From positions 128,816 to 192,815 of the forward strand of contig JAQIBV010000021.1 in the NCBI GenBank assembly GCA_027858855.1: a stretch of 64,000 nt of DNA. The letters run 5' to 3'. Under the pieces are notes generated by a model. That model saw only the letters and a program-made list of their open reading frames with translations. It did not search any database and was not told where the DNA came from. The translations under genes and the position numbers were made by a program. Every line of letters starts with the position of its first letter. Within the stretch, counting starts at the first letter, position 1. The DNA comes from Spirochaetota bacterium (lineage in GTDB: Bacteria > Spirochaetota > UBA4802 > JAFGJZ01). Shown here in pieces: positions 1 through 64,000 of this stretch.

Positions 1-591
1 TATGAATTCGCTTATAAATTGTTCACTGGTTACATATAGAACTTTTAAATAAGGTTTTTCCTGTAAAATTGCATTTCCTATTGCCTGTAGGAGGTGTGTT
101 TTACCAAGACCTGAATCTCCGTAAATAAAAAGAGGATTATATTGCCCGGCAGGATTTTTTGATATTGATTCAGCTGCTGCATGAGCAAGTTCATTGTTTG
201 GCCCGATAATAAAAGTATCAAAAGTATAGGTTGGGTTAAATTCTATGTGCTGAGACAAAGGCTTTTCTGGAGCTTGCCTATTATTTCTAATTTCTGTAGG
301 CTCTTCAGTTATAGTCGCACTATTCTCAGGGCTTTCGTTATCCATTTCTGTCATGTAATTACAGATAACCTTGTTTCCACAAACAGAATAGACTGTTTCA
401 TTGATTACATCACTGTAAATTTTTAGAATATGTTCTTTTGCTGTTTCATCCGGAACAATTATTGTAAGTTCATTGTTATCCATTTGTAATGCTTTTGTAT
501 TTAGAAGCCAGCTGTTAAATGACTGACGGTTCATTTTAGACTGTAATTGTTCTAATACCTGATTCCAGACAGAGTCGTGTGTCTTAAGCAT
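1..591 (-). CDS. dnaA: Chromosomal replication initiator DnaA (N-terminal part, runs off the window)
   Basis: The first 197 residues of DnaA are encoded; the rest lies beyond position 1. Domain I spans about residues 1-80 (MLKTHDSVWNQVLEQL start, NSWLL segment), followed by a variable acidic linker. The AAA+ domain then begins with FNPTYTFDTFIIGPNN and a Walker A motif GDSGLGKT at residues 158-165. The ATG at 591-589 is preceded by a weak GGGGAA-type ribosome site. DnaA binds 9-mer boxes at oriC and opens the duplex. The gene reads away from the AT-rich gap 592-1183, which carries DnaA-box-like sites, so it is probably autoregulated from there. Identification is certain; the sensor regions and the DNA-binding domain IV cannot be examined here. 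Confidence 0.97.
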   Translation of the reverse strand, partial: MLKTHDSVWNQVLEQLQSKMNRQSFNSWLLNTKALQMDNNELTIIVPDETAKEHILKIYSDVINETVYSVCGNKVICNYMTEMDNESPENSATITEEPTEIRNNRQAPEKPLSQHIEFNPTYTFDTFIIGPNNELAHAAAESISKNPAGQYNPLFIYGDSGLGKTHLLQAIGNAILQEKPYLKVLYVTSEQFISEFI

Positions 592-1183
592 AAATTCCCC
601 AATTATCAACAATTGTTAATAAGTATGTTATTAAATATTATATTATAGAGATATTGTAAAAAAAAGTTAAGATGGAAAAAACCTCGGTAATAACTATTAA
701 CGTTAATTAATGGTCATATTATTTGGCAACTAATTAATCTTACCCATTCTCATTAATTAGTTTTATCCTCAAAATGTTATTAAGTTGTTGATGGGTTGTT
801 AATAGAGTAGCCTTTATCTGTTAGTTTTTGATGATAAGCAGTGATTATATTGTTTATAATGTGTTTATAAGTTGTGATAAAATGTTAATAATAATTGGTT
901 TTATCAATAGCCATGCAGTTATAAATAATATATAAAAATATGATAAAAATTTAAGTTTTTGTTGTTTTTGAAAAATGTTAGTAAAAGTGTTGATAATTGT
1001 TAACTACTTGTGATTTTGTCTTAATAATTCTTATGACCATTTTCAAAGCAATTATTTTCTGAAATTATTCTTCAACAATATTTATATCATAGTTGTGATT
1101 TTAAATTTTTCAAATATTTAGTCTGGGAAGAAAAACAGAGTTTTTGCTTTTAAAATAAATACTTATAAAACATGGAGACTTAT
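592..1183. other. Probable chromosomal replication origin (oriC), dnaA-proximal
   Basis: This long gene-free, very AT-rich stretch separates leftward dnaA from mostly rightward genes. It contains six matches to TGTTNATAA / TTATNAACA: TTATCAACA at 603-611, TGTTAATAA at 614-622 and 883-891, TGTTTATAA at 851-859 and 862-870, and TGTTGATAA at 988-996. These are close to the DnaA box TTATNCACA. An 11-bp inverted repeat AACTAATTAAT (728-738) / ATTAATTAGTT (752-762) and the palindrome TTAACGTTAA (698-707) add structure. Seen: the motifs, gene polarity and AT bias. Inferred: origin function. The dnaA promoter must also lie here. Confidence 0.7.
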
Positions 1184-1423
1184 ATGATTATTGCAGATAT
1201 TGAAAGAAATCAAAAAGAGATAATTCGGGTAGAGGTATCAGAATTTAATGGAAAAGAGCTTATAAATTTACGAATATGGTATCATCATGTTGATGGAGAC
1301 TATCGTCCTACTCAAAAGGGTGTAGCTCTTGATATAAGTAAATTTAAGGATTTAAAAGAAGCTATTGATAAAATATCTAACTATATAGAAGATAAAGAAA
1401 AAGGTACTCAGAATTCTATATAA
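1184..1423 (+). CDS. PC4/p15-like transcriptional coactivator domain protein
   Basis: This is a 79-residue protein that is almost entirely one PC4 (transcriptional coactivator p15) fold: basic/charged strands EIIRVEVSEFNGKELINLRIWY, then the family-typical turn GDYRPTQKGVALDISKF and a C-terminal helix. Bacterial members bind single-stranded DNA and are thought to act on promoter or replication DNA. I chose the ATG at 1184 over the upstream in-frame ATG at 1172 because GGAG sits six bases before it. The gene borders the putative origin, where a single-strand binder would fit, but that link is inference. Its 3' end overlaps the convergent phosphatase gene by 16 bases. Confidence 0.75.
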   Translation: MIIADIERNQKEIIRVEVSEFNGKELINLRIWYHHVDGDYRPTQKGVALDISKFKDLKEAIDKISNYIEDKEKGTQNSI

Positions 1424-2544
1424 AGAAAGGCTATGTCGTCGTTTCTGATTTTTTTATGTGAATGACTCATTGCATCATTATAAAGTTTTTTGCAAAAGTT
1501 ATCGCCTGAAACGGTGGCATTCTTTTTTATAAATTTCATTAAACGCTCTATTCCATATTCTTCTTTTTCACTATTTTTAAGCTCTGTTAACCCATCAGTA
1601 TATAGAAATAGTCGGTCCCCTTCTTCTATTTTCACAGCTTTTTGATCATATTCACAATCTTTCATAATACCTATAAAAAAGCCTTTATCTGTATCAATTT
1701 CAAAAATTTTCCCGCTCTTTTTTTTATACAATAAAGGCAAAACGTGCCCCGCATTAGAAAAACGTAGAATTTTTTTATTATCATCGTATATTGCATAAAA
1801 AGAAGTTAGATATTGACCAGTCAATAGAAGGTCGTGAACCTCGTTGTTTACAAGAGTAAAAAGCTCCTTTGTTGATAAGAATTGAGAAGCATAGATATTA
1901 AATATCATCTTCGCCATTGTTACAACTAATGCTGCAGGGATTCCGTGGCCGGTTACGTCTGCAATAAGAAATCCCTTTTTTCCTCTGGGAAGGTTATAGC
2001 AATCATAAAAATCTCCACCTATATCTTCCATAGGTTTATAAAATCCTGAAACTTTTGGATAATCTATAAAATCAAAATTTTCTGGAATAATAAATTGTTG
2101 AACTTTTTTAGCCGCTTCCAGTTCATTTTCAATTAACTTGTTTTTTTCAAAAAGCAGGTCATGCATTTTTTTCAGGCGTAAGAGGGAATATACGCGTGCA
2201 ACCAACTCTTTTTGATTGATGGGTTTTTGTAAAAAATCATCTGCTCCAATATTAAGACCCATTATTTTAGAATCTACACTGTCATTACCTGTCATTAAAA
2301 TTACTGGAATGAAATCCAGATCTTTGTTCTGTTTAATTTCTTTAATAAGCTCTATTCCGTCCATACGGGGCATAACAGTATCTGTTAAAACAAGATCAAA
2401 ACTTTCAGTAAGAATGTGTTCTAGAGCTTCTTCTCCGTCTACACATTCGGTTAAAGTCATGTCAAGCTCTGATAGAGTTTTCCTGATAACAGCCCTGTTT
2501 AGTTTACTATCATCAACAATTAATATTTTTGCATTATTTGTCAT
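1408..2544 (-). CDS. Response regulator with PP2C/SpoIIE-type (RsbU-like) serine phosphatase output
   Basis: The 378-residue cytoplasmic protein starts with a complete receiver domain (residues about 4-125): acidic pair in ILIVDDS, phospho-acceptor Asp in LVLTDTVMPRMDG, Thr in ILMTG, Lys in LQKPI. A helical linker ending in AAKKVQQFIIP leads to a SpoIIE/PP2C phosphatase domain with metal-binding motifs GGDFYD and ADVTGHG and the C-terminal RNDDIAFL. Such proteins dephosphorylate STAS anti-anti-sigma factors; a STAS protein is encoded at 23187-23528. The ATG at 2544 has an AGG-containing ribosome site; an upstream TTG at 2571 is less likely. It converges with the PC4-like gene. Confidence 0.92.
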   Translation of the reverse strand: MTNNAKILIVDDSKLNRAVIRKTLSELDMTLTECVDGEEALEHILTESFDLVLTDTVMPRMDGIELIKEIKQNKDLDFIPVILMTGNDSVDSKIMGLNIGADDFLQKPINQKELVARVYSLLRLKKMHDLLFEKNKLIENELEAAKKVQQFIIPENFDFIDYPKVSGFYKPMEDIGGDFYDCYNLPRGKKGFLIADVTGHGIPAALVVTMAKMIFNIYASQFLSTKELFTLVNNEVHDLLLTGQYLTSFYAIYDDNKKILRFSNAGHVLPLLYKKKSGKIFEIDTDKGFFIGIMKDCEYDQKAVKIEEGDRLFLYTDGLTELKNSEKEEYGIERLMKFIKKNATVSGDNFCKKLYNDAMSHSHKKIRNDDIAFLYIEF

Positions 2545-2670
2545 TATAACCTGTTCTTCTTCTAATAACAATTTATAGTTTTAAAACTTTATTTTTCCAA
2601 ATTTAAAATTTTAGCGATTCCTACAAAAAAGAGATAATTCTAGTATTTTTGAAAATACCATTTTTAGAGG

Positions 2671-2699
2671 TTCACTATTATGTGTTTGTCAATTATACT
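2671..2699 (+). promoter_or_regulatory. Candidate sigma-70 promoter for the radical SAM gene
   Basis: TTCACT (2671-2676), a 17-bp spacer and TATACT (2694-2699) resemble a housekeeping promoter, about 65 bases before the start codon of the downstream gene. Confidence 0.45.
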
Positions 2700-2764
2700 A
2701 CTCCTTTTAAGGTTGTACACAACAAAATCGTTTAGAGAGGTTTATAACCTATGGATTTTAATTA

Positions 2765-4636
2765 ATGAAAAAGATTCTTTTTATACAGCTCCCACTTTCT
2801 GATCACGGACATAACTATGTGGATGGAAATGTTCAATGTGCTCCGGCTACTTTGTCAGCGTTTATTAAAAAAAGATATAATTATAACTGTTCCTATCTTG
2901 CTGATTATTTTGTTAATTATGTTTCAGATGAGACTCTGATAAAATATATTATTAATTTTAAACCTGATATTCTCTGTTTTACTCTTTTTTTGTGGAATAG
3001 TGAACGGGTAATTTATGTTTGTGAAGAGTTAAAAAGAAGAAATTTTAATACAACTGTTATTATTGGTGGTGCTGAAGTTCAAAGAGACTCATGGATAATG
3101 GAATCAAAGCGAAACGGAGTTGATATTTTTGTCTATGGAGAAGGAGAGTTTTTCTTTGAAAAATATTTTACAAATGATTATTCGGAATATCTTAATAGTA
3201 TTAATGGAAACTCATTGTTTATTCAACCCTCTGAATTTACTTTTTCTCTGCAATCCTGCAGCGAACCCTTTTCTGATAATTACATAAACGTTTTGCATGA
3301 TGGTTCTGTTTTTTATGAGCATATGCGTGGGTGTCCATATCGATGCATTTATTGTAACTATTCCGGTCATAATTCAGCTGTCAGAGAAAGAGAAGAAGAG
3401 AGTCTTCTCTCTATAATTGTAAAAGCCGCTGCTCGTGGAGTATCCGAAATTTACCTATTGGCTCCAAGTCTTGAACGATCCTCTAATTTTAATCAACTTC
3501 TTGAAAGAATAGCCCAGGTTAATACCACTAATATTCGGCTTCATTCTGAGCTAAGAACAGAATATATAGATGAAAAGCGTGCTAAATTATTATACAAGGC
3601 CGGTTTCCGTTCTCTTGAAATTGGTTTACAGACACTCAATCCGGATTCTTTGAAACTTGTTGGACGAAAAACAGATATTGAAAAAGTTGTGCTCGGTATT
3701 GATTATCTAATTAAACAGGGAATTGAGCTCAAAATCGGAATCATTCCGGGACTTCCCGGAGATTCACCTAAGAGCTTTATAAAGACTATCGATTTTCTTT
3801 ATGATAGAGGCCTTGGTGAAAGTATAGAATTTTATCCGTTGATGGTTTTACCCGGTACTAAATTACGATCAATCCTCAAAGATTATTCTATCCAGTTTCA
3901 AGATATGCCTCCTTATCATATTCTATCTAGCGATACCTTTCCTCCCGAATCCTTCTCTGAAATAAAGGAGTATTTAGAAGAAAAAACCGGGCTATATACT
4001 CTTTCTCATACTGTTCCTGATCTTATTTGTGATAAATCCTCTTCTTTTTTTAAGGGAGCGTTCCTTGATCTTTGTGGAACTACGTTTACCGTTGATGATA
4101 TTCAAAAGGATAGTTATCATTTCACATGGTATATTCGTTTTGATGATCCTGAAAAATTCTACAATCTATTACCTGAACTAATAGGTAATAATGGTCATCT
4201 CTATTCTTTCGTACTCATTTATGAAGGCTATTTAAATGAAGAGTATCTTGCTTCAATATCTGAATCATATGGCACGGGTTCTTTGACAGAAAGATTAAAT
4301 GTTTATAATGAATGGATAGATACTCTATCAATTCGTTTTTTTCAGATATTCTTTACCCAGGAAGCTTATTCCTGGGTAAACAAGAATTATAATTATATTG
4401 AACCCTTTATTTTAGCTTCTAATCTCACAATGCCCGACTACTCTTTGATATTAACTCCCGCAATATATATTAAATATCGTAAGGAAATTATAGAAAAGTA
4501 TTCAGAATATTCTGAAAAAATTGCATTTACTGATGAATATGACTTTGAAGATTTTTTTACAGAAACCAACGATATTCGCAAGATAGCGCCATTTAATATT
4601 TATAATTATTCGGGACTTGAATTTTTCTTTAACTAA
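2765..4636 (+). CDS. B12-binding-type radical SAM protein (BchE-like architecture)
   Basis: The 623-residue protein has an N-terminal region resembling a cobalamin-binding Rossmann domain (residues about 1-140, with IIGGAEVQ and VDIFVYGEGE as in B12-dependent radical SAM enzymes). A radical SAM core follows, with the cluster motif CPYRCIYC (Cys190, Cys194, Cys197), then GLQTLNPDSLKLVGRK and IIPGLPGDSPKSF typical of the TIM barrel. The C-terminal about 220 residues are divergent. Related enzymes carry out methylations or ring rearrangements; the substrate cannot be deduced and no pathway genes flank it. It stands alone between the phosphatase and mnmG. The classical DxHxxG cobalamin ligand is not obvious. 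Confidence 0.8.
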   Translation: MKKILFIQLPLSDHGHNYVDGNVQCAPATLSAFIKKRYNYNCSYLADYFVNYVSDETLIKYIINFKPDILCFTLFLWNSERVIYVCEELKRRNFNTTVIIGGAEVQRDSWIMESKRNGVDIFVYGEGEFFFEKYFTNDYSEYLNSINGNSLFIQPSEFTFSLQSCSEPFSDNYINVLHDGSVFYEHMRGCPYRCIYCNYSGHNSAVREREEESLLSIIVKAAARGVSEIYLLAPSLERSSNFNQLLERIAQVNTTNIRLHSELRTEYIDEKRAKLLYKAGFRSLEIGLQTLNPDSLKLVGRKTDIEKVVLGIDYLIKQGIELKIGIIPGLPGDSPKSFIKTIDFLYDRGLGESIEFYPLMVLPGTKLRSILKDYSIQFQDMPPYHILSSDTFPPESFSEIKEYLEEKTGLYTLSHTVPDLICDKSSSFFKGAFLDLCGTTFTVDDIQKDSYHFTWYIRFDDPEKFYNLLPELIGNNGHLYSFVLIYEGYLNEEYLASISESYGTGSLTERLNVYNEWIDTLSIRFFQIFFTQEAYSWVNKNYNYIEPFILASNLTMPDYSLILTPAIYIKYRKEIIEKYSEYSEKIAFTDEYDFEDFFTETNDIRKIAPFNIYNYSGLEFFFN

Positions 4637-4881
4637 AATTATCAAAATAATTTGATAGAGCAATTAAAAAAAGATATGATTTATCAGCGCTCACAGTTTC
4701 TTGTATTGAGACTATTAATGCTTAATGCTTAATGATTGAATTATTGTATCTTTTAGTTCTGAAAGGGGTTAGCCAGTTGTTGCTCTAAACTTACTTTTTC
4801 ATACTTTAAGCAGAAAATTATAAATTATTTAAAACTTTATAAAAAATAAGTTTGTATAGGAAATATAAACTAAGAGGAATT

Positions 4882-6744
4882 ATGTTTGATGTACTAGTCG
4901 TTGGAGCCGGACATGCTGGTTGTGAAGCAGCTTTAGTTGCTGCACGGTCTGGTTGTAAAACTTTACTTGTAACTGGAAATCTTGATACAATTGCGCAGAT
5001 GAGTTGTAACCCCGCAATAGGAGGACTTGCAAAAGGACACCTTGTTCGTGAAATTGACGCCCTTGGCGGAGAAATGGCTCGTGTAATTGATCAGACCGGA
5101 ATACATTTTAAAATGTTAAACAAAAGCCGGGGGCCGGCTGTATGGGCGCCCCGTGCACAGGCTGATAAAAAAAGTTATCAGAATTTAATGAAATCTGTTC
5201 TTGAAAGAACGGAAAATTTGGAAATTGTTCAGGATATCGCATCTTCATTAATTATTGAAAACAAGGTTATAAAGGGAATTATTTCTGAAAGGAATAATCG
5301 CTATTATTCAAAAACTGTTATTGTATCAACCGGAACATTTTTAAATGGATTAATTCATATTGGGGAATATCAGGAAAAATGCGGACGGCTTGGTGATTTC
5401 TGTTCCAATAATTTAACTGATTCATATCGTGAACACGGCTTTGATATTATTAGGTTAAAAACAGGAACACCTCAAAGGGTAAATGGAGCATCCATTGATT
5501 TTTCAAAATGTGAAGAGCAACTCCCTGATGAGAATCCAATTCCTTTTTCTTATGATACTGATCCTGAAAGTATAAAATCTCTTCCACAGGTATCGTGCTG
5601 GATAACTTATACTTCAGAGGCTACTCATAAAATCATTAATGATAATATCCATCGATCACCTCTTTATGCAGGAGTCATAGATGGTATTGGAGCACGCTAT
5701 TGTCCCTCGATTGAAGATAAGATTGTGAGGTTTTCTGATAAACCGCGCCATCAATTATTTTTAGAACCCGAAGGCATAAGCACTAATGAGTTTTATATTA
5801 ACGGATTCTCCAGTTCTCTTCCAGAAGATGTTCAACTTCAGATGGTTCGAACAGTGCCGGGTCTTGAAAATGTGCAGGTGATGCGACCGGCGTATGCTGT
5901 TGAATATGATGCTGTACCACCTGTACAGCTTAAATTTTCTCTTGAGACTAAATTGATAAAAGGCCTCTTTCATGCGGGTCAGATAAATGGAACATCCGGT
6001 TACGAAGAGGCTGCCGCACAGGGACTCATCGCTGGAATAAACGCCGTCTGCCTTATTCGCAATCAGAAGCCTCTTGTTTTGAAACGCTCTGAAGCCTACA
6101 TTGCGGTTATGATTGATGATCTTATTTTGAAAGGTGCAGAAGAACCTTATCGGCTTTTTACTTCTCGTGCTGAGCACCGCTTATTGTTGCGACAGGATAA
6201 TGCAGACAAGCGACTTATGGAGTATGGCTACAATAAGGGTGTCGTCTCTGAAGAAAAGTATAAGCGAATGCTTACAAAGTATCAACAGATTGAGGATATG
6301 ATTAAATCTCTTTCTGAACGTAAAATACTTGTAGATGATACTGTTCGGGCAAAATTAAACGACCCTAAGTCACATATAGACTCAATCAAGGGTTCTATCT
6401 CTGTTGCAGAAATACTGAAACGCCCCGGTGTTCATTTGCGTGATCTGTTCTTTCTAATGGGAGAAGATTTCAATGAAGAGTTCGCAGCCATTGCCGAGAT
6501 GGAGATTAAGTATGCCGGATATATCCACAAAGAAGAAGAGCGTATAAAAAAGGTTGCCTCTTATGAGAATCTTGTGATTCCGGAAACCTTTGACTATGAC
6601 TCTGTCTCAGGAATTAAGCGAGAGGCTGTAGAAAAACTCAAAAGAGCTCGACCTGAAACAGTCGGGCAGGCAATGCGAGTCTCTGGTGTTGATCCCGCAC
6701 ACATTTCAGTTTTGCTCGTTTACCTCAAAAAGCATTCCGGTTAA
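4882..6744 (+). CDS. mnmG: tRNA uridine-5-carboxymethylaminomethyl(34) synthesis enzyme MnmG
   Basis: The 620-residue FAD enzyme acts with MnmE (encoded at 16666-18021) to install the (carboxymethyl)aminomethyl group at U34 of tRNAs. The dinucleotide-binding motif [12 protein letters not shown] is at the N-terminus. Family signatures include [45 protein letters not shown] and [16 protein letters not shown], and the C-terminal helical domain ends in SHISVLL-like sequence ([10 protein letters not shown]). I chose the ATG at 4882 because AAGAGGA lies just upstream; a TTG at 4852 would add ten residues. rsmG follows 46 bases later, probably co-transcribed. Normal length and intact motifs. Confidence 0.98.
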
Positions 6745-6782
6745 GAATCATTATGTTTAGTTGATAGATATTATTTAAGGAG

Positions 6783-6798
6783 GGTTCCACGTGGAACA
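6783..6798. promoter_or_regulatory. parS centromere-like site 1
   Basis: The perfect 14-bp palindrome GTTCCACGTGGAAC (6784-6797) matches the bacterial ParB site TGTTNCACGTGNAACA at 15 of 16 positions. It straddles the rsmG ribosome site and its GTG start codon, which lies inside the palindrome. Confidence 0.85.
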
Positions 6799-7453
6799 TA
6801 TATCCAATTCTCTTGTTGAAAATAAGATTAATCAGTTTTCTGAGATGATCTATGAAAACAATAAAAAGTTCAATCTTACCGGTTTTAAAACTTTAGAGGA
6901 TGTGAGGTCAAAACTGGTTAAGAATTCCATTGTAGACCTTTCCCGGCTAAATGTTCCACGTGGAACTTCTGTTGTGGATATGGGAACAGGTAGTGGTGTT
7001 CCTGGAGTTGTTCTGGCTATTCTGAATGAGAATTTGTCTTTTTTTCTTCTTGATTCAAATAGTAAAAAATGTGGTTTTATTAAAGATGCGTGTATAGAGC
7101 TTGGTCTTAACAATGTAACGGTTCACTCCGTTCGAATTGAGGAGTATGCCCGTGAGAATCGGGGAAGGTTTGATTGTGTAGTCAGTCGGGCTTTTGCTCC
7201 TGTTTATTATAATTTTGAGCTAGCTCTGCCTATGTTAAAAAAAGAGGGAGTTCTATATATCTATAGTCATTATGATTATTCAGATCTGTCGAAGGGTTTG
7301 AGAAGGTTTTGTGAACAACTGGGTGGATGTGGATACAAAACTCCTTTTAACGAAGGTATAACTGTAAAAAAAACGAAAAAGACCCCCCTACTCTATCCAC
7401 GGAAGTTTCCTGTAATAAAAAGAGAGGCACAATTGATTCCGGAAACTGCATAA
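6791..7453 (+). CDS. rsmG: 16S rRNA (guanine(527)-N7)-methyltransferase RsmG
   Basis: The 220-residue Rossmann methyltransferase modifies G527 of 16S rRNA. The SAM-binding loop VVDMGTGSGVPGVVLA (residues 61-76) and downstream SRAFAPVYYNFELALPMLK match the family. Translation starts at a GTG preceded by AAGGAGGG. Unusually, the start codon sits within a parS palindrome, and a second parS copy at 6952-6967 encodes residues around NVPRGT. It follows mnmG as in many bacteria, but parA/parB, often the next genes, are missing here. Function is well supported by motifs and neighbour. Confidence 0.95.
   Translation: MEHISNSLVENKINQFSEMIYENNKKFNLTGFKTLEDVRSKLVKNSIVDLSRLNVPRGTSVVDMGTGSGVPGVVLAILNENLSFFLLDSNSKKCGFIKDACIELGLNNVTVHSVRIEEYARENRGRFDCVVSRAFAPVYYNFELALPMLKKEGVLYIYSHYDYSDLSKGLRRFCEQLGGCGYKTPFNEGITVKKTKKTPLLYPRKFPVIKREAQLIPETA
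6952..6967. promoter_or_regulatory. parS centromere-like site 2
   Basis: A second exact GTTCCACGTGGAAC palindrome (6953-6966) preceded by T lies inside the rsmG coding sequence, 169 bp from the first. Two identical ParB sites this close to a probable oriC are typical of the chromosomal partition region. Confidence 0.85.
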
Positions 7454-7736
7454 AGAGAAGAATCTTTCTTTCCAAATATAAGAGTCACATGTTAAAATAA
7501 TTCAACAGGAAAGAGTATTTCCTGAAAACAATTACTTCTGTAATTCTCTCCTCTGTTTAGATGAAATAATCCTGCTTATATATCCATAATAGTTTCTCTA
7601 TATATTAATAAGCTTTGTTTGTAGATGTGTTCTGTATGTTGTAAGTCCTGAATTGAATGATGAAAGACGTTTTGATCAGCAGAAGGTTCTTAAACGACAT
7701 TATCTTCTAAAATAGGGGAAGTTTATTATATGTATG

Positions 7737-9500
7737 TCAGGTCCCAGGAAGAAACATCTGAGCTCTTTCGTTGTTGTAGGCGTCCCATATGTAGTAAGCC
7801 TGTTTGTCGTTGATATCGTATTGGCTGAAGACGATATCATCTATGTTTTCTTGAAGATGCTGATTCTCTGAAAGGGATTGGCTGTTCATCATTTGGTTGG
7901 ATAAATCAGAAAGAAGACCTTCTGCGTCAGACGACAATTTGCGGATTGGAAGTTTTTCCAGATTTCCTCTCAGAGTTTTTAGGGTGAAAAACTTTTTTTC
8001 ATAGAAGTACTGCATCAATGTAGAATTAAGGATAGCAAGCATTGCTTCGGAGGAGACATTTTCCATGTCGGGTATAAATCCGTTAACACTGTTGAGCATA
8101 TAGTACCCTTCTCGATCGATAGCAAAGGTTAACCGTTTGCCAATAAACTTATAAAGAATTTTGTTTTTCTGTTCATACAGATGTTTCGGTGCTGTCTGTT
8201 GAAGCTTTTTCGGGTTAAATGAGAATGTGTGGCCGGAATAGTTGATTTGGTAAGGTGTAACATCTTTACCGACAAGAATTCTATCAGGGTATTCTTCAGT
8301 TTGAGTTGTTTGAACATGCCTGGTGTTGTTTCCGGTTACTATTCCCAGAAAGAACTGAGCACGATTTTCAAGGTAGTAGCACTCCTGGCTGTTAATGTGA
8401 GACAGTATATCCTGAGTCTGTGAAGAGTAGTTGATGTTAATTATATTCTGGTAACTCTGTTGTAATGAACTTTGATTGATAATCAGGTCGTTGTTTTTTT
8501 TGGAGTTGGTTCGTGAGCATAGTTTGAAAGTGTTCTGTTTAATTAATGCGGAAGATTTAGAAATAAGAAAAGAAATAGCAGGGCTATAGACATCTTCGAA
8601 TTGATCACCCCAGAGTGTTATGTTTGAGATTTTACTGTTTTCAAGAATATATTTTCGGCAGTTTTGATGGGCCTTAATATTCAGCAGTGCTTCAGGTACC
8701 AGAAAAGCCAGTGCCCCCTTCTCTTTCAAAAGTTCAAGAGATCTTTCGATAAAGAGTGTAAATGTATTAATTCCACTTTTAGCAGAGCTGTAAGCCTTTC
8801 TGTAATATTTTTTTTCGTCTTTTGTAAGCGTGCTACCCCACGGTGGATTGCCGATAATTATATCATAATTGTTTTCAGGAATAATCGGTTGATCAAATTG
8901 CAAAGAATCTTTTAAAATAAAATTTCTGCACATTATGTTCGATATATTTTCTTCCGGTACAGATGCAATTTGCGAAATATTGAAACGGGCAATTTTTATA
9001 GCAAGTGAATCGATATCAAAACCGTAAAGGTTGTTTTTGATAATTTCAATTGCTGCCTGTTGAGATGGGATATTGTTTTGTACATATATACATTGTAGCT
9101 TTTTAAACAGCAGAATTAAAAAATGTCCAGAACCACAAGCCGGGTCAAGAAACTTAAGCGTTCTTATTGTATCAAAATCAGAAATGTTTTGTAGAGAGTC
9201 TTCGATTATATGATCGACGATATCAAGTGGAGTGAAGAATTGACCTTTAGTCTTTTTGTTTAATTCAGTTTCAATTTTTTGATAAAGAAATCCCAGTAAG
9301 TCTCCATCAGAAATGATGTCCCATTTCTTTAATACTGTTAAAAATTCGTTGTAAACAGTTTGTAAAACTGGAGGGCATTTAACAGAATCGTCCATAAGTG
9401 GAATTAAAAGGTCTTCACTTTGAATTTTGTTCTGTTCGTTTGTAAATAGCTCAAGTGTTGTATTTAAAAGATGTGGAGGTAGTTGCTCGGAAATGTACAT
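7737..9500 (-). CDS. Solitary N6-adenine DNA methyltransferase (Eco57I/TaqI-like)
   Basis: The 587-residue protein has the GQFFTP segment (residues 87-91 region) before motif I DPACGSG (119-125) and the catalytic NPPW motif (218-221), so it is an adenine-N6 methyltransferase. The C-terminal part (about 380-560) resembles the TaqI-like target-recognition domain: RILVGKDVTPY, then LNSVNGFIPD and TLRGNLEKLPIRKL. No nuclease motif (PD-ExK or similar) is evident in the N-terminal 85 residues, and no restriction gene flanks it, so it looks like an orphan methylase or half of a broken system. The ATG at 9500 follows CAGG. It reads against the surrounding housekeeping genes, suggesting insertion. Confidence 0.85.
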   Translation of the reverse strand: MYISEQLPPHLLNTTLELFTNEQNKIQSEDLLIPLMDDSVKCPPVLQTVYNEFLTVLKKWDIISDGDLLGFLYQKIETELNKKTKGQFFTPLDIVDHIIEDSLQNISDFDTIRTLKFLDPACGSGHFLILLFKKLQCIYVQNNIPSQQAAIEIIKNNLYGFDIDSLAIKIARFNISQIASVPEENISNIMCRNFILKDSLQFDQPIIPENNYDIIIGNPPWGSTLTKDEKKYYRKAYSSAKSGINTFTLFIERSLELLKEKGALAFLVPEALLNIKAHQNCRKYILENSKISNITLWGDQFEDVYSPAISFLISKSSALIKQNTFKLCSRTNSKKNNDLIINQSSLQQSYQNIININYSSQTQDILSHINSQECYYLENRAQFFLGIVTGNNTRHVQTTQTEEYPDRILVGKDVTPYQINYSGHTFSFNPKKLQQTAPKHLYEQKNKILYKFIGKRLTFAIDREGYYMLNSVNGFIPDMENVSSEAMLAILNSTLMQYFYEKKFFTLKTLRGNLEKLPIRKLSSDAEGLLSDLSNQMMNSQSLSENQHLQENIDDIVFSQYDINDKQAYYIWDAYNNERAQMFLPGT

Positions 9501-9690
9501 TGAAACACCTGTTTTACTAAATATAGTATATACAAAACAACTTATATCTAAGTTTTTACTGATAAATATTAAGTTGATTTATAATCTAATTATCGAATCG
9601 AGTGTTGCAAAAAGATTAGCCTTTTTTCATGCGGGGCTGATTTAAAGCAGAGATTTAACTGAATTATTATAAATAGCAGTATAAGGATCA

Positions 9691-9735
9691 ACAATTATAA
9701 CAATTATAACAATTATAACAAATATAACAAATATA
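9691..9735. repeat. 9-bp tandem repeat, five copies
   Basis: ACAATTATA occurs three times (9691-9717), followed by two ACAAATATA variants (9718-9735), with no spacer. It abuts the inverted repeat at 9731-9771. Confidence 0.9.
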
Positions 9736-9771
9736 GATGATTTGATTTTTTAGTAATAAAATCATCTATAT
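9731..9771. repeat. 13-bp perfect inverted repeat
   Basis: ATATAGATGATTT (9731-9743) and AAATCATCTATAT (9759-9771) form a perfect stem around a 15-base spacer. It lies between divergent genes, so it is an operator or a 5'-leader hairpin rather than a terminator; its role is unknown. Confidence 0.8.
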
Positions 9772-9954
9772 AAGAGAAGCAGAGTAACCGATTATAAAAT
9801 TAGAAGAGTGTTCAGAAAATACGGAATAGGGTTTACATAAGCCTGCAGTTAAGTTCAAAGTATAAATGTCAGGAAATTAGTAATAAATAATTTTAGAAGC
9901 AGATGATCAAGTTTTTAGGAGAACCATTATTATCATGTTCAGAGAGAATTTTCT

Positions 9955-11457
9955 GTGATTGATTCATTCATAATTACAACCGAACAGACAAAATCGGGCA
10001 AACCTACCCTTGCTGTTTTAACGGACCAAAAAAAAAGATATCTTCATAGTAAAATTAATCCAGGAAACGAGAGCCAGATTTTCAGGAAAGAAATAGAGGA
10101 AAATCGAGCCGGTCTGATTATTATTCTGGGGTTCGGGCTTGGATATCATCTTGAGAATAATTTTGATATTTTGCGAGGGAGACGGGTAATTGTAATAGAT
10201 CACCCTTCTCTGGCCGAAAATAGTGAAGTATGTAATGCTGCAGCAAAGTTCAAGACTCAATCAGAGAATTTTTATTATATTGCTGAATCTGCTGTTTTAA
10301 TAGAAGAAACACTGAAAAAGTATATAAATGTCGATAATGTCTCGGTTTTATCAGTGATTCCTCACGCCTCTTCATATCGAATTTTCAACGCATATTTTTG
10401 TGAGGTAGAAGCAATAATCAGAGAATTGATTGATTCTAAAATCTCGAACAAGGCTACTATCAATAAATTTGCTGATCTGTTTTTCAAAAATTGCTTAAAG
10501 CGTTTCTCATCAATAAATAAGTATTATCCGGTTTCTTCTCTTTATAACCAATTCACAGAGTATTCGACCATTATCGTTTCATCATCACCAACTGCATATA
10601 ATCAGTTAATCTTGATACGGAAGCTTTCTGAACATTACTTTATTATTGCCGTTGATTCGGCTGTTCCTATGCTAATGGATTCTGGAATAACTCCGGATTT
10701 TATAATTTCTATCGACCCTCAACCATGGATTTCAGAGCATCTATTGGGTTATAATTTGTCACAGTCGGTAATGATAGAAAATTTAACAGCCTATCCGATA
10801 ATGGCTAACGGTACAACAAACCATTTTTTAGCTGTGAACACTCATCCCCTTGGGCAATTAATTGAAGAGTTATTTGATGCAAAGATCGGTTCTGTGGATT
10901 CAAGCACGGGCAATGTAGCTGGTGATGCTTTAAGTTTTGCTCTTAAGCTGGGGTTTAAAGAAGTAGTTATTGCAGGCGTTGATCTTTCGTTTCCATTTGA
11001 TGTTATTTATGCATCGGGTACAGCTTATCAGAATCGGTTTTCCTTTTTCTTTAATAATCGTTTTAAGCCTGTAGAATCCTGGAATAGCTCTTATATCTTT
11101 CATGTGTCGGGTCGCATAAAAAGTAATGGCGTTTATACACGCAGGAACTTTGAAACGTATCGAAAATTGCTAATAAATAAGTTTGCTTCAGAATCGTCAG
11201 TTTTTCAGCTGGCCGACTCTCTTCACACTCCTCTCTTTAGTACAATTAGTGAGTCCGCTCTTAATTCCGTGAAATTTATTTTGAAGAAAGAAAAAATAAT
11301 TAAAGAGGTCATTGAGTCAAAGAAACCTTCATTAATAGATCTGTCTTTGGTTAAGAATGTGTTATTAAACACGACTGTTCTTGAGAGAGTTACCCAGGCA
11401 TCGTTCATTAGTGACGGCTTGAAAAAAAAGTTATTAACAGTTATTAATAAATTGTGA
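9955..11457 (+). CDS. DUF115 / MptE-like (motility-associated Maf-type) protein
   Basis: The 500-residue protein carries the DUF115 domain in its middle (about residues 195-365): TIIVSSSPTAYNQL, FIIAVDSAVPMLMDSGITPDFIISIDPQ, then TGNVAGDALSFALKLGFKEVVIAGVDLSFP. The family includes archaeal 6-hydroxymethylpterin diphosphokinase MptE and bacterial Maf proteins linked to flagellin glycosylation; which activity applies here is unknown, and no flagellar genes are nearby. An N-terminal domain (GLIIILGFGLGYHLE) is also typical of the long bacterial form. Translation begins at GTG 9955 after AGAGAGA. Cytoplasmic; no membrane segment seen. Confidence 0.82.
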   Translation: MIDSFIITTEQTKSGKPTLAVLTDQKKRYLHSKINPGNESQIFRKEIEENRAGLIIILGFGLGYHLENNFDILRGRRVIVIDHPSLAENSEVCNAAAKFKTQSENFYYIAESAVLIEETLKKYINVDNVSVLSVIPHASSYRIFNAYFCEVEAIIRELIDSKISNKATINKFADLFFKNCLKRFSSINKYYPVSSLYNQFTEYSTIIVSSSPTAYNQLILIRKLSEHYFIIAVDSAVPMLMDSGITPDFIISIDPQPWISEHLLGYNLSQSVMIENLTAYPIMANGTTNHFLAVNTHPLGQLIEELFDAKIGSVDSSTGNVAGDALSFALKLGFKEVVIAGVDLSFPFDVIYASGTAYQNRFSFFFNNRFKPVESWNSSYIFHVSGRIKSNGVYTRRNFETYRKLLINKFASESSVFQLADSLHTPLFSTISESALNSVKFILKKEKIIKEVIESKKPSLIDLSLVKNVLLNTTVLERVTQASFISDGLKKKLLTVINKL

Positions 11458-11580
11458 ATAACTTACAGTTAATTGTGGATTGCTTTGTGAATATTGAAGA
11501 GAAAAATACTTGCCATTTTGAAGTTCTTTTCAATAATAGAGAGCTTATTAGAACCTTATAAAGTTGATTAGGAAGATTAT

Positions 11581-12072
11581 ATGAACCGCCTCGAAAAAAA
11601 GATTTCTACCATTTTAAACTCCGCCATGGCTGATGATCTTACCGATTATGGTAAAATTATCAAAAGTATGAAGAAGTCGCTTGGACTTCCCTTCTTTGGA
11701 ACAAAAAAAATTGCAGCCGCCCTTCTGAAAGAGTGTCTTGGAGATGTTTCACATTTTGAATATGATTATGAAATATTTAAAACCGGAGTATCTTCTAAAC
11801 CGGTTTTCGAAGATACCTTTGAGGGCAAAGTTCGTCTTTTCATGAATATTGGAAAGAATCACAGGGTATCTCCTGGTGATGTTATTCGTGAAATCGTAAA
11901 ACGTTCCGGTATTGATGGAAAACTTATCGGGAAAATCGATATTCACCAGAACTATTCATTCATTGAAATACCTGAACAGTACGCGGAAGTTGTTCTTGTT
12001 TCATTTGATAATGTTCGCTTCAGAGGAACAGCAGTTGTTCTTGAACCGGCAAAGCGTAAAAAGCGCGATTAA
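11581..12072 (+). CDS. Stand-alone DbpA-type RNA-binding domain protein
   Basis: The 163-residue protein has an N-terminal helical part (residues 1-80) and a C-terminal fold like the RNA-binding domain of DEAD-box helicases DbpA/CsdA (about 82-155): VRLFMNIGKNHRVSPGDVIR, then GKLIGKIDIHQNYSFIEIPE. That domain normally tethers a helicase to rRNA; here it lacks the helicase, and the window's only DEAD-box helicase (29789-31369) has a basic low-complexity tail instead. A trans-acting pairing is possible but speculative. A terminator follows 35 bases later, so this is probably the last gene of its transcript. Confidence 0.8.
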   Translation: MNRLEKKISTILNSAMADDLTDYGKIIKSMKKSLGLPFFGTKKIAAALLKECLGDVSHFEYDYEIFKTGVSSKPVFEDTFEGKVRLFMNIGKNHRVSPGDVIREIVKRSGIDGKLIGKIDIHQNYSFIEIPEQYAEVVLVSFDNVRFRGTAVVLEPAKRKKRD

Positions 12073-12106
12073 CTATTTTAAAATTATTAGTGGTTAATCT
12101 TGGTAA

Positions 12107-12142
12107 GGGGCACTTTCGCGTTTAGCGGGGTGCCTTTTTTTT
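12107..12142 (+). terminator. Intrinsic terminator after the DbpA-domain gene
   Basis: A GGCAC/GTGCC stem (12109-12113 with 12130-12134), with a possible CGC/GCG inner pairing, runs directly into eight T residues (12135-12142). Confidence 0.8.
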
Positions 12143-12175
12143 GGTCATTTAATTATTTAAACCGAGGAAATGTTT

Positions 12176-13027
12176 GTGCAAAAAGATATCAAAAGAGTGA
12201 AGAGTTGTGAGATCTGCCCAGTCTGTAATATTAGACTTGCTGAAGATAGTGAAAACTCACTCTTTGCTGCTTGTAAAAGCTGTGGTCTTGTTTTAAACAA
12301 GGGATATATGGCTGGTGGATACAGTGATAATTATTTTACAGATGATTATCGTAATCAGTACGGTAAAAGTTATGAGGAAGACTTTCCGGCAATTTATAAC
12401 GATTCTGAGCGCCGAATAAAAAAAATTCAAGCAATGCTTATAAAGAGGTCTGGAAAAGATATGTCTGTGCTTGATGTTGGCTGTGCTCTTGGTTTTTTTT
12501 TGAAAGCAGCGGAAGATTCGGGTGCAACAAAACTTGCAGGAATTGAAATTTCGGAATACGCAGTAAACTACATTCGTGAAACATATAAATATGCTGTTTC
12601 TCAGTGTTCTTTCGAAGAATATAAAAATAATCAGAAGTTTGATGTGGTAAGTGCCTGGTATTTTGTTGAACATACTTCATGCCCGATTGAAACAATTAAT
12701 CGACTTGCCGGGATGCGGAATAAAGGGGGTATTCTGGCTTTTTCTGTTCCATCTGTTTTCGGGCCGATGTATCGCAACAATAGAACGAAGTGGCTTAAAA
12801 CTCATCCACAGGATCACGCTGTTGATTTCACTCCTCGAGCTGTAAAAAAAATTCTTAAAAGTCTTGGGTTTTCGAAAATTCGTATTATTCCCGCATCATA
12901 TCATCCGGAACGGTTATTCTATTTGCAAAAGCAGAATGGTTTAAGGTTTCGCATGATCTATTATTTTTATCGATCTGTTGCACGCTTATTCTCGTATGGT
13001 GATACCATAGAGGTTTATGCGAAATAA
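12176..13027 (+). CDS. Class I SAM-dependent methyltransferase with N-terminal zinc ribbon
   Basis: The protein (about 283 residues) begins with two Cys-x2-Cys knuckles (CEICPVC and CKSCG), a zinc ribbon often fused to methyltransferases of the UbiE/Methyltransf_23 type. The SAM loop VLDVGCALGFFLKAAE, the acidic GIEISEYA and the post-II motif FDVVSAWYFVEHT follow. I prefer GTG 12176 as start because GAGGA (12164-12168) is seven bases away; an ATG at 12170 would be only one base from it. The substrate is unknown; such proteins occur in surface-polysaccharide or secondary-metabolite contexts, neither of which is seen here. Confidence 0.85.
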   Translation: MQKDIKRVKSCEICPVCNIRLAEDSENSLFAACKSCGLVLNKGYMAGGYSDNYFTDDYRNQYGKSYEEDFPAIYNDSERRIKKIQAMLIKRSGKDMSVLDVGCALGFFLKAAEDSGATKLAGIEISEYAVNYIRETYKYAVSQCSFEEYKNNQKFDVVSAWYFVEHTSCPIETINRLAGMRNKGGILAFSVPSVFGPMYRNNRTKWLKTHPQDHAVDFTPRAVKKILKSLGFSKIRIIPASYHPERLFYLQKQNGLRFRMIYYFYRSVARLFSYGDTIEVYAK

Positions 13028-13223
13028 TTGTGCGTTTTTTCGAGCTTTGCAAGAAAAGAATTCCTTAACATTTACTAACAACGTCACTCAGATGGATTTA
13101 GGGCTTTGTTAAAGTTTTCGGCTATTTTTAAGGTTAGATATTAGTAATTTTTTGGGGTATACTGTATTTAACAGAAATTAGAGTTATAAATGATGGTTTT
13201 ATAGAAAGAATCGAAAAATTAAT

Positions 13224-13256
13224 TTGACATAACAAACATGCAATTTCTACTGATAT
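13224..13256 (+). promoter_or_regulatory. Possible rpmH promoter
   Basis: A perfect TTGACA (13224-13229) is followed by weak -10 candidates (TACTGA at 13248 or TGATAT at 13251), 65-90 bases before rpmH. The -35 is convincing; the -10 is not. Confidence 0.35.
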
Positions 13257-13317
13257 TTTGAATAATTTCAAAAATAAAAATTGCTAAAAACGTAATTTAC
13301 ATAAAGAGGTAATAATT

Positions 13318-13473
13318 ATGAAAAGAACTTTTCAGCCCAGCGTGCTTAAAAGATTACGGACACACGGTTTTCGTGCAAGAATGGCTACAGCAGCAGGTCG
13401 CGATGTTCTTGCTCGTCGTCGTCGAAAAGGACGCCATAAATTAACTGTGTCTGATGAGAGACGCGGAAAATAA
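13318..13473 (+). CDS. rpmH: 50S ribosomal protein L34
   Basis: The 51-residue basic protein reads [20 protein letters not shown], then [22 protein letters not shown], the invariant L34 sequence. It has a few extra C-terminal residues (TVSDERRGK). AAGAGG precedes the ATG by about nine bases. It heads the conserved rpmH-rnpA-yidD-yidC-jag-mnmE run usually found near the bacterial origin. Confidence 0.98.
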
Positions 13474-13483
13474 GTAGTACCGT

Positions 13484-13855
13484 TTGAAAAAAAAATATTC
13501 CCTTAAGGGGAGACTGTGTTTTAGATCAGTATTCCTTGAAGGGAAAATTTTTAGAAGAAAATATTGTTTTTTTTATGTCTTAAAAAATTGTACTAAAAAT
13601 TCAGCGCCGACGTGTCATAAATCTGAAAACACTTTAAAACTTGGTATTATTGTTACTAAAAGAATGGGTAACGCCTGTATACGGAATAAAGCTAAACGAA
13701 AGTTTAGGGCCGCTTTTAGACAAGAAATTCTTTCTTATAATTCTGATCTTTGTATGGTCGCAAAACTGCGAAATGACTTTTACAAAATCGACATTGAACA
13801 GATTAGAAAGGATATACGGCTTTTTTTGCAGGAGACCGGACTGGATCACAAATGA
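13484..13855 (+). CDS. rnpA: Ribonuclease P protein component
   Basis: The 123-residue basic protein assists the RNase P RNA in tRNA 5'-end maturation. The family signature appears as KLGIIVTKRMGNACIRNKAKRKFRAAFR, with the RNR-type box read as IRNKAKRKFR. It starts at a TTG ten bases after rpmH, without a clear ribosome site, implying coupling to rpmH. Its stop overlaps the yidD start (ATGA). The N-terminal half, with an insertion around KNCTKNSAPTCHKSENT, is longer and more divergent than usual. Confidence 0.93.
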   Translation: MKKKYSLKGRLCFRSVFLEGKIFRRKYCFFYVLKNCTKNSAPTCHKSENTLKLGIIVTKRMGNACIRNKAKRKFRAAFRQEILSYNSDLCMVAKLRNDFYKIDIEQIRKDIRLFLQETGLDHK

Positions 13856-14208
13856 AAAAAATTACATATTATATCTTATGGGCGCTTCCAAAAAACCCTG
13901 TTTGCTTGAATTCTAAAAAAGAAAACAGAGGTTTTACCAGGCATATGCGCTCACAAGGGAACTTCCGTAATATGTTTTTGGAAGTTCTCTCGTATTACAG
14001 TATACAACCCATTCTGTTTATTATTATGATTTATAAAAAAATAATTTCTCCTTTTTTACCGAACGCATGCAGATATTATCCAACATGCTCTCAATATGCC
14101 CATGGGGCGTTATTGAAACATGGACTGGTATATGGATTATTTCTCTCTGTTAAAAGGCTTCTCAGGTGTAATCCGTTGTTTCCGGGGGGATACGATCCAG
14201 TTCCGTAA
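13852..14208 (+). CDS. yidD: Membrane protein insertion efficiency factor YidD
   Basis: The C-terminal 80 residues match YidD: ILFIIMIYKKIISPFLPNACR, then YYPTCSQYAHGALLKHG and LLRCNPLFPGGYDPVP with its conserved cysteines. YidD is a small inner-membrane-associated helper of YidC. The ATG at 13852 overlaps the rnpA stop by four bases and gives an unusually long 118-residue form; an internal ATG at 13945 (CAGG four bases upstream) would give 87 residues, the usual size. The extra N-terminal segment is basic and not conserved as far as I can tell, so the start is uncertain. Confidence 0.93.
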   Translation: MKKITYYILWALPKNPVCLNSKKENRGFTRHMRSQGNFRNMFLEVLSYYSIQPILFIIMIYKKIISPFLPNACRYYPTCSQYAHGALLKHGLVYGLFLSVKRLLRCNPLFPGGYDPVP

Positions 14209-14330
14209 AAAAGAAAAGTTTTTCTTATAGTGTTAAATTGTGTGCTGATCGTATATCCTTTATAATACGAATAACGCATCGTAAATGTTTTCAGATACAT
14301 TCCGTCGGTTACTGACTCAGGAATGTAAAA

Positions 14331-16016
14331 ATGGAAAAGAATACTTTCTTAGCTTTTGTTCTTTCAGGCCTTATAATAGTGGTCTGGTTTTCTCTAATGC
14401 CTCCTCAAACTCCTCAAAATGAACAGTTAGTAAAAGAAACTGAACAGATAGCTAATAATGAAGAAGATGGTGATGATGAGTCGCTTTCGGTAGCCAAAAA
14501 AGATACAGTAGATGCCCCGGATTCTGGATCAGAATCTTCTATAGAACCCCTATCTGAAGATCCTCTGACTGAAGAGAAACTCTCTTATAAAACTGAAATG
14601 TATGATATAGAGCTCTCAAACAAGGGAGCTCGAATTGTTTCTTTTAAGTACGGAGAGCGTGACATCGAATTAGCCCTACCCTTCAAAGATAACCGCCCTG
14701 GGTTTGACTACACCTTTTATTTAACGGAAAAGAGCTTTCTACTAGATAGTGACTTAAGCAAGGTGATCTGGTATGTTCATGAAAAAAATGACAAATCAGT
14801 AACTTTTGCACAGAATATTTCCATTTCCGGTAAAAACGTAAGAGTTTTTAAAAAGTATGTCTTTGGAGAAGGTTACAGTTTTGATGTTTCTTACAGCTTT
14901 CATAATGCTGAAGATAGTAAGGTCTATTTTCCTGAAGCAAAAATTATATTTACCAATGCCGATTTTCTTGGTCCAAAAATGGAAAATTATGATTCTTCAT
15001 TTAACAAGCTAAAATCGATCTATTATTCCGATAAAAAAAGATCAATATCTAAAGGTGGTGGTTTTCTTGGCGGTATGTTTTCAACTCCTGCTGATATAAA
15101 GACCATATACGAAAAAACTGAATGGACTGGCCTTGTCAGTCGTTATTTTGTATCGGTCATGCTTACAAAAGGATCAAAAGCCGATGCGGTAATCGGCGAT
15201 GCTCGAAATGAAACCTCCTATAAAACGGGCCTTGTTTTTGATAATGAGGGATTAAATCCAGGAGTTACTGATTATTCTTTTCAGGTTGTTGTTTCTGAAA
15301 AAGACAAATCGGTATTAAAAGCCATCTCTCCAATTTTGGAAGATGCTTCAGATACAAGCAAATGGATAGATCCAATTCGCATGGTTGTGGTCTGGGCTCT
15401 CAAAAAAATAAATTCTGTTGTTCCTAACTTCGGCTGGTCAATAGTTATCTTCTCAATTCTATCAAAGCTGATACTCCTTCCATTAACACATAAGTCAACA
15501 CAGTCGATGAAAAAAATGTCAGAGCTTCAGCCTGAAGTTAAAAAGATGAAAGAGAAGTATAAGGATAAGCCTGATATTGCCCAGAAAAAAATGATGGAGC
15601 TCTATAAAGAACGGGGTGTGAATCCGATGGGTGGATGTCTGCCAATGCTAGTTCAGATGCCCTTTTTTATTGCTCTTTACAGTGCACTTAGTAATTCTTT
15701 AGACATGTGGAACTCCCCATTTATTTTATGGATAAAGGATCTCTCATCTCCTGAAACTCTTTTTTCAATAGGAACTTTCGATATACATCTGTTACCTCTG
15801 ATAATGACAGCGACATCCTTTTTACAACAGAAGGTATCTGCAACTGATTCGGCTGCTGCAGGACAACAGCAGATGGTTATGAAAATGATGCCGGTTTTCC
15901 TTCTGTTTGTCTTCTGGTCAATGCCTTCTGGTCTGATTATTTACTGGACCATGCAGAATATTATTCAAGTGATACATCAGCTTGTTGTTAACAGATTATC
16001 TGTAAAGCGATCGTGA
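14331..16016 (+). CDS. yidC: Membrane protein insertase YidC
   Basis: The 561-residue inner-membrane insertase has the Gram-negative layout: first membrane helix (residues about 7-24), an acidic Ser/Asp/Glu-rich linker, a large periplasmic beta-sandwich (about 80-340), and the C-terminal insertase core with PNFGWSIVIFSILSKLILLP, MSELQPEVKKMKEKYKDKP and NPMGGCLPMLVQMPFFIALY. The periplasmic domain argues for a diderm cell. CAGGA lies upstream of the ATG. The gene is followed nine bases later by jag, as usual. Confidence 0.97.
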   Translation: MEKNTFLAFVLSGLIIVVWFSLMPPQTPQNEQLVKETEQIANNEEDGDDESLSVAKKDTVDAPDSGSESSIEPLSEDPLTEEKLSYKTEMYDIELSNKGARIVSFKYGERDIELALPFKDNRPGFDYTFYLTEKSFLLDSDLSKVIWYVHEKNDKSVTFAQNISISGKNVRVFKKYVFGEGYSFDVSYSFHNAEDSKVYFPEAKIIFTNADFLGPKMENYDSSFNKLKSIYYSDKKRSISKGGGFLGGMFSTPADIKTIYEKTEWTGLVSRYFVSVMLTKGSKADAVIGDARNETSYKTGLVFDNEGLNPGVTDYSFQVVVSEKDKSVLKAISPILEDASDTSKWIDPIRMVVVWALKKINSVVPNFGWSIVIFSILSKLILLPLTHKSTQSMKKMSELQPEVKKMKEKYKDKPDIAQKKMMELYKERGVNPMGGCLPMLVQMPFFIALYSALSNSLDMWNSPFILWIKDLSSPETLFSIGTFDIHLLPLIMTATSFLQQKVSATDSAAAGQQQMVMKMMPVFLLFVFWSMPSGLIIYWTMQNIIQVIHQLVVNRLSVKRS

Positions 16017-16025
16017 GGAGAAAAG

Positions 16026-16673
16026 ATGAAAGTTATAGAAATAGAAGGAAAATCTTTAGATGATGCGAAAAAAAAGGCTGCCGAAGAACTTGGAATTGAA
16101 GTTTCAGCTCTCAATAAAAAGCGAATTGAAGTTTTAGATGAGGGGAAATCGGGAATTTTTGGTTTCGGTGTCTCCCGCCCTGCCCGTATACAGGTAAGTT
16201 ATGACGTTTTAACTAAGGATATTGGTGAATATGTTAAAGATATTATTCATTCTATATTTAAAAAAATGGGTCTTGATATCTCTATTGTTGAATTTCACGA
16301 AGGAGAAAGCAAGGTCTATGTAGAACTTGAAAGTTCTAACTCGGGACTGATTATTGGAAAAAAAGGAAAAACTCTGGAGGCTGTTCAGTTTCTGGTAAAC
16401 CTGATAGTAAATCAGCAGAATAACAGTGATAAAAAGATAATCTTGGACATTGAAGGATATCGAGCAAAACGGGAACGTTCTTTAAAGAGTCTCGCTCGTA
16501 CAATTGCGGCCAAGGTTGCCCGTAATGGAAAAGCATTCACAATGGAGCCGATGAATCCATTCGAGCGTCGCTTGATACATTTAACTCTTCAGAATGATAA
16601 TCGCGTAACAACCCGCAGTGAAGGCCAGGGAATTTATAGAAAAGTTAAGGTGTTTCCTAAACGTAATGGATAA
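16026..16673 (+). CDS. jag: Jag/KhpB RNA-binding protein (Jag_N-KH-R3H)
   Basis: The 215-residue protein has an N-terminal Jag domain (residues 1-55, ending KSGIFGFGVSRPARI), a KH domain with GLIIGKKGKTLEAVQFLV (about 108-125) and a C-terminal R3H domain with MNPFERRLIHLTLQ and TRSEGQGIYRKV. It binds RNA and in other bacteria affects cell elongation and division. GAGGAG precedes the ATG. The stop codon region overlaps the mnmE start by eight bases, indicating translational coupling. Confidence 0.95.
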   Translation: MKVIEIEGKSLDDAKKKAAEELGIEVSALNKKRIEVLDEGKSGIFGFGVSRPARIQVSYDVLTKDIGEYVKDIIHSIFKKMGLDISIVEFHEGESKVYVELESSNSGLIIGKKGKTLEAVQFLVNLIVNQQNNSDKKIILDIEGYRAKRERSLKSLARTIAAKVARNGKAFTMEPMNPFERRLIHLTLQNDNRVTTRSEGQGIYRKVKVFPKRNG

Positions 16674-18021
16674 TGATATTATCTGTGCTCCGGCAACCTC
16701 ACCTTTCAATTCCGCATTAGCAATTATTCGTGTAAGCGGTACCGGTTCAGACGGTATCGCTCGGCGAATTTTTCAATCAAACCAACCAATTGAACACCGA
16801 AAGTCTTTGTATGGTTCCATTCACGACTCCCGTGGTCTTGTGGACGATGTAATGCTTACCTGGTTTAAGGCTCCCTTCTCTTTCACCGGAGAGGAGACCT
16901 TCGAGGTTAGTTGCCATGGAAACCCGCTGATAGTACAGCGAATAATGATGCTGCTTCTAAGTTTTGATAATGTCCGGTTTGCTGAACCGGGAGAATTCAC
17001 CAGGCGTGCTTTTTTAAATGGAAAGATGGACTTAACAGAGGCCCAGGCTGTGAATGCGGTTATCCAGGCACGTAGTGATTGGGAGATAGATTCGGCTCTC
17101 GATCAGATGCATGGTTCACTTAAGCGTGAGGTAATTGCTCTGAAAGAGGTACTGATACTTCTCCGGGCAAATATTGAGGCAGCTATTGATTTTTCTCAAG
17201 AGAATATTAGCTTTGTTACCTATTCTGAGGCTTTAATTCAGGCTGAAGATATTAAAACGAAGTTAGAGTCTCTTCATAAACGGTGCAGTATTGGTGAACG
17301 AATATCACATGGAATAGTCGTTGCAATAATTGGAAAACCAAATGTTGGGAAATCCAGCATATTAAACTATATTATAAATGCTGAACGCTCTATTGTTTCA
17401 GATATTCCAGGTACAACCCGCGATATTATCCGTGAATCGATACAAATGCGAGGAATACATCTTAATTTGGTAGATACTGCCGGTATTCGTAATTCGGAAG
17501 ATGTTGTCGAAAAGATAGGGATAGAAAGATCAAAAAAGGCTTTGGCTGATGCCGATATTATTCTGGTTGTTTTTGATCAGTTGACTGGTGTAAATTTCGA
17601 AGATGAGACTCTGGTAGCATCGTTGCCTGAAAAAAAAATGGTAGCACTTTTAAACAAGAGTGATATACAGAAAAATCTGACTATAGACCAATTTTCTGAC
17701 CGGTTTGTGAACACAATCTGTTTTTCTGCAATAACAGGAGAGGGGCTTGATAAGCTTGAAGAGTGTGTAGAGAGTATAGTTCTATCTCATTATGGAAATT
17801 TCCGTAGTTCGTTTGTTGCCGATATCAGGATTGTAAAGCTACTGGAACAGTCGAAAGTGTTTTGTAAATCTTTGATTGACGTTTTGGAAAATGAAGAACC
17901 AGAAGAGATAGTTGCCTTCGAGATCAGACAGCTTATAGATACATTGAAAGAAATAACCGGGGAGATATCAACAGATGATATACTTGAATCGATTTTTACG
18001 CGTTTTTGTATCGGTAAGTAA
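16666..18021 (+). CDS. mnmE: tRNA modification GTPase MnmE
   Basis: The 451-residue protein is the partner of MnmG in U34 modification. An N-terminal tetrahydrofolate-binding domain (IICAPATSPFNSALAIIRVSG) and a helical domain surround a G domain with G1 GKPNVGKSS (about 222-230), DIPGTTRD, DTAGIR and NKSD. The C-terminus ends FCIGK with the catalytic cysteine. The ATG at 16666 sits in the overlap with jag; an upstream in-frame ATG at 16618 would lie deep inside jag and lacks support. Its last 47 bases overlap the next gene. Confidence 0.97.
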   Translation: MDNDIICAPATSPFNSALAIIRVSGTGSDGIARRIFQSNQPIEHRKSLYGSIHDSRGLVDDVMLTWFKAPFSFTGEETFEVSCHGNPLIVQRIMMLLLSFDNVRFAEPGEFTRRAFLNGKMDLTEAQAVNAVIQARSDWEIDSALDQMHGSLKREVIALKEVLILLRANIEAAIDFSQENISFVTYSEALIQAEDIKTKLESLHKRCSIGERISHGIVVAIIGKPNVGKSSILNYIINAERSIVSDIPGTTRDIIRESIQMRGIHLNLVDTAGIRNSEDVVEKIGIERSKKALADADIILVVFDQLTGVNFEDETLVASLPEKKMVALLNKSDIQKNLTIDQFSDRFVNTICFSAITGEGLDKLEECVESIVLSHYGNFRSSFVADIRIVKLLEQSKVFCKSLIDVLENEEPEEIVAFEIRQLIDTLKEITGEISTDDILESIFTRFCIGK

Positions 18022-19261
18022 CCGTTTTTCTATCTCTGTTTTCTGTTTGATAGTTGGAACCCTGTTTCTAGTCTCATGCTCGGATCGAGCCAACATAGAT
18101 ATAGAGCAAAATGATCTCTTTGATCTTTTAGCTGATCCTGAAGGCATAGAAGAGTACCTCTATGATTTGGCAGAAACAGACTCTGCCGTAAGTTATGAGA
18201 GACTGGGGCAGTCTGAAGATGGAAATTGGCCAATCTCTAAAATTATCATCACCTCCCCCGATGGACCAGCAGTAAGAAAACCAGCTGTTTTGATAGTGTC
18301 CGCATTACACGGAAATGAAACAACTTCACTCTATATTGTGTTACGACTTATTGAGTATCTCTGTGAAATGCGGGAAACTTCACCACGGATTTTACAATTG
18401 CTTGAAACCAGGGAGCTTCACTTTATTCCGACAGCCAATCCCTGGGGTATTGCAAACGCTTTTCGTTATAATGACAATAATGTGGATTTAAATCGGAATT
18501 TTGGTTTTGCCTGGGAATACAGCGCCAGTCATGGAGCGGCTCCGTTTGATCAGGCCGAGACTAATTTTATTCGTGATGATGCACTTCTTAATAATTATTA
18601 TATGAACATCTCGTTTCATTCCGGAGAAGCCTGTATTTCAACTGTATGGGATTATATTGGTACAACCGAGTCATCTGGTACTCCCTCTTTGTACAGTTAT
18701 GAACAGTTTACTACAGAGTATCTACCAAATGCTGAATCGGTTTTCATGTATGCAGAGTGGTACAGTTCGCTTGTAAACGATAGCGGTGATGAAAGCTTTT
18801 ACGACATAGAGGGATATGACTGGTATCGATGTTACGGGACAATGGGAGACTGGTTCTTTGCCGAGCGTGGCTCTCTACCCTTTACAATCGAAGTCTCAAG
18901 AACGAAATCATCTGATGATCCGGACTATTTGAATGACCTCTGGAACTACCAGAAAGAGGCTCTGCTTGATCTGCTCGAAAATAATACCAACCTGCTAACC
19001 GGATATGTGTATGACAGTGACGACGGAACTCCCCTTGAAGCTCATATAAGCCTCATTAGAAAAGCACGCTCTAACAGAGACCCTCAACCCTATACCCTCT
19101 TTACTTATAGTGATAATGAGTCAGGCGCCTTTGCCATTATTGCAGATCCGGGATCGTATGATGTTAAGGTAACATCTGATGGATATCAAACAGCAGACAC
19201 TCAGGTTGTCCTGACAGCCGAAAATGAAGAGTTTGCTATTTCATTAAATAGAATGCGTTAA
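17975..19261 (+). CDS. M14-family zinc carboxypeptidase lipoprotein
   Basis: The 428-residue protein has a signal sequence with lipobox FLVSC (Cys35), so it is exported and lipid-anchored. The M14 catalytic domain shows zinc ligands His112 and Glu115 (ALHGNE), VDLNRNFGFAW, the third ligand His215 (ISFHSGE) and the general base Glu306 (PFTIEVSR). The last about 80 residues (TGYVYDSDDGTPLEAHISL) form a carboxypeptidase-regulatory-like beta-sandwich. The substrate may be peptides or peptidoglycan stems. Its start lies inside mnmE (47-base overlap in another frame), with GGGAG upstream, so both are probably expressed together. Confidence 0.88.
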   Translation: MIYLNRFLRVFVSVSNRFSISVFCLIVGTLFLVSCSDRANIDIEQNDLFDLLADPEGIEEYLYDLAETDSAVSYERLGQSEDGNWPISKIIITSPDGPAVRKPAVLIVSALHGNETTSLYIVLRLIEYLCEMRETSPRILQLLETRELHFIPTANPWGIANAFRYNDNNVDLNRNFGFAWEYSASHGAAPFDQAETNFIRDDALLNNYYMNISFHSGEACISTVWDYIGTTESSGTPSLYSYEQFTTEYLPNAESVFMYAEWYSSLVNDSGDESFYDIEGYDWYRCYGTMGDWFFAERGSLPFTIEVSRTKSSDDPDYLNDLWNYQKEALLDLLENNTNLLTGYVYDSDDGTPLEAHISLIRKARSNRDPQPYTLFTYSDNESGAFAIIADPGSYDVKVTSDGYQTADTQVVLTAENEEFAISLNRMR

Positions 19262-19497
19262 AAGTTAAGAATAAAGTAGTTTTTACCCCCGGCACCCTGT
19301 AGACTAAGTTCGACAGGATGATTGACAAAGTAAACCATCGACAATGCCTGTAGTTATAACTGAACAAAATGTGCGTTTGAAATTTGCTTTAGGAAAAAGT
19401 ACTAAGTAGATTAGCTAACCCGTTCCGATATTAAAATGAAGACCTAATAGGTATAGGTAGATTTATCTGGTCAAAAGCACAAAAAAACGATTCCGGT

Positions 19498-20979
19498 ATG
19501 ATTATGAGATATTTGAAGTTAATATCACTTATGTCTTTTTTGTTTTCCATTTCGCTATGGGCGGGTCCATTTGTAAAGATAAACAGCATAGATGCGCGTG
19601 TAGAGTATCCCGATATTCAGTTGCGCGTCAGTGTACAGGATAAGGATAAGAACTGGATAGCTGGTCTGGATGAGGAAAATTTTCTTGTTTATGAAGATGG
19701 ATACCGTGTTAATTATGTTCAGGTAAAGAGCCTCGAGAAAGAGAAAGATCTTTTGTATCTTGTTTTTTCAATAGATTCGAGCAAAAGTATCCCACAGGAT
19801 TATTTTCAAAAGATAAAAAAGTCGGCAATTGATATAGTTATAGCCTCTGGTGTTCTTGAGCGCATTTCTCTTTTTCGGTTTAATGACAGGGTTGTTTTGC
19901 TCAAGAATTTTACTGATAATAAAAGCAGTCTGATAGAGCAGATCGAAAAAATTGAGCAGCATGGTTCAAAAACTGTTTTATATGATGCAATTTATGACTC
20001 TATTGATCTGATAAGTCGTGTAGAGGGTAGCCGTAAAGCGGTTGTAATTTTTACTGATGGTAAGAATGAAGGCAGTAGTGTAACCTTTGATGATGTCACA
20101 GCATTTGCGAACGCACACTCAATACCCCTTTTTATTGTCTCTTTTGCAAAATCTGAAAATATTAAATCGTTACGACGTCTCTCTAAGCTGACTGGAGGGC
20201 AGTGTCTTGAAGTAGACACGATACAGAATGTTCCGGCAGCGTATCAACGGATAATCAGGAATATAAAAAGTCAGTATTTGATACGCTATCATACAATGGT
20301 AAAGCCGGATGGAAAAAATCATCTTGCTGAAGTACGCCTGAAGTATGCTGAAGTCAGAGATCGTGATATTAAGAAGTTTACAGTACCACGCGAAACAGTA
20401 CAGATTGATTTGCCGCCTTTTAAGCAGATGCTTCTGGTGGCCATTATGCTATTGTTTACCTTTGTGTTTATTGCGCTTCTTGTGTATCTGGTAAAAAGAA
20501 GTCGCCGTTATCCAGAGCCGGTTCGGTCTAAAAAGAAAAGACCATTTTTTGAAAACTATAGTAATCGTCAGGAATCGCTATATAATAATACGTCCGGTTC
20601 TCTGGACGAGGATGATCTCTATCCTGTAGGTGTCGGAGATAAGTCACATGAAACAATAGCACCGACAAATCAGGAATACTACTCAAGTGCCTGGCTTCTT
20701 CTTCAGGATGGAAAAGAAAACAAGAAATTTGTTTTAAGTCGTGATGAAGTTGTGATTGGAAGTAGTGATGAGTCACATATAATTATTCGTAGCAGGGGCG
20801 TATCGAAAAAGCATAGTTGTATAAAGAAGATAGAGGGTAATTATTTTCTCTTTGACATGGTATCTGATAACGGAACTTTTCTGAATGGAACCAAGTTGTT
20901 ACGGCCAAAACAGTTGTACGATTGGGATGAAATTGTTACTGGCCCCATTACATTCATATTTCGCGGATCAACGTTTTAA
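19498..20979 (+). CDS. VWFA-domain membrane protein with cytoplasmic FHA domain
   Basis: The 493-residue protein has a signal sequence (residues 1-22) and an extracytoplasmic VWFA domain with a MIDAS-like SIDSSKS (about 91-97) and FTDGKNEG. One membrane helix follows at about 310-331 (MLLVAIMLLFTFVFIALLVYL). The cytoplasmic tail carries an FHA domain from about residue 398, with VVIGSS, SRGVSKKHSCIKK and DNGTFLNGTKL, the phosphothreonine-binding signatures. It could link an envelope ligand to Ser/Thr phosphorylation, but no Ser/Thr kinase is encoded in this window. It appears monocistronic, between a 236-bp and a 137-bp gap. Confidence 0.88.
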   Translation: MIMRYLKLISLMSFLFSISLWAGPFVKINSIDARVEYPDIQLRVSVQDKDKNWIAGLDEENFLVYEDGYRVNYVQVKSLEKEKDLLYLVFSIDSSKSIPQDYFQKIKKSAIDIVIASGVLERISLFRFNDRVVLLKNFTDNKSSLIEQIEKIEQHGSKTVLYDAIYDSIDLISRVEGSRKAVVIFTDGKNEGSSVTFDDVTAFANAHSIPLFIVSFAKSENIKSLRRLSKLTGGQCLEVDTIQNVPAAYQRIIRNIKSQYLIRYHTMVKPDGKNHLAEVRLKYAEVRDRDIKKFTVPRETVQIDLPPFKQMLLVAIMLLFTFVFIALLVYLVKRSRRYPEPVRSKKKRPFFENYSNRQESLYNNTSGSLDEDDLYPVGVGDKSHETIAPTNQEYYSSAWLLLQDGKENKKFVLSRDEVVIGSSDESHIIIRSRGVSKKHSCIKKIEGNYFLFDMVSDNGTFLNGTKLLRPKQLYDWDEIVTGPITFIFRGSTF

Positions 20980-21027
20980 AACTGGCTTCAAGAAAAACTT
21001 TTCTTCATTTACCTCTCTAAATAAATC

Positions 21028-21057
21028 TTGACTTTTTATAATTTTCAATTATACAAT
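21028..21057 (+). promoter_or_regulatory. Sigma-70 promoter of the AIM24 operon
   Basis: TTGACT (21028-21033), 18-bp spacer, TACAAT (21052-21057), about 60 bases before the first AIM24 start codon. It is one of the best promoter matches in the window. Confidence 0.65.
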
Positions 21058-21116
21058 AAAGGGGATTCTAAAATAATTTGAATTACCCGGGTTTCCTGAC
21101 AGTAGAGGGGGCAATT

Positions 21117-21782
21117 ATGAATTTTAAAATAAAACACCAGCCATCCTATTCTCTGATAGAGATTTCTCTTAAACAGGGAGAACGGATTAAAACCGAAGCC
21201 GGAGCCATGGTTTACATGAGTCCCGGTTTTCAGGTGCAGACAAAATTTGGAAGTGGCTTCTTATCTGCTCTTGGAAATAAGTTTCTGGGTGGCGAGACAC
21301 TTTTTATTAACGAATACACATCCGTTTCTGATGGAGCTGTGCTGGCTCTGGCTACTGACCTTGCGGGAGACATCGCACACACCAAGCTTGATAATTCGAC
21401 ATTGATAATGCAAGGAGGTGCTTTTCTGGCTTCTTCGGTAGATGTTAATATTAAGCCGATTTTTGGAGGCTTGAAAAGCATTATCGGGAAAGAGGGTGTT
21501 TTTCTGTTAAAGGCCAGTGGAAGCGGCGATCTCTTTTATACTTCGTATGGAGTAATTGTTCCGATTGATGTTGACGGATCATATATTGTAGACACAGGTC
21601 ATTTGGTTGCTTTTGAAGAAAATCTGACCTATTCTCTTAAGAAGGCATCGAAGGGGCTTTTCTCTTCGATTGCTTCCGGAGAGGGTTTCGTCTTTGAATT
21701 TTCAGGTAAAGGCAAAATCTGGATTCAGAGTCGTGTTCCGGCAGGATTTATTAATTGGGTAAACAGATTGTTGCCGGGTTAG
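21117..21782 (+). CDS. AIM24/TIGR00266-family protein (paralogue 1)
   Basis: The 221-residue beta-rich protein has the family pattern: IKTEAGAMVYMSPGFQVQT near the start, LGGETLFINEYT, a GSGDLFYTSYG strand, YIVDTGHLVAFEENLTYSLKK and the closing FSGKGKIWIQSR. Bacterial AIM24 proteins have no settled biochemical function. No signal peptide, so cytoplasmic. The ATG at 21117 is preceded by GAGGGGG; an earlier non-ATG start is unsupported. It is first of three tandem paralogues behind a strong promoter candidate. Confidence 0.88.
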   Translation: MNFKIKHQPSYSLIEISLKQGERIKTEAGAMVYMSPGFQVQTKFGSGFLSALGNKFLGGETLFINEYTSVSDGAVLALATDLAGDIAHTKLDNSTLIMQGGAFLASSVDVNIKPIFGGLKSIIGKEGVFLLKASGSGDLFYTSYGVIVPIDVDGSYIVDTGHLVAFEENLTYSLKKASKGLFSSIASGEGFVFEFSGKGKIWIQSRVPAGFINWVNRLLPG

Positions 21783-21790
21783 GAGGAAAA

Positions 21791-22468
21791 ATGCAGGTAG
21801 ATATTAAATATAATCCATCTTATGCTTTAGCTCTTGTTACGTTAAATATGGGAGAGAAAATTAAAGCAGAAGGTGGTGCCATGGTTAGCATGTCATCGAA
21901 TATTCAGATTGAAACACATAAGGCTGTTAAAAAAAATGGGCTGTTAAAGAGTCTTAAGTCTTCAATCTTTGGTAGAGAGTCTTTCTGGATGAATACCTTC
22001 ACGGCGCAGACAGGATCTGGAGAGGTTACTCTGGCTCCAACTTTACCTGGTGATATATCGTCTCTATCATTAAACGGTACGATGTTTGTGCAGGCCTCTT
22101 CCTTCCTGGCCGGTCCTGATGATCTGGATATTGACACCTCCTTTCAGGGAATGAAAGGTTTTTTCTCTGGTGAATCACTCTTTTTTCTTAAACTGAGTGG
22201 AAAGGGAGATCTGCTAATGTCAAGCTATGGCGGTATTGAGGTTGTTGAAGTAGATGGATCAATAATAGTTGACACCGGTCATATTGTAGCCTTTGAAGAG
22301 GGTTTGACCTATAAGATAAAAAAATTTGGTGGCTGGAAATCTTTTCTGTTTTCAGGAGAGGGCCTAATTATGGAGTTTTCCGGAAAGGGAAAGATCTGGA
22401 TTCAAAGTCGAAATGTTACTTCATTAAGCGGTTGGTTGAGCAAAGTTTTGCCTCCAAGAAGCTCGTAA
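21791..22468 (+). CDS. AIM24/TIGR00266-family protein (paralogue 2)
   Basis: The 225-residue second copy begins eight bases after the first, with AGGAGG before the ATG. It shares IKAEGGAMVSMSSNIQI, FWMNTFTAQTGSGEVTLAPTL, SGKGDLLMSSYG, SIIVDTGHIVAFEEGLTYKI and FSGKGKIWIQSRN with its neighbours but differs in the central loops. Function is unknown; co-expression with copies 1 and 3 suggests a hetero-oligomer, which is inference. Confidence 0.88.
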   Translation: MQVDIKYNPSYALALVTLNMGEKIKAEGGAMVSMSSNIQIETHKAVKKNGLLKSLKSSIFGRESFWMNTFTAQTGSGEVTLAPTLPGDISSLSLNGTMFVQASSFLAGPDDLDIDTSFQGMKGFFSGESLFFLKLSGKGDLLMSSYGGIEVVEVDGSIIVDTGHIVAFEEGLTYKIKKFGGWKSFLFSGEGLIMEFSGKGKIWIQSRNVTSLSGWLSKVLPPRSS

Positions 22469-22493
22469 TGAAGTATTAAAGAGGAGAGAGTCC

Positions 22494-23168
22494 ATGAAAT
22501 ATGAAATAGTCGGAAAGCCGGACTTTCCGTGTGTGAGAATCCTTTTAAAGGCCGAAGAGTCGGTTGTTGCTGAAAGTGGAGCAATGATATCCATGTCCTC
22601 AAATGTTGAATTGAAATCTTCAGCCAAAGGCGGGCTTTTTTCTTCTGCAAAGAGAGCCATGCTTGGTGGGGAATCTTTTTTTCAAAGTACGTTTACTGCC
22701 CACGGAGGTTCTGGAGAGGTATATTTTGCTTCAGAGACCACTGGAGATCTGGAACATATCAGTTTATCGGGAGATGAGTTGATAATGTCAACAGGCGCCT
22801 ATGTTTGTGGAAGCCCAGAACTTGAGCTTGACAGCAAATGGGGTGGATTTAAAGGTTTCTTTGGTGGCGAGGGTCTCTTCTTCTTGAAGGTTCGAGGTGT
22901 TGGGGATCTGTTTTTCTCCAGCTTTGGTGCAATTCATGAGATATCTGTTAAAGAAGAGTATGTTGTAGATACTGGGCATATTGTAGCCTTTGATCCATCG
23001 TTAACTTACAATATAGAAAAGGTTGGCGGTCTAAAATCACTCTTTTTCTCGGGAGAGGGACTGGTTTGCCGGTTCTCGGGAAAGGGAAAACTCTATATTC
23101 AGACGCGTAATCAGAACTCATTTGCCAGCTGGGCCAATCAGTTTAGAAGAGTAGAGTCAAAAAACTAA
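22494..23168 (+). CDS. AIM24/TIGR00266-family protein (paralogue 3)
   Basis: The 224-residue third copy has a strong GAGGAGAG site before the ATG. It contains VVAESGAMISMSSNVEL, LGGESFFQSTFTAHGGSGEV, VGDLFFSSFGAI, YVVDTGHIVAFDPSLTYNI and FSGKGKLYIQTRN. Spacing to copy 2 (25 bases) and to the STAS gene (18 bases) supports one operon. The family has sometimes been annotated as affecting mitochondrial (yeast AIM24) or tellurite-related traits; I do not infer either here. Confidence 0.88.
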   Translation: MKYEIVGKPDFPCVRILLKAEESVVAESGAMISMSSNVELKSSAKGGLFSSAKRAMLGGESFFQSTFTAHGGSGEVYFASETTGDLEHISLSGDELIMSTGAYVCGSPELELDSKWGGFKGFFGGEGLFFLKVRGVGDLFFSSFGAIHEISVKEEYVVDTGHIVAFDPSLTYNIEKVGGLKSLFFSGEGLVCRFSGKGKLYIQTRNQNSFASWANQFRRVESKN

Positions 23169-23186
23169 GAGAAGTAAAGGGGTGGT

Positions 23187-23528
23187 ATGCCTTTTCAGTA
23201 TGATTTAGTAGAAAAAGAAGATGTTTCTGTAATAACTCTGATCGGCGAATTGCGAATCTTTGATCTTGCTGATTATACTGCTTTTTTTGAAGAGTTAGTA
23301 GATGGCGGAAAGATAAAAATTATAATTAATTTTGAAAAAATTTCATATGTTGACTCTACAGCGATTGGTCTACTGGTTAATATTAAACGCGGTATAGAGG
23401 ATAAGGGCGGTAGGCTTGCACTCTGTTCGGTGCAGAAGGAAGTTATGAATGTATTACAGATAACCGGTGTAAATCAGTTTCTGGATATTTATGAATCACT
23501 TGATATTGCGGTAGAGAGTTATAAGTAG
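23187..23528 (+). CDS. STAS-domain anti-sigma factor antagonist (SpoIIAA/RsbV-like)
   Basis: The 113-residue STAS domain has the phosphorylatable serine in INFEKISYVDSTAIGLLVNI and the typical GGRLALCSVQKEVMNVLQITG. Such proteins are phosphorylated by RsbW-type kinases and dephosphorylated by PP2C phosphatases; two candidate phosphatases are encoded at 1408-2544 and 45534-46712, but no kinase or sigma factor is in the window. AAGTAAAGGGG precedes the ATG. The stop overlaps the GTG start of yjbQ by one base. Confidence 0.9.
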   Translation: MPFQYDLVEKEDVSVITLIGELRIFDLADYTAFFEELVDGGKIKIIINFEKISYVDSTAIGLLVNIKRGIEDKGGRLALCSVQKEVMNVLQITGVNQFLDIYESLDIAVESYK

Positions 23529-23944
23529 TGGTTTACTTTGAAGAGATAAGCCTGCAAACAGTAGGTTTTTCTGACATACACGATCTTACCGGGCAGATTT
23601 CTGCTATAATAAAAAGATCGGGTGTTTCTAACGGCCTTGTGAATGTCTTTGGAATTGGATCAACTAATACTATTACTATTGTAGAGTATGAACCCGCCCT
23701 TGTTGAGGATGTGAAGGATATTCTGGAAAAGCTTGTTCCGTCATCAATGCGGAGTCGCCATTCAGAAACATGGGGTGATGATAATGGTTTTTCTCATATG
23801 CGAGCGACTCTGTTTGGATGTGAAGTTACAGCTCCTATTGAAAATGGGTCTGTTGTTTTAGGAACCTGGCAGCAGATAATTGTAATTGATCACGACAACT
23901 CTTCACGAACCAGAAGGGTTCGTGTTACAGTAATGGGAGAATAG
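23528..23944 (+). CDS. YjbQ-family (UPF0047) protein
   Basis: The 138-residue single-domain protein matches YjbQ: GLVNVFGIGSTNTITIVEYEP, HSETWGDDNGFSHMRATLFG, then VVLGTWQQIIVIDHDN. E. coli YjbQ shows weak thiamine-phosphate-synthase activity; the physiological role is unsettled. It begins at a GTG overlapping the STAS gene's stop and ends only four bases from the convergent TPR gene. The normally conserved second histidine region (GNAHAH-like) reads GFSHMRA here, so metal binding may be altered. Confidence 0.88.
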   Translation: MVYFEEISLQTVGFSDIHDLTGQISAIIKRSGVSNGLVNVFGIGSTNTITIVEYEPALVEDVKDILEKLVPSSMRSRHSETWGDDNGFSHMRATLFGCEVTAPIENGSVVLGTWQQIIVIDHDNSSRTRRVRVTVMGE

Positions 23945-23948
23945 CTTT

Positions 23949-24887
23949 TTAGTCAGTAAGTGCATCCTCCATCTTTTTACGTTCAGTAAACCGTCGAGAA
24001 AGCTCCATTTTATGTTCGATCAATGAAATTGATGTTCTGATAAAGAATCGATCATGTTTAAAACGTAAAAGCTGTTCATACTGTTCATAGGCGATATCAT
24101 ACATCTTTAGTTTATAACAGCTTTCTGCATAGTAGTAATGGTAGGCTTTATCGTAATCCCCTTTTGAAGTATCAATTATCCTTAGGGTCATATAGGCCTT
24201 ATAAAATTCACCCCGTGAAAACTCGAGTTTTGCTTTGCCAAGCAGACCATTTGCATAATAGGGATCAACCGAAAGGGTATAATTGTAATAATGAATGGCT
24301 CGTTTTTCCCTATTTTGCTTGAGGTATGCGTTTCCCAGGTCAATATAGGTTTCCAGGTGTTTCGGATATAATTTAGCAGCCTTGCGGTAAAACTCAATTG
24401 CTTCAGATATTTTATTCATGGATTCATAAGTTCGGCCGGTTTCCAGGTATGTTAAAAAATATTCGGGAACAATGTAGCGTGCCTTATTCAGATACAGAAA
24501 GGCTTTTTTGAAATTGAGAGCATGTGCATATGTTTTTCCAAGATTATAGTAAAATGGGAAAAATGTCGGGGCATGCTTTAAACCCCTTTCAAAAATTACA
24601 ACAGCTTCCTTGTAATCACCTTGCAGCATCAGCACTGCTCCCGCATTATTTTCAAGAGCAGCTGGACTCTCTCCGTCACAAAATAAGATGTCGTTTTTGC
24701 GATAAATTCTTGTTACAGCTTTTTCTTTTATCTCTTTACTGTTTGCATCGCGCATAAGATAACGAAGGAGGTTCATTTCGGACTCTTCAAATCTTTCCTG
24801 ATAAAAATAAAGTGAAGAGGATAATAAATCGGTTTCTGAAAAAGTCGCAAAGATGAATAGAGCTGTTATTTGTAATAATAATTTCAT
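23949..24887 (-). CDS. Secreted TPR-repeat protein
   Basis: The 312-residue protein has a signal peptide (about residues 1-18) followed by at least five tetratricopeptide repeats from about residue 75, for example FFPFYYNLGKTYAHALNFKKA, EYFLTYLETGRTYESMNKISEA and LETYIDLGNAYLKQNREKRA. TPR arrays are protein-protein scaffolds. AGAGGAC precedes the ATG. It is 15 bases downstream of the beta-barrel-like gene and probably co-transcribed with it, suggesting that the two act together in the envelope. The specific function is unknown. Confidence 0.82.
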   Translation of the reverse strand: MKLLLQITALFIFATFSETDLLSSSLYFYQERFEESEMNLLRYLMRDANSKEIKEKAVTRIYRKNDILFCDGESPAALENNAGAVLMLQGDYKEAVVIFERGLKHAPTFFPFYYNLGKTYAHALNFKKAFLYLNKARYIVPEYFLTYLETGRTYESMNKISEAIEFYRKAAKLYPKHLETYIDLGNAYLKQNREKRAIHYYNYTLSVDPYYANGLLGKAKLEFSRGEFYKAYMTLRIIDTSKGDYDKAYHYYYAESCYKLKMYDIAYEQYEQLLRFKHDRFFIRTSISLIEHKMELSRRFTERKKMEDALTD

Positions 24888-24902
24888 TAAAAAAGTCCTC
24901 TA

Positions 24903-25670
24903 TTAATGATAAAGAGCGTAACCTGCAGATATGTAAAACTTGATTATTGAAAGGGTGGTATTGTTTGACCCGTTATTAAAAGACTTTTCTGGTAATGGTG
25001 CTTCCATTCCAAAGGTCTTAAAAGTTAAGGTCTGTCTGGTATAGGCGAATCCAGAAGAGATAAAAAGACCATTGGTAAAGTAGCGGGTTGCTTCAAGTTG
25101 ACCACCAAAAATAAGTGAGGAGTCACTAAAGCTCTTTTTCTGGTCAAACGAATCAAAAAGAGTATTGGCAACAGGTGCCGGAGTGTATGACGCAAGGGCG
25201 TATCCAACCTGAGGAATTAATACTAGATCCCACCGCTTACGGGTAGTCAGATGAAATGCAGGCCCGATAAGAATGGAAAAATCTTTGTATAGAGTTTTGC
25301 TCTCATTTTTGTAATCTTTTCCAAAACCGGTCCGTTGAATAACAGAATTGTATCCAAAAGAGAGACGGGAGCCAATGTGGTCCATGAATATATATTCTGC
25401 AAAGATGTGTGCCGAATAGTTCAGGTGATTCAGAACCACGGTTTTTGTTATTTCCTGTTCTTCAAAAGTATAGGCTGTATCTTTGATGAAATCGGTCTCT
25501 TTTTCAATAGCACTGTCGAAAGGAATTCCCATGCTGATTAGCGCTCCGAAAAGAATTTGACTTTTATAGGCTCCCACCGGCTCTTTATCGATATCTTCAA
25601 GTCGGGAAAGAGCAAGCAGGTTTGCTATTAATCCGAAAAAAACAATATATCGAAGTGACTTTATAAACAT
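24903..25670 (-). CDS. Putative outer-membrane beta-barrel protein
   Basis: The 255-residue protein has an N-terminal signal (MFIKSLRYIVFFGLIANLLALS), then alternating amphipathic strands rich in aromatic residues (AHIFAEYIFMDHIGSRLSFG, LVLIPQVGYALASY, GLFISSGFAYTRQTLTF) and a C-terminal strand IIKFYISAGYALYH ending in an aromatic/His residue. This fits an 8-10-strand outer-membrane barrel. It heads a two-gene leftward unit with the TPR protein. I do not recognise the family; the call rests on strand pattern only. Confidence 0.55.
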   Translation of the reverse strand: MFIKSLRYIVFFGLIANLLALSRLEDIDKEPVGAYKSQILFGALISMGIPFDSAIEKETDFIKDTAYTFEEQEITKTVVLNHLNYSAHIFAEYIFMDHIGSRLSFGYNSVIQRTGFGKDYKNESKTLYKDFSILIGPAFHLTTRKRWDLVLIPQVGYALASYTPAPVANTLFDSFDQKKSFSDSSLIFGGQLEATRYFTNGLFISSGFAYTRQTLTFKTFGMEAPLPEKSFNNGSNNTTLSIIKFYISAGYALYH

Positions 25671-25766
25671 AAAAACCCCAGAATGCCGAAAAGATAGTCG
25701 TTTATTTATTCAATCGGTTGTTTAGTACAGAGTAAGCAATAAAAGAGAATAAATAGCAATAAATTA

Positions 25767-25796
25767 TTGTCAAAAAGTAGTATATTTAGAAATATA
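25767..25796 (+). promoter_or_regulatory. Candidate promoter of the glycosyltransferase operon
   Basis: TTGTCA (25767-25772) and AATATA (25791-25796), 18 bp apart, lie just upstream of the AGGAG-preceded ATG at 25814. Confidence 0.35.
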
Positions 25797-25813
25797 CCCT
25801 GAACAGGAGAATT

Positions 25814-26977
25814 ATGGATAAAATTGAAAAGATACTGATAATTAACTATGAATATCCTCCCTTGGGCGGTGGTGGTGGAGTTGCTACATATGAACTTGCA
25901 AAAGAGTGGGCAAAGATAGTAGAGGTGGACGTTCTTACCTCTTCTTTTAAGGGGTTGCCCCGTTTTGAAATTAGTGAGGGAGTTAATATTTATCGCTGCC
26001 CTATTCTGTTTCGAAAGTCACGAGATTCTGCAGGGCTTTTTTCAATGTTTTCATATCTTGTAACAGGTTTTTTTAAGGGAGCTTCTTTATGCAGAAAAAG
26101 AAGGTACTCTGTAATAAATACACAGTTTGCAGTTCCTTCTGGTCCTCTTGGATATATGCTTTCAAAAATTTTTGGTTTAAAAAATATTCTTTCGATTCAT
26201 GGCGGAGATATCTATGATCCGTCTAAAAAACTCTCGCCCCATAAAAACCCTTTTTTTAAAAGAGTCGTGAAATTTGTTTTGAATCATTGTGATCATATAG
26301 TTGCACAGTCTTCTAACACAAAAGACAATTGTATAACCTATTATAAACCAAAAACAGAAATATCTATAATTCCACTGGCTTTTACTATGCCTCAATTTAA
26401 ACCATTAACTCGTTCAAAACTAAATTTTAAGAAAGAAGATTTTCTTTTGATAGCAATTGGGCGACTTGTAAAAAGAAAGGCTTTTGATGATGCCATAAAG
26501 ATTATTGCACATCTGAAAGATTCAAAAATAAAACTGCTGATAGTTGGAGACGGTCCCGAAAGAGAGTATCTTGAAAATTGTATCAGCAAAGCACAGTTAC
26601 AGGAACGGATAAAAATTTTAGGTTATCTTAGTTATGAAGAAAAATTTCAATATCTCAATGTATCGGATATGATGCTGATGACCTCGCTTCATGAAGGGTT
26701 TGGAATAATTTTCATGGAAGCTATGTATTGCGGGCTTCCGATTGCCTGCACTAATAACGGCGGGCAGGTTGATTTTATCAAAGATGAGATAAACGGTCTT
26801 CTTTTTAATGTTGCTGACATCCCAGCTGGAGTCAACGCAGTCAAACGCCTCTATTCAGAAGAAAAACTTTTTCGGGTCTGTTCAAAGAACAATAAAAAAG
26901 AGATTAAAAAGTTTTATTCAGATACAATTGCTGACGATTACATGCAATTGTTCGGCTCAGTATTAGGAGTTTCATAG
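25814..26977 (+). CDS. GT4-family glycosyltransferase
   Basis: The 387-residue GT-B enzyme has the N-terminal glycine-rich loop YEYPPLGGGGGVATYELAKEW, SIHGGDIYD in the acceptor domain and the C-terminal GT4 signature SLHEGFGIIFMEAMYCGLPIACTNNGG (E-x7-E motif). It would transfer a sugar from a nucleotide-sugar donor at the cytoplasmic membrane to a glycolipid or surface glycan. AGGAG lies six bases before the ATG. The stop overlaps the response regulator start by one base, so it is in the same transcript as a two-component pair. The acceptor is unknown. Confidence 0.9.
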   Translation: MDKIEKILIINYEYPPLGGGGGVATYELAKEWAKIVEVDVLTSSFKGLPRFEISEGVNIYRCPILFRKSRDSAGLFSMFSYLVTGFFKGASLCRKRRYSVINTQFAVPSGPLGYMLSKIFGLKNILSIHGGDIYDPSKKLSPHKNPFFKRVVKFVLNHCDHIVAQSSNTKDNCITYYKPKTEISIIPLAFTMPQFKPLTRSKLNFKKEDFLLIAIGRLVKRKAFDDAIKIIAHLKDSKIKLLIVGDGPEREYLENCISKAQLQERIKILGYLSYEEKFQYLNVSDMMLMTSLHEGFGIIFMEAMYCGLPIACTNNGGQVDFIKDEINGLLFNVADIPAGVNAVKRLYSEEKLFRVCSKNNKKEIKKFYSDTIADDYMQLFGSVLGVS

Positions 26978-27669
26978 TGAAGTTGAGAATAGGTCTGTTA
27001 ACTAAAGATGCCGAAATACTAGAAAGTGTTCAACGGGAACTGCCTGATATTTTGCCGATTCGGTATAAATCAGTCAGTATAATAAAGCCGGATGATATAG
27101 ATATTCTTTTGATTGATTTTGATGCATTTTTAGAAGACGAATCTTTTCAGTTCAATCTTTCCCGTATAAGAAAAAAAGTTCATTCTCTGCCTGTTATCAT
27201 AATTATTAAATCGGCACAGAAAGAGAAGATCGATTTCGACTGGTTTTTTGATGATTTTATTTTGTTTCCGTTACGGAAAGGCGAGCTGGTTATACGGATT
27301 GAAAAATCTGTAGGACAAACTCTGGATAACGAAGCCGGAGATTCTATTCGTGTAAAATCAATAGAGATAAATTTGAAAGAGTATACAGTATATTATAAAG
27401 GGGAAAAGATCGATTTTACCTATAAAGAGTTTGAATTATTACGATATTTACTGCAAAACAGTGGTCAGGTCTTTTCCCGAAAGGATCTTCTGAATAAAAT
27501 CTGGGGTGTAGAGTATATTGGAGGAACCAGAACTGTTGATGTACATATTCGCCGTTTGCGTTCAAAATTAGGAACAGATTTTAATTCCTTGATAGAAACA
27601 GTACGTAATGTAGGATATCGATGTATTAATCTTTCAAATCTGGAAGAGGCTAATACCAGAGAGGCCTAA
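26977..27669 (+). CDS. OmpR/PhoB-type winged-helix regulator with degenerate receiver
   Basis: The 230-residue protein has a C-terminal winged helix (about 125-222): FTYKEFELLRYLLQNSGQVFSRKDLLNKIWG, then VDVHIRRLRSKLG. The N-terminal receiver-like fold keeps one central Asp (ILLIDFDAF) but lacks the acidic pair (LLTKDAE) and the conserved Lys (FPLRKGE), so normal aspartyl phosphorylation is doubtful. It starts at GTG 26977 within the preceding gene's stop and is followed two bases later by a histidine kinase. Atypical receivers often work independently of phosphorylation. Confidence 0.85.
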   Translation: MKLRIGLLTKDAEILESVQRELPDILPIRYKSVSIIKPDDIDILLIDFDAFLEDESFQFNLSRIRKKVHSLPVIIIIKSAQKEKIDFDWFFDDFILFPLRKGELVIRIEKSVGQTLDNEAGDSIRVKSIEINLKEYTVYYKGEKIDFTYKEFELLRYLLQNSGQVFSRKDLLNKIWGVEYIGGTRTVDVHIRRLRSKLGTDFNSLIETVRNVGYRCINLSNLEEANTREA

Positions 27670-27671
27670 TA

Positions 27672-29765
27672 ATGTCAGACAGCGCTCTTATCAGAAAGCT
27701 CGAAACTGATCTGCTGCTCAACAACTACCCGGGGATTGTAATAGTCACCGATTCCAACCGCAAAATTGTTTTCATTAATGACACAGCTCTTAAATTTTGG
27801 AAAAAAACCAAAAAAGATTTTCTGAATAAGAAATTTGAAGAGGTTATGTTCTTTTCGCTACAGCCAAAAGAAGTTCAGGACGAGAGCACACGTCTGGTAA
27901 ATGGAGACTTAATAAGCTACAATCAAATTATTATTTCAGAAAACCAGTATAGTTACTGGCGCTTCAGAAAATTTCTGATATATATAAATAATAAAAAATG
28001 TACCATAATCATGGGTGATGAAGACGAGGCTTTGAAGAAAGAGAAGGATTCAATTCATCGAAGCGAACTCTATTTGCGTACTATCATCGACTATTCTGAG
28101 TCGATTATGATTATACTCGATAAAAAATGTAAGATAAAAAATTTTCTTGGTTCAGAACGAATCGTTAATAACCCTACCGTTGAATTTAAAACCCTGATAA
28201 AAGAGATCATAAGTAAAGAGAGTTCACAGCATCTGAGAAACAATATTGAAAGTGTTCTTTCAGATGGTGAACGGCTTATTCAAACAAAGAATGTTCTTTG
28301 TGAAGGTCAGGAGTATACTTTTAAGGATATTTATTATCCGATAGAGGGGCCGAGTGGAAATATTGAAGAGATTGGTATTGTACGTGAGGATATCTCTGTA
28401 AGCAGGGAAATTCAGGAGGCGTATAAAGCTATAGTAAATAATACAACAATCGGTCTTATGATTATACAGGAAGATCGCATTGTGTTTTCTAACAGAATTT
28501 TACGTGAAATTACCGGTTATTCTGTTGATCAATATGAAGTGAGAACTATTCCGCAGATAATTGAAAATGTTGTCCCTGTTTTATATAGAGAATATGTAAT
28601 TACTAGTTACATTAGTATGCTGAAATCTAAAAAAGAGTCCTTTAATCTGCAGTTCCCGATCAACACAAAAGAAGAGGATCTTGTCTGGTTTGAGCTTTTT
28701 GCAAATCCGATTGTATATAATGGTAAAAAATCCATGCAAGTTGCAGTTATTGATATAACTGCAAAAATAGATGCAGAGACAACTCTTCAAAGAAATACCC
28801 ATATTTTAAATTCAACCTATGAACAGGTTATATACATAGATAATCAGATGAATATTCAAATGGTTAATAGACAAACCGTTCTTGAATTTGCTAAAGAATA
28901 TGAAGACTTTATAAACATGCCAATTGTTGATCTTTTAAGTCCGGAGTTAAACCGGGATATTATAATTGGTGCTTTTAATAGCTGTATGAAGACAGGGGCA
29001 CCATGGCGCGGTGAAAGATGGATTATTTATCCCAGTGAAGGACGATTCATGGAAATCTCACTGTTTCCTTATTTTGAAAGCAACGAAATGAGCGCAAATG
29101 GTGTAGTTGTCGTTTTGCGTGATATTAGCGAAATGATTAATAATGAGTTGAAGATGAATGATATTGCAGAAAATGAACGGCGAAAAATTGCAATGGAACT
29201 GCATGACGGTTTAACGCATGAACTGCTTGGTGTCTCTATCAATGCTAATCTTCTTCATAAGAATTTACTTAAAACAGGCTACGATTTAGCAGATAAGGCG
29301 AAAGAGATAGAAGAGACTGTAAACAGAGCAATAATTTCTGCTCGGAAACTTTCAAAAGGTCTTTCTCCGGTGAAAGAAGAGAAGATGGATATTTACACAC
29401 TTATTAATGAGTTAATGGAAATTGTAAAAAACCGGTATGGAATTGAATGTAAGTTAAAGATTGATTCGGGCATTGAGATTATTGATGAAAGGATTTTAGA
29501 AAATATCTATTATATAATTGATGAATCCATAACGAATAGCCTTAAACATTCAAATGTTTCAATTGTTTATCTTAACGTAAGAAGACGCGGATTGTTTTAT
29601 GAGTTTGAAATAAAGGATAAGGGGCGAGGTTTTGATACAGGAAAACGGGCCTTTGGAATGGGGCTGAAATATATGAATATAAGAGCGCGTACTATTTCAG
29701 GTACAATTGATATTGTTTCACATCCAGGACAGGGAACTGCTGTTACATTGAAAATTAAAAGTTAG
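27672..29765 (+). CDS. Cytoplasmic multi-PAS sensor histidine kinase of the HisKA_3 type
   Basis: The 697-residue kinase has no membrane helix. Several PAS-like domains fill residues about 1-490 (for example NNYPGIVIVTDSNRKIVFIND, NNTTIGLMIIQEDRIVFSNR). The dimerisation/phosphoacceptor box NERRKIAMELHDGLTHELLG is HisKA_3 (NarX/DesK type), and the ATPase has DESITNSLKHSN, DKGRGFD and FGMGLKYMNIRA. HisKA_3 kinases normally partner LuxR-type regulators, whereas this one sits behind an OmpR-type protein with a poor receiver. The signal is unknown and intracellular. A terminator follows the stop at once. Confidence 0.92.
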   Translation: MSDSALIRKLETDLLLNNYPGIVIVTDSNRKIVFINDTALKFWKKTKKDFLNKKFEEVMFFSLQPKEVQDESTRLVNGDLISYNQIIISENQYSYWRFRKFLIYINNKKCTIIMGDEDEALKKEKDSIHRSELYLRTIIDYSESIMIILDKKCKIKNFLGSERIVNNPTVEFKTLIKEIISKESSQHLRNNIESVLSDGERLIQTKNVLCEGQEYTFKDIYYPIEGPSGNIEEIGIVREDISVSREIQEAYKAIVNNTTIGLMIIQEDRIVFSNRILREITGYSVDQYEVRTIPQIIENVVPVLYREYVITSYISMLKSKKESFNLQFPINTKEEDLVWFELFANPIVYNGKKSMQVAVIDITAKIDAETTLQRNTHILNSTYEQVIYIDNQMNIQMVNRQTVLEFAKEYEDFINMPIVDLLSPELNRDIIIGAFNSCMKTGAPWRGERWIIYPSEGRFMEISLFPYFESNEMSANGVVVVLRDISEMINNELKMNDIAENERRKIAMELHDGLTHELLGVSINANLLHKNLLKTGYDLADKAKEIEETVNRAIISARKLSKGLSPVKEEKMDIYTLINELMEIVKNRYGIECKLKIDSGIEIIDERILENIYYIIDESITNSLKHSNVSIVYLNVRRRGLFYEFEIKDKGRGFDTGKRAFGMGLKYMNIRARTISGTIDIVSHPGQGTAVTLKIKS

Positions 29766-29770
29766 TCTGA

Positions 29771-29800
29771 AATCCGCCCTAAGGCGGATTATTTCTCTTC
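29771..29800. terminator. Bidirectional terminator between kinase and helicase genes
   Basis: AATCCGCC (29771-29778), loop CTAA, GGCGGATT (29783-29790): a perfect 8-bp GC-rich stem. It is followed on the + strand by a T/C-rich stretch and on the - strand by a T-rich run. It overlaps the helicase stop codon. Confidence 0.65.
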
Positions 29801-31369
29801 TTTTTTCTTAAATAATGAACCAATAGTTCCAGTTATTTTAGAAATTACAGATTTATTTTCAGTTTTTGCCGGTGAGGTTACTTTGAAATTCACACCGTAT
29901 TTTTCCTGATATATTTTTAGCCGTTTCTCGAGTTTCTGGTTACGTTTTGGGGCAATAGTTTTTTTTATGGCTGTCTGCTTATTAGTAGCAGGCTTTGTAG
30001 TAGAGCTTTTTTTGTTAATAACAGGACGAGCCGCCTTCTGCGAAGCTTTTGCCGCAACCGGCTTTTTAGAGTAATCCTTTTTCCTGTCTCTGGTATTTGC
30101 AGGTCTTTGTGAATTTCGACTGCTTTTTGTATTACGACTCCCACGTGAAGAGTCCCGCCCTCTTGAAGAAGATTCTCCGGGTCGGCCTCTTCTTCGCTCA
30201 GGTCTTGTTATTGAGCGATAATCCATGTTCGAGTCGTCTGTAAAATACTCTTCTTCGGGCCAATAGATTGGGATTTTAATGTTTAATAGAGTTTCAAGCG
30301 CTTCAAGACCATAAACAAATTTTTCACATACGAACGAATAGGCAACACCGGTCTGACCGGCCCGTGCTGTACGCCCTACTCTGTGAACATAGTTTTCCGG
30401 ATCTTCCGGTAAATCGTAGTTTATTACCATGTCCAGGTTGTCTACATGTATGCCTCTGGCGGCTACATCTGTAGCTACAAGAAATTGAAAGTCATTGTTT
30501 TGAATACGCGAAATTATCTGTGTACGTTTTGCCTGTGGAAGATCCCCGATAATATAATCCGCATTAAAGCCGTTAATTCGCAGTTTTTCTGCAACATTTA
30601 CGGCAGCCTGTTTTGTATTGGTAAAGATAAATGCGTTTGAAGGATTTTTCAAACGAAGCAGACCTAATAGAAGATTGAACTTCTCATGTATGGAGACATG
30701 AATAACGTAGTGGTCAACATCTTCAACCATAAGTGTGTCGGATGAGAGGTTGATTTCAACCGGGTTGGGAATAAATGTGTCGGCAAAACGTCGTACACTG
30801 GAGTTTATTGTTGCACTTAAAAAGATGGTGCGGCGATTTTCAGGTTTTGGAAGTTTGGATGTAAGAAAATTTAGATCCTGAGAGAATCCTAAATCAAACA
30901 TACGGTCTGCTTCATCGACAACGAAATAGTTTACCTTATCCAGGCAGATCTTCTTAGATTTTATAAAATCGATCAGACGGCCGGGTGTTGCAATCATTAG
31001 ATCAACACCGTCTTTAAGAGCTTTTTCCTGTTTATGGTAGCCTACTCCACCATAAAATGAAGCAATGTTGTAAGACATATGCTGCGAGATAGCATGAGCA
31101 TCTTTTTCAATCTGTATAGCCAATTCTCGCGTAGGCACGACAATAAGAGCAAAATGTTCGTCACTTTCACGGGCGGTTTGAAAATGCTGGAAAATACTAA
31201 TGAGGAAGGCCGCCGTTTTACCCGTACCGGTTTTTGATTGAATAATAACATCTCTTTTTTTAAAGGTATTTTCAAATGTTAGTTTTTGAACTTCGGTACA
31301 TTGTTCGAATTCCAGTTCATCGATACTTCGCAAAAGGTCGGGATCAAGATTAAATTCAGAAAATTGCAT
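29789..31369 (-). CDS. DEAD-box RNA helicase (RhlE/RhlB-like)
   Basis: The 526-residue helicase has the Q-motif region (FEQCTEVQKLTF), motif I SKTGTGKT, Ia PTRELA, II DEAD (VDEADRMFDLGF), III SAT, V DVAARGIHV and VI HRVGRTARAG. After about residue 375 comes a long Arg/Lys/Ser-rich disordered tail (GRPGESSSRGRDSSRGSRNTK) that probably binds RNA non-specifically. DEAD helicases act in ribosome assembly, mRNA decay and cold adaptation. The upstream gap is long and can form hairpins (31383-31449), as with cold-regulated helicase leaders, but no cold-shock element is proven. AGG precedes the ATG. Confidence 0.95.
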   Translation of the reverse strand: MQFSEFNLDPDLLRSIDELEFEQCTEVQKLTFENTFKKRDVIIQSKTGTGKTAAFLISIFQHFQTARESDEHFALIVVPTRELAIQIEKDAHAISQHMSYNIASFYGGVGYHKQEKALKDGVDLMIATPGRLIDFIKSKKICLDKVNYFVVDEADRMFDLGFSQDLNFLTSKLPKPENRRTIFLSATINSSVRRFADTFIPNPVEINLSSDTLMVEDVDHYVIHVSIHEKFNLLLGLLRLKNPSNAFIFTNTKQAAVNVAEKLRINGFNADYIIGDLPQAKRTQIISRIQNNDFQFLVATDVAARGIHVDNLDMVINYDLPEDPENYVHRVGRTARAGQTGVAYSFVCEKFVYGLEALETLLNIKIPIYWPEEEYFTDDSNMDYRSITRPERRRGRPGESSSRGRDSSRGSRNTKSSRNSQRPANTRDRKKDYSKKPVAAKASQKAARPVINKKSSTTKPATNKQTAIKKTIAPKRNQKLEKRLKIYQEKYGVNFKVTSPAKTENKSVISKITGTIGSLFKKKEEK

Positions 31370-31791
31370 AATTCAGCCTGTTCGGAACATGTTTAGCGGC
31401 AATTTTAGAGGTTCCGTTATTATTTTTATAAGGGCTCTTATGAGCCTTAATTACCGTCTATTTAGTTAGAACTATAATGATCTTAAGGTCTCTTTTTGTA
31501 AAGTTAAATGTAAGATGAGGCATTCAAAAGCATATTAAGACAAACAATAATTGACTTTAATCGTGCTTTATGCAATTAAAAGAGTTTCATTGAGAGGTTT
31601 CTTCTGAATGGTTTATTTTTATTTACCCAGTTTATATATAAAGACAGAAAAAAGCAGTTAGAATTCTATTAAGCATCAATTATTGTTGCCATTTAAGAGT
31701 TGAAAATAAATCATACTAAGAGAATTTTTGAAATAGAGTTACCTACTAAGTTCGTTAAGTTTCTCTAAAAAAATGATTAGGAAGAAAATTT
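31370..31791. other. Divergent intergenic region (helicase leader side)
   Basis: 422 bp without a gene. Near the helicase it holds a bulged hairpin (31429-31449: TAAGG-g-CTC / GAG-CCTTA) and a CGGAAC (31383-31388) / GTTCCG (31411-31416) inverted repeat. The remainder is AT-rich and presumably carries promoters for both directions. Confidence 0.5.
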
Positions 31792-32415
31792 ATGCGTATT
31801 TTAACAGTTTTTTGCATTATTGCCATTTTGATGGGATGTTCGACTCACAACATAAAGAAAGAAATATCTGAGGCTGATCAGATTAAAGAAGCCGGAAAGA
31901 TAATAGTGATTGTTAGAATCTCTTCAGAGACAGTTCTTGTGTATAATCAGTTTGTTGATAACTTTAAGGTCTGGTTTGCAGGAAGAGATAGTGATGACAA
32001 AATAAGTTTTGCTGAAGAAAATGAGATGCTGAGTAAATACAAAAGTGACAATGATCGTTTTTATCAGGAAGGCGCTGGTCGGGATTTTCTAAAATATAAA
32101 TCTCTGGGGATACTTAAAACTTTTGCAGCTGAGAATCGTTCCGAGATTCAATCTGTAATAAGGAACAGTCGGGCCGATGCAGCATTGATTTACGAAATTG
32201 GCGGATCTTTTTCGCGAAATATGAAGGTCATAAAATACGATTCAGTAATCTCTGTTATTAATCGTGATAATGAGATTATCTATCTGGATCATCAGAAAAA
32301 ATTTATTAATGATGGTGATTATGACCGCGATCTGATTGAAAGGGAATTTTTTGATATTGTTTCACGTCGACTCTATTTTACCTTAGAGGAGATGGGATTT
32401 ATTCTTAAAAAATGA
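31792..32415 (+). CDS. Hypothetical lipoprotein
   Basis: The 207-residue protein has a signal peptide with lipobox ILMGC (Cys16), so it is probably lipid-anchored. The mature part is a mixed alpha/beta domain with strands such as AGKIIVIVRISSETVLVYNQ and SRADAALIYEIGGSFSR; I do not recognise the family. Its end overlaps the next gene's ATG by four bases (ATGA), so it is translationally coupled to the TRIC-family channel and a GNAT acetyltransferase. AGGAAG lies upstream of the ATG. Confidence 0.65.
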   Translation: MRILTVFCIIAILMGCSTHNIKKEISEADQIKEAGKIIVIVRISSETVLVYNQFVDNFKVWFAGRDSDDKISFAEENEMLSKYKSDNDRFYQEGAGRDFLKYKSLGILKTFAAENRSEIQSVIRNSRADAALIYEIGGSFSRNMKVIKYDSVISVINRDNEIIYLDHQKKFINDGDYDRDLIEREFFDIVSRRLYFTLEEMGFILKK

Positions 32416-33014
32416 CTATTTTGTATCTGCTTGATCTCTTTGGGACATTTGTTTTTGCAATTTCTGGCTGTATTCTTGCTGAAAGAAAAAAGATGGATAT
32501 CTTCGGATTTTTTATCATCGGTTTTATTACAGCCGTCGGTGGCGGAACACTTCGGGATCTTCTTTTAGGAAGGTCACCGGTTTTCTGGTTAAATGATATC
32601 CATTATTTCTATACGATTGTGATAGCGACCGTCCTGGTCTTTTTTCTTCCTTCGATAGTTCTTAAAATCAAGAACATCCTTAAATTGGCCGATGCAGTTG
32701 GTATAGCTGTATTTACAGTTATAGGTATCGAGGTTGGCCTCTCTTATCAGCTTGATCCGGTGTTTTCTATAATGATGGGAGTTATGACTGCCATTGTCGG
32801 AGGAATTCTTCGTGATATCCTGTGTAATGAGATACCCCTTGTTTTACAGCAGGAGATTTATGCAACAGCCTGTATTGCCGGTGGAATTACCTTCTTTCTT
32901 TTGCGCTACTTTACAAAATCGGCTCTGTTTTTATATGCTCCGGTAATAGCGTTGGTTATAATGATAAGGGTATTGTCATTAAAATACAATCTCTCTCTTC
33001 CCCGGAGAAGATAG
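32412..33014 (+). CDS. TRIC-family (UPF0126/YicG-like) cation channel protein
   Basis: The 200-residue integral membrane protein has seven predicted helices arranged as two repeats: the first with FVFAISGCILAERKKMDIFGF and TAVGGGTLRDLLLGRSP, the second with AVGIAVFTVIGIEVGL and AIVGGILRDILCNEIP. The GGGTLRD / GGILRD glycine kinks are the signature of prokaryotic TRIC homologues, which form trimeric K+/Na+-permeable channels. Its start overlaps the lipoprotein gene and its stop overlaps the GTG of the acetyltransferase gene, a tight three-gene operon. Confidence 0.93.
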   Translation: MTILYLLDLFGTFVFAISGCILAERKKMDIFGFFIIGFITAVGGGTLRDLLLGRSPVFWLNDIHYFYTIVIATVLVFFLPSIVLKIKNILKLADAVGIAVFTVIGIEVGLSYQLDPVFSIMMGVMTAIVGGILRDILCNEIPLVLQQEIYATACIAGGITFFLLRYFTKSALFLYAPVIALVIMIRVLSLKYNLSLPRRR

Positions 33015-33499
33015 TGATAGAAATCTTTGATTTGTCATATAACAGTGATTGGGTTAAGATCGTTGCGAATTGGGCTTATCAGGAGTGGCATAAAAAAAAC
33101 AGAATTGCATACAGAATTGTCGAGCATGATTATGCATTGAGAGCTCAATCGCTTGTTTTGCCAAAATGCTTTGTAGCGGTGAAGAACCAGGTTCCTGTGG
33201 GGATGGTTTCTGTTAAAAAAAAAGATCTGCAGACAAAAAAGGCTTTTTCACCATGGTTGTCAGCTCTTTTTGTGATGGAGAAATATAGAGAACAGGGGAT
33301 TGGTACAGCGCTTATTAATTATTCAGTTCAGTTTGTACAAAAGAGAGGTTTTTCTTCGATTTATCTCTTTACCGAATATGATAAAACAAAAGAACTTGTA
33401 GAGTATTATCAAAAGCGAGGCTGGGTTTCAGTTTGCAGGTCTAAAGATTTTGGTGGTAATAATGTAACTGTAATGAAGTTAAATATAAAATGCAGATAA
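33014..33499 (+). CDS. GNAT-family N-acetyltransferase
   Basis: The 161-residue protein has the acetyl-CoA-binding core: SALFVMEKYREQGIGTALINYSV (motif A, R/Q-x-x-G-x-G/A) and a C-terminal YYQKRGWVSV strand-helix pair. The substrate cannot be told. It starts at GTG 33014, overlapping the channel gene by one base, and ends its operon; 270 bp without genes follow. Confidence 0.85.
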   Translation: MIEIFDLSYNSDWVKIVANWAYQEWHKKNRIAYRIVEHDYALRAQSLVLPKCFVAVKNQVPVGMVSVKKKDLQTKKAFSPWLSALFVMEKYREQGIGTALINYSVQFVQKRGFSSIYLFTEYDKTKELVEYYQKRGWVSVCRSKDFGGNNVTVMKLNIKCR

Positions 33500-33662
33500 A
33501 GTTTGAACCTGGCCATAAATATTAAGAATTGATTTAGTAAAACACATGGTTTTTTCTGTAACTGATCTAAACAGGGCCTGTCTCTGATAGTTAGCGGTAA
33601 TTCTGAAACATATATTTGATAACAAATAGACCACTCTTAACTGCTTTTTTAGTTGATTATTT

Positions 33663-33682
33663 TTAATAAATATATTTATTAA
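33663..33682. promoter_or_regulatory. 20-bp perfect AT palindrome upstream of the envelope/CHAT operon
   Basis: TTAATAAATATATTTATTAA reads identically on both strands and lies 87 bases before the start of the AsmA-like gene. It may be an operator; no regulator is known. Confidence 0.4.
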
Positions 33683-33769
33683 TGTAACTGTCTTAAGAAG
33701 ACTTCTATCACGTCAATAACTCACTTATGGTGCGCAGGTACCACGATATCAATAAAACCGGTTACTAAT

Positions 33770-36700
33770 ATGTCAGAAAAGAAAAAAACTGTAAAAAAAA
33801 CAGTTAAAAAGTCTGCGAAAAAAAGAAGTAAGTCTTCAAAAAGGGTAAGTCCGGATATTGAATCCCGGGTTGAGGATTATCTGTATAATCCTGATACCAA
33901 GGAGAAGATTGAGCCTCCCAAGGAAGAACCTGTTGTAAAGCAGGCTTCATCTTCTGATGGTGGTGACGGTGATGGTGGTTCCGGGCGAAATGTGAAGAGA
34001 GCAGGGAAAAAAAGAGTCATTCAGAATATATATGGACGCATTGCCTTAACAGTGGCAAAAATTATATTTTTCTGGGTGCCTGCGGTTCTGTTTTCTCTGA
34101 TTTTTGTAGTATTAATTTTGGCAAAGGCTATTCTGTCACCCTCATTTGTTCAGGATCTTGCTGAAAGTTCATTCAAAGCCGTATCTTTTGGAACTCTTCA
34201 GCTTGAGGTCAAGGAATTTGATCCCTATCGTGGTTTCGTAATAGAACGGATTCTTGTGACAAGTGGTGATGATTACGACTCTGAACCGGTTTTTTCGTGT
34301 GAAAAACTTGTTCTGGATTACAGCTTTTTTTCACTGTTTACAGGCAAGGTGTATTTTCCTGAGGTGGGGATTTACAACCCCTCAATTTTCTTAACAGAAA
34401 ATGATTCTGGATGGAATGTTGCAAATTTGATGAGGCCATCAGAAAAGAAGCCAGAGGAAGAAAAGAAAGAGGAAGAAGATATTTTTGAGGATCCTTCAGA
34501 GCCAGCCGCAACTGAAATAAATCTTCCGATTTCAGCCGAAGTTCTTTTTAATTTTATTTTGGAAGATCTGTATATTAAAGTTCGTGGTAAAGAGATGTCT
34601 GCAGAACTCACAGATTTTGATATCAATACAATTATTGATATACCATCATTTAAAAGAATTCCCCTCGGGCCTGATGCGGTGGGACTGATTCGTAAGTTTA
34701 TAGTACAGGTCAACCCTGAAGAGAATCTGAACCTTACGTTTAAGTCGGATGTTGTAGAGGTTGTTCCTCCCCTGCTTTTTACATTTAACCTGATACTAGA
34801 TAGAGAGCTGAAAAAAGACTCCTCATTTTACAGTAATTTTAAAGCGGGAACTCAGGGGCGGCCGATTAATTTTCAAGGTGAGAGCATTAAGCCTCTTACC
34901 GTTAAAGCAGATTACTCACTGTCTTACAATGCGGTTGATGATCATCTGACTCTTGATAGTTTTGGTGTTACCTTTGCGGGTGATCGGTGGCTGGATCTAA
35001 AAGGAGAAGTTGTAAATCTTGTCAGTGAACAGCGATTCAATATTGTAATGGCGGAAAGTCTGATTGATCTGAATAAGTTATACCCCTATTATGTGGCGAT
35101 TTTAAAGGATGAATCTACGCGTTTCGGTGGTGAGATTTCACTAAAACCGATGCTTGTTAAGGGTGATCCATCTGATGTTAAGGCTCAGGGCGAAATATCT
35201 TTCTCTTCTATTCGTGCGAGTGTTCCCGGTTTTGCTTTGAATATGCCGTCTCTGCTTTTTGCGTATGATGTTCACTACAAAGATAATAATGTTACGGCAC
35301 AAACAGATATCAATATGTCGCGCTTTGTCTATACTCTTGACCGGTATACTTCCGGTTCGAATACTTTGCTTCTTTCAATGAAGGCCTCTACTGCTAAGGA
35401 ATTCCAACAGTTTTTCCTGAATTCACTGGATATGCAGCTTCGTGATAACCGTAGCGGTTTGAATGCATTTTCAATTAAGCTGGATGCTGATGCTGATATA
35501 TCTTCAGGTACAAAAGCTAATTTAAATATTAGCGAGCTTGTATTCAGAAAAGATCCTATGATAAACACTCTCCCATCATCTATTGGCAGTGGTATGAAGG
35601 ATATCCCTTTAAAACGGGCTGTCACAATGAACATGAAAGCAGGATATACGGGTACAAACACCGTTCATAGGGGTACAGTCTCTTTAGGAGTGCAAGTACC
35701 TGACTATGACGTGTACGATCTGCGACTTGCGACTACATCTCAGTTTGATGTCAGTACGAATATTGCCCGAATAGATTCTTTTCGAGTTACCAGTGCTTCG
35801 TACGGGCTAACGTTAAATACTAATGGATATCTGAATACAAATGCAACTGCTGACTCACCATTTGCTGATTCTGACATAAGGGTATCATTGCGTGTCAAAC
35901 AGAACAAGCTAAGAAAGATGTATGATGAGTGGAAAGTTTCAGGAATGATCGGCTTAAATGCTCATATGAAAGGTAGTTTATCCAATGGACGCGTGAACGG
36001 TAATATTCTTATAGAAGATCTTTCGCTAAATAATAGTCAAAAAGATGTTTTGTTTGATCTTGAAAAGATGAATATGAAATTTCCGTTTCTATATAACTTT
36101 AAGTCGACCTTTACAGGGGAATCAAAAACAGCTGCTGATAAGTCAAAACTCATTTCTAATCGACATTTCAAAGAAAAGGAGAATTTCACAATCAAGAGTA
36201 TACGGGCTAAACATCCTACCCGTGAGATTCAGTATGAATATCTAAAAGACTTTAACGCGATAATGCTCTTTAAAAATAATTCCTTTGATATTGAAAAACT
36301 ACAGGCCACTGTATTAAACGGATCTATATATATGCGGGATACCTTTTTCTATCTGGCTGATATGGATATAAATAATATGGAGTATAACCTGGCTTTTGAT
36401 GCAACAAACATCGATATCGGGAAACTGGATGATCCGAATAAAAAGACTAATGAGTCGGATCTGTCGCTTACTGCCCGGTTGTCTGGAAAAGGGTTGAATA
36501 TATCTGAAAGTGTTTCGACCAAAGGTTATGTAACTATTTATAAGATTGGGGAAGAGTTTGCGAATAATCTAATGAAGGCTCTTTCCACAAAAAAGGGAAA
36601 ATCGATGTTGGGTGCTCCGACACAGTTTGTTGTTGATAATGCGATGGCTCTTGAGAAGTTCTATTTTTATATAGATAAGGGGAATATTTATGCAAAGGTT

Positions 36701-36811
36701 CCTCCTGAACAACGACTGATAACCAAGCTTACTTTTATAAAAGTTAATGATATAGAATTTGTACGTATGCCCGTTCAGGAGTTTATGCGGAATCTGAGCG
36801 AAGGAGAATAG
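33770..36811 (+). CDS. Large AsmA/YdbH-like membrane-anchored envelope protein
   Basis: The 1013-residue protein has a Lys-rich cytoplasmic head (KKTVKKTVKKSAKKRSK), one membrane helix (about 95-121, KIIFFWVPAVLFSLIFVVLIL) and a very long periplasmic beta-rich region. Its N-terminal part (FVIERILVTSGDD to LTENDSGWNVANLMRP) and C-terminal part (LSGKGLNISESVSTKGYVTIYKIGE) resemble the AsmA/TamB/YdbH superfamily, whose members form grooved bridges that move phospholipid between membranes. The next gene encodes a DUF1318 (YdbL-like) protein two bases later, as ydbL lies near ydbH in proteobacteria, which supports the YdbH-type reading. Family membership is by pattern, not by alignment. Confidence 0.7.
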   Translation: MSEKKKTVKKTVKKSAKKRSKSSKRVSPDIESRVEDYLYNPDTKEKIEPPKEEPVVKQASSSDGGDGDGGSGRNVKRAGKKRVIQNIYGRIALTVAKIIFFWVPAVLFSLIFVVLILAKAILSPSFVQDLAESSFKAVSFGTLQLEVKEFDPYRGFVIERILVTSGDDYDSEPVFSCEKLVLDYSFFSLFTGKVYFPEVGIYNPSIFLTENDSGWNVANLMRPSEKKPEEEKKEEEDIFEDPSEPAATEINLPISAEVLFNFILEDLYIKVRGKEMSAELTDFDINTIIDIPSFKRIPLGPDAVGLIRKFIVQVNPEENLNLTFKSDVVEVVPPLLFTFNLILDRELKKDSSFYSNFKAGTQGRPINFQGESIKPLTVKADYSLSYNAVDDHLTLDSFGVTFAGDRWLDLKGEVVNLVSEQRFNIVMAESLIDLNKLYPYYVAILKDESTRFGGEISLKPMLVKGDPSDVKAQGEISFSSIRASVPGFALNMPSLLFAYDVHYKDNNVTAQTDINMSRFVYTLDRYTSGSNTLLLSMKASTAKEFQQFFLNSLDMQLRDNRSGLNAFSIKLDADADISSGTKANLNISELVFRKDPMINTLPSSIGSGMKDIPLKRAVTMNMKAGYTGTNTVHRGTVSLGVQVPDYDVYDLRLATTSQFDVSTNIARIDSFRVTSASYGLTLNTNGYLNTNATADSPFADSDIRVSLRVKQNKLRKMYDEWKVSGMIGLNAHMKGSLSNGRVNGNILIEDLSLNNSQKDVLFDLEKMNMKFPFLYNFKSTFTGESKTAADKSKLISNRHFKEKENFTIKSIRAKHPTREIQYEYLKDFNAIMLFKNNSFDIEKLQATVLNGSIYMRDTFFYLADMDINNMEYNLAFDATNIDIGKLDDPNKKTNESDLSLTARLSGKGLNISESVSTKGYVTIYKIGEEFANNLMKALSTKKGKSMLGAPTQFVVDNAMALEKFYFYIDKGNIYAKVPPEQRLITKLTFIKVNDIEFVRMPVQEFMRNLSEGE

Positions 36812-36813
36812 AA

Positions 36814-37374
36814 ATGAGATCTGGATATTTAATAATAATTATTTTACTTGCTTCGTGTAGTACAATTGTACCGCCAAAAATGTATATTACCGGTGAAAAG
36901 ACATTAACCGAAAGTCAGGTTGTTGGAGACTATAAAGAGATTGAAAAGGATGCATGGGCTATTTCTTCAGTAGAAACTCATGTTCAGCGTGAAGCCAGTA
37001 AGAACAGATCGGCAATTGGAGATGAAGAGATTTTTAAAGCTATGAAAATTCGGGAATACCATGCCGATGTAATTCGTGAGTATAAGTCGGAGGGAGTAAT
37101 TGGAGAGGCGAATAACGGTCTGGTTGCATATCGTCCGGTTGAAGAATATGAGACAGATACGGACTTACGCCGAATCGTGAGGCTTGTAGTTGAAGAGGAG
37201 AATAGTGCCCGAACTACGATTTTCCGAAGAACATTGGTACTGGGTGGAAAGGCAAGCCCTACCCCCTTTGATATTAGAACCTTCGGAGAAAAGTTTGCCG
37301 AAGAACAGAGAGATGCTGCTTTAGAGGGCGATTGGATTCAAAATACTTCCGGAAACTGGTTTACAAAAAGATGA
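36814..37374 (+). CDS. DUF1318 (YdbL-like) lipoprotein
   Basis: The 186-residue protein has a signal sequence with lipobox LLASC (Cys15). Residues about 85-150 match DUF1318: IREYHADVIREYKSEGVIGE, ANNGLVAYRP, then DLRRIVRLVVEEENSARTTIFRR. In E. coli, YdbL is a soluble periplasmic partner of the YdbH-YnbE lipid-transport bridge, and YnbE is the lipoprotein. Here a lipid anchor and the DUF1318 domain are on one chain, possibly merging both roles (inference). It follows the AsmA-like gene by two bases and overlaps the giant CHAT gene (ATGA). Confidence 0.8.
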   Translation: MRSGYLIIIILLASCSTIVPPKMYITGEKTLTESQVVGDYKEIEKDAWAISSVETHVQREASKNRSAIGDEEIFKAMKIREYHADVIREYKSEGVIGEANNGLVAYRPVEEYETDTDLRRIVRLVVEEENSARTTIFRRTLVLGGKASPTPFDIRTFGEKFAEEQRDAALEGDWIQNTSGNWFTKR

Positions 37375-40300
37375 AAAAAGCAAAACACCTAATAATAATT
37401 AATCTGTTAATTCTTGTGAGTCTCGGGGCTTTCGGCTGTGATGAAGACGAACTTTCAATCAGCATGAGTTACCCAGAAATGCTGGAGCAGGCCTTTAATG
37501 AAACAGGGGAAGGAAGAATAATTCCCGTAACTATTGAAAATGCAATTGAGGTGGATGGTTCTCTGGTAAGTAATGGTCGGTATTTCTTTTATACCTCTAA
37601 CAAGTATAGGGGAAATTATGATATTTATCTCCGTTCAATGCGTGATATTACTACCGTAAAGGTAATTTCCCATGCATCAAGTGACTATTCATCTGCAATA
37701 TCACCGAATGGAAAATATCTGGCTTTTGTTTCAGAACGGGAGGATCCGGAAGGTGATATTTATGTTTTAAGAGTGAAGTCACGTTCATTAATAAGAGACC
37801 AGCGTGATATAAAGAAAAAAGTCTCCTCCCTGGATTCTGATGCAAAGAATATATCACAGATTGTTGAAGCTGGTACTAGAAGAAAAACAGTCGTAAGGGA
37901 TTCAAACCCGACATGGTCACCTGATAGCAAATTAATTGCCTTTTCATCGGAACGAAATGGAATTGGGAATATATATATTTGTGAAAGGGATGGAGATAAT
38001 CTTCAGCAAATAACTACTGAGGGGGGAATGTATCCATCTTTTTCTCCGGATGGTAAAAAAATAGTCTACATTTCTTATCGAAATCCAAAGAATAATGGAG
38101 ACATCTATGTCGTTGATCTTGAAACAAGAGAGGATATTCAGATAACAGATACACTTTCGGTCGAGATGAGCCCGGCCTTTAGTGCAACAACAGATGAAAT
38201 AATCTATACTTTGATTGATAAGGATACTAATAATGACCGTATTATCGATCTTAAAGACAGATCCGTTATTCAATACAGGAATCTTGTAAACAATCACTCT
38301 TATGCTCTTACCTTTTATTCTAATTCAACGTTTTCTCCCCGTTATTTCCCCTATTTTGGTCAGAAATATTCAGAAAGTGATGTTGATAACTTTATGGGTG
38401 TAATTGTTTTTTCACAGCAGGTTGGAAATAATATAGATCTTAATCTAATTCCTGAATATGGAGTAATTCCTAAAAGAGAAAATGCGCAGGATCAGTTTGA
38501 ATTGGCACTTCGATATCTTAACGAATACAATGATTATGACAAGTATAATGAAGCATTAATGCGTGTTTTTTACTTTTTTTATCAAGCTGAAGATTCAGTC
38601 AGTAGAACCTTTATTGCGCGGGCAATTCGTGCGCGTGCACAGGAATATGTCAATAATCGTGAAAGAGAAAAAATTGCAGGCCTTATAACTGCAATAAACA
38701 GTATTAACAGAGAAGAAGAGAAAGACTATGTGTCTGTTTCTTTAGACTATCTCTCGGCGTTGTTATCTGGTTCAAATGAAGAGTCTGTTTTAAAAGAGGC
38801 TGCTTCCGGTTTAGCTGAAACAATGTATGCGCCTTTTGTACTAGAAGATCTTGGAAATTATTATCGCAAAGCAGGGCTTAAAGTTAAAGCCACAGATGTG
38901 TATGAAAATCTTTTAGCTACATTTCCTGACTATGAAAGAAAAATGTATATTAGCGAGTTTCTGGCAGCGATGAACTATAATGCTCCTACAGAAGAGATCT
39001 CTCCTTATTATATTGAAATTTTGAACAATGGTGCTGCATATCAAAAGGACGCAACCATTAGAGCGCTTTCAACTCTTTTTATGAGTGGTTATGTTCCGAG
39101 TCGGCGTCTAATGATGATGGATCTTTATCGTGAATTATATGGCTCCAGAGAAGGGCGCGCTGCCGATTTAATAACGGCATTATCAATATACATCAAGCAG
39201 TTAACCCTGTTTCAGCAGTCTGATTCGGCAGCTTCGCCGGAAGAGCTTATTACTTTGTTGAAAGATGTTTCTGACGAAAATATCCTCTATTATCGAATTA
39301 ATAAATTATTGGCCGACATGGCTTTGCGTCAGAAGGATGCTACTTTGGAAGAGAAGTATTTAAGTAGGTCTGTAAATAGTTATAAAGAACGATGGCGGCA
39401 AAATGATCTTGAAGAGATAATTATGCGTCTGATAGACATTTATGAGAATAAAGGACTTGCATTTGAAAAAAAGGGAGAGCTTAAAAAGGCTGTTAAAATC
39501 TATGAAGGATACACCGGCTTTCTTTCGGCATTGAAAAGCAAAAGAGTGTCTAAATTTGAATATATTTATAATGGATATGGAGCCAGGTCGCATATTCTTT
39601 ATATTGATGCCTATATGCAGTTAAAGGGAGCAACTTATAGTAACTTTGAACGTCTTGTAGAAAAATATGAGGATGGAGCAGCAAAGGCCCGCAAAAATTA
39701 TGATAAGGCTCATATCTATGGTTTGGGATATCTATATTCCAGATATGCTCTTTTTTGTGATAAGGAATACCAGAATACTTATGAAATTACTAAAAGAAGA
39801 AGCAGAGTGGAAGAGGACGAGGAGGAAGAATTAGATAGTGAACAGATAGCTTCTCTATTCTATAAGTCTGTTGAAGCATTGAATTGGGCCCTGTTTATGG
39901 ACGATTCTTTTTCTGATCCCTATCTGTTAAAAGGGTGGATATATCAGTATTTAGATTATCGTCGCGAATTTGAACTAAGAAAAGAGTACCCGCTGGGAAA
40001 ACATTTGGAAGCATATTTTCCGGCTAGCTTGCTTGAGGACAATATTGAGACTTATGAAAAGGCTTTGAGTGCAAACAATGAATTGCGTTATGCAGAAAAA
40101 GAGGGAAACCTTCACCTTAATCTCGGAAATACCTATTTTATGCTTCGTAATTACCCTGAGGCGATAATTCATTACAATGCCGTTGCAAAATATAAGAAAA
40201 ATTTTTCTTCAAAAAAAGAAGAGGCCTATTTTAGGTTTCATCTGGGCTATTGTAATTATCAGATGGGAAATAATCAGGAGTCTTTGAAAGAGTTTAATCG

Positions 40301-43300
40301 GGTTGAATCAATTTTTAAAGATATTTCTGGCGGAAAGATCAACAGACTGAATGTGAATGCCTTTATAATGGTTTATCGTTATTACGGTCTAATCTCTCAA
40401 ATGGAAGGAAAATATAGCGACTCGATTAAGTGGTACAATGCAATACTTAATGAAGCAGCGAAATATAATATAAAAATCGACCGTGCTCGTTATTATCAGG
40501 AAATTGCGAATTGTCATATAGAACTAAAAGAGTACAAAACTGCAACTGAACATATTAACCGTGCTGATCGCTTGATCAAAAATGACGATAGTCGTGAGTT
40601 CTGGATTCATAATCTTGATGCAGAGTTTTTGGGACTTATACCTCTGCCTTTGTTTGATTTTGAAGATATGGCTGTTGTTGGTGCGGGTCGTATATATCGA
40701 GAATTTGATCTTGAGACCAAAAGTTACTACAGTCTTTCTTTACTTGAAAAAATTCATTATACCAAGGGGGATTATCGATCGGTAATTAAAGTTCAGAAGA
40801 AAAAACTTAAATTGCTTAAAGGAAAGAAGCGAATTTTTCATAATGAAATCCGTTTAAGAGCTTTGAATAATTTGGGACATGCATACTTTGTTCTGGGAGA
40901 TTATAAAGAATCAGAAAATTATTTTTTGCAGGCTTGGGAAACTTCTGATTCGCTTGGGGATAATGAAGGAATGTTCATGGCCATTCAGAATATGACTAGC
41001 CTTTATAGCTTTATTCTGGAAAATAAACCGGATTATTATGAAAACCCGATTAGTGAGATAAACAAAATAATCGTAGAGATTGATAGCTACTCTGAAGCGT
41101 ATGAAAAAAAAGAGTATTCTACTCGGTTGGATCAGCTTGAAGATACCAGGAAAAAACGTGGCCTAGATGAGCCAACACCAGAGGATCGACGGTTACTGGC
41201 GCGTGAAGTTGCAGAGGATGCAAAGAGAAAGTTTTTTAAATTAGAGATTAATAAGGCGACTCTTAACTTCTATAAAGCTGAGTTACTGCACGATTCATAT
41301 GTGAATTCACTTGCAAAGGAGAAAGCCGATACTTCGGAAATAATATTCAGTTCAAATCGAAATATTTTTCAATACTATTATACCTCAGCTGAGATTTTTG
41401 AAAAGGCATCTGAAGGTGATGCCATAAGTCAGCAGATGAAGCTTAAACTGATGTTGAATGCAACAATTTCCCGACAGAAGCTTGGACAGGCAGCAGAGGC
41501 TTATTCGGTTCTTGAAAAGGCCTTAAAGATATCTAAGTATTATCAGTTTGATGAGATTAGTTATCTGATCTATTATAAGCAGGCTCGTTTTCTCGAAGAG
41601 AATTCTAAGGCAATCGGAATATCGGCTAAAAAAACCGGTGAACGATATGAAAATGCAATTGCGATTATTGAAGAGCTGCCGCAACAGTTTTATAATCGTG
41701 AGTCAATGGTGAATAATATTTATAATGACTATACCAGATATTTAATTTCGGAAAAGCAGTATACAAAAGCATTAAGGATACAGCAGCGTAAGCGGTCAGT
41801 CGCCTTAATTAATGCTACCTATCTCTCTTCTCCTTCTTTCGGAACAGTTTCGGAAAAAAATCTGTTCGATTCCTATAAGAACATTGTAAGTAATCTTTTG
41901 ATTCTGAAAAGAAACTATTCGAATCTGCTTGAGAAATACAATGATCAGTCTCGCCCTGAAATTGTTAGAATGAAGAATGAAATTGCTACATATAAAGAGC
42001 ATCTCTCTATAATAAACTATGAGAATCCGTTACTTCAAAAATTGATAAAACAATCAGTAACTGACTTTGACAGTGGAAATTCAGTTATTTATGAATTTAT
42101 GAGAAATGGTAATGATCTGCATGTGTGGCGAGTTGATGGTCAAGATGTCGATTATTCTTCTTTAGAGCTTGATTCTGATGATAAGTTAAAGAGAGCCATA
42201 AACGGTCATCTGAAAGAGACTGCTAGTGCGGAACGGCCTGTGTATCTAATATTCAATGAGACGATGAAAAAAACCATTGGAGAGATAAAAGCCGAAGCCG
42301 TTGAAACTGATCCGGTTGAATTTATGTATATTTGTTCATTTCAGGACTTAACATTTCTGGAAAAAACCGGAAAGACTCTTAACAGAAACGAATATACAAT
42401 AACTGATGATCTTGAAGAGTTGCTGGAGTCTAAGGAGGATCTGATTAAGTATTCCGTCATTATTGATAACAAGTTATCATCATTTGATACTTCAGAGATT
42501 TTGTTTTCAAAAAAAATCAGACCCTCATTATTAATTAAAAGTTTTAATGATGCACCAGTTTCACAGAATCATCTGTTGTATTACTCCGCATTGTATGCGG
42601 GAGCCTCTAACCTGGTGCTGCATTCAAACGGAGAAAAATATAAAGAGTTTACAACTTTCAGTCAGTTTAACTCTCTTCAGAATGGAAAGAAGACCTCTTA
42701 TTCCTTTGGTATCAATAGAGCGGTTTTTCCTGATGATACGGAGCGGATAGATGTTGTAAACAGCCTTTATGATCAATTTCAGAGTAGTCTGCTTCAGGGC
42801 GACCCTGCAAGTGCCAGGTTTTATCTTTTCCGTTGGTATGAAGCTGCAAAAAGCCTTGCGGATACCGAGGTTAATTATCTGTTTAATCTTGCACAGGTGT
42901 ATGACTATGAATTTCGAAGTGATGAGGCTGTTAATGAGTTAAAAAAAGTCGATTTGTCAACTATTGAGAATGTTGAGTCGTATAAAAGAGTTGTGAGTCA
43001 CATAATCTATTACTATCTGCGGGCTGGAGACATTACCGGTGCTGAAAACTATATGGAAGATCTTCCAGATATTGAAATCGATAGCCCAATAGTTGCCGAT
43101 GCTGACAGTGAAACAGATAGTGCAATAGTTGCCGATGCTGATGGTGAAACAGATGGCGTAACAGTTGCGGACGCTGACAGTGAAACAGATGGAGCAACAG
43201 TTGCGGACGCTGATAGTGAAACAGATAGTGTAATATTTGCTGAAACAGATATCTATAAACGTTCTGCTGATTATCGGTTTTTCAGTAATTTAATTACATC

Positions 43301-45335
43301 TGTAAAAAATTATCAAGGTGGAGTCTTTGACTTTTCGGGTACTACTGTACAGACATATAAACTTGCAGTTCTGACCGCTCGTTTCTTATCCACTTACGGC
43401 AAATACAATGAAGCCGCAAATGCTCTTTCTGCTGTTAAGGAGACAGATCTTCTTAATTATTCAGATCTTTTATTTGTTAATAGCCTGGTTAGTTTCCGTT
43501 CTCCCTATGTTCGGGATCCGAGGGTTCTTGACATTATTGATATCAGACAAATGAGTACATATGAGAATCTAAGGGATAGATATTTATCTGTAGTCGAGAT
43601 TGCTGGTTTGCATGACAGTTATTCGAAATATAGTGTACTGATGGCTTTAGACAGGTTAACCGGGCTTCTTGCTTCACAAAAAGTAAATGAAGTTGTGAAA
43701 GAGGACTCTTTGACTGGCATTGGCCTTAAGGGCGCTGTTCTTGATCAGATATTCTTCTTTGTAAAAGTTTCTGACTACTTATATCAAACTGGATCATATG
43801 AAAACAGTGTGATGCTGTTGAACCAGGCATTGTCGGTAGCAGATAAACATAAAACACAGTATGCTAAGGGTTTCCTTCATTATCGTTTGGCACAATACCA
43901 TGCTCGTGAAGAGAACTTCGTAGAAGTTGAAAGCGCACTTTCTAATATAGATGAGATAGCGGTTGCGAATAGTCTTTATGCTGATGTTAAACTTTTACAG
44001 GCTGAAGTAATGTCTCGAAATGGAGAGAATGAAGACAGTCAAAAGTTGATTTCTTCAATTTATTTGGTTCGTAACGATCATCAGATTACCAGAAGACTGA
44101 TTGGTATCTATAATGATTATTTGATGCATAAAGACAGTGGTGATGATTTGGTTGGCTTTCTGTCAAATAATCAGACTGTTTTAGATGAAGCATTACTGTT
44201 GCTTAAAAACGAGAGAGCAGGTGTAAATGTTTTTGAAAGATATCTGTTTTTTGATGAAGTATTGAACTGCTTCATAGAGGCGAATGCGAATGCTGGAAAT
44301 AACAGTAATGCAATTGCATTGGCAGAAAGAAAAAAACAGATACGACTGTTTCAGCTTTTCCCCGAGGAACTGGTTGTAAGCGAAAGTCTTTATGATGCAA
44401 AAACAAGAGCATTTTTGAAGGGTGAGTCAGTTTTGAAATCGCTTGAAGACGTATATTCGGTATTAGCGGATAAGAGTGCGGTATTATACTTTGAAAAGGT
44501 TCAATCAGATATTTATGTTTGGGTTATTGGAAATAAAACTGTAAATCATGTTGTGTTGAAAAATGGATATTTACGTTTCTCAGAACTCACAGAAATGTAT
44601 GAAGCTAATTTGCTTTCATTTTATCCAATGTCTGCGACAACGGCGGGTTTTAATTCATTATTTGTTAATTTATTAACCCAAATTGAGGGTTATGATAAAT
44701 TCTATGTTGTTTCCTCTTCAAAACTTCACAATCTCCCACTTGAACTAATGGGAGAAATTGCTCTTATAGAAAATAATGATATCAGTTATCTACCGGCACT
44801 TTCTGTTCTTTCCTCAAATAAAGATAAAGCAGTAAATAAGACTGTGTTTGTTCTTCAAAGTGAAAATGAGCTTGTTAATGATTATCTTGAGTTATTGGCT
44901 ATCAAAGAGTCTGGTTTGATACAGAAAACTGCGGTTGAACAAAAATCGTTTTCTGATATGGGTATTACACATGTTCAACAGGAGTTGTTCTGGGAGCCTG
45001 TAGCCGGAGTTTATGTTCTGAAAGGTAATCCTTATTCAGAAGTAATTGGGAATCAATATGTAACATATGTTTCAACAAATAGTTGTCTGTTGAATGATCC
45101 AAGTAGTTTTGTTTTGTATAATTTAGCATTGGGTAATACAGCTGTGGTTTTGAATAGAACAATGATTCGTGATATTAATAGTGCGATTCTTGTTCGGGAA
45201 TTCTATTCAGGTCTCCGAAGAGGAGAATCAGCTTCATCCTCTTTTTCTAATGCTTTAAGAAAAATATATTACAATAATCAAATATCTCATCCATCATATT
45301 GGTCTAAAACAAGATTATATGAGTCTGCTAAATAG
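37371..45335 (+). CDS. Giant lipoprotein: beta-propeller, TPR arrays, two CHAT-like domains
   Basis: The 2654-residue protein starts at ATG 37371 overlapping the previous stop; the signal ends in the atypical lipobox GAFGC. Residues about 65-330 are TolB/PD40-like propeller blades (SPNGKYLAFVSERED, SPDSKLIAFSSERNG, SPDGKKIVYIS). TPR-type helical repeats fill about 380-1560 (NLHLNLGNTYFMLRNYPEAI). A degenerate CHAT-like region lies at about 1560-1800 (SVIYEFMRNGNDLHVWRVDG). Four 12-residue repeats lie at 1904-1951, more helical repeats follow, and a C-terminal CHAT domain occupies about 2366-2654 with a candidate catalytic His2534 (GITHVQQELFW) and Cys2572 (VSTNSC). CHAT proteins are caspase-like proteases. 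Location is probably periplasmic; substrate unknown. Confidence 0.8.
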   Translation: MKKAKHLIIINLLILVSLGAFGCDEDELSISMSYPEMLEQAFNETGEGRIIPVTIENAIEVDGSLVSNGRYFFYTSNKYRGNYDIYLRSMRDITTVKVISHASSDYSSAISPNGKYLAFVSEREDPEGDIYVLRVKSRSLIRDQRDIKKKVSSLDSDAKNISQIVEAGTRRKTVVRDSNPTWSPDSKLIAFSSERNGIGNIYICERDGDNLQQITTEGGMYPSFSPDGKKIVYISYRNPKNNGDIYVVDLETREDIQITDTLSVEMSPAFSATTDEIIYTLIDKDTNNDRIIDLKDRSVIQYRNLVNNHSYALTFYSNSTFSPRYFPYFGQKYSESDVDNFMGVIVFSQQVGNNIDLNLIPEYGVIPKRENAQDQFELALRYLNEYNDYDKYNEALMRVFYFFYQAEDSVSRTFIARAIRARAQEYVNNREREKIAGLITAINSINREEEKDYVSVSLDYLSALLSGSNEESVLKEAASGLAETMYAPFVLEDLGNYYRKAGLKVKATDVYENLLATFPDYERKMYISEFLAAMNYNAPTEEISPYYIEILNNGAAYQKDATIRALSTLFMSGYVPSRRLMMMDLYRELYGSREGRAADLITALSIYIKQLTLFQQSDSAASPEELITLLKDVSDENILYYRINKLLADMALRQKDATLEEKYLSRSVNSYKERWRQNDLEEIIMRLIDIYENKGLAFEKKGELKKAVKIYEGYTGFLSALKSKRVSKFEYIYNGYGARSHILYIDAYMQLKGATYSNFERLVEKYEDGAAKARKNYDKAHIYGLGYLYSRYALFCDKEYQNTYEITKRRSRVEEDEEEELDSEQIASLFYKSVEALNWALFMDDSFSDPYLLKGWIYQYLDYRREFELRKEYPLGKHLEAYFPASLLEDNIETYEKALSANNELRYAEKEGNLHLNLGNTYFMLRNYPEAIIHYNAVAKYKKNFSSKKEEAYFRFHLGYCNYQMGNNQESLKEFNRVESIFKDISGGKINRLNVNAFIMVYRYYGLISQMEGKYSDSIKWYNAILNEAAKYNIKIDRARYYQEIANCHIELKEYKTATEHINRADRLIKNDDSREFWIHNLDAEFLGLIPLPLFDFEDMAVVGAGRIYREFDLETKSYYSLSLLEKIHYTKGDYRSVIKVQKKKLKLLKGKKRIFHNEIRLRALNNLGHAYFVLGDYKESENYFLQAWETSDSLGDNEGMFMAIQNMTSLYSFILENKPDYYENPISEINKIIVEIDSYSEAYEKKEYSTRLDQLEDTRKKRGLDEPTPEDRRLLAREVAEDAKRKFFKLEINKATLNFYKAELLHDSYVNSLAKEKADTSEIIFSSNRNIFQYYYTSAEIFEKASEGDAISQQMKLKLMLNATISRQKLGQAAEAYSVLEKALKISKYYQFDEISYLIYYKQARFLEENSKAIGISAKKTGERYENAIAIIEELPQQFYNRESMVNNIYNDYTRYLISEKQYTKALRIQQRKRSVALINATYLSSPSFGTVSEKNLFDSYKNIVSNLLILKRNYSNLLEKYNDQSRPEIVRMKNEIATYKEHLSIINYENPLLQKLIKQSVTDFDSGNSVIYEFMRNGNDLHVWRVDGQDVDYSSLELDSDDKLKRAINGHLKETASAERPVYLIFNETMKKTIGEIKAEAVETDPVEFMYICSFQDLTFLEKTGKTLNRNEYTITDDLEELLESKEDLIKYSVIIDNKLSSFDTSEILFSKKIRPSLLIKSFNDAPVSQNHLLYYSALYAGASNLVLHSNGEKYKEFTTFSQFNSLQNGKKTSYSFGINRAVFPDDTERIDVVNSLYDQFQSSLLQGDPASARFYLFRWYEAAKSLADTEVNYLFNLAQVYDYEFRSDEAVNELKKVDLSTIENVESYKRVVSHIIYYYLRAGDITGAENYMEDLPDIEIDSPIVADADSETDSAIVADADGETDGVTVADADSETDGATVADADSETDSVIFAETDIYKRSADYRFFSNLITSVKNYQGGVFDFSGTTVQTYKLAVLTARFLSTYGKYNEAANALSAVKETDLLNYSDLLFVNSLVSFRSPYVRDPRVLDIIDIRQMSTYENLRDRYLSVVEIAGLHDSYSKYSVLMALDRLTGLLASQKVNEVVKEDSLTGIGLKGAVLDQIFFFVKVSDYLYQTGSYENSVMLLNQALSVADKHKTQYAKGFLHYRLAQYHAREENFVEVESALSNIDEIAVANSLYADVKLLQAEVMSRNGENEDSQKLISSIYLVRNDHQITRRLIGIYNDYLMHKDSGDDLVGFLSNNQTVLDEALLLLKNERAGVNVFERYLFFDEVLNCFIEANANAGNNSNAIALAERKKQIRLFQLFPEELVVSESLYDAKTRAFLKGESVLKSLEDVYSVLADKSAVLYFEKVQSDIYVWVIGNKTVNHVVLKNGYLRFSELTEMYEANLLSFYPMSATTAGFNSLFVNLLTQIEGYDKFYVVSSSKLHNLPLELMGEIALIENNDISYLPALSVLSSNKDKAVNKTVFVLQSENELVNDYLELLAIKESGLIQKTAVEQKSFSDMGITHVQQELFWEPVAGVYVLKGNPYSEVIGNQYVTYVSTNSCLLNDPSSFVLYNLALGNTAVVLNRTMIRDINSAILVREFYSGLRRGESASSSFSNALRKIYYNNQISHPSYWSKTRLYESAK
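43080..43223 (+). repeat. 36-bp coding tandem repeat (four copies) in the giant gene
   Basis: Four consecutive 12-codon units encode D-S/G-x-I/T-V-A-D-A-D-S/G-E-T, followed by a partial fifth unit to 43250. They form an acidic, probably flexible linker between the degenerate CHAT-like half and the C-terminal half. Confidence 0.9.
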
Positions 45336-45403
45336 CAAGAAATGTAGAAAAAAGTATAGAAGGCCTATACTGTTATGGACTTGCCTGGATATTTCCATAA
45401 TAG

Positions 45404-45435
45404 GTCCGTCATCAAAAAAGGACTTGGTGACGGAC
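45404..45435. repeat. Strong hairpin downstream of the giant gene
   Basis: GTCCGTCATCAA (45404-45415), an 8-base loop and TTGGTGACGGAC (45424-45435) pair over 12 bp with one G-T. There is no T run after it, so it may be an mRNA-stabilising or attenuating element between the giant gene and the phosphatase gene. Confidence 0.65.
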
Positions 45436-45533
45436 TGCTCCACTGTATGTGGTGATTGTAACCTAATTATAGGGAACTTTGAAAAATTATCAATGAATGT
45501 TGAAAATTAATTAATTGAGGTTATCAGCAAATA

Positions 45534-46712
45534 ATGATTACAACAATACCTATTGCTATAGTTTCAGAGGATGACTATCTACCGGGAATCATCTCGAAGG
45601 TTATAAGATCATTCAAAGTAGATCAGTATTTATCGATTGAAAACTTTACAATATCCTCCGGTTTTATTGAAACCAATATTGTAATTATTGATTTTTCTTC
45701 AGTTAATTTGAGCATTGAGGATTTGGATACACTTTCAGGCTTTAAGAATAAAATACATATTATTGGGGTTGTCAGAATCGAAGATTACCACAATATTGAT
45801 GCTGATATGTGGAAGCACGTCTCCGAGGTTGTTCTTAAGCCTTTTCATCCAAACAGTTTAGTATTTGCCCTTGATCGATCTGTTAAACAGTTAAAGGGAG
45901 AGAAATCTGATGGTTTGCTGATTTCTGAGTTTAAGAAATACAGTGAGCAGCTTGAGAGGAATACAGCACAGGCTAATATTCGAAGCAGTAAGTTTAATAA
46001 CGATCTTGATATGGCAAGTAACCTGCAGGAGTGTCTATACCCTAAGGATTTGCCGGATATTCGTAATATCAGGTTCGCTTCAAAATATAGATCTCTCGAA
46101 AAAATTAGTGGAGATTTTTATCATTTTGAGAAATTCTCTTCAAACAGGTTCTCCCTTCTATTTGCAGATGTTTCAGGTCATGGAGTAACCGCCGCTCTGT
46201 ATTCGGCAATGGTGAAAAGTGCAATATCGTCTATAAATTTTGAAAGAGTTTCTCCCGCAGAAGTAGTAAAGCGGATGAATAAATTTCTTATAAGTGCGCA
46301 AAAGAAACCCAGCTATAATTATGTAACTATCTGTTATTCTTCTTTCGATTTAAAAAAGCAGAAGGTAACGTATTGTAATGCAGGATTACCCGCTCCATTG
46401 TTGATATCTAACAATAATGTAAAAAAAATGAATAATACTGGTCCTTTTGTGGGGATTTTTGACGCTGCAGAGTACCAGGAAGAGAGTGAAAAGTTTGTTC
46501 CCGGGGATAAAATGCTGTTTTTTACTGATGGAGCTTATGAGGATATAGAAGATTTTAATATTAAGAAAGGGTACCAAAAGGTTTTTTCAATAGTCGATAA
46601 GAATAAAGCACAAAAAATAAATGAAATCGTTGAAGAAATGTTTGCGATATTAGAAAACACACCAATAAAAAATGATGATAGTACCTATCTTGGAATTGAG
46701 TATATTAAATAA
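45534..46712 (+). CDS. Receiver-like/PP2C (RsbU-type) serine phosphatase
   Basis: The 392-residue protein begins with a receiver-like domain (about 1-120: IAIVSEDDY, VIIDFSS, VVLKPFHP), fairly diverged but keeping acidic, Asp and Lys positions. A helical linker ends in DLDMASNLQECLYP. The PP2C/SpoIIE domain has SGDFYHF, ADVSGHGVTAAL, FTDGAYED and NDDSTYLGI. It would dephosphorylate a STAS-type protein. It lies 198 bases after the giant CHAT gene and overlaps the next lipoprotein gene by one base. Upstream ribosome site is weak (TGAGG at 45516-45520). Confidence 0.88.
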   Translation: MITTIPIAIVSEDDYLPGIISKVIRSFKVDQYLSIENFTISSGFIETNIVIIDFSSVNLSIEDLDTLSGFKNKIHIIGVVRIEDYHNIDADMWKHVSEVVLKPFHPNSLVFALDRSVKQLKGEKSDGLLISEFKKYSEQLERNTAQANIRSSKFNNDLDMASNLQECLYPKDLPDIRNIRFASKYRSLEKISGDFYHFEKFSSNRFSLLFADVSGHGVTAALYSAMVKSAISSINFERVSPAEVVKRMNKFLISAQKKPSYNYVTICYSSFDLKKQKVTYCNAGLPAPLLISNNNVKKMNNTGPFVGIFDAAEYQEESEKFVPGDKMLFFTDGAYEDIEDFNIKKGYQKVFSIVDKNKAQKINEIVEEMFAILENTPIKNDDSTYLGIEYIK

Positions 46713-47236
46713 TGAGAAAGCATTCAAAAATTTCATGTTATTATCTAATATTGTTTTTACTAGTTTCCTGTAAAACTGTTCCCCTGAAACAGCAGACAGA
46801 TTATATTAATTATGAAGACGGAAAAAGTCGATACAGCGTTGAGTCTGAATATCTTTCATGTTTGGAGGTAAATGCTAATAAAAAAGATGATTATATCTTT
46901 TTTGAACTTGTTTCAAAGTCGAATGAGAAGCTGGATAAAGCTGTTAAGCAGGCCGATAAAGATCTGAAGACTGCCCTGGTCTACAGGTTGAAATCTATTT
47001 TTCAGAAAAAGTTAAAAATCAGGGTCTATGAAGTATGGGACATGAATCGAATAACTTTGCCCGCAACTTACCGTCATTTTTATAAAAAAACACCTGATGG
47101 ATATGAAATTAAGAGTGTAGCAGTTTTTTTGAGAAAAGATGCCGAACCATTGGCTTTGTTAAAATATATGCCTTTAGAGTACAAGCTACCGTTTCTAAAA
47201 GAGATGGAGATAGAATACAGAAAAATCTATAATTAG
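46712..47236 (+). CDS. Hypothetical lipoprotein
   Basis: The 174-residue protein has a signal peptide with lipobox LLVSC (about Cys20). The mature chain is charged and alpha/beta (NEKLDKAVKQADKDLKTALVYRLKS, KIRVYEVWDMNRITLP); I do not recognise it. Its ATG overlaps the phosphatase stop (TAATG), so it is coupled to that gene and probably the last member of the operon. A very long hairpin follows. Confidence 0.65.
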   Translation: MRKHSKISCYYLILFLLVSCKTVPLKQQTDYINYEDGKSRYSVESEYLSCLEVNANKKDDYIFFELVSKSNEKLDKAVKQADKDLKTALVYRLKSIFQKKLKIRVYEVWDMNRITLPATYRHFYKKTPDGYEIKSVAVFLRKDAEPLALLKYMPLEYKLPFLKEMEIEYRKIYN

Positions 47237-47253
47237 ATGTTTTTGATCCCCCG

Positions 47254-47307
47254 CCAAACTCTGACTAATCAAAAAGTTTAGAAGCTTTTTCATTAGTCAG
47301 AGTTTGG
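47254..47307. terminator. Long perfect hairpin between convergent operons
   Basis: CCAAACTCTGACTAAT (47254-47269) pairs perfectly with ATTAGTCAGAGTTTGG (47292-47307). Inside, AAAAAG and CTTTTT pair again after a single C-C mismatch, leaving an 8-base loop. Position between convergent genes suggests a shared terminator, although no T tract follows either side. Confidence 0.55.
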
Positions 47308-47472
47308 TCAATTACAACTTCTGAAAAGCACTTATATTAATGAGAATTTTTCTCGCTAGTACTCGAAAAAGCGTAAAAATATTTTACTTTAAAGACAGCT
47401 CTAATATTTCTGATTATTGATAGTGAGAAGTTTTTGCTTATGATGAATTATGATGTTATTTCGAATAACTAT

Positions 47473-48003
47473 TTACTTCTGCTGTTTGGTAAAAAGGCTT
47501 TCCCAAAAACTTAATTCTTCGGGAGAGAGATTTTCTATATCGGGCTTTTCTTTGGGATCGGGCAAAGGATTTTCAGGTTTTGTTAGTGTTTCAGAAATAA
47601 GCGTTTCAAAGTTTTCGCTGAGAAAGAAGTGTGCTTTATGTCTGTGCACAAAGCTTAAAACCTGTTTGTCTGAAGTTACAACGGTATAGTCTCCAGGTGA
47701 ACGAGTCTGTTTAATAAAATCCATTATTACGGTATCTGCTGTCTGATCCAGAGAAAAAGTAATTTTGATTTTTCCACGGTTTTCAGTTCTGGTATTTACG
47801 CCTTCTTCTTTTTTCCCGTCATAAACGATATGTATATGCTTTCCGCTTTTTTTTTGATATTTATTTAAAATTTCTACAAGGCCATCCATAGCTCTTTTTA
47901 GTTCTGAATGCCGCATAAAGGTATGTAAAGTTTCAAATTTATAAATTAGATTGAATCCATCGATAACGAGGCGTTTTGTTAGCAGTTCTTTTTTTTTGGC
48001 CAC
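47473..48003 (-). CDS. NYN-domain (YacP/Rae1-like) putative endoribonuclease
   Basis: The 176-residue protein is an NYN/PIN-like domain: RLVIDGFNLIYKF with the first catalytic Asp, IHIVYDGKKEE, QTADTVIMDFIKQ and DYTVVTSDKQVLSFVHRH with further acidic residues. B. subtilis Rae1 (YacP) cleaves mRNA on the ribosome. A C-terminal extension LSPEELSFWESLF looks like a short docking helix. It is the last gene of a leftward four-gene unit, six bases after the membrane protein gene. Confidence 0.8.
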   Translation of the reverse strand: MAKKKELLTKRLVIDGFNLIYKFETLHTFMRHSELKRAMDGLVEILNKYQKKSGKHIHIVYDGKKEEGVNTRTENRGKIKITFSLDQTADTVIMDFIKQTRSPGDYTVVTSDKQVLSFVHRHKAHFFLSENFETLISETLTKPENPLPDPKEKPDIENLSPEELSFWESLFTKQQK

Positions 48004-48009
48004 AGTTGA

Positions 48010-48381
48010 TTACTCGTTTGTGTCTGGTTTTTTATTTATAGCATCCGTGTTCTCGGTTTTTTCAAGATCTTCTTGTAGTGACTCAATAATTTTCTGTTTA
48101 GCTTCGGTTCTGATTTTTTCACTCTGAGTGTTAACAAAATCATCGTACAGCTCTTTTGCATCCTCAGTAGAGCGTATGTTAAAGAGTGCCCGGAATGTCT
48201 CGCCCGAAATTACCTCAATTCTGTAGAGATAAACGGAAAGAATAATGAACGAGATAAGAAGAGCAATAATTATGTTTTTGAGTTTTTTTATTATATATAG
48301 GCACACTGCTACAAGTGCGACAAAACCGGCAAAGGCAAAATAGGGGTTGTGGGCAAAAAGATTTTGAATGGTTTCCTGCAT
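48010..48381 (-). CDS. Small membrane protein with cytoplasmic/periplasmic charged tail
   Basis: The 123-residue protein has two membrane helices (about 14-31 and 37-52, NIIIALLISFIILSVYLY) and a charged helical C-terminal tail (SEKIRTEAKQKIIESLQEDLEK). No family recognised. It lies three bases after the propeller-like gene and six before the NYN gene, so it is probably translated with them. The ATG is preceded by a weak AGAAAATG site. Confidence 0.6.
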   Translation of the reverse strand: MQETIQNLFAHNPYFAFAGFVALVAVCLYIIKKLKNIIIALLISFIILSVYLYRIEVISGETFRALFNIRSTEDAKELYDDFVNTQSEKIRTEAKQKIIESLQEDLEKTENTDAINKKPDTNE

Positions 48382-48384
48382 TTT

Positions 48385-49599
48385 CTAATCCATAATTTTT
48401 ATATAAATATCAATTTTTTTCTGCAAGTAGTTTCTGCTGTAACTGTTTTCCTGTACGGAATAGTCGGCTTGAATTATTTTGTATTGATTAAGTATTTCCC
48501 GTGCATTCTGATTCAGTTCCCGTTTGTGCTGTTTAATAGAAGTCAGGCTTGTTAGAAATAGATTTCTGTTATAAAGAGATAAAAAGTAGTTTCCTGATGG
48601 AGAGAAAAGAATATCTTCACCTTCCATTGGCATAAATCGCAACATATTGTTTGTTTTATAATAATAACTTATAATGCCGTCTTGTAAAAAAGTTATATAG
48701 TTATCATATGGAGTATGTGTGATATTGGTATTTAAGGACCGTTTTACAAGGTTGAAATTTGACTTTGTAATGGCGTTATAGACGAAAACACTATAGTTAC
48801 CCAGATAACCACCACGATAAGAGAAGTGATTATTGTCTATCCAGGTGATTTCTCTTGCAGAGGTAATACCTGAAACTTTTGTGAAATTGTTTTTGTGGTA
48901 CAGATAAGCCTTATAGCTGCCTCCTCCCCCATTTATAAATAATATTTTATCGTCCATGGGTGAAGGAAATATGAGGGTTGTGTTTTTCGAAGAAAAGAGA
49001 TGAGAGTATTGTCTTTTGGGGATGATGAGTTTTTCACGACGTTGATCTGGAAAGTACTGGCAAATACCTCTTTCTGTCTCATAAAATATTGTGTCTCCGT
49101 AAAATGAAACTGTAAAATCTGTAAGTACCGTGTTAGACCTTCGTGTGTGATAACTGTTTTTTCGTAAATTTACAATGACAAGTTGATTTTTTATTGAGCG
49201 GCCGTTTATTATCAGGTTTTTTAAAAAAAGAAAATGCCCATTTTGCGATAATTTTGCGTGAATAATAGCGCCATTAATTTTATGTAAGCGGCGTCGAATT
49301 CGTGATGCAGGATAATACTCATAAACATAGTTAACGTCTGAATTTATATACTCTTTTACATAAACCAACCTTTTTCCTGATGACCAGCCGGCAAACATGA
49401 CACGATTATCAATTGTTGTGGCTTTTGTAATCTTATATGCATTTAATTTAAGGTTGATCAACCTCTTATAGGATGAAGAGTCATTATTAATATAGATTTC
49501 ATCCAGATTTATATCTCGAGATGAAACGGACAAAGGAATTAATAAAATAAAAAAAAGGAGACAAACTTTCGTAAGTCTCCTTAAACAAAGAATAATCAT
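48385..49599 (-). CDS. Exported propeller-like hypothetical protein
   Basis: The 404-residue protein has an N-terminal signal (VCLLFFILLIPLSVSS) and then about 350 residues of repeating beta strands separated by short turns (RVMFAGWSSGKRLVYVKEY, NGHFLFLKNLIING, ITWIDNNHFSYRGGYLGNYSVFVY, DNYITFLQDGIISYYY, GEDILFSPSGNYFLSL), consistent with a TolB-like six- or seven-bladed propeller. Family not recognised. Its signal-peptide codons coincide with an intrinsic-terminator-like structure (49549-49582), which may tune its expression relative to the upstream LysM gene. Confidence 0.6.
   Translation of the reverse strand: MIILCLRRLTKVCLLFFILLIPLSVSSRDINLDEIYINNDSSSYKRLINLKLNAYKITKATTIDNRVMFAGWSSGKRLVYVKEYINSDVNYVYEYYPASRIRRRLHKINGAIIHAKLSQNGHFLFLKNLIINGRSIKNQLVIVNLRKNSYHTRRSNTVLTDFTVSFYGDTIFYETERGICQYFPDQRREKLIIPKRQYSHLFSSKNTTLIFPSPMDDKILFINGGGGSYKAYLYHKNNFTKVSGITSAREITWIDNNHFSYRGGYLGNYSVFVYNAITKSNFNLVKRSLNTNITHTPYDNYITFLQDGIISYYYKTNNMLRFMPMEGEDILFSPSGNYFLSLYNRNLFLTSLTSIKQHKRELNQNAREILNQYKIIQADYSVQENSYSRNYLQKKIDIYIKIMD
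49549..49582 (-). terminator. Terminator-like structure inside a signal-peptide coding region
   Basis: On the - strand AAGGAGAC, a 12-base loop and GTCTCCTT form an 8-bp stem followed by eight T residues. It lies about 30 bases past the LysM gene's stop and inside codons 6-18 of the next gene. Confidence 0.6.
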
Positions 49600-49612
49600 A
49601 TATTTACCGATA

Positions 49613-51301
49613 CTATCTTTTCTCAGGAGTAGTTGTTATTTCACTACTAGTTGACGAGTCTGTTCTGTCACCATCTTTTTTGCTTTTGGTAGATGGAATA
49701 ACAAATTTTTGACCCGGAAAAATAAGATCAGGATCTTTAATTTTGTCACGGTTTGCTGAGTAGATTAATGGCCATAGCTCAGCTTTTTTATAGAAGCGCC
49801 ATGCAATTTTCCAAAGACAGTCTCGATCCGCTTTGTTGAGAACAACTGTATACTCTTTTGGAAAGCCGTCGGCATCTGTAGCATAAGAGTCGTCGGTCGA
49901 TGAATCTTCGTCAGTTAAATCGTCTCCGGTTATCACGACATCCTTTGAAAGCATAATGGCGTCAAGTGCGGCAAGTGCAGCATCAGCCTTGCTTTCGGCA
50001 GAATCGATTCTTTCTGATGAATAGTCATCGCGGGCGCCAGCAATGGTTGTTTCGGTTTTAGCAATAGGATCGGCATGTTTGCTTGCAAGTTCACTGTCCT
50101 TTTTTACTGAAATAAGAGTGTCTTCTGCTGTTTCAATCTTTTTAAGTACGAGATACTTATGACCCTTAGCATCTGCAATTTCAAGAGCTTTTTCTGCGCG
50201 CTCGATGTTGTCGACTGCCGGTTTAATTTCATTTTTTGCCAAAGAACCTTCGGCGGCTGTCAGTGTTGAAGCCATGATAGAGAGCTCTTCAGGAGCATAC
50301 TCTTTACCATTTCGAAGTTCATGCTCTCTGTGAGCGTCCCGTAAATCGGCAATTCTGGTTTTAAGAGCCGGAATTTTAGCAAGACTATCGCTTTTGGCTT
50401 TTGTAGCAAGTTCAAGAGCCTTTTCTGCTCTTACTGTTGAATCCATAAATTCAGCTTTAGAGTTATGGGTTTTAGCGGCATCCAGTTCTGTTTTCGCAAC
50501 GGAAAGAGATGCGGCAGCAAATTTTTCGGCCATTACCCGCTGGGCTTCATCTATCTCTTTCTGAGCCGCAGCCATGGCGCTTCGAGCCATTTTCGAAAGA
50601 GCTGAATTTAAGGTGCGTTTTGCGCCTTCTATTTCAGAGTATCCCTTTCTAATGTTACTTTCTGTGAGTGATTTGTCTGCAGCTGTAAGCATTGTGTTGG
50701 CACTGTTCAGTTCTGCAGTTGCAGCAGATGAAGATTTAAGTTTACGCGCATCTTCAATCTGTTTTTTTATCTCAGCAATTTGAGTTTTAAGATTTGGAAT
50801 CTCTTTTAAAGCGGCTTCGTAAGATTCGGTGGCAAGTTTTTTTGCTTCAATAGCTTCATCGTGAGCTGCAATATAGTCTTTACCGTTATAAGTTTTAATT
50901 GCTCCGTTAAGAGAAGCAGTAGCCTTGTCGTGTTCGGGTTTGGCAAACTCTGAGGCCATAACAGAATTTGCTTTAGCATACTCTGCTTTTGCTTCATTGA
51001 TTTTTGCAAGTGCTCGAGGTGGAAGAGCATCACGTTTTGCTGTTTCGGCCATTGTAAGTGCTTCTTTGGCCTTCTCTTTTGCTTCATCAGTCTCTTTTTC
51101 CATTACATGAGCGTTTGCTTCTTTAAGAAGCTCGGTAGCCCTTTCATAGCTTCTTCTGGAAAATTTGCTGGCCTCGAATTTTTCCGCTTCGCTTATGGCA
51201 AGTTTTGCTCTTGTCATCTCTTTGATTGGCACTTCAAGAGCGCAGGAAAAAAACAGAAACAGAATAAGAGAAGCTATAATTCCCTTTTGAATATTACGCA
51301 T
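49613..51301 (-). CDS. Ala/Glu-rich helical lipoprotein with C-terminal LysM domain
   Basis: The 562-residue protein has a lipoprotein signal (FLFFSC, about Cys20), then about 430 residues of repeated Ala/Lys/Glu-rich helices (KLAISEAEKFEASKFSRRSY, MASEFAKPEHDKATASLNGAI, MAEKFAAASLSVAKTELDAA) resembling DUF4398-type coiled coil. A LysM peptidoglycan-binding motif follows near residues 485-540 (YTVVLNKADRDCLWKIAWRFYKKAELWPLIYSANRDKI, PGQKFVIP). Similar lipoproteins (treponemal Tmp type) are common in spirochaetes. The start at 51301 is chosen because GGAGG lies five bases upstream. It probably tethers the outer membrane or periplasm to the cell wall and heads a four-gene unit. Confidence 0.82.
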   Translation of the reverse strand: MRNIQKGIIASLILFLFFSCALEVPIKEMTRAKLAISEAEKFEASKFSRRSYERATELLKEANAHVMEKETDEAKEKAKEALTMAETAKRDALPPRALAKINEAKAEYAKANSVMASEFAKPEHDKATASLNGAIKTYNGKDYIAAHDEAIEAKKLATESYEAALKEIPNLKTQIAEIKKQIEDARKLKSSSAATAELNSANTMLTAADKSLTESNIRKGYSEIEGAKRTLNSALSKMARSAMAAAQKEIDEAQRVMAEKFAAASLSVAKTELDAAKTHNSKAEFMDSTVRAEKALELATKAKSDSLAKIPALKTRIADLRDAHREHELRNGKEYAPEELSIMASTLTAAEGSLAKNEIKPAVDNIERAEKALEIADAKGHKYLVLKKIETAEDTLISVKKDSELASKHADPIAKTETTIAGARDDYSSERIDSAESKADAALAALDAIMLSKDVVITGDDLTDEDSSTDDSYATDADGFPKEYTVVLNKADRDCLWKIAWRFYKKAELWPLIYSANRDKIKDPDLIFPGQKFVIPSTKSKKDGDRTDSSTSSEITTTPEKR

Positions 51302-51562
51302 AAATTCCTCCATTAATTCTCTATAGAATAGACCATAACTGGTTTATAACAACAATATGGAATATCCCTTTTTTCTTTTAAAATTCCGGTTTCATGTAAA
51401 GAGTACCATTGACCGTCTGTATTAATCAATAAATATAAGATTAATTAAAAAAAAAATAGCTAAAAAAATAAATTAGATTATTATTTGAAATCTTTCAATA
51501 AAAAAATAGATCTTATAAAATAAAATGGAAGTAAAGAGACATAAAAGGTGGTTGGCAGTAGT

Positions 51563-52261
51563 TTAAATGCCTTTTATTGAACAGTTTTTTGCAAAAGTCA
51601 GGATAGATTTTCGAAAGGACTCAAGTTCCTGTTTCGAGAAAGGGTATAGGTCAGAGAAGGCGGGATCCAGAGTATTATCCGGGATAAACTGTTGAATATG
51701 ATAGTTAGTGACTGTACCTACAGCAGCTTTAATTTCTTCGAGATCTTCAATAGACATAAACCCGGGAACAGCTGTAGTTCTTAATTCATAATCAACTCCA
51801 TAGTCTTTAATGATTGAAAGTGTTTGCAAAACTTTGCTGAAATCTATCTCTACAGCAGTAAGAGTGCTGTATTTTGCCGGGGATGTCTTAATGTCAAGAG
51901 CGATCATATCAATCAGATTCTCTTCGAGGGCACTCTTAACTATATCTGGATTTAAACCATTTGTATCAAGTTTCACTGAAAACCCAGGCAGGGTTTTCAG
52001 CTCTTTAAGGAAGGGTAACAAACCTTTGTATATTGTAGGTTCTCCACCCGAAATTGTAACGGCATCAATAAGGTTTTGACGTTTCTTCAGAATTGATAAA
52101 ATATCTTCTGAGGAGTAGCTTTCAAGAGCATCGGCATTGTTTACCAGATCTCCATTATAGCAGTATCCGCATTTGAGGTTGCACCCACCGACAAAAAGGA
52201 CTGTGCATACCCGACCGGGATAGTTAACTACTGAAGTTTTATAAATTCCGTTGAAAGTCAC
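51563..52261 (-). CDS. nrdG: Anaerobic ribonucleotide reductase activating radical SAM protein NrdG
   Basis: The 232-residue radical SAM enzyme carries the cluster motif CNLKCGYC (Cys27, Cys31, Cys34), VTISGGEPT and a downstream LKTLPGFSVKLDTNGLNP strand. It generates the glycyl radical on the class III ribonucleotide reductase. It is the last gene of the nrdD - glycyl-radical-tail - nrdG unit, starting three bases after the small tail gene. The form is longer than E. coli NrdG (154 residues) and resembles the pyruvate-formate-lyase-activase-like NrdG2 group. Confidence 0.92.
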   Translation of the reverse strand: MTFNGIYKTSVVNYPGRVCTVLFVGGCNLKCGYCYNGDLVNNADALESYSSEDILSILKKRQNLIDAVTISGGEPTIYKGLLPFLKELKTLPGFSVKLDTNGLNPDIVKSALEENLIDMIALDIKTSPAKYSTLTAVEIDFSKVLQTLSIIKDYGVDYELRTTAVPGFMSIEDLEEIKAAVGTVTNYHIQQFIPDNTLDPAFSDLYPFSKQELESFRKSILTFAKNCSIKGI

Positions 52262-52264
52262 TGG

Positions 52265-52405
52265 TTACAGGCTTTTGCAGGTTGAAGCAATTTCAAGCTC
52301 TTTGCGGTCAAAAAATTCTTCACGTTTTCCATGGTTCCATTGAGAAACCGGACGGTAATATCCGACAACGCGGGAGTAAACTTCTACTGGTACTTCTTTT
52401 TTCAT
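52265..52405 (-). CDS. Separate glycyl-radical tail of class III ribonucleotide reductase
   Basis: The 46-residue protein MKKEVPVEVYSRVVGYYRPV... continues WNHGKREEFFDRKELE, matching the extreme C-terminus of NrdD with the radical glycine in RVVGY (Gly15). The main reductase gene just upstream stops before this motif. The ATG at 52405 has its own CAGGAG site seven bases away, and the reading frame differs from that of the main gene. Thus it looks like a genuine separate subunit, although an ancient frameshift cannot be excluded. It lies three bases before nrdG. Confidence 0.85.
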   Translation of the reverse strand: MKKEVPVEVYSRVVGYYRPVSQWNHGKREEFFDRKELEIASTCKSL

Positions 52406-52466
52406 GAAAATCTCCTGATTGGTATAGATAGATGTAGTATACTTTAGGTGCTGCATATAAGGCTGT

Positions 52467-54548
52467 TTAATTTGTGTCTATTCGACGGGCAGAGATAATC
52501 TCGTCGTTGCTGTTGCTATGAGCAATTTCTATGCCATACTGTTCAAGATCCTCTTCTGTGTGTTCATATGGGCAGAACTTGTGGGTTCCCGGTATATATC
52601 CATGAACAGGACAGATGCTGAATGTAGGAGTAAGTGAAAAATAGGGTAAACGATATGACTCTGCAATTTTTCGAACAAGCAGTTTTGCCATATTAGGGTC
52701 ATCAATGTTTTCACCTAAAAAAGCGTGAACAACAGTTCCTCCAGTGAATTTTACCTGAAGATCGTCCTGGTGCTCGAGTATTTCGAAAATATCATCTGTA
52801 TGATTAACCGGAAGGTGAACCGAATTTGTATAGTAGGGTTCGTTTGCTCCCGATGTAATAATTTCAGGGAAATCCTCTTTATCCTTTCTTGCAAAACGGT
52901 AGGTTACTCCTTCAGCCGGTGTGGCTTCAAGATTATAAAGATTACCTGTTGATTCCTGATACCCAAGAATACGGTCTCTCATAAAGTCCAGAACATCAAG
53001 AGCAAATTGACGTCCCTTTTCTGTCGCAATTGTCTCTCCCAAAAGGTTTAAACATGCTTCGTTCATCCCTACCAGACCAATTGTAGAGAAGTGGTTTAAC
53101 CAGTACTGCCCGTTTCGTTTAAAGATATCACGAAGATAGAACTTTGTATAAGGATAGAGGTTGTCCTTCGTAAAGTTTTCCAAAACCTTTCTTTTGATTT
53201 CAAGGGTGGTTCGTGATTTATCCATAAGTCCGGCAAGACCTGTAAAAAAGTCCTCTTTTGACGGGCTTTTGTAGGCCAAGCGTGGAAGATTTATAGTAAC
53301 AACACCTATGCTACCTGTTAGGGGATTTGCACCGAATAGCCCCCCTCCCCGGCTTCGTAGCTCACGGTTATCGAGTCTTAATCGGCAACACATAGAACGG
53401 GCATCCTCTGGGCTCATGTCGGAGTTTATGAAGTTGGCGAAATAGGGAATGCCATACTTTGATGTCATCTCCCAGATTGGAGTGAGCTTTTCATTGTCCC
53501 AGTCAAAATCTTTAGAGATGTTGTAGGTTGGTATAGGGAATGTAAATATCCGTTTCATGGCATCGCCCTCTACCAGGCATTCGGCGAAAGCCTTGTTAAA
53601 AAGATCCATTTCGTCCTGGAACTCTGAGTATTTTTCAGATCGTACTTTGCCTCCGATTACTATATAATCATCAGCAACGGTTGACGGAGGTGTTAGGTCG
53701 AGAGTAACATTTGTAAAGGGTGTTTGAAATCCAACCCGTGTAGGAACGTTCATGTTAAAGAAAAATTCTTGAAGGCACTGTTTAACACGGTCATAGCCTA
53801 GTTGGTCGTAACGGATAAAGGGTGCCAGGTATGTATCAAAGTTGGCGAAAGCCTGAGCTCCAGCCGATTCCCCTTGAAGAGTGTAGAAAAAGTTAACGAC
53901 CTGGCCTAATGCAGTACGAAAATGTCTGGGAGGTGCGCTTTCGATTTTGCCACGAACACCACCAAAACCCTTAATCAGAAGATCTTTCAGGTCCCAGCCA
54001 ACACAGTAGGCGGAAAGTTGACCCAGATCATGAATATGCAGGTCGCACGACTTGTGAAGATCGCTTAATTCAGGCGGATAGATACGGTCAAGCCAGTATT
54101 TTGCGGTAACGGCAGAGGCAATATGGTTATTTAACCCCTGTAAAGAGAAGCTCATGTTGCTGTTTTCGTTTACGCGCCAGTCAGATTGATCCAGGTAGTG
54201 CTCTACAAGTTCAAGGCCTTCGTTGAGGAGATCTTTATTTGAGCGTATTTTTCTATGCTGTTCACGGTAAAGAATATAGGCCTTTGCAACTTTTGCGTGA
54301 CCTTTTTCAATAAGAATTTTTTCAACCAGATCCTGAACATTCTCGACAGTGGGAATACGTCCCTCTTTATAAATAATGCCAAGAATATCAACAGTAGTGT
54401 TTGTTATATCAATAGCCTGATCCTGATCAGAACCTCCAACAGCTTTGGCAGCATTGAAAATTGCCTCTGTGATTTTATCAGGCCGGAATTCGACAACAGA
54501 GCCATCCCGCTTAATGATATAACGAATACTGTTTGGGGCTGGTTTCAT
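52467..54548 (-). CDS. nrdD: Anaerobic (class III) ribonucleoside-triphosphate reductase, large part
   Basis: The 693-residue protein starts with an ATP-cone (residues about 6-100: RYIIKRDGSVVEFRPDKITEAI). The class III catalytic barrel follows, including DLHIHDLGQLSAYCVGWDL, GESAGAQAFANFDTYL, FPIPTYNISKDFDWDN, the conserved CC of SMCCRLRLDNRE (387-388) and GSIGVVTINLPRLAY. Zinc-site cysteines occur in CPVHGYIPGTHKFCPY near the end. The chain stops without the usual RVxGY glycyl-radical motif, which is encoded by the next small gene. The start at 54548 follows CGAGGAA. It makes dNTPs without oxygen, activated by NrdG. Confidence 0.95.
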   Translation of the reverse strand: MKPAPNSIRYIIKRDGSVVEFRPDKITEAIFNAAKAVGGSDQDQAIDITNTTVDILGIIYKEGRIPTVENVQDLVEKILIEKGHAKVAKAYILYREQHRKIRSNKDLLNEGLELVEHYLDQSDWRVNENSNMSFSLQGLNNHIASAVTAKYWLDRIYPPELSDLHKSCDLHIHDLGQLSAYCVGWDLKDLLIKGFGGVRGKIESAPPRHFRTALGQVVNFFYTLQGESAGAQAFANFDTYLAPFIRYDQLGYDRVKQCLQEFFFNMNVPTRVGFQTPFTNVTLDLTPPSTVADDYIVIGGKVRSEKYSEFQDEMDLFNKAFAECLVEGDAMKRIFTFPIPTYNISKDFDWDNEKLTPIWEMTSKYGIPYFANFINSDMSPEDARSMCCRLRLDNRELRSRGGGLFGANPLTGSIGVVTINLPRLAYKSPSKEDFFTGLAGLMDKSRTTLEIKRKVLENFTKDNLYPYTKFYLRDIFKRNGQYWLNHFSTIGLVGMNEACLNLLGETIATEKGRQFALDVLDFMRDRILGYQESTGNLYNLEATPAEGVTYRFARKDKEDFPEIITSGANEPYYTNSVHLPVNHTDDIFEILEHQDDLQVKFTGGTVVHAFLGENIDDPNMAKLLVRKIAESYRLPYFSLTPTFSICPVHGYIPGTHKFCPYEHTEEDLEQYGIEIAHSNSNDEIISARRIDTN

Positions 54549-55144
54549 AGGGGTTCCTCGTAGAAAAAGTTTGATATTATGAAAAATTATGAAAATAATC
54601 AAATGAAATATTTGCAGTTTAGAGGGTTATTGTTACAGTCCCTCATTAATCAAGAAAGAGTGAAAGTAAATCACTCTGTTTAAAAAAGTTATCGCTTAAT
54701 GTCTTACTTATAGAAGGTATTAATAACAAGAAATAGAGAACCCTTATAAGCTGGGGAGCTGTATGGATAAAACCAGAAGCTCTTAATGCTAATAGTAATA
54801 TACAATATGGTATTGGCGGGTGCAGGAAGTACAGTTGAAAGATAGGCCCGCTGTTATGTTTACTTGTTGTTTTTTGCCAGAAGTAAGCGATAACGAGAGG
54901 TTAGTTTTTCGAAATTTTAAGTCAATAAAAAATTATGTCTCAATAAAAAAACTTAACTTATTTCAGAAAACAACCGAATTGTATTATGATAGTAGGTACT
55001 AAGATATTTCAGAGGTATATTTGTAAAGAAATTTTAGGGAAGAGTTTTAAAAACCGATTTTTAATAGAGAAGAATAGGCATGTTCTGGTTTTTTAGCTTT
55101 CTTTTAATGTCTGTTAAAATTAATTCCTTTGTAAGAGGTGTTTT
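54549..55144. other. Divergent intergenic region upstream of nrdD
   Basis: 596 AT-rich bases between divergent genes; it must carry the nrdD promoter. No convincing NrdR box or coding sequence was found. A 60-codon open frame at 54820-55002 lacks a ribosome site and family resemblance. Confidence 0.5.
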
Positions 55145-55672
55145 ATGAACAAAAAAATATTTATGTCAATAGTTGTTTTGTTGAGTTTAGCTGCTTTTTC
55201 GGTTAGCATTTTTGCGAATGGCTTATTTGATGAAGATGTAATTGAAAGAATACAACTGACAGATAGCGAGATTCCCGGAGGTTTTGTTTACGGCACTATT
55301 CCGCCTGCAGCTCGGAAAATGTTTAAGGCAAATCCATGGAAACTGGATCAGAATGCAGTTAACAGGCTTACGAAGGATATCTATCCTAACGGTAATTACC
55401 AGGCCATAAAAGCAATGCATCTCTCAATTATTACTCGGCAAGACAGACCCTATAGTGATGATCTTGTCTGCTATATAATCGTGTTTAAAAATGCTGAGTA
55501 TGCAAAGCGTGAAATTGCAAAACTGCATGAGTACGTAACGTTTAACAAAGATCGACAGCTGGTATATACCAAGAGTAACATTGCGGTATTGCTGATGATT
55601 GATGATGCCGAAGATTTTTCGTACATACAGGAGCTGGGCTTAAAGATAGAACAAAAACTTCTTACCTTATAG
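55145..55672 (+). CDS. Hypothetical secreted protein
   Basis: The 175-residue protein has a clear signal peptide (MNKKIFMSIVVLLSLAAFSVSIFA, cleavage after about residue 24). The mature domain (about 150 residues) includes PGGFVYGTIPPAARKMF, AMHLSIITRQDRPYSDDLVCYIIVFK and NIAVLLMIDDAEDFSYIQEL, a compact alpha/beta fold that I do not recognise. AAGAGG precedes the ATG by six bases. It stands alone, followed by a remarkable pair of overlapping inverted repeats. Confidence 0.7.
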   Translation: MNKKIFMSIVVLLSLAAFSVSIFANGLFDEDVIERIQLTDSEIPGGFVYGTIPPAARKMFKANPWKLDQNAVNRLTKDIYPNGNYQAIKAMHLSIITRQDRPYSDDLVCYIIVFKNAEYAKREIAKLHEYVTFNKDRQLVYTKSNIAVLLMIDDAEDFSYIQELGLKIEQKLLTL

Positions 55673-55697
55673 TCTGGGATTCATTTTTAATATTTTG

Positions 55698-55753
55698 TCA
55701 CTTTCCCGGTAGCCTTTGTGCAGGGAAAGTGATGAATAAAACTAAAGGCTACC
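55698..55753. repeat. Two interlocking 10-bp inverted repeats (alternative hairpins)
   Basis: The order is A-B-A'-B': TCACTTTCCC (55698-55707), GGTAGCCTTT (55708-55717), GGGAAAGTGA (55723-55732), AAAGGCTACC (55744-55753). A pairs perfectly with A', and B with B'. Each hairpin's loop contains one arm of the other, so they compete or form a partial pseudoknot. It lies between convergent genes. Confidence 0.8.
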
Positions 55754-55826
55754 CCCCTCAAGTCATTAATCAATGTCTGATTATTCAAGGTAATTTCGAT
55801 AAAGTACAATATTTTAAAGCTTCCTG

Positions 55827-56558
55827 CTACCCTTTATTTGCTACTATCTTTAACATATCTTCAACCCTGTCTGTAAAAATGGCGGATGCATATTTATGGC
55901 ACAGCAGATAGTCGTTTTGATTATTAACCGTGTAGAACGCGTATTTAACAAAAGGTTGAAACATGAAAAGCAGAGCCTTGAAAAAGGATGAGCCTTTAGT
56001 GCGAAACAACTCGATGGGCGGGTTGACCCATTTCGGTCGTAGCCTGAAGACGGCAAACAGCAGCGATCTTACAGGAACCAGATCTACTGGTTCTCCGATA
56101 AGCAGTCCTATTGCAATCTTCTGGTTTTTAAAATAACGCAAAAGACGAGGGTTAAATGAAGAAATTAAAATATTTTGAAGAGGTATGTTTTTTGTTATAC
56201 TTTCGTAAATTGCTGGTAGATCTTTTTCGCGGATACTCCACTTAAGTTCGAAGTTTATGAATCTATCATTTGGGTAGACTTTCAGCAGATCTTCTAAAGT
56301 TGGAATCGGCTCTCCTTCCAGGCGAATATTTTTTATCTGTTTACTTTCCATGTTCATGATCGGCACTGGAAAGCCGTTTGATAAAATGATGTTCTCATCA
56401 TGAATTATAAAGAATTTGTCGTCTGCAGACCGCTGTATATCTACTTCGATGCCATGTATGGGGTGCTTAAGCGCTTCGTTAAATGCTATGATGCTGTTTT
56501 CAGGAAACTTTGCACTGTAGCCTCTGTGGGCAATAACATGGATGAATCTATTTTTCAT
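55827..56558 (-). CDS. Glycerophosphodiester phosphodiesterase
   Basis: The 243-residue TIM-barrel enzyme shows the GDPD signature: VIAHRGYSAKFPENSIIAF with the catalytic His-Arg and Glu, GIEVDIQ with metal ligands, IHDENI and later FINFELKWS. It hydrolyses glycerophosphodiesters to glycerol-3-phosphate and alcohol. No signal peptide is evident, so it is cytoplasmic. Its promoter region (56559-56786) contains no other gene. Normal length. Confidence 0.93.
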   Translation of the reverse strand: MKNRFIHVIAHRGYSAKFPENSIIAFNEALKHPIHGIEVDIQRSADDKFFIIHDENIILSNGFPVPIMNMESKQIKNIRLEGEPIPTLEDLLKVYPNDRFINFELKWSIREKDLPAIYESITKNIPLQNILISSFNPRLLRYFKNQKIAIGLLIGEPVDLVPVRSLLFAVFRLRPKWVNPPIELFRTKGSSFFKALLFMFQPFVKYAFYTVNNQNDYLLCHKYASAIFTDRVEDMLKIVANKG

Positions 56559-56786
56559 TGTACCTCGCCTACGGCTCTGTTATGTAAAGCCATTACAGCC
56601 TTTATTGCTGATTTTTTATGGTAAAACTGTCTGATAGGTAACGCTTGTTCGATTGCAGTTTGATACTGTTCGACCCCCTGCAAAACGTGAGGATGATGGC
56701 CTAGTAATGATGGCATCTGCGTCATAGGTGAGCCCGATATCTGGATATATAATCTGGTTATTAATAGATGTATCTGTCAAAAAAAC

Positions 56787-57242
56787 TCAGCGATTCTTAA
56801 GCCGGTCGCGATCCTGAAGCAGAATATCACGGTGGTTGTATTCGTCATCACCAATGTGTGAAACAATTTCAGAAACTTTTGCATAGTGCAATGATAGCTC
56901 TTTCATAGAACCAGCAATTGATTTGTAAAAATCACCCAGAGCCTCTTCACTGTATGCCAGTTTTTCAAGAATTACGAGAACGTCTCTTTCAGATTTAATC
57001 AGTTGATCGGCATCCTTTAAAACAGAGTTCTGAAAATCAGTTATCTGTTTAGGGTCAAGTGTTGGCATTGTATTTTCAGTAATGGCAGATGCAATTATTT
57101 CGGCATGTGTCTCTGAGTGAGTTTCCATAAACTCAAGAACAGCCCGGATTTTTTCCATGTACTGATTATTTTTTGTATTCGCATAAAAGGACGCAACAGT
57201 ATGTTCAAGAAATTCGATATACTTCAGATACTGATTTTCCAT
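56787..57242 (-). CDS. Ferritin-like four-helix protein
   Basis: The 151-residue all-helical protein has acidic/His pairs in each helix: YIEFLEHTVASFY, METHSETHAEIIASAI, EEALGDFYKSIA and DDEYNHRDILLQ. This spacing resembles rubrerythrin/bacterioferritin-type di-iron sites, so a metal-binding or peroxide-related role is plausible but unproven. No Cys4 rubredoxin domain is present. The second ATG (57242) is chosen because CTGGAG lies six bases before it, while the first ATG (57248) directly abuts that site. Confidence 0.6.
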   Translation of the reverse strand: MENQYLKYIEFLEHTVASFYANTKNNQYMEKIRAVLEFMETHSETHAEIIASAITENTMPTLDPKQITDFQNSVLKDADQLIKSERDVLVILEKLAYSEEALGDFYKSIAGSMKELSLHYAKVSEIVSHIGDDEYNHRDILLQDRDRLKNR

Positions 57243-57778
57243 GGTCATCTCCAGATGATTAAAACTTTGATTTTATTTTGCAAAATAAGAAGATAAGTGA
57301 TAGGGAACCTCGAAAATTATTAAATACTTTTGAAAAACATTTCAAAATTTTAAAGAATAACTTCGCTTATGTGCCTACATTAAAAAATTTCCGCAAGTTC
57401 CTTGTCGAATAGTAAAGTAATAGAGATTACCAATATTTGCAACTTATTTATTTTGGTAGTCAATTCGGTTTGCTGTATCTCCCGAAGAAGTAAAACGATC
57501 TAGCCGAACATTAATAATAAATCTAACTAAAAACCTAATTTGAATGTGCGACTTTTTCTGTTCATGTTATTCACTGAGAGTATAGAGTTGAATTAAAATA
57601 AGATTCTATTTCCAACTGTATATATATCAATCGAAAAATGAATGTTCAATATTAATCAGTTGATAATAATGTGTTTTCAGAAGGTGAAGTTGGAAGAGCT
57701 AACGGGTTTGCATGATGTTTAATGTTTGACTATATTATCCGAATGTTGTATGAAATTTGAAAATCTGAGAGGAATAAT
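57243..57778. other. Divergent intergenic region
   Basis: 536 AT-rich bases between divergent genes with no coding sequence, RNA gene or strong repeat that I can recognise; promoters for both neighbours presumably lie here. Confidence 0.5.
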
Positions 57779-58351
57779 ATGAAATACTGGATATTGACGA
57801 GTGAGCGATCTGATGAGTATGAATTATCAATTGACGGATTACCGGAAGCTGTTAGCAAATACAGCCTTAATTTTTCACAGGGTGAAGATGTTTTACTTCC
57901 TGCGGATGAGATTTTACTGCCATATACACAGGCTGCTGATGAGCGTAAAACTGACAATCTGGTTTGTGCACCAAAGCTCGGCCTTGTTGTTAATGAAAAA
58001 CTGAAGTCTGTTATTAATGAGTTTGCTGCTGAGACCGTTCAGTATGCACCTCTAAAACTGTTAAACAAAGAAACTGGAGATATTTGTAAAGACTATCAAA
58101 TAGCCAATGTCACTGTGATATATCCCTGTGTTGATATGGAGCAGTCAGAGCTTGAACTGTATGATGATGGCGATATTGAGTTTATCGATTCATTATTTCT
58201 CTCGTTGTCGCCTGATACTGATTACGGACATGTTTTCAGAATCGCGGAATACTCACCGCTTCTGGTTATTAGCTCTGCTTTCAAAACAGCTCTGGAAGAA
58301 CGCAAGATAACAGGCCTTCGAGTATATGCGCCGGAAGAGTTCTCGTTATAA
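57779..58351 (+). CDS. Imm11/DUF1629-like protein
   Basis: The 190-residue protein follows the DUF1629 (Imm11) pattern: LVCAPKLGLVVNEKLKSVINEF, VQYAPLKLLNKE, ANVTVIYPCVDMEQSELEL, then HVFRIAEYSPLLVISSAFKTALEERKITGLRVYAPEEFS. Members often serve as immunity proteins of polymorphic toxins, but many are isolated genes of unknown role. No toxin gene is adjacent. GAGAGG lies six bases before the ATG. Cytoplasmic. Moderate confidence because the family is recognised from overall pattern only. Confidence 0.65.
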   Translation: MKYWILTSERSDEYELSIDGLPEAVSKYSLNFSQGEDVLLPADEILLPYTQAADERKTDNLVCAPKLGLVVNEKLKSVINEFAAETVQYAPLKLLNKETGDICKDYQIANVTVIYPCVDMEQSELELYDDGDIEFIDSLFLSLSPDTDYGHVFRIAEYSPLLVISSAFKTALEERKITGLRVYAPEEFSL

Positions 58352-58429
58352 TGGATATCACAACGATCCTGTAGTTTTTCTGTTATTAAAGGCATAATAA
58401 ACAAAAGTCTAAATATATTTAGATAGGGT

Positions 58430-59371
58430 CTAATAATCAGTATTGACTGTAATTGCCACATTGCCACGCTTATGACCGGTTTCTACATATCTGTGTGCCT
58501 CAACAATTTGCTCAAATGGATAAGTTCTATCGGTTATTGGCATAATTCTGCCTGCTTCAATCAGTTCCGTAATTTTATCCAGCCTATCAGATTCCAGAAG
58601 CAGAGCACTGTCATCTATTGAAGCATACCAACCTGATTTTGAAAGTGACTTTTTGCATGCTTTTTTTAATTCAGAGGTTTTAGCAGTGCCAACTGCATCC
58701 AGAATAAAGTCGTATGTTTCTAAAGCGTTAACTGCGTCAGGTTCTGTATAGTCGATTACTTTGTCGGCTCCTAATGATTTTACAAAATCAATATTAGATG
58801 GTCCACAAACTCCGGTGACAGTAGCGCCGAGATGTTTTGCATACTGTACAGCGAAGGTGCCGGTAGTTCCTGATGCACCATAAATCAGAACATTTTGGCC
58901 CTCCCCTTTTTCCATAGACTGGAGAGCTAACAGTCCACCGTATGCTGCAGAAGTCGCTTCCTCAAAATTGATATTATCCGGCATAATGGCTAAACATCCC
59001 CGCTTGGAGTCAACTTCTTTCATGCACTTATAATCAGCATAGGCTCCAAGAGAAAAACCGGTAAAACCATATACTTTATCACCAGGTTTGAACCGTTTTA
59101 TTTCAGACCCAATGGATTCAATTTTGCCTGAAAATACCTCGCCGATTATGGGATTCCTGGGTCCTGTTAAACCGATAAACAGTCGCATGGGAATCATAAA
59201 CAGTAAGGGAAGTTTAGAGCTTCGAATAAAGATATCGCTGTTTGTGACTGATGTGGCAAAAATTTTGATCAGAACCTCATGCTTAGTTGGAGTCGGTTTA
59301 GTACTTTCAGAGATTTGAAGTATTTCGGGTGGGCCATACTTTTTGCATAGAATTGCTTTCATTGTTTCCAT
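58430..59371 (-). CDS. NAD(P)-dependent MDR oxidoreductase (quinone-oxidoreductase-like)
   Basis: The 313-residue medium-chain dehydrogenase has the GroES-like N-domain (MKAILCKKYGPPEILQISE, PKPTKHEVLIKI-type strand, GEVFSGKIESIGSEIKRFKPGDKVYGF) and the nucleotide-binding segment NVLIYGASGTTGTFAVQYAKHLGATVTGV. The structural and catalytic zinc-site cysteines are absent, so it belongs to the zinc-independent quinone oxidoreductase/zeta-crystallin branch. The ATG at 59371 is chosen for the GGAGG 11 bases upstream; a longer form from 59458 would add a basic non-conserved head. Substrate unknown. Confidence 0.88.
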   Translation of the reverse strand: METMKAILCKKYGPPEILQISESTKPTPTKHEVLIKIFATSVTNSDIFIRSSKLPLLFMIPMRLFIGLTGPRNPIIGEVFSGKIESIGSEIKRFKPGDKVYGFTGFSLGAYADYKCMKEVDSKRGCLAIMPDNINFEEATSAAYGGLLALQSMEKGEGQNVLIYGASGTTGTFAVQYAKHLGATVTGVCGPSNIDFVKSLGADKVIDYTEPDAVNALETYDFILDAVGTAKTSELKKACKKSLSKSGWYASIDDSALLLESDRLDKITELIEAGRIMPITDRTYPFEQIVEAHRYVETGHKRGNVAITVNTDY

Positions 59372-59906
59372 TTTTTTAGTGTCCTCCGGAAAACGACTAT
59401 ATTTTGTTTTTTGTTTCATTCTCATTTTTTTGCAGAAGATTACACATAGTTGTTTCATTTGTTAATAGTATACAGCAAGACATATCTATATCAAGTTAAA
59501 AAACCTGATTTCGGTAATTGGTTTCGGCTAGGAATTGTAATTGGACTTTTGACTTGGCAGTCTTATAACGCTTCTAAGTGAATCAAAGGTGTCCTTGGAG
59601 CTGCATTTAACTATTTCAGGTTTAAAAAATATTCCACCGGTTTTGCGTGATTGTTATTTAAAGGTGGTCGTAAAAGAGTATAATTAACTCGGTCGTTACT
59701 TATAATAATCCGATCAGGCTTGTGTTATGTGAACTCGAGTTGTAATGCTTTACGAATTATGTCCAATTTTCCTAAAATGCACGCTAAATTATATATAATA
59801 GATGAAAAAGTGAATTTTTTATTTTTAAGAGTATATTATTTTTTTGATTCTGTATTTTTGATTCTATATTCTAAATTTAAGAACAAGCAACAGGAGGTAT
59901 TTAACG
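59372..59906. other. Gene-free region before the CheB/CheR locus
   Basis: 535 AT-rich bases with stop codons in all frames at short intervals. The fragmented signalling genes just downstream suggest that part of it is decayed sequence, but no homology can be named. Confidence 0.4.
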
Positions 59907-60068
59907 GTGGTAAAATGGAAAAAGAAAATACTTCTTGTTGAGGACGATTCAAACTTTCCTGTATATATGAAGGCTGTACCCACAGATGATAATGACTTTC
60001 GAATCAGCCATGTCAATATAATTGAAATTGGCGTGAATCAGCAGGTAATAAATCAAAAGGTTGATTAA
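59907..60068 (+). pseudogene. Truncated response-regulator receiver remnant
   Basis: A 53-codon frame starting at GTG 59907 (CAGGAGG nine bases upstream) encodes MVKWKKKILLVEDDSNFP, the first strand and acidic pocket of a receiver domain. It continues with VPTDDNDFRISHVNIIEIG before a stop. The phospho-acceptor Asp, Lys and the last three strands are missing, so it cannot be a working receiver. It lies two bases before the CheB-CheR gene and looks like the deletion remnant of its partner response regulator. Confidence 0.7.
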
Positions 60069-60070
60069 TT

Positions 60071-62611
60071 GTGAAAAAACATAATTCAACGGAAGTTATA
60101 GATAAATCTTCCCATCAGAACGATTCTGTTTCGTCAGTAGCTTCGTTTCCTATTGTCGGCATTGGCGCATCAGCTGGAGGACTAGCGGCCTTTGAGGCTT
60201 TTTTTTCGGGAATGCCCGAAAAAAAAGATCCAGGAATGGCCTTTGTGCTGGTACAGCATCTGGCACCTGATCATAAGAGCATCCTTGCAGAACTGATTCG
60301 CCGTTATACCCATATGAAGGTTTTTGAGGTTAAAGACGGAATGGTTGTTGAACCGAATTGCGCCTATATTATACCTCCGGGATATGATATGGCCTTTTTA
60401 AACGGAGCTTTGCAGTTATTTGAACCCTCTGCTCCTCCTGGACCGCGTTTGTCTATCGACTTTTTTTTCCGCTCGTTGGCGCAGGATCAAAGTGAAAGAG
60501 CTATCGGAATCGTGCTTTCCGGTACAGGCAGTGACGGCACCCTGGGGGTCAGGGCTATTAAGGGTGAGGGAGGTATGGTTATGGTTCAAACTCCTGAGTC
60601 CACAGAGTATGATGCCATGCCTCGTAGTGTTATTGCTACAGGGCTTGCAGATTACGAACTATCACCGGCCGAAATGGCAGAGGCTCTTATGGCCTATTCT
60701 TCTCATGTGTTTCAAAAAAAGAAATCCGGCGAGATTATTCCTGTGTCAAAATTTGAAAACACCCTGAAAAAAATATTTATTCTGGTGCGTTCACATACAG
60801 GACATGATTTCTCGTCGTATAAGGTGAATACTATCCGTCGACGTGTTGAACGTCGTATGGCTGTTCTTCAGATTGATTTGATTGAAGATTATCTTAAACA
60901 TCTTAAGGAATCTAATGAAGAGATCGAAGCTCTGTTTAATGATCTACTTATTGGAGTAACAAATTTTTTTCGAGATCCCGATGCATTTAATAATTTAAAA
61001 GAAATTGTTATTCCAAAACTTTTTGCCGGTAAAAGCACAGGCAGTTTGGTGCGTGTTTGGTCTTCAGGATGTTCAACTGGTGAGGAGGCATATTCGATTG
61101 CAATTCTTCTTCAGGAATATATGGAGTCGGTCAAAGAGAGTTTCACAGCACAGGTGTTTGCAACAGACCTTGACTCTCGTTCTATTATATCTGCCCGCTC
61201 TGGCATCTATCCGGCAAGTATTGCAGCTGATATCACTCCGGAGCGTCTTGAAAGATTTTTTACCCCTGACCCGAGTGACAAAAATGAAGAAACACAGACC
61301 TACCGTATTAATAAAAACATTCGTGATATGTTAATTTTTTCTGAACAGAATTTAATTAAGGATCCGCCATTTTCAAAGCTTGATCTAATTTGCTGCAGAA
61401 ATCTTATGATCTATCTGAGCAGTGATTTGCAGAAAAAGCTTATGCCGTTATTTCATTATGCGCTAAATCAGGTTGGGTTTCTTTTTCTTGGAACATCGGA
61501 ATCTGTAGGTGAATTTACACATCTTTTTCAGTTGATTGATCGTAGGTTCAAGCTGTATATGCGAAAAGATAGTGAGCCCAGCTCGCGTCGTGTTCCTGCC
61601 GGAGGCTTTTTCCCGTCCCGAGTACAGGATGATGCAGTACCACAAAGATCAGGTGTTAAAAAAAATCAAAAGGAAAAGATTTCTTTGCGTGAATTGACAG
61701 AACAAACACTGCTAAAACAACTTGCTCCTGCCAGCGCTCTTGTTAATGGGCAGGGAGAAATTTTTTATCTTCATAGTCGCACAGGTATGTATCTTGAACC
61801 TGTCGTTGGTGAAATATGCGGTTACAATATTATTAAAATGGCCCGCGAAGGTTTGCGTTATGGACTTACTGTAACTCTTCGAGAAGCTGTACAAAACAGG
61901 AAAGTTGCCAGTTGTCAAAACCTGAGTGTAAAAACCAACGGAAGCTATACGGCTGTTAATCTTACTGTTTGTCCTGCAGAAACTGATGACAGTATCTCAT
62001 CATCAGAGCCTATGTATCTGGTTGTGTTAGAAAAGATAAAACATTCTGAGTCTGGTCAAAATGAGCAGAATATGTCAGCCTCAATGAATGCTGATAGTGT
62101 ACCCGAAGACCATAGTGCTTATAATAATCTTGATAGTCTTGTGACTTCTCTTCGGGATGAGCTGCGTGCGAAAGATGAATGTCTGCAAACAGCCGTTGAA
62201 GAACTGGAAACGTCAAACGAAGAGTTGAAATCATCAAATGAAGAGATGCAGTCAGTTAACGAAGAACTGCAGTCAGCAAATGAGGAGCTCGAGACCTCTA
62301 AAGAAGAGCTGCAGTCAGTTAATGAAGAGCTTTCGATAGTTAATAATGAACTGTCATCAAAGGTTGCTGACCTGTCTCAGGCTAATAATGATATGAATAA
62401 TCTTCTGGCGGGAACGGGGATTGCTACAGTGTTTGTTAATCATCAGATGAAAATATTACGATTTACTCCAACAGCCAGTGTACTTATAAATCTTATTCAA
62501 GGTGATATCGGGCGTCCGGTGAATCACATTCTTACCAATCTTTCCGGTTATGAAGGCTTATCTGATGACATTCAGATAGTGCTTAATACTTTGATTTCTA
62601 AATCAGTTTAA
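60071..62611 (+). CDS. CheB-CheR-coiled-coil-PAS hybrid signalling protein (5' part of an interrupted gene)
   Basis: The 846-residue product starts at GTG 60071. A CheB methylesterase domain has the catalytic triad Ser34 (GIGASAGG), His63 (VLVQHLAPDH) and Asp155 (SGTGSDGT). A CheR methyltransferase domain follows (about 240-500: NTIRRRVERRMAVLQI, GVTNFFRDPDAF, VWSSGCSTGEEAYSIA). Then comes a heptad coiled coil with repeated S-N/V-NEEL units (about 695-765) and the first half of a PAS domain. A TAA at 62609 interrupts the PAS domain. The next codon onward, in the same frame, encodes the remaining PAS strands and a histidine kinase, so the normal single chain is split. Confidence 0.9.
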   Translation: MKKHNSTEVIDKSSHQNDSVSSVASFPIVGIGASAGGLAAFEAFFSGMPEKKDPGMAFVLVQHLAPDHKSILAELIRRYTHMKVFEVKDGMVVEPNCAYIIPPGYDMAFLNGALQLFEPSAPPGPRLSIDFFFRSLAQDQSERAIGIVLSGTGSDGTLGVRAIKGEGGMVMVQTPESTEYDAMPRSVIATGLADYELSPAEMAEALMAYSSHVFQKKKSGEIIPVSKFENTLKKIFILVRSHTGHDFSSYKVNTIRRRVERRMAVLQIDLIEDYLKHLKESNEEIEALFNDLLIGVTNFFRDPDAFNNLKEIVIPKLFAGKSTGSLVRVWSSGCSTGEEAYSIAILLQEYMESVKESFTAQVFATDLDSRSIISARSGIYPASIAADITPERLERFFTPDPSDKNEETQTYRINKNIRDMLIFSEQNLIKDPPFSKLDLICCRNLMIYLSSDLQKKLMPLFHYALNQVGFLFLGTSESVGEFTHLFQLIDRRFKLYMRKDSEPSSRRVPAGGFFPSRVQDDAVPQRSGVKKNQKEKISLRELTEQTLLKQLAPASALVNGQGEIFYLHSRTGMYLEPVVGEICGYNIIKMAREGLRYGLTVTLREAVQNRKVASCQNLSVKTNGSYTAVNLTVCPAETDDSISSSEPMYLVVLEKIKHSESGQNEQNMSASMNADSVPEDHSAYNNLDSLVTSLRDELRAKDECLQTAVEELETSNEELKSSNEEMQSVNEELQSANEELETSKEELQSVNEELSIVNNELSSKVADLSQANNDMNNLLAGTGIATVFVNHQMKILRFTPTASVLINLIQGDIGRPVNHILTNLSGYEGLSDDIQIVLNTLISKSV

Positions 62612-63352
62612 GTGCAGACTGTTAATGGGGAGTGGTACCGGATGAGTATTTTGCCGTATCGCACTCTGGATAATGTAATAGAGGGTGCTGTAATTACCTT
62701 TGTTGATATTACTGAAGCACGAAATTTACAGGATGAGTTGAAGACCCAATTATCTGAGAAAATCAATCTTCTTCAGGAGGTACACCATCGTGTAAAAAAT
62801 AATATTTCTAATATTGAAGGACTCTTATCTCTTCAGGCTGTTTCCTCTGAGAATCCTGAAGTTAAAATGGCATTGCAAGATTCTGTATCACGAGTACAAA
62901 GTATGAGAATACTTTATGACAGATTGTTGATAGGCAAAGATTATAGGGATGTGCCGGTTAAAGCTTACCTAGAAAGCATTATTGATTCATTAAGAGATGT
63001 CTTTGCTAATGTTAAGAATGTTGTTGTTAAAAAAAATATTTCTGAATTTTCTATTACTTCTAAAAAAGCTGTTTCTGTAGGAATGATAATCAATGAGCTG
63101 ATTACCAATATTTATAAATATGCCTTCATTGACCGTAATGAGGGTATGATAACAATTTCAATTGAAAAAGATGGAAACACTGTTACTCTTGCTGTTCGGG
63201 ATAATGGAATCGGAATAGAAAAGAGAACTGATGGAAAACTGGCATCAGGTTTCGGGTTAACCATAGTTAAAATACTCGTAGAACAGCTTAAAGGGACTTA
63301 TGGCATCAAAAATGATAATGGAACAAAGAGTGTTGTAAAATTTGATCTGTAA
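62612..63352 (+). CDS. Second half of the interrupted PAS domain plus HisKA_2-type histidine kinase
   Basis: The 246-codon frame continues directly after the TAA stop in the same frame. It begins with PAS strands (VNGEWYRMSILPYRTLDNVIEGAVITFVDITE) that complete the PAS fold of the upstream product. The kinase has the HisKA_2 box LLQEVHHRVKNNISNIEGLLSLQA and an ATPase with INELITNIYKYAF, DNGIGIE and GFGLTIVKILVEQL. The GTG at 62612 lacks a ribosome site; an ATG at 62642 has GGGGAG nine bases upstream and might allow reinitiation. Either this is a nonsense-mutated pseudogene or two polypeptides are made. Confidence 0.85.
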   Translation: MQTVNGEWYRMSILPYRTLDNVIEGAVITFVDITEARNLQDELKTQLSEKINLLQEVHHRVKNNISNIEGLLSLQAVSSENPEVKMALQDSVSRVQSMRILYDRLLIGKDYRDVPVKAYLESIIDSLRDVFANVKNVVVKKNISEFSITSKKAVSVGMIINELITNIYKYAFIDRNEGMITISIEKDGNTVTLAVRDNGIGIEKRTDGKLASGFGLTIVKILVEQLKGTYGIKNDNGTKSVVKFDL

Positions 63353-63360
63353 TTAATAGG

Positions 63361-63385
63361 GTCTTGCCGGCAATGCCGGTGAGAC
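63361..63385. terminator. GC-rich hairpin after the kinase gene
   Basis: GTCTTGCCGGC (63361-63371), loop AAT, GCCGGTGAGAC (63375-63385): an 11-bp stem with two G-T pairs, nine bases after the stop codon. The following sequence is only weakly T-rich. Confidence 0.55.
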
Positions 63386-63455
63386 TTGAAAAGGCTTTAT
63401 TGTGTCAGACGTAAGATAAAATTACTTGCGAAGGAAATCAAAATACGTTCAAATT

Positions 63456-63481
63456 ACTACTAAAACCATAGAAATAGTAGT
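63456..63481. promoter_or_regulatory. Inverted repeat upstream of the cysK promoter
   Basis: ACTACTA (63456-63462), 12-base spacer, TAGTAGT (63475-63481), eight bases before the -35 element. It may be an operator for cysteine control; no regulator is assigned. Confidence 0.4.
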
Positions 63482-63488
63482 TAAATTC

Positions 63489-63517
63489 TTGACAAAGCTC
63501 TCTAGGGTGAGTAGTTT
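63489..63517 (+). promoter_or_regulatory. Candidate cysK promoter
   Basis: A perfect TTGACA (63489-63494) and TAGTTT (63512-63517), 17 bp apart, lie about 42 bases before the cysK start codon. Confidence 0.5.
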
Positions 63518-63558
63518 TAAAGTCAATTCTCTCGAGCTAAAAAAGTATTGGAGGCATT

Positions 63559-64000
63559 ATGAAGATTTATAATGACATTACAGAAACAATTGGGAAAACA
63601 CCGCTGGTAAGGGTTAATAAGCTAAATCAGAACGGTAGAGCCGAAGTTCTTGTTAAACTTGAATCCTTTAATCCAGTGTCATGTGTTAAAGAGCGTATCG
63701 CACAGTCAATGATAGAAGCTGCAGAGCAGGAAGGTAAAATTAACAACGACACAGCTATCATTGAGCCAACAAGCGGTAATACCGGAATCGGGCTTGCTTT
63801 TGTCTGTGCAGTAAAAGGGTATCGCTTGATTCTGACTATGCCCGACACCATGAGCGTTGAACGCAGACATATCTTAAAAATATTCGGAGCCGAGCTTGTT
63901 TTAACTGAAGGTGCAAAAGGTATGAAGGGCGCTATTGAAAAAGCCGAGGAGCTTTCTCGCGAAATTAAAAATTCATTTGTACCTCAGCAGTTTGATAATC
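63559..64000 (+). CDS. cysK: Cysteine synthase A (O-acetylserine sulfhydrylase), runs off the window
   Basis: The first 147 residues are present. [20 protein letters not shown], the PLP lysine in [17 protein letters not shown] (Lys44) and the substrate loop [13 protein letters not shown] (70-76 motif PTSGNTG) define the cysteine synthase family; the usual NPxxSVKDR reads NPVSCVKER. It makes cysteine from O-acetylserine and sulfide. GGAGG lies four bases before the ATG. It has its own promoter candidate and an upstream inverted repeat. The C-terminal half lies beyond 64000, so a cystathionine beta-synthase-like fusion cannot be excluded. Confidence 0.95.

Follow-up and report, generated by a model that had tools for sequence, protein, structure and literature searches.

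The window, i.e. the whole 64,000-nucleotide stretch of Spirochaetota DNA that was analysed, carries on its forward strand the genes for an AsmA-clan protein of 1,013 aa (33770..36811), a DUF1318 (YdbL-like) lipoprotein of 186 aa (36814..37374), a predicted giant exported lipoprotein of 2,654 aa (37371..45335) and, further downstream, a SpoIIE-type phosphatase (45534..46712; assigned by Pfam and neighbour comparison). The giant gene begins before the DUF1318 gene has ended, start and stop overlapping in the sequence ATGA, and the two are translationally coupled. The order AsmA-DUF1318-giant is repeated in most of 40 orthologous loci, usually with an overlap of 4–18 nt, and AsmA-clan homologues occupy the same place in most orthologous loci. 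The downstream neighbours vary by lineage and include SpoIIE genes, FecR genes, and genes on the opposite strand. Response regulator-SpoIIE genes were observed directly 3' of the giant gene in several relatives and families.

The AsmA-clan protein was assigned to the LIC_11026 family (YdbH/DUF748-like), matching NCBIfam NF047499 with an E-value of 1.6e-80 and a score of 271 bits, which is below the cut-off of 325; its matches to Pfam DUF748 (E 4e-7) and AsmA are likewise below the Pfam cut-offs. The DUF1318 protein scores 39.2 bits with PF07027 (E 1e-9; cut-off 27), and the profile of its family matches the solved YdbL structure 28oj (E 0.0013). In this protein, the DUF1318 domain is preceded by a conserved N-terminal segment, PPxITLTGEKTxxERQ. 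In the literature, nothing useful turned up on DUF1318 in spirochaetes or under the leptospiral locus tags.

Domain architecture of the giant protein

The giant gene is free of internal stops, and its product comprises a signal peptide with Cys23, a TolB-like propeller, a TPR solenoid, acidic repeats, and a C-terminal CHAT domain. Translation, the Pfam matches (PD40 propeller repeats with E 6e-26, plus several TPR families) and the signal peptide thus bear out a preliminary description of this DNA, in which the product was called a 2,654-residue exported TPR protein with a propeller. No family name for the protein as a whole was found in the libraries searched (Pfam and NCBIfam). The signal peptide (37371..37439; MKKAKHLIIINLLILVSLGAFG followed by C) ends in a plausible lipobox, AFG before Cys23, which is atypical at the −3 residue. 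A lipobox-like Cys is present in 36 of the 39 readable orthologue N-termini (34 identified by script, and two, L066 and L067, by eye), which supports the earlier prediction of export with a likely lipid anchor.

The propeller spans about residues 50–370 (37518..38480) and is delineated by PD40, by TolB chains, which are the best PDB sequence matches of the giant, and by a phylum-wide alignment (A1). It contains a conserved Ca-loop-like motif, DTNNDRIIDLKDRS (residues 285–298; 38223..38264), in which D285, N287, and D296 are invariant across 21 diverse orthologues. A conserved TPR core was defined at residues 740–1230 (39588..41060) by Pfam TPR families and a profile (A4). The acidic linker, noted previously as a repeat, is a tandem array of DADSETD-type units at the DNA level (43068..43240), with periods of 72 bp and 36 bp. 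Orthologues from the same order lack this linker, residues 1901–1950 having an occupancy of 0 among them.

Two CHAT-like domains had been proposed, and support was obtained for the C-terminal one only. For the middle alpha/beta region (residues 1560–1800; 42048..42770), the AF2 model is of moderate quality (pLDDT 77), Foldseek returned nothing at E≤0.001 (Craspase appearing at E 0.12 only), and hhalign against CHAT was negative. The C-terminal region (residues 2366–2654; 44466..45332) matches Pfam CHAT at residues 2587–2646 (E 3.9e-7; 30.2 bits, cut-off 24) and yields an AF2 model with a pLDDT of 85.5 and a pTM of 0.88. With this model, Foldseek gave the Craspase TPR-CHAT protein as the best match (E 8e-9) and also matched separase, and hhalign against genuine CHAT domains from the same order gave a probability of 94% (E 1e-7). 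These results place the domain in the CHAT/caspase-hemoglobinase fold.

The fold speaks for a protease, and the preliminary description placed His2534 and Cys2572 at positions fitting a caspase-like dyad, with which an active envelope protease would cut periplasmic or outer-membrane proteins. Both residues are indeed there, 38 positions apart, which is near the 42 that separate H585 and C627 in Craspase (PMC9729208), but their register is wrong. In true CHAT domains of the same order, the active-site motifs read IHFACHG and LSACxTG. In the giant, the segment HVQQE (44970..44984) aligns such that His2534 falls on the leading His of the CHAT motif HxxxHG, which is not the catalytic one, while Glu2538 occupies the catalytic-His column, which holds His in none of the 28 aligned proteins. 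The strand VTYVS is followed by T2569, which takes the catalytic-Cys position by strand register, and then by N, S, and Cys2572 (45060..45086; alignment and AF2); Cys2572 is thus three residues off register, and it is found in 1 of the 28 proteins, the giant itself. The domain accordingly has neither the catalytic His of HxxxHG nor the Cys of LSAC. Because Glu2538 stands at the catalytic His and Cys2572 is unique and off register, the dyad is unsupported, and it was rejected on register and conservation. Moreover, in C-termini of the leptospiral type the last part of the domain is conserved and the active-site strands are not, and the domain is missing from several orthologues: three of one family (f6) end before CHAT, and one more ends before both CHAT-like regions. 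A protease acting through these residues is therefore highly improbable. The alignments argue strongly that the domain is a pseudo-caspase whose catalytic residues have been lost, and it may act as a binding module. A protease annotation, as a domain search alone would imply, is thereby corrected, and the giant exemplifies an exported caspase fold that is retained without catalytic residues.

Distribution across the Spirochaetota

A full-length single-protein scan of genome contigs gave no match, whereas an alignment of the propeller used as the query identified named Spirochaetota metagenome-assembled genomes (MAGs). In a sample of 198 Spirochaetota genomes, orthologues of the giant were found in 94, mostly 2,250–3,070 aa in length. 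The architecture is therefore unusual, as had been suggested, as a combination of folds but not as a one-off, since it represents a conserved spirochaetal family. Of the sampled genomes, 91 have both the giant and the DUF1318 gene, 3 have only the giant, none has only DUF1318, and 104 have neither. The three giant-positive genomes without a detected DUF1318 gene are MAGs, two of which are 82–83% complete and one 91%. The Fisher value for co-occurrence is 1e-53, which overstates the evidence because the genomes are related. The AsmA family is confined to giant-positive genomes; a Brachyspira-like clade is missed by the AsmA profile at E 1e-30, and an AsmA relative was checked there in one locus. 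Co-loss within the order of the window could be the loss of one operon, and the co-occurrence also holds where the genes are scattered, e.g. in genome G055 and the f15/g30 genomes. The giant and its two partner genes are found in numerous spirochaetes that are only distantly related to one another, among them the Leptospira lineage, and the Brachyspira lineage probably carries the giant with its partners as well.

A role of the giant specific to LPS was considered separately. The giant and LpxC occur together in 67 genomes, the giant alone in 27, and LpxC alone in 39. Because the giant tracks LpxC poorly and LpxC is absent from the window's own genome, this candidate was dropped.

Proposed role and comparison with known systems

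Gene coupling, the conserved three-gene order, phylum-wide co-occurrence, and the identities of the partners lead us to propose, with a probability of roughly 0.55, that the giant forms, with the AsmA-clan (LIC_11026 family) and DUF1318/YdbL-like proteins, a conserved three-component envelope module of spirochaetes, in which it serves as an accessory or scaffold in lipid transport. We infer the role in lipid transport, which would lead to the outer membrane, from the partners; a physical complex, the membrane that would carry the anchor, and the function of the pseudo-caspase are likewise presumptive. The AsmA protein would probably carry lipids from one membrane to the other, as has been suggested for Escherichia coli YdbH, and the lipid-anchored giant would be attached to a membrane and hold or regulate this conduit as its scaffold or docking partner, with its pseudo-caspase serving as a binding module.

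Propellers and TPRs are generic scaffolds, and the giant might instead be an exported scaffold or sensor of another envelope process, such as outer-membrane protein assembly, peptidoglycan, periplasmic flagella, or response-regulator/SpoIIE signalling, sharing one operon for co-expression. The response regulator-SpoIIE genes directly downstream in several families are consistent with this explanation, but the downstream genes differ among lineages, whereas AsmA and DUF1318 are kept even when unlinked, and we consider it unlikely.

Within the lipid-transport module, the giant possibly stands in for the small lipoprotein YnbE. YnbE (PF13617) was found in 0 of the 46 genomes of the window's order, with a positive control in E. 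coli; the locus has an AsmA-clan gene and a YdbL/DUF1318 gene. It is possible, though somewhat less likely than not, that the Leptospira lineage and many uncultured spirochaetes, and probably Brachyspira too, possess a previously undescribed inter-membrane lipid-transport machine, in which the giant with its pseudo-caspase end substitutes for YnbE in docking or regulating the AsmA conduit. The DUF1318 protein, itself a lipoprotein, could fill the role of YnbE instead. A single chain would then cover the roles of both YnbE and YdbL, as its lipid anchor, its conserved segment before the DUF1318 domain, and the lack of a separate YnbE in the order might suggest, and the giant would serve the module peripherally, in quality control, and not as a docking partner. 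This arrangement seems quite improbable, as it leaves unexplained the presence of the giant in every DUF1318-positive genome sampled.

The closest parallel is the E. coli YdbH-YnbE-YdbL lipid bridge, in which AsmA-clan and YdbL-like proteins are also encoded together and lipoprotein components are also present (PMC8593681, PMC11784454). The spirochaetal system differs in having no detectable YnbE, in the lipoprotein nature of its DUF1318 protein, and in the addition of a 2,250–3,070 aa propeller-TPR(-CHAT) lipoprotein. To our knowledge, this giant has no E. coli counterpart. In E. coli, phospholipid transport has been proposed for YdbH, TamB, and YhdP, and the passage of phospholipids across the periplasm is an open question on which work has been done mainly in that species; the three genes offer a testable candidate system in another phylum, with a very large component that does not match the small E. 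coli lipoprotein. The LIC_11026 family (NF047499, a hypothetical equivalog of Leptospira) names the AsmA partner and covers that partner only. TolB of the Tol-Pal system shares the PD40 propeller, but the giant lacks the TolB architecture, scoring 83.6 bits against the TolB equivalog cut-off of 343, and its propeller is followed by a TPR solenoid. The order of TPRs and then a CHAT/separase fold is shared with the Craspase TPR-CHAT protein (Csx29) and with separase; Craspase is a cytoplasmic protease with the dyad H585/C627 (PMC9729208), whereas the giant is predicted to be exported, has lost the catalytic His and Cys, and is fused to a propeller.

Domain organization of the giant protein

The ORF at 37371-45335 (+) is one unbroken frame encoding an exported protein of 2654 aa (the giant), in which Pfam identified repeats of a PD40 propeller (E 6e-26), TPRs of several families, and CHAT at residues 2587-2646 (30.2 bits; cut-off, 24). 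Apart from the middle domain, the preliminary description had read this anatomy well, i.e. a lipoprotein signal, propeller, TPR, acidic repeat linker, and C-terminal CHAT. Its lipoprotein signal is borne out by a signal peptide ending in AFG|C23 and by a lipobox-like Cys in 36 of the 39 orthologues whose N-terminus could be read (L066 and L067 assigned by eye, the remaining 34 by script), whereas the other three (L037, L041, and L043) contain a signal peptide without such a Cys. The propeller motif DTNNDRIIDLKDRS, three residues of which are invariant across 21 diverse orthologues, resembles a calcium loop. The acidic linker is encoded by a tandem DNA array (43068-43240) and is missing in all same-order orthologues.

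The second, middle CHAT-like domain that had been proposed was not recovered. The AlphaFold2 model of residues 1470-1880 was weaker than that of the C-terminus (pLDDT 77, pTM 0.76) and matched no known fold at E<=0.001; Craspase came up only at rank 36 (E 0.12), and profile comparison detected no match to either of two CHAT sets. The order of strands and helices is similar by eye to the start of a CHAT domain, which is too little as evidence.

The C-terminal CHAT domain and its active-site positions

An AlphaFold2 model of residues 2280-2654, built from 28 orthologues (pLDDT 85.5, pTM 0.88), matched Craspase TPR-CHAT best in the PDB (Foldseek; E 8e-9, TM 0.62), with Csx29 and separases also among the best matches. 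Profile comparison with three intact same-order CHAT domains gave a probability of 94% (E 1e-7). The C-terminus is a CHAT domain with the CHAT/separase fold, as had been claimed. By hhalign (probability 95%), 13 proteins of families f11 and f34 have a homologous C-terminus, but much of their active-site region fails to align.

The CHAT dyad consists of the second His of the His motif and the Cys of the Cys motif; the corresponding strands of intact same-order CHATs read IHFACHG and VTLSACETG. In TPR-CHAT, the dyad is H585/C627 (PMC9729208). The His strand of the giant, ITHVQQEL, places His2534, one half of the proposed dyad, at the first-His position and Glu2538 at the catalytic one, a column occupied by E, P, L, Q, N, K, and others, and by His in none of 28 aligned proteins. 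The Cys strand is VTYVS (2564-2568), and the catalytic-Cys position is therefore T2569; Cys2572, the other half, lies three residues beyond it, and no other orthologue among the 28 has a Cys in that column. Judged from these residues, the domain is very probably not a protease.

The protease reading of the giant is not supported by these columns, nor by the orthologues without CHAT. L038, L077, and L086 (family f6) are naturally short (1784-1870 aa) and end after the middle region, and L124 (genome G071; 1438 aa) ends before it, lacking both the middle region and CHAT. The G150 orthologue (1455 aa) resembles the latter form, but a contig end is nearby. No C-terminal match was found elsewhere in G071, G150, or the f6 genomes G112 and G174. 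The propeller and TPR core are always retained.

Distribution and partner genes

A whole-protein search matched 88 of 198 Spirochaetota genomes at E<=0.001, propeller-only matches included; a TPR-core profile gave 92 strong matches (E<1e-40), and N-terminal pieces in G164 and G189 bring the giant-positive genomes to 94. Most orthologues are 2250-3070 aa long. Named matches were all 'Spirochaetota', 'Spirochaetes', or 'Spirochaetia' MAGs, and six others were low-identity propeller matches from other phyla. The partner genes of f11 match Leptospira LIC_11026 at 1004-1113 bits, and f11 therefore represents the lineage of Leptospira; Brachyspira is the probable identity of the AT-rich f15/g30 group. 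Some f11 genomes have a pair of paralogous giants together with a pair of DUF1318 genes (L047/L064 in G178, L066/L067 in G029, and L065 and G100:C27 in G100).

Upstream of the giant gene lie an AsmA-clan gene (33770-36811, +; NF047499 LIC_11026 family, E 1.6e-80) and, directly adjoining, a DUF1318 (YdbL-like) lipoprotein gene (36814-37374, +; PF07027 above cut-off), whose stop overlaps the giant start (ATGA) and whose family profile matches the solved YdbL 28oj (E 0.0013). The same order and tight spacing recur in most of 40 loci. The giant is thus coupled to its partner genes and co-occurs with them: 91 genomes contain giant and DUF1318, three the giant only, none DUF1318 only, and 104 neither, and all 65 genomes with the AsmA family are giant-positive. 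Since the genera are related, the Fisher value (1e-53) cannot be taken as a phylogeny-corrected probability. It is outweighed as evidence by retention of the genes together though unlinked: in G055, the three lie far apart on one contig, and f15 genomes encode the giant away from DUF1318 and an adjoining divergent AsmA homologue (confirmed in one locus).

Outside the Pfam domain, the N-terminal part of the DUF1318 lipoproteins contains a segment conserved among them, PPxITLTGEKTxxERQxxGEYxELEKDAW. The giant gene is directly followed by a SpoIIE-type phosphatase gene (45534-46712, +); elsewhere in the order, several families have a response regulator-SpoIIE fusion at this place, overlapping or abutting the giant gene, and others a FecR protein gene. 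Further downstream are genes for a predicted exported protein with propeller-like repeats by eye (48385-49599, -) and a predicted exported, repeat-rich lipoprotein with a LysM-like stretch at its end (49613-51313, -).

A possible role in envelope lipid transport

LpxC was not found in the window genome, and most other genomes of the order gave none either; these spirochaetes therefore probably lack LPS, though the AsmA/DUF1318/giant module is present. Because the window genome has no LpxC, there is no strict link between the module and LPS. In the simplest model, a spirochaetal variant of the E. coli system, the AsmA protein would serve as the conduit, the YdbL-like lipoprotein as a second component, and the giant as a lipid-anchored scaffold with a propeller, TPR, and pseudo-caspase that may bind partners. 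Beyond the gene coupling and co-occurrence that were shown, a complex of the three proteins is putative, as are the place where it sits and its part in transport. In place of the protease idea, we assign the giant to a family of spirochaetal proteins, conserved but not yet named, with a link to an AsmA/YdbL module that has a putative role in lipid transport.

In E. coli, the AsmA-clan proteins YdbH, TamB, and YhdP are proposed phospholipid transporters, and YdbH is partnered by the outer-membrane lipoprotein YnbE, encoded with ydbL (PMC8593681, PMC12977461, PMC11784454). Whereas the E. coli system has YnbE, none (PF13617) was detectable in any of 46 genomes of the window's order; the AsmA-clan and YdbL-like components of YdbH-YnbE-YdbL are both also present in the spirochaetal locus.
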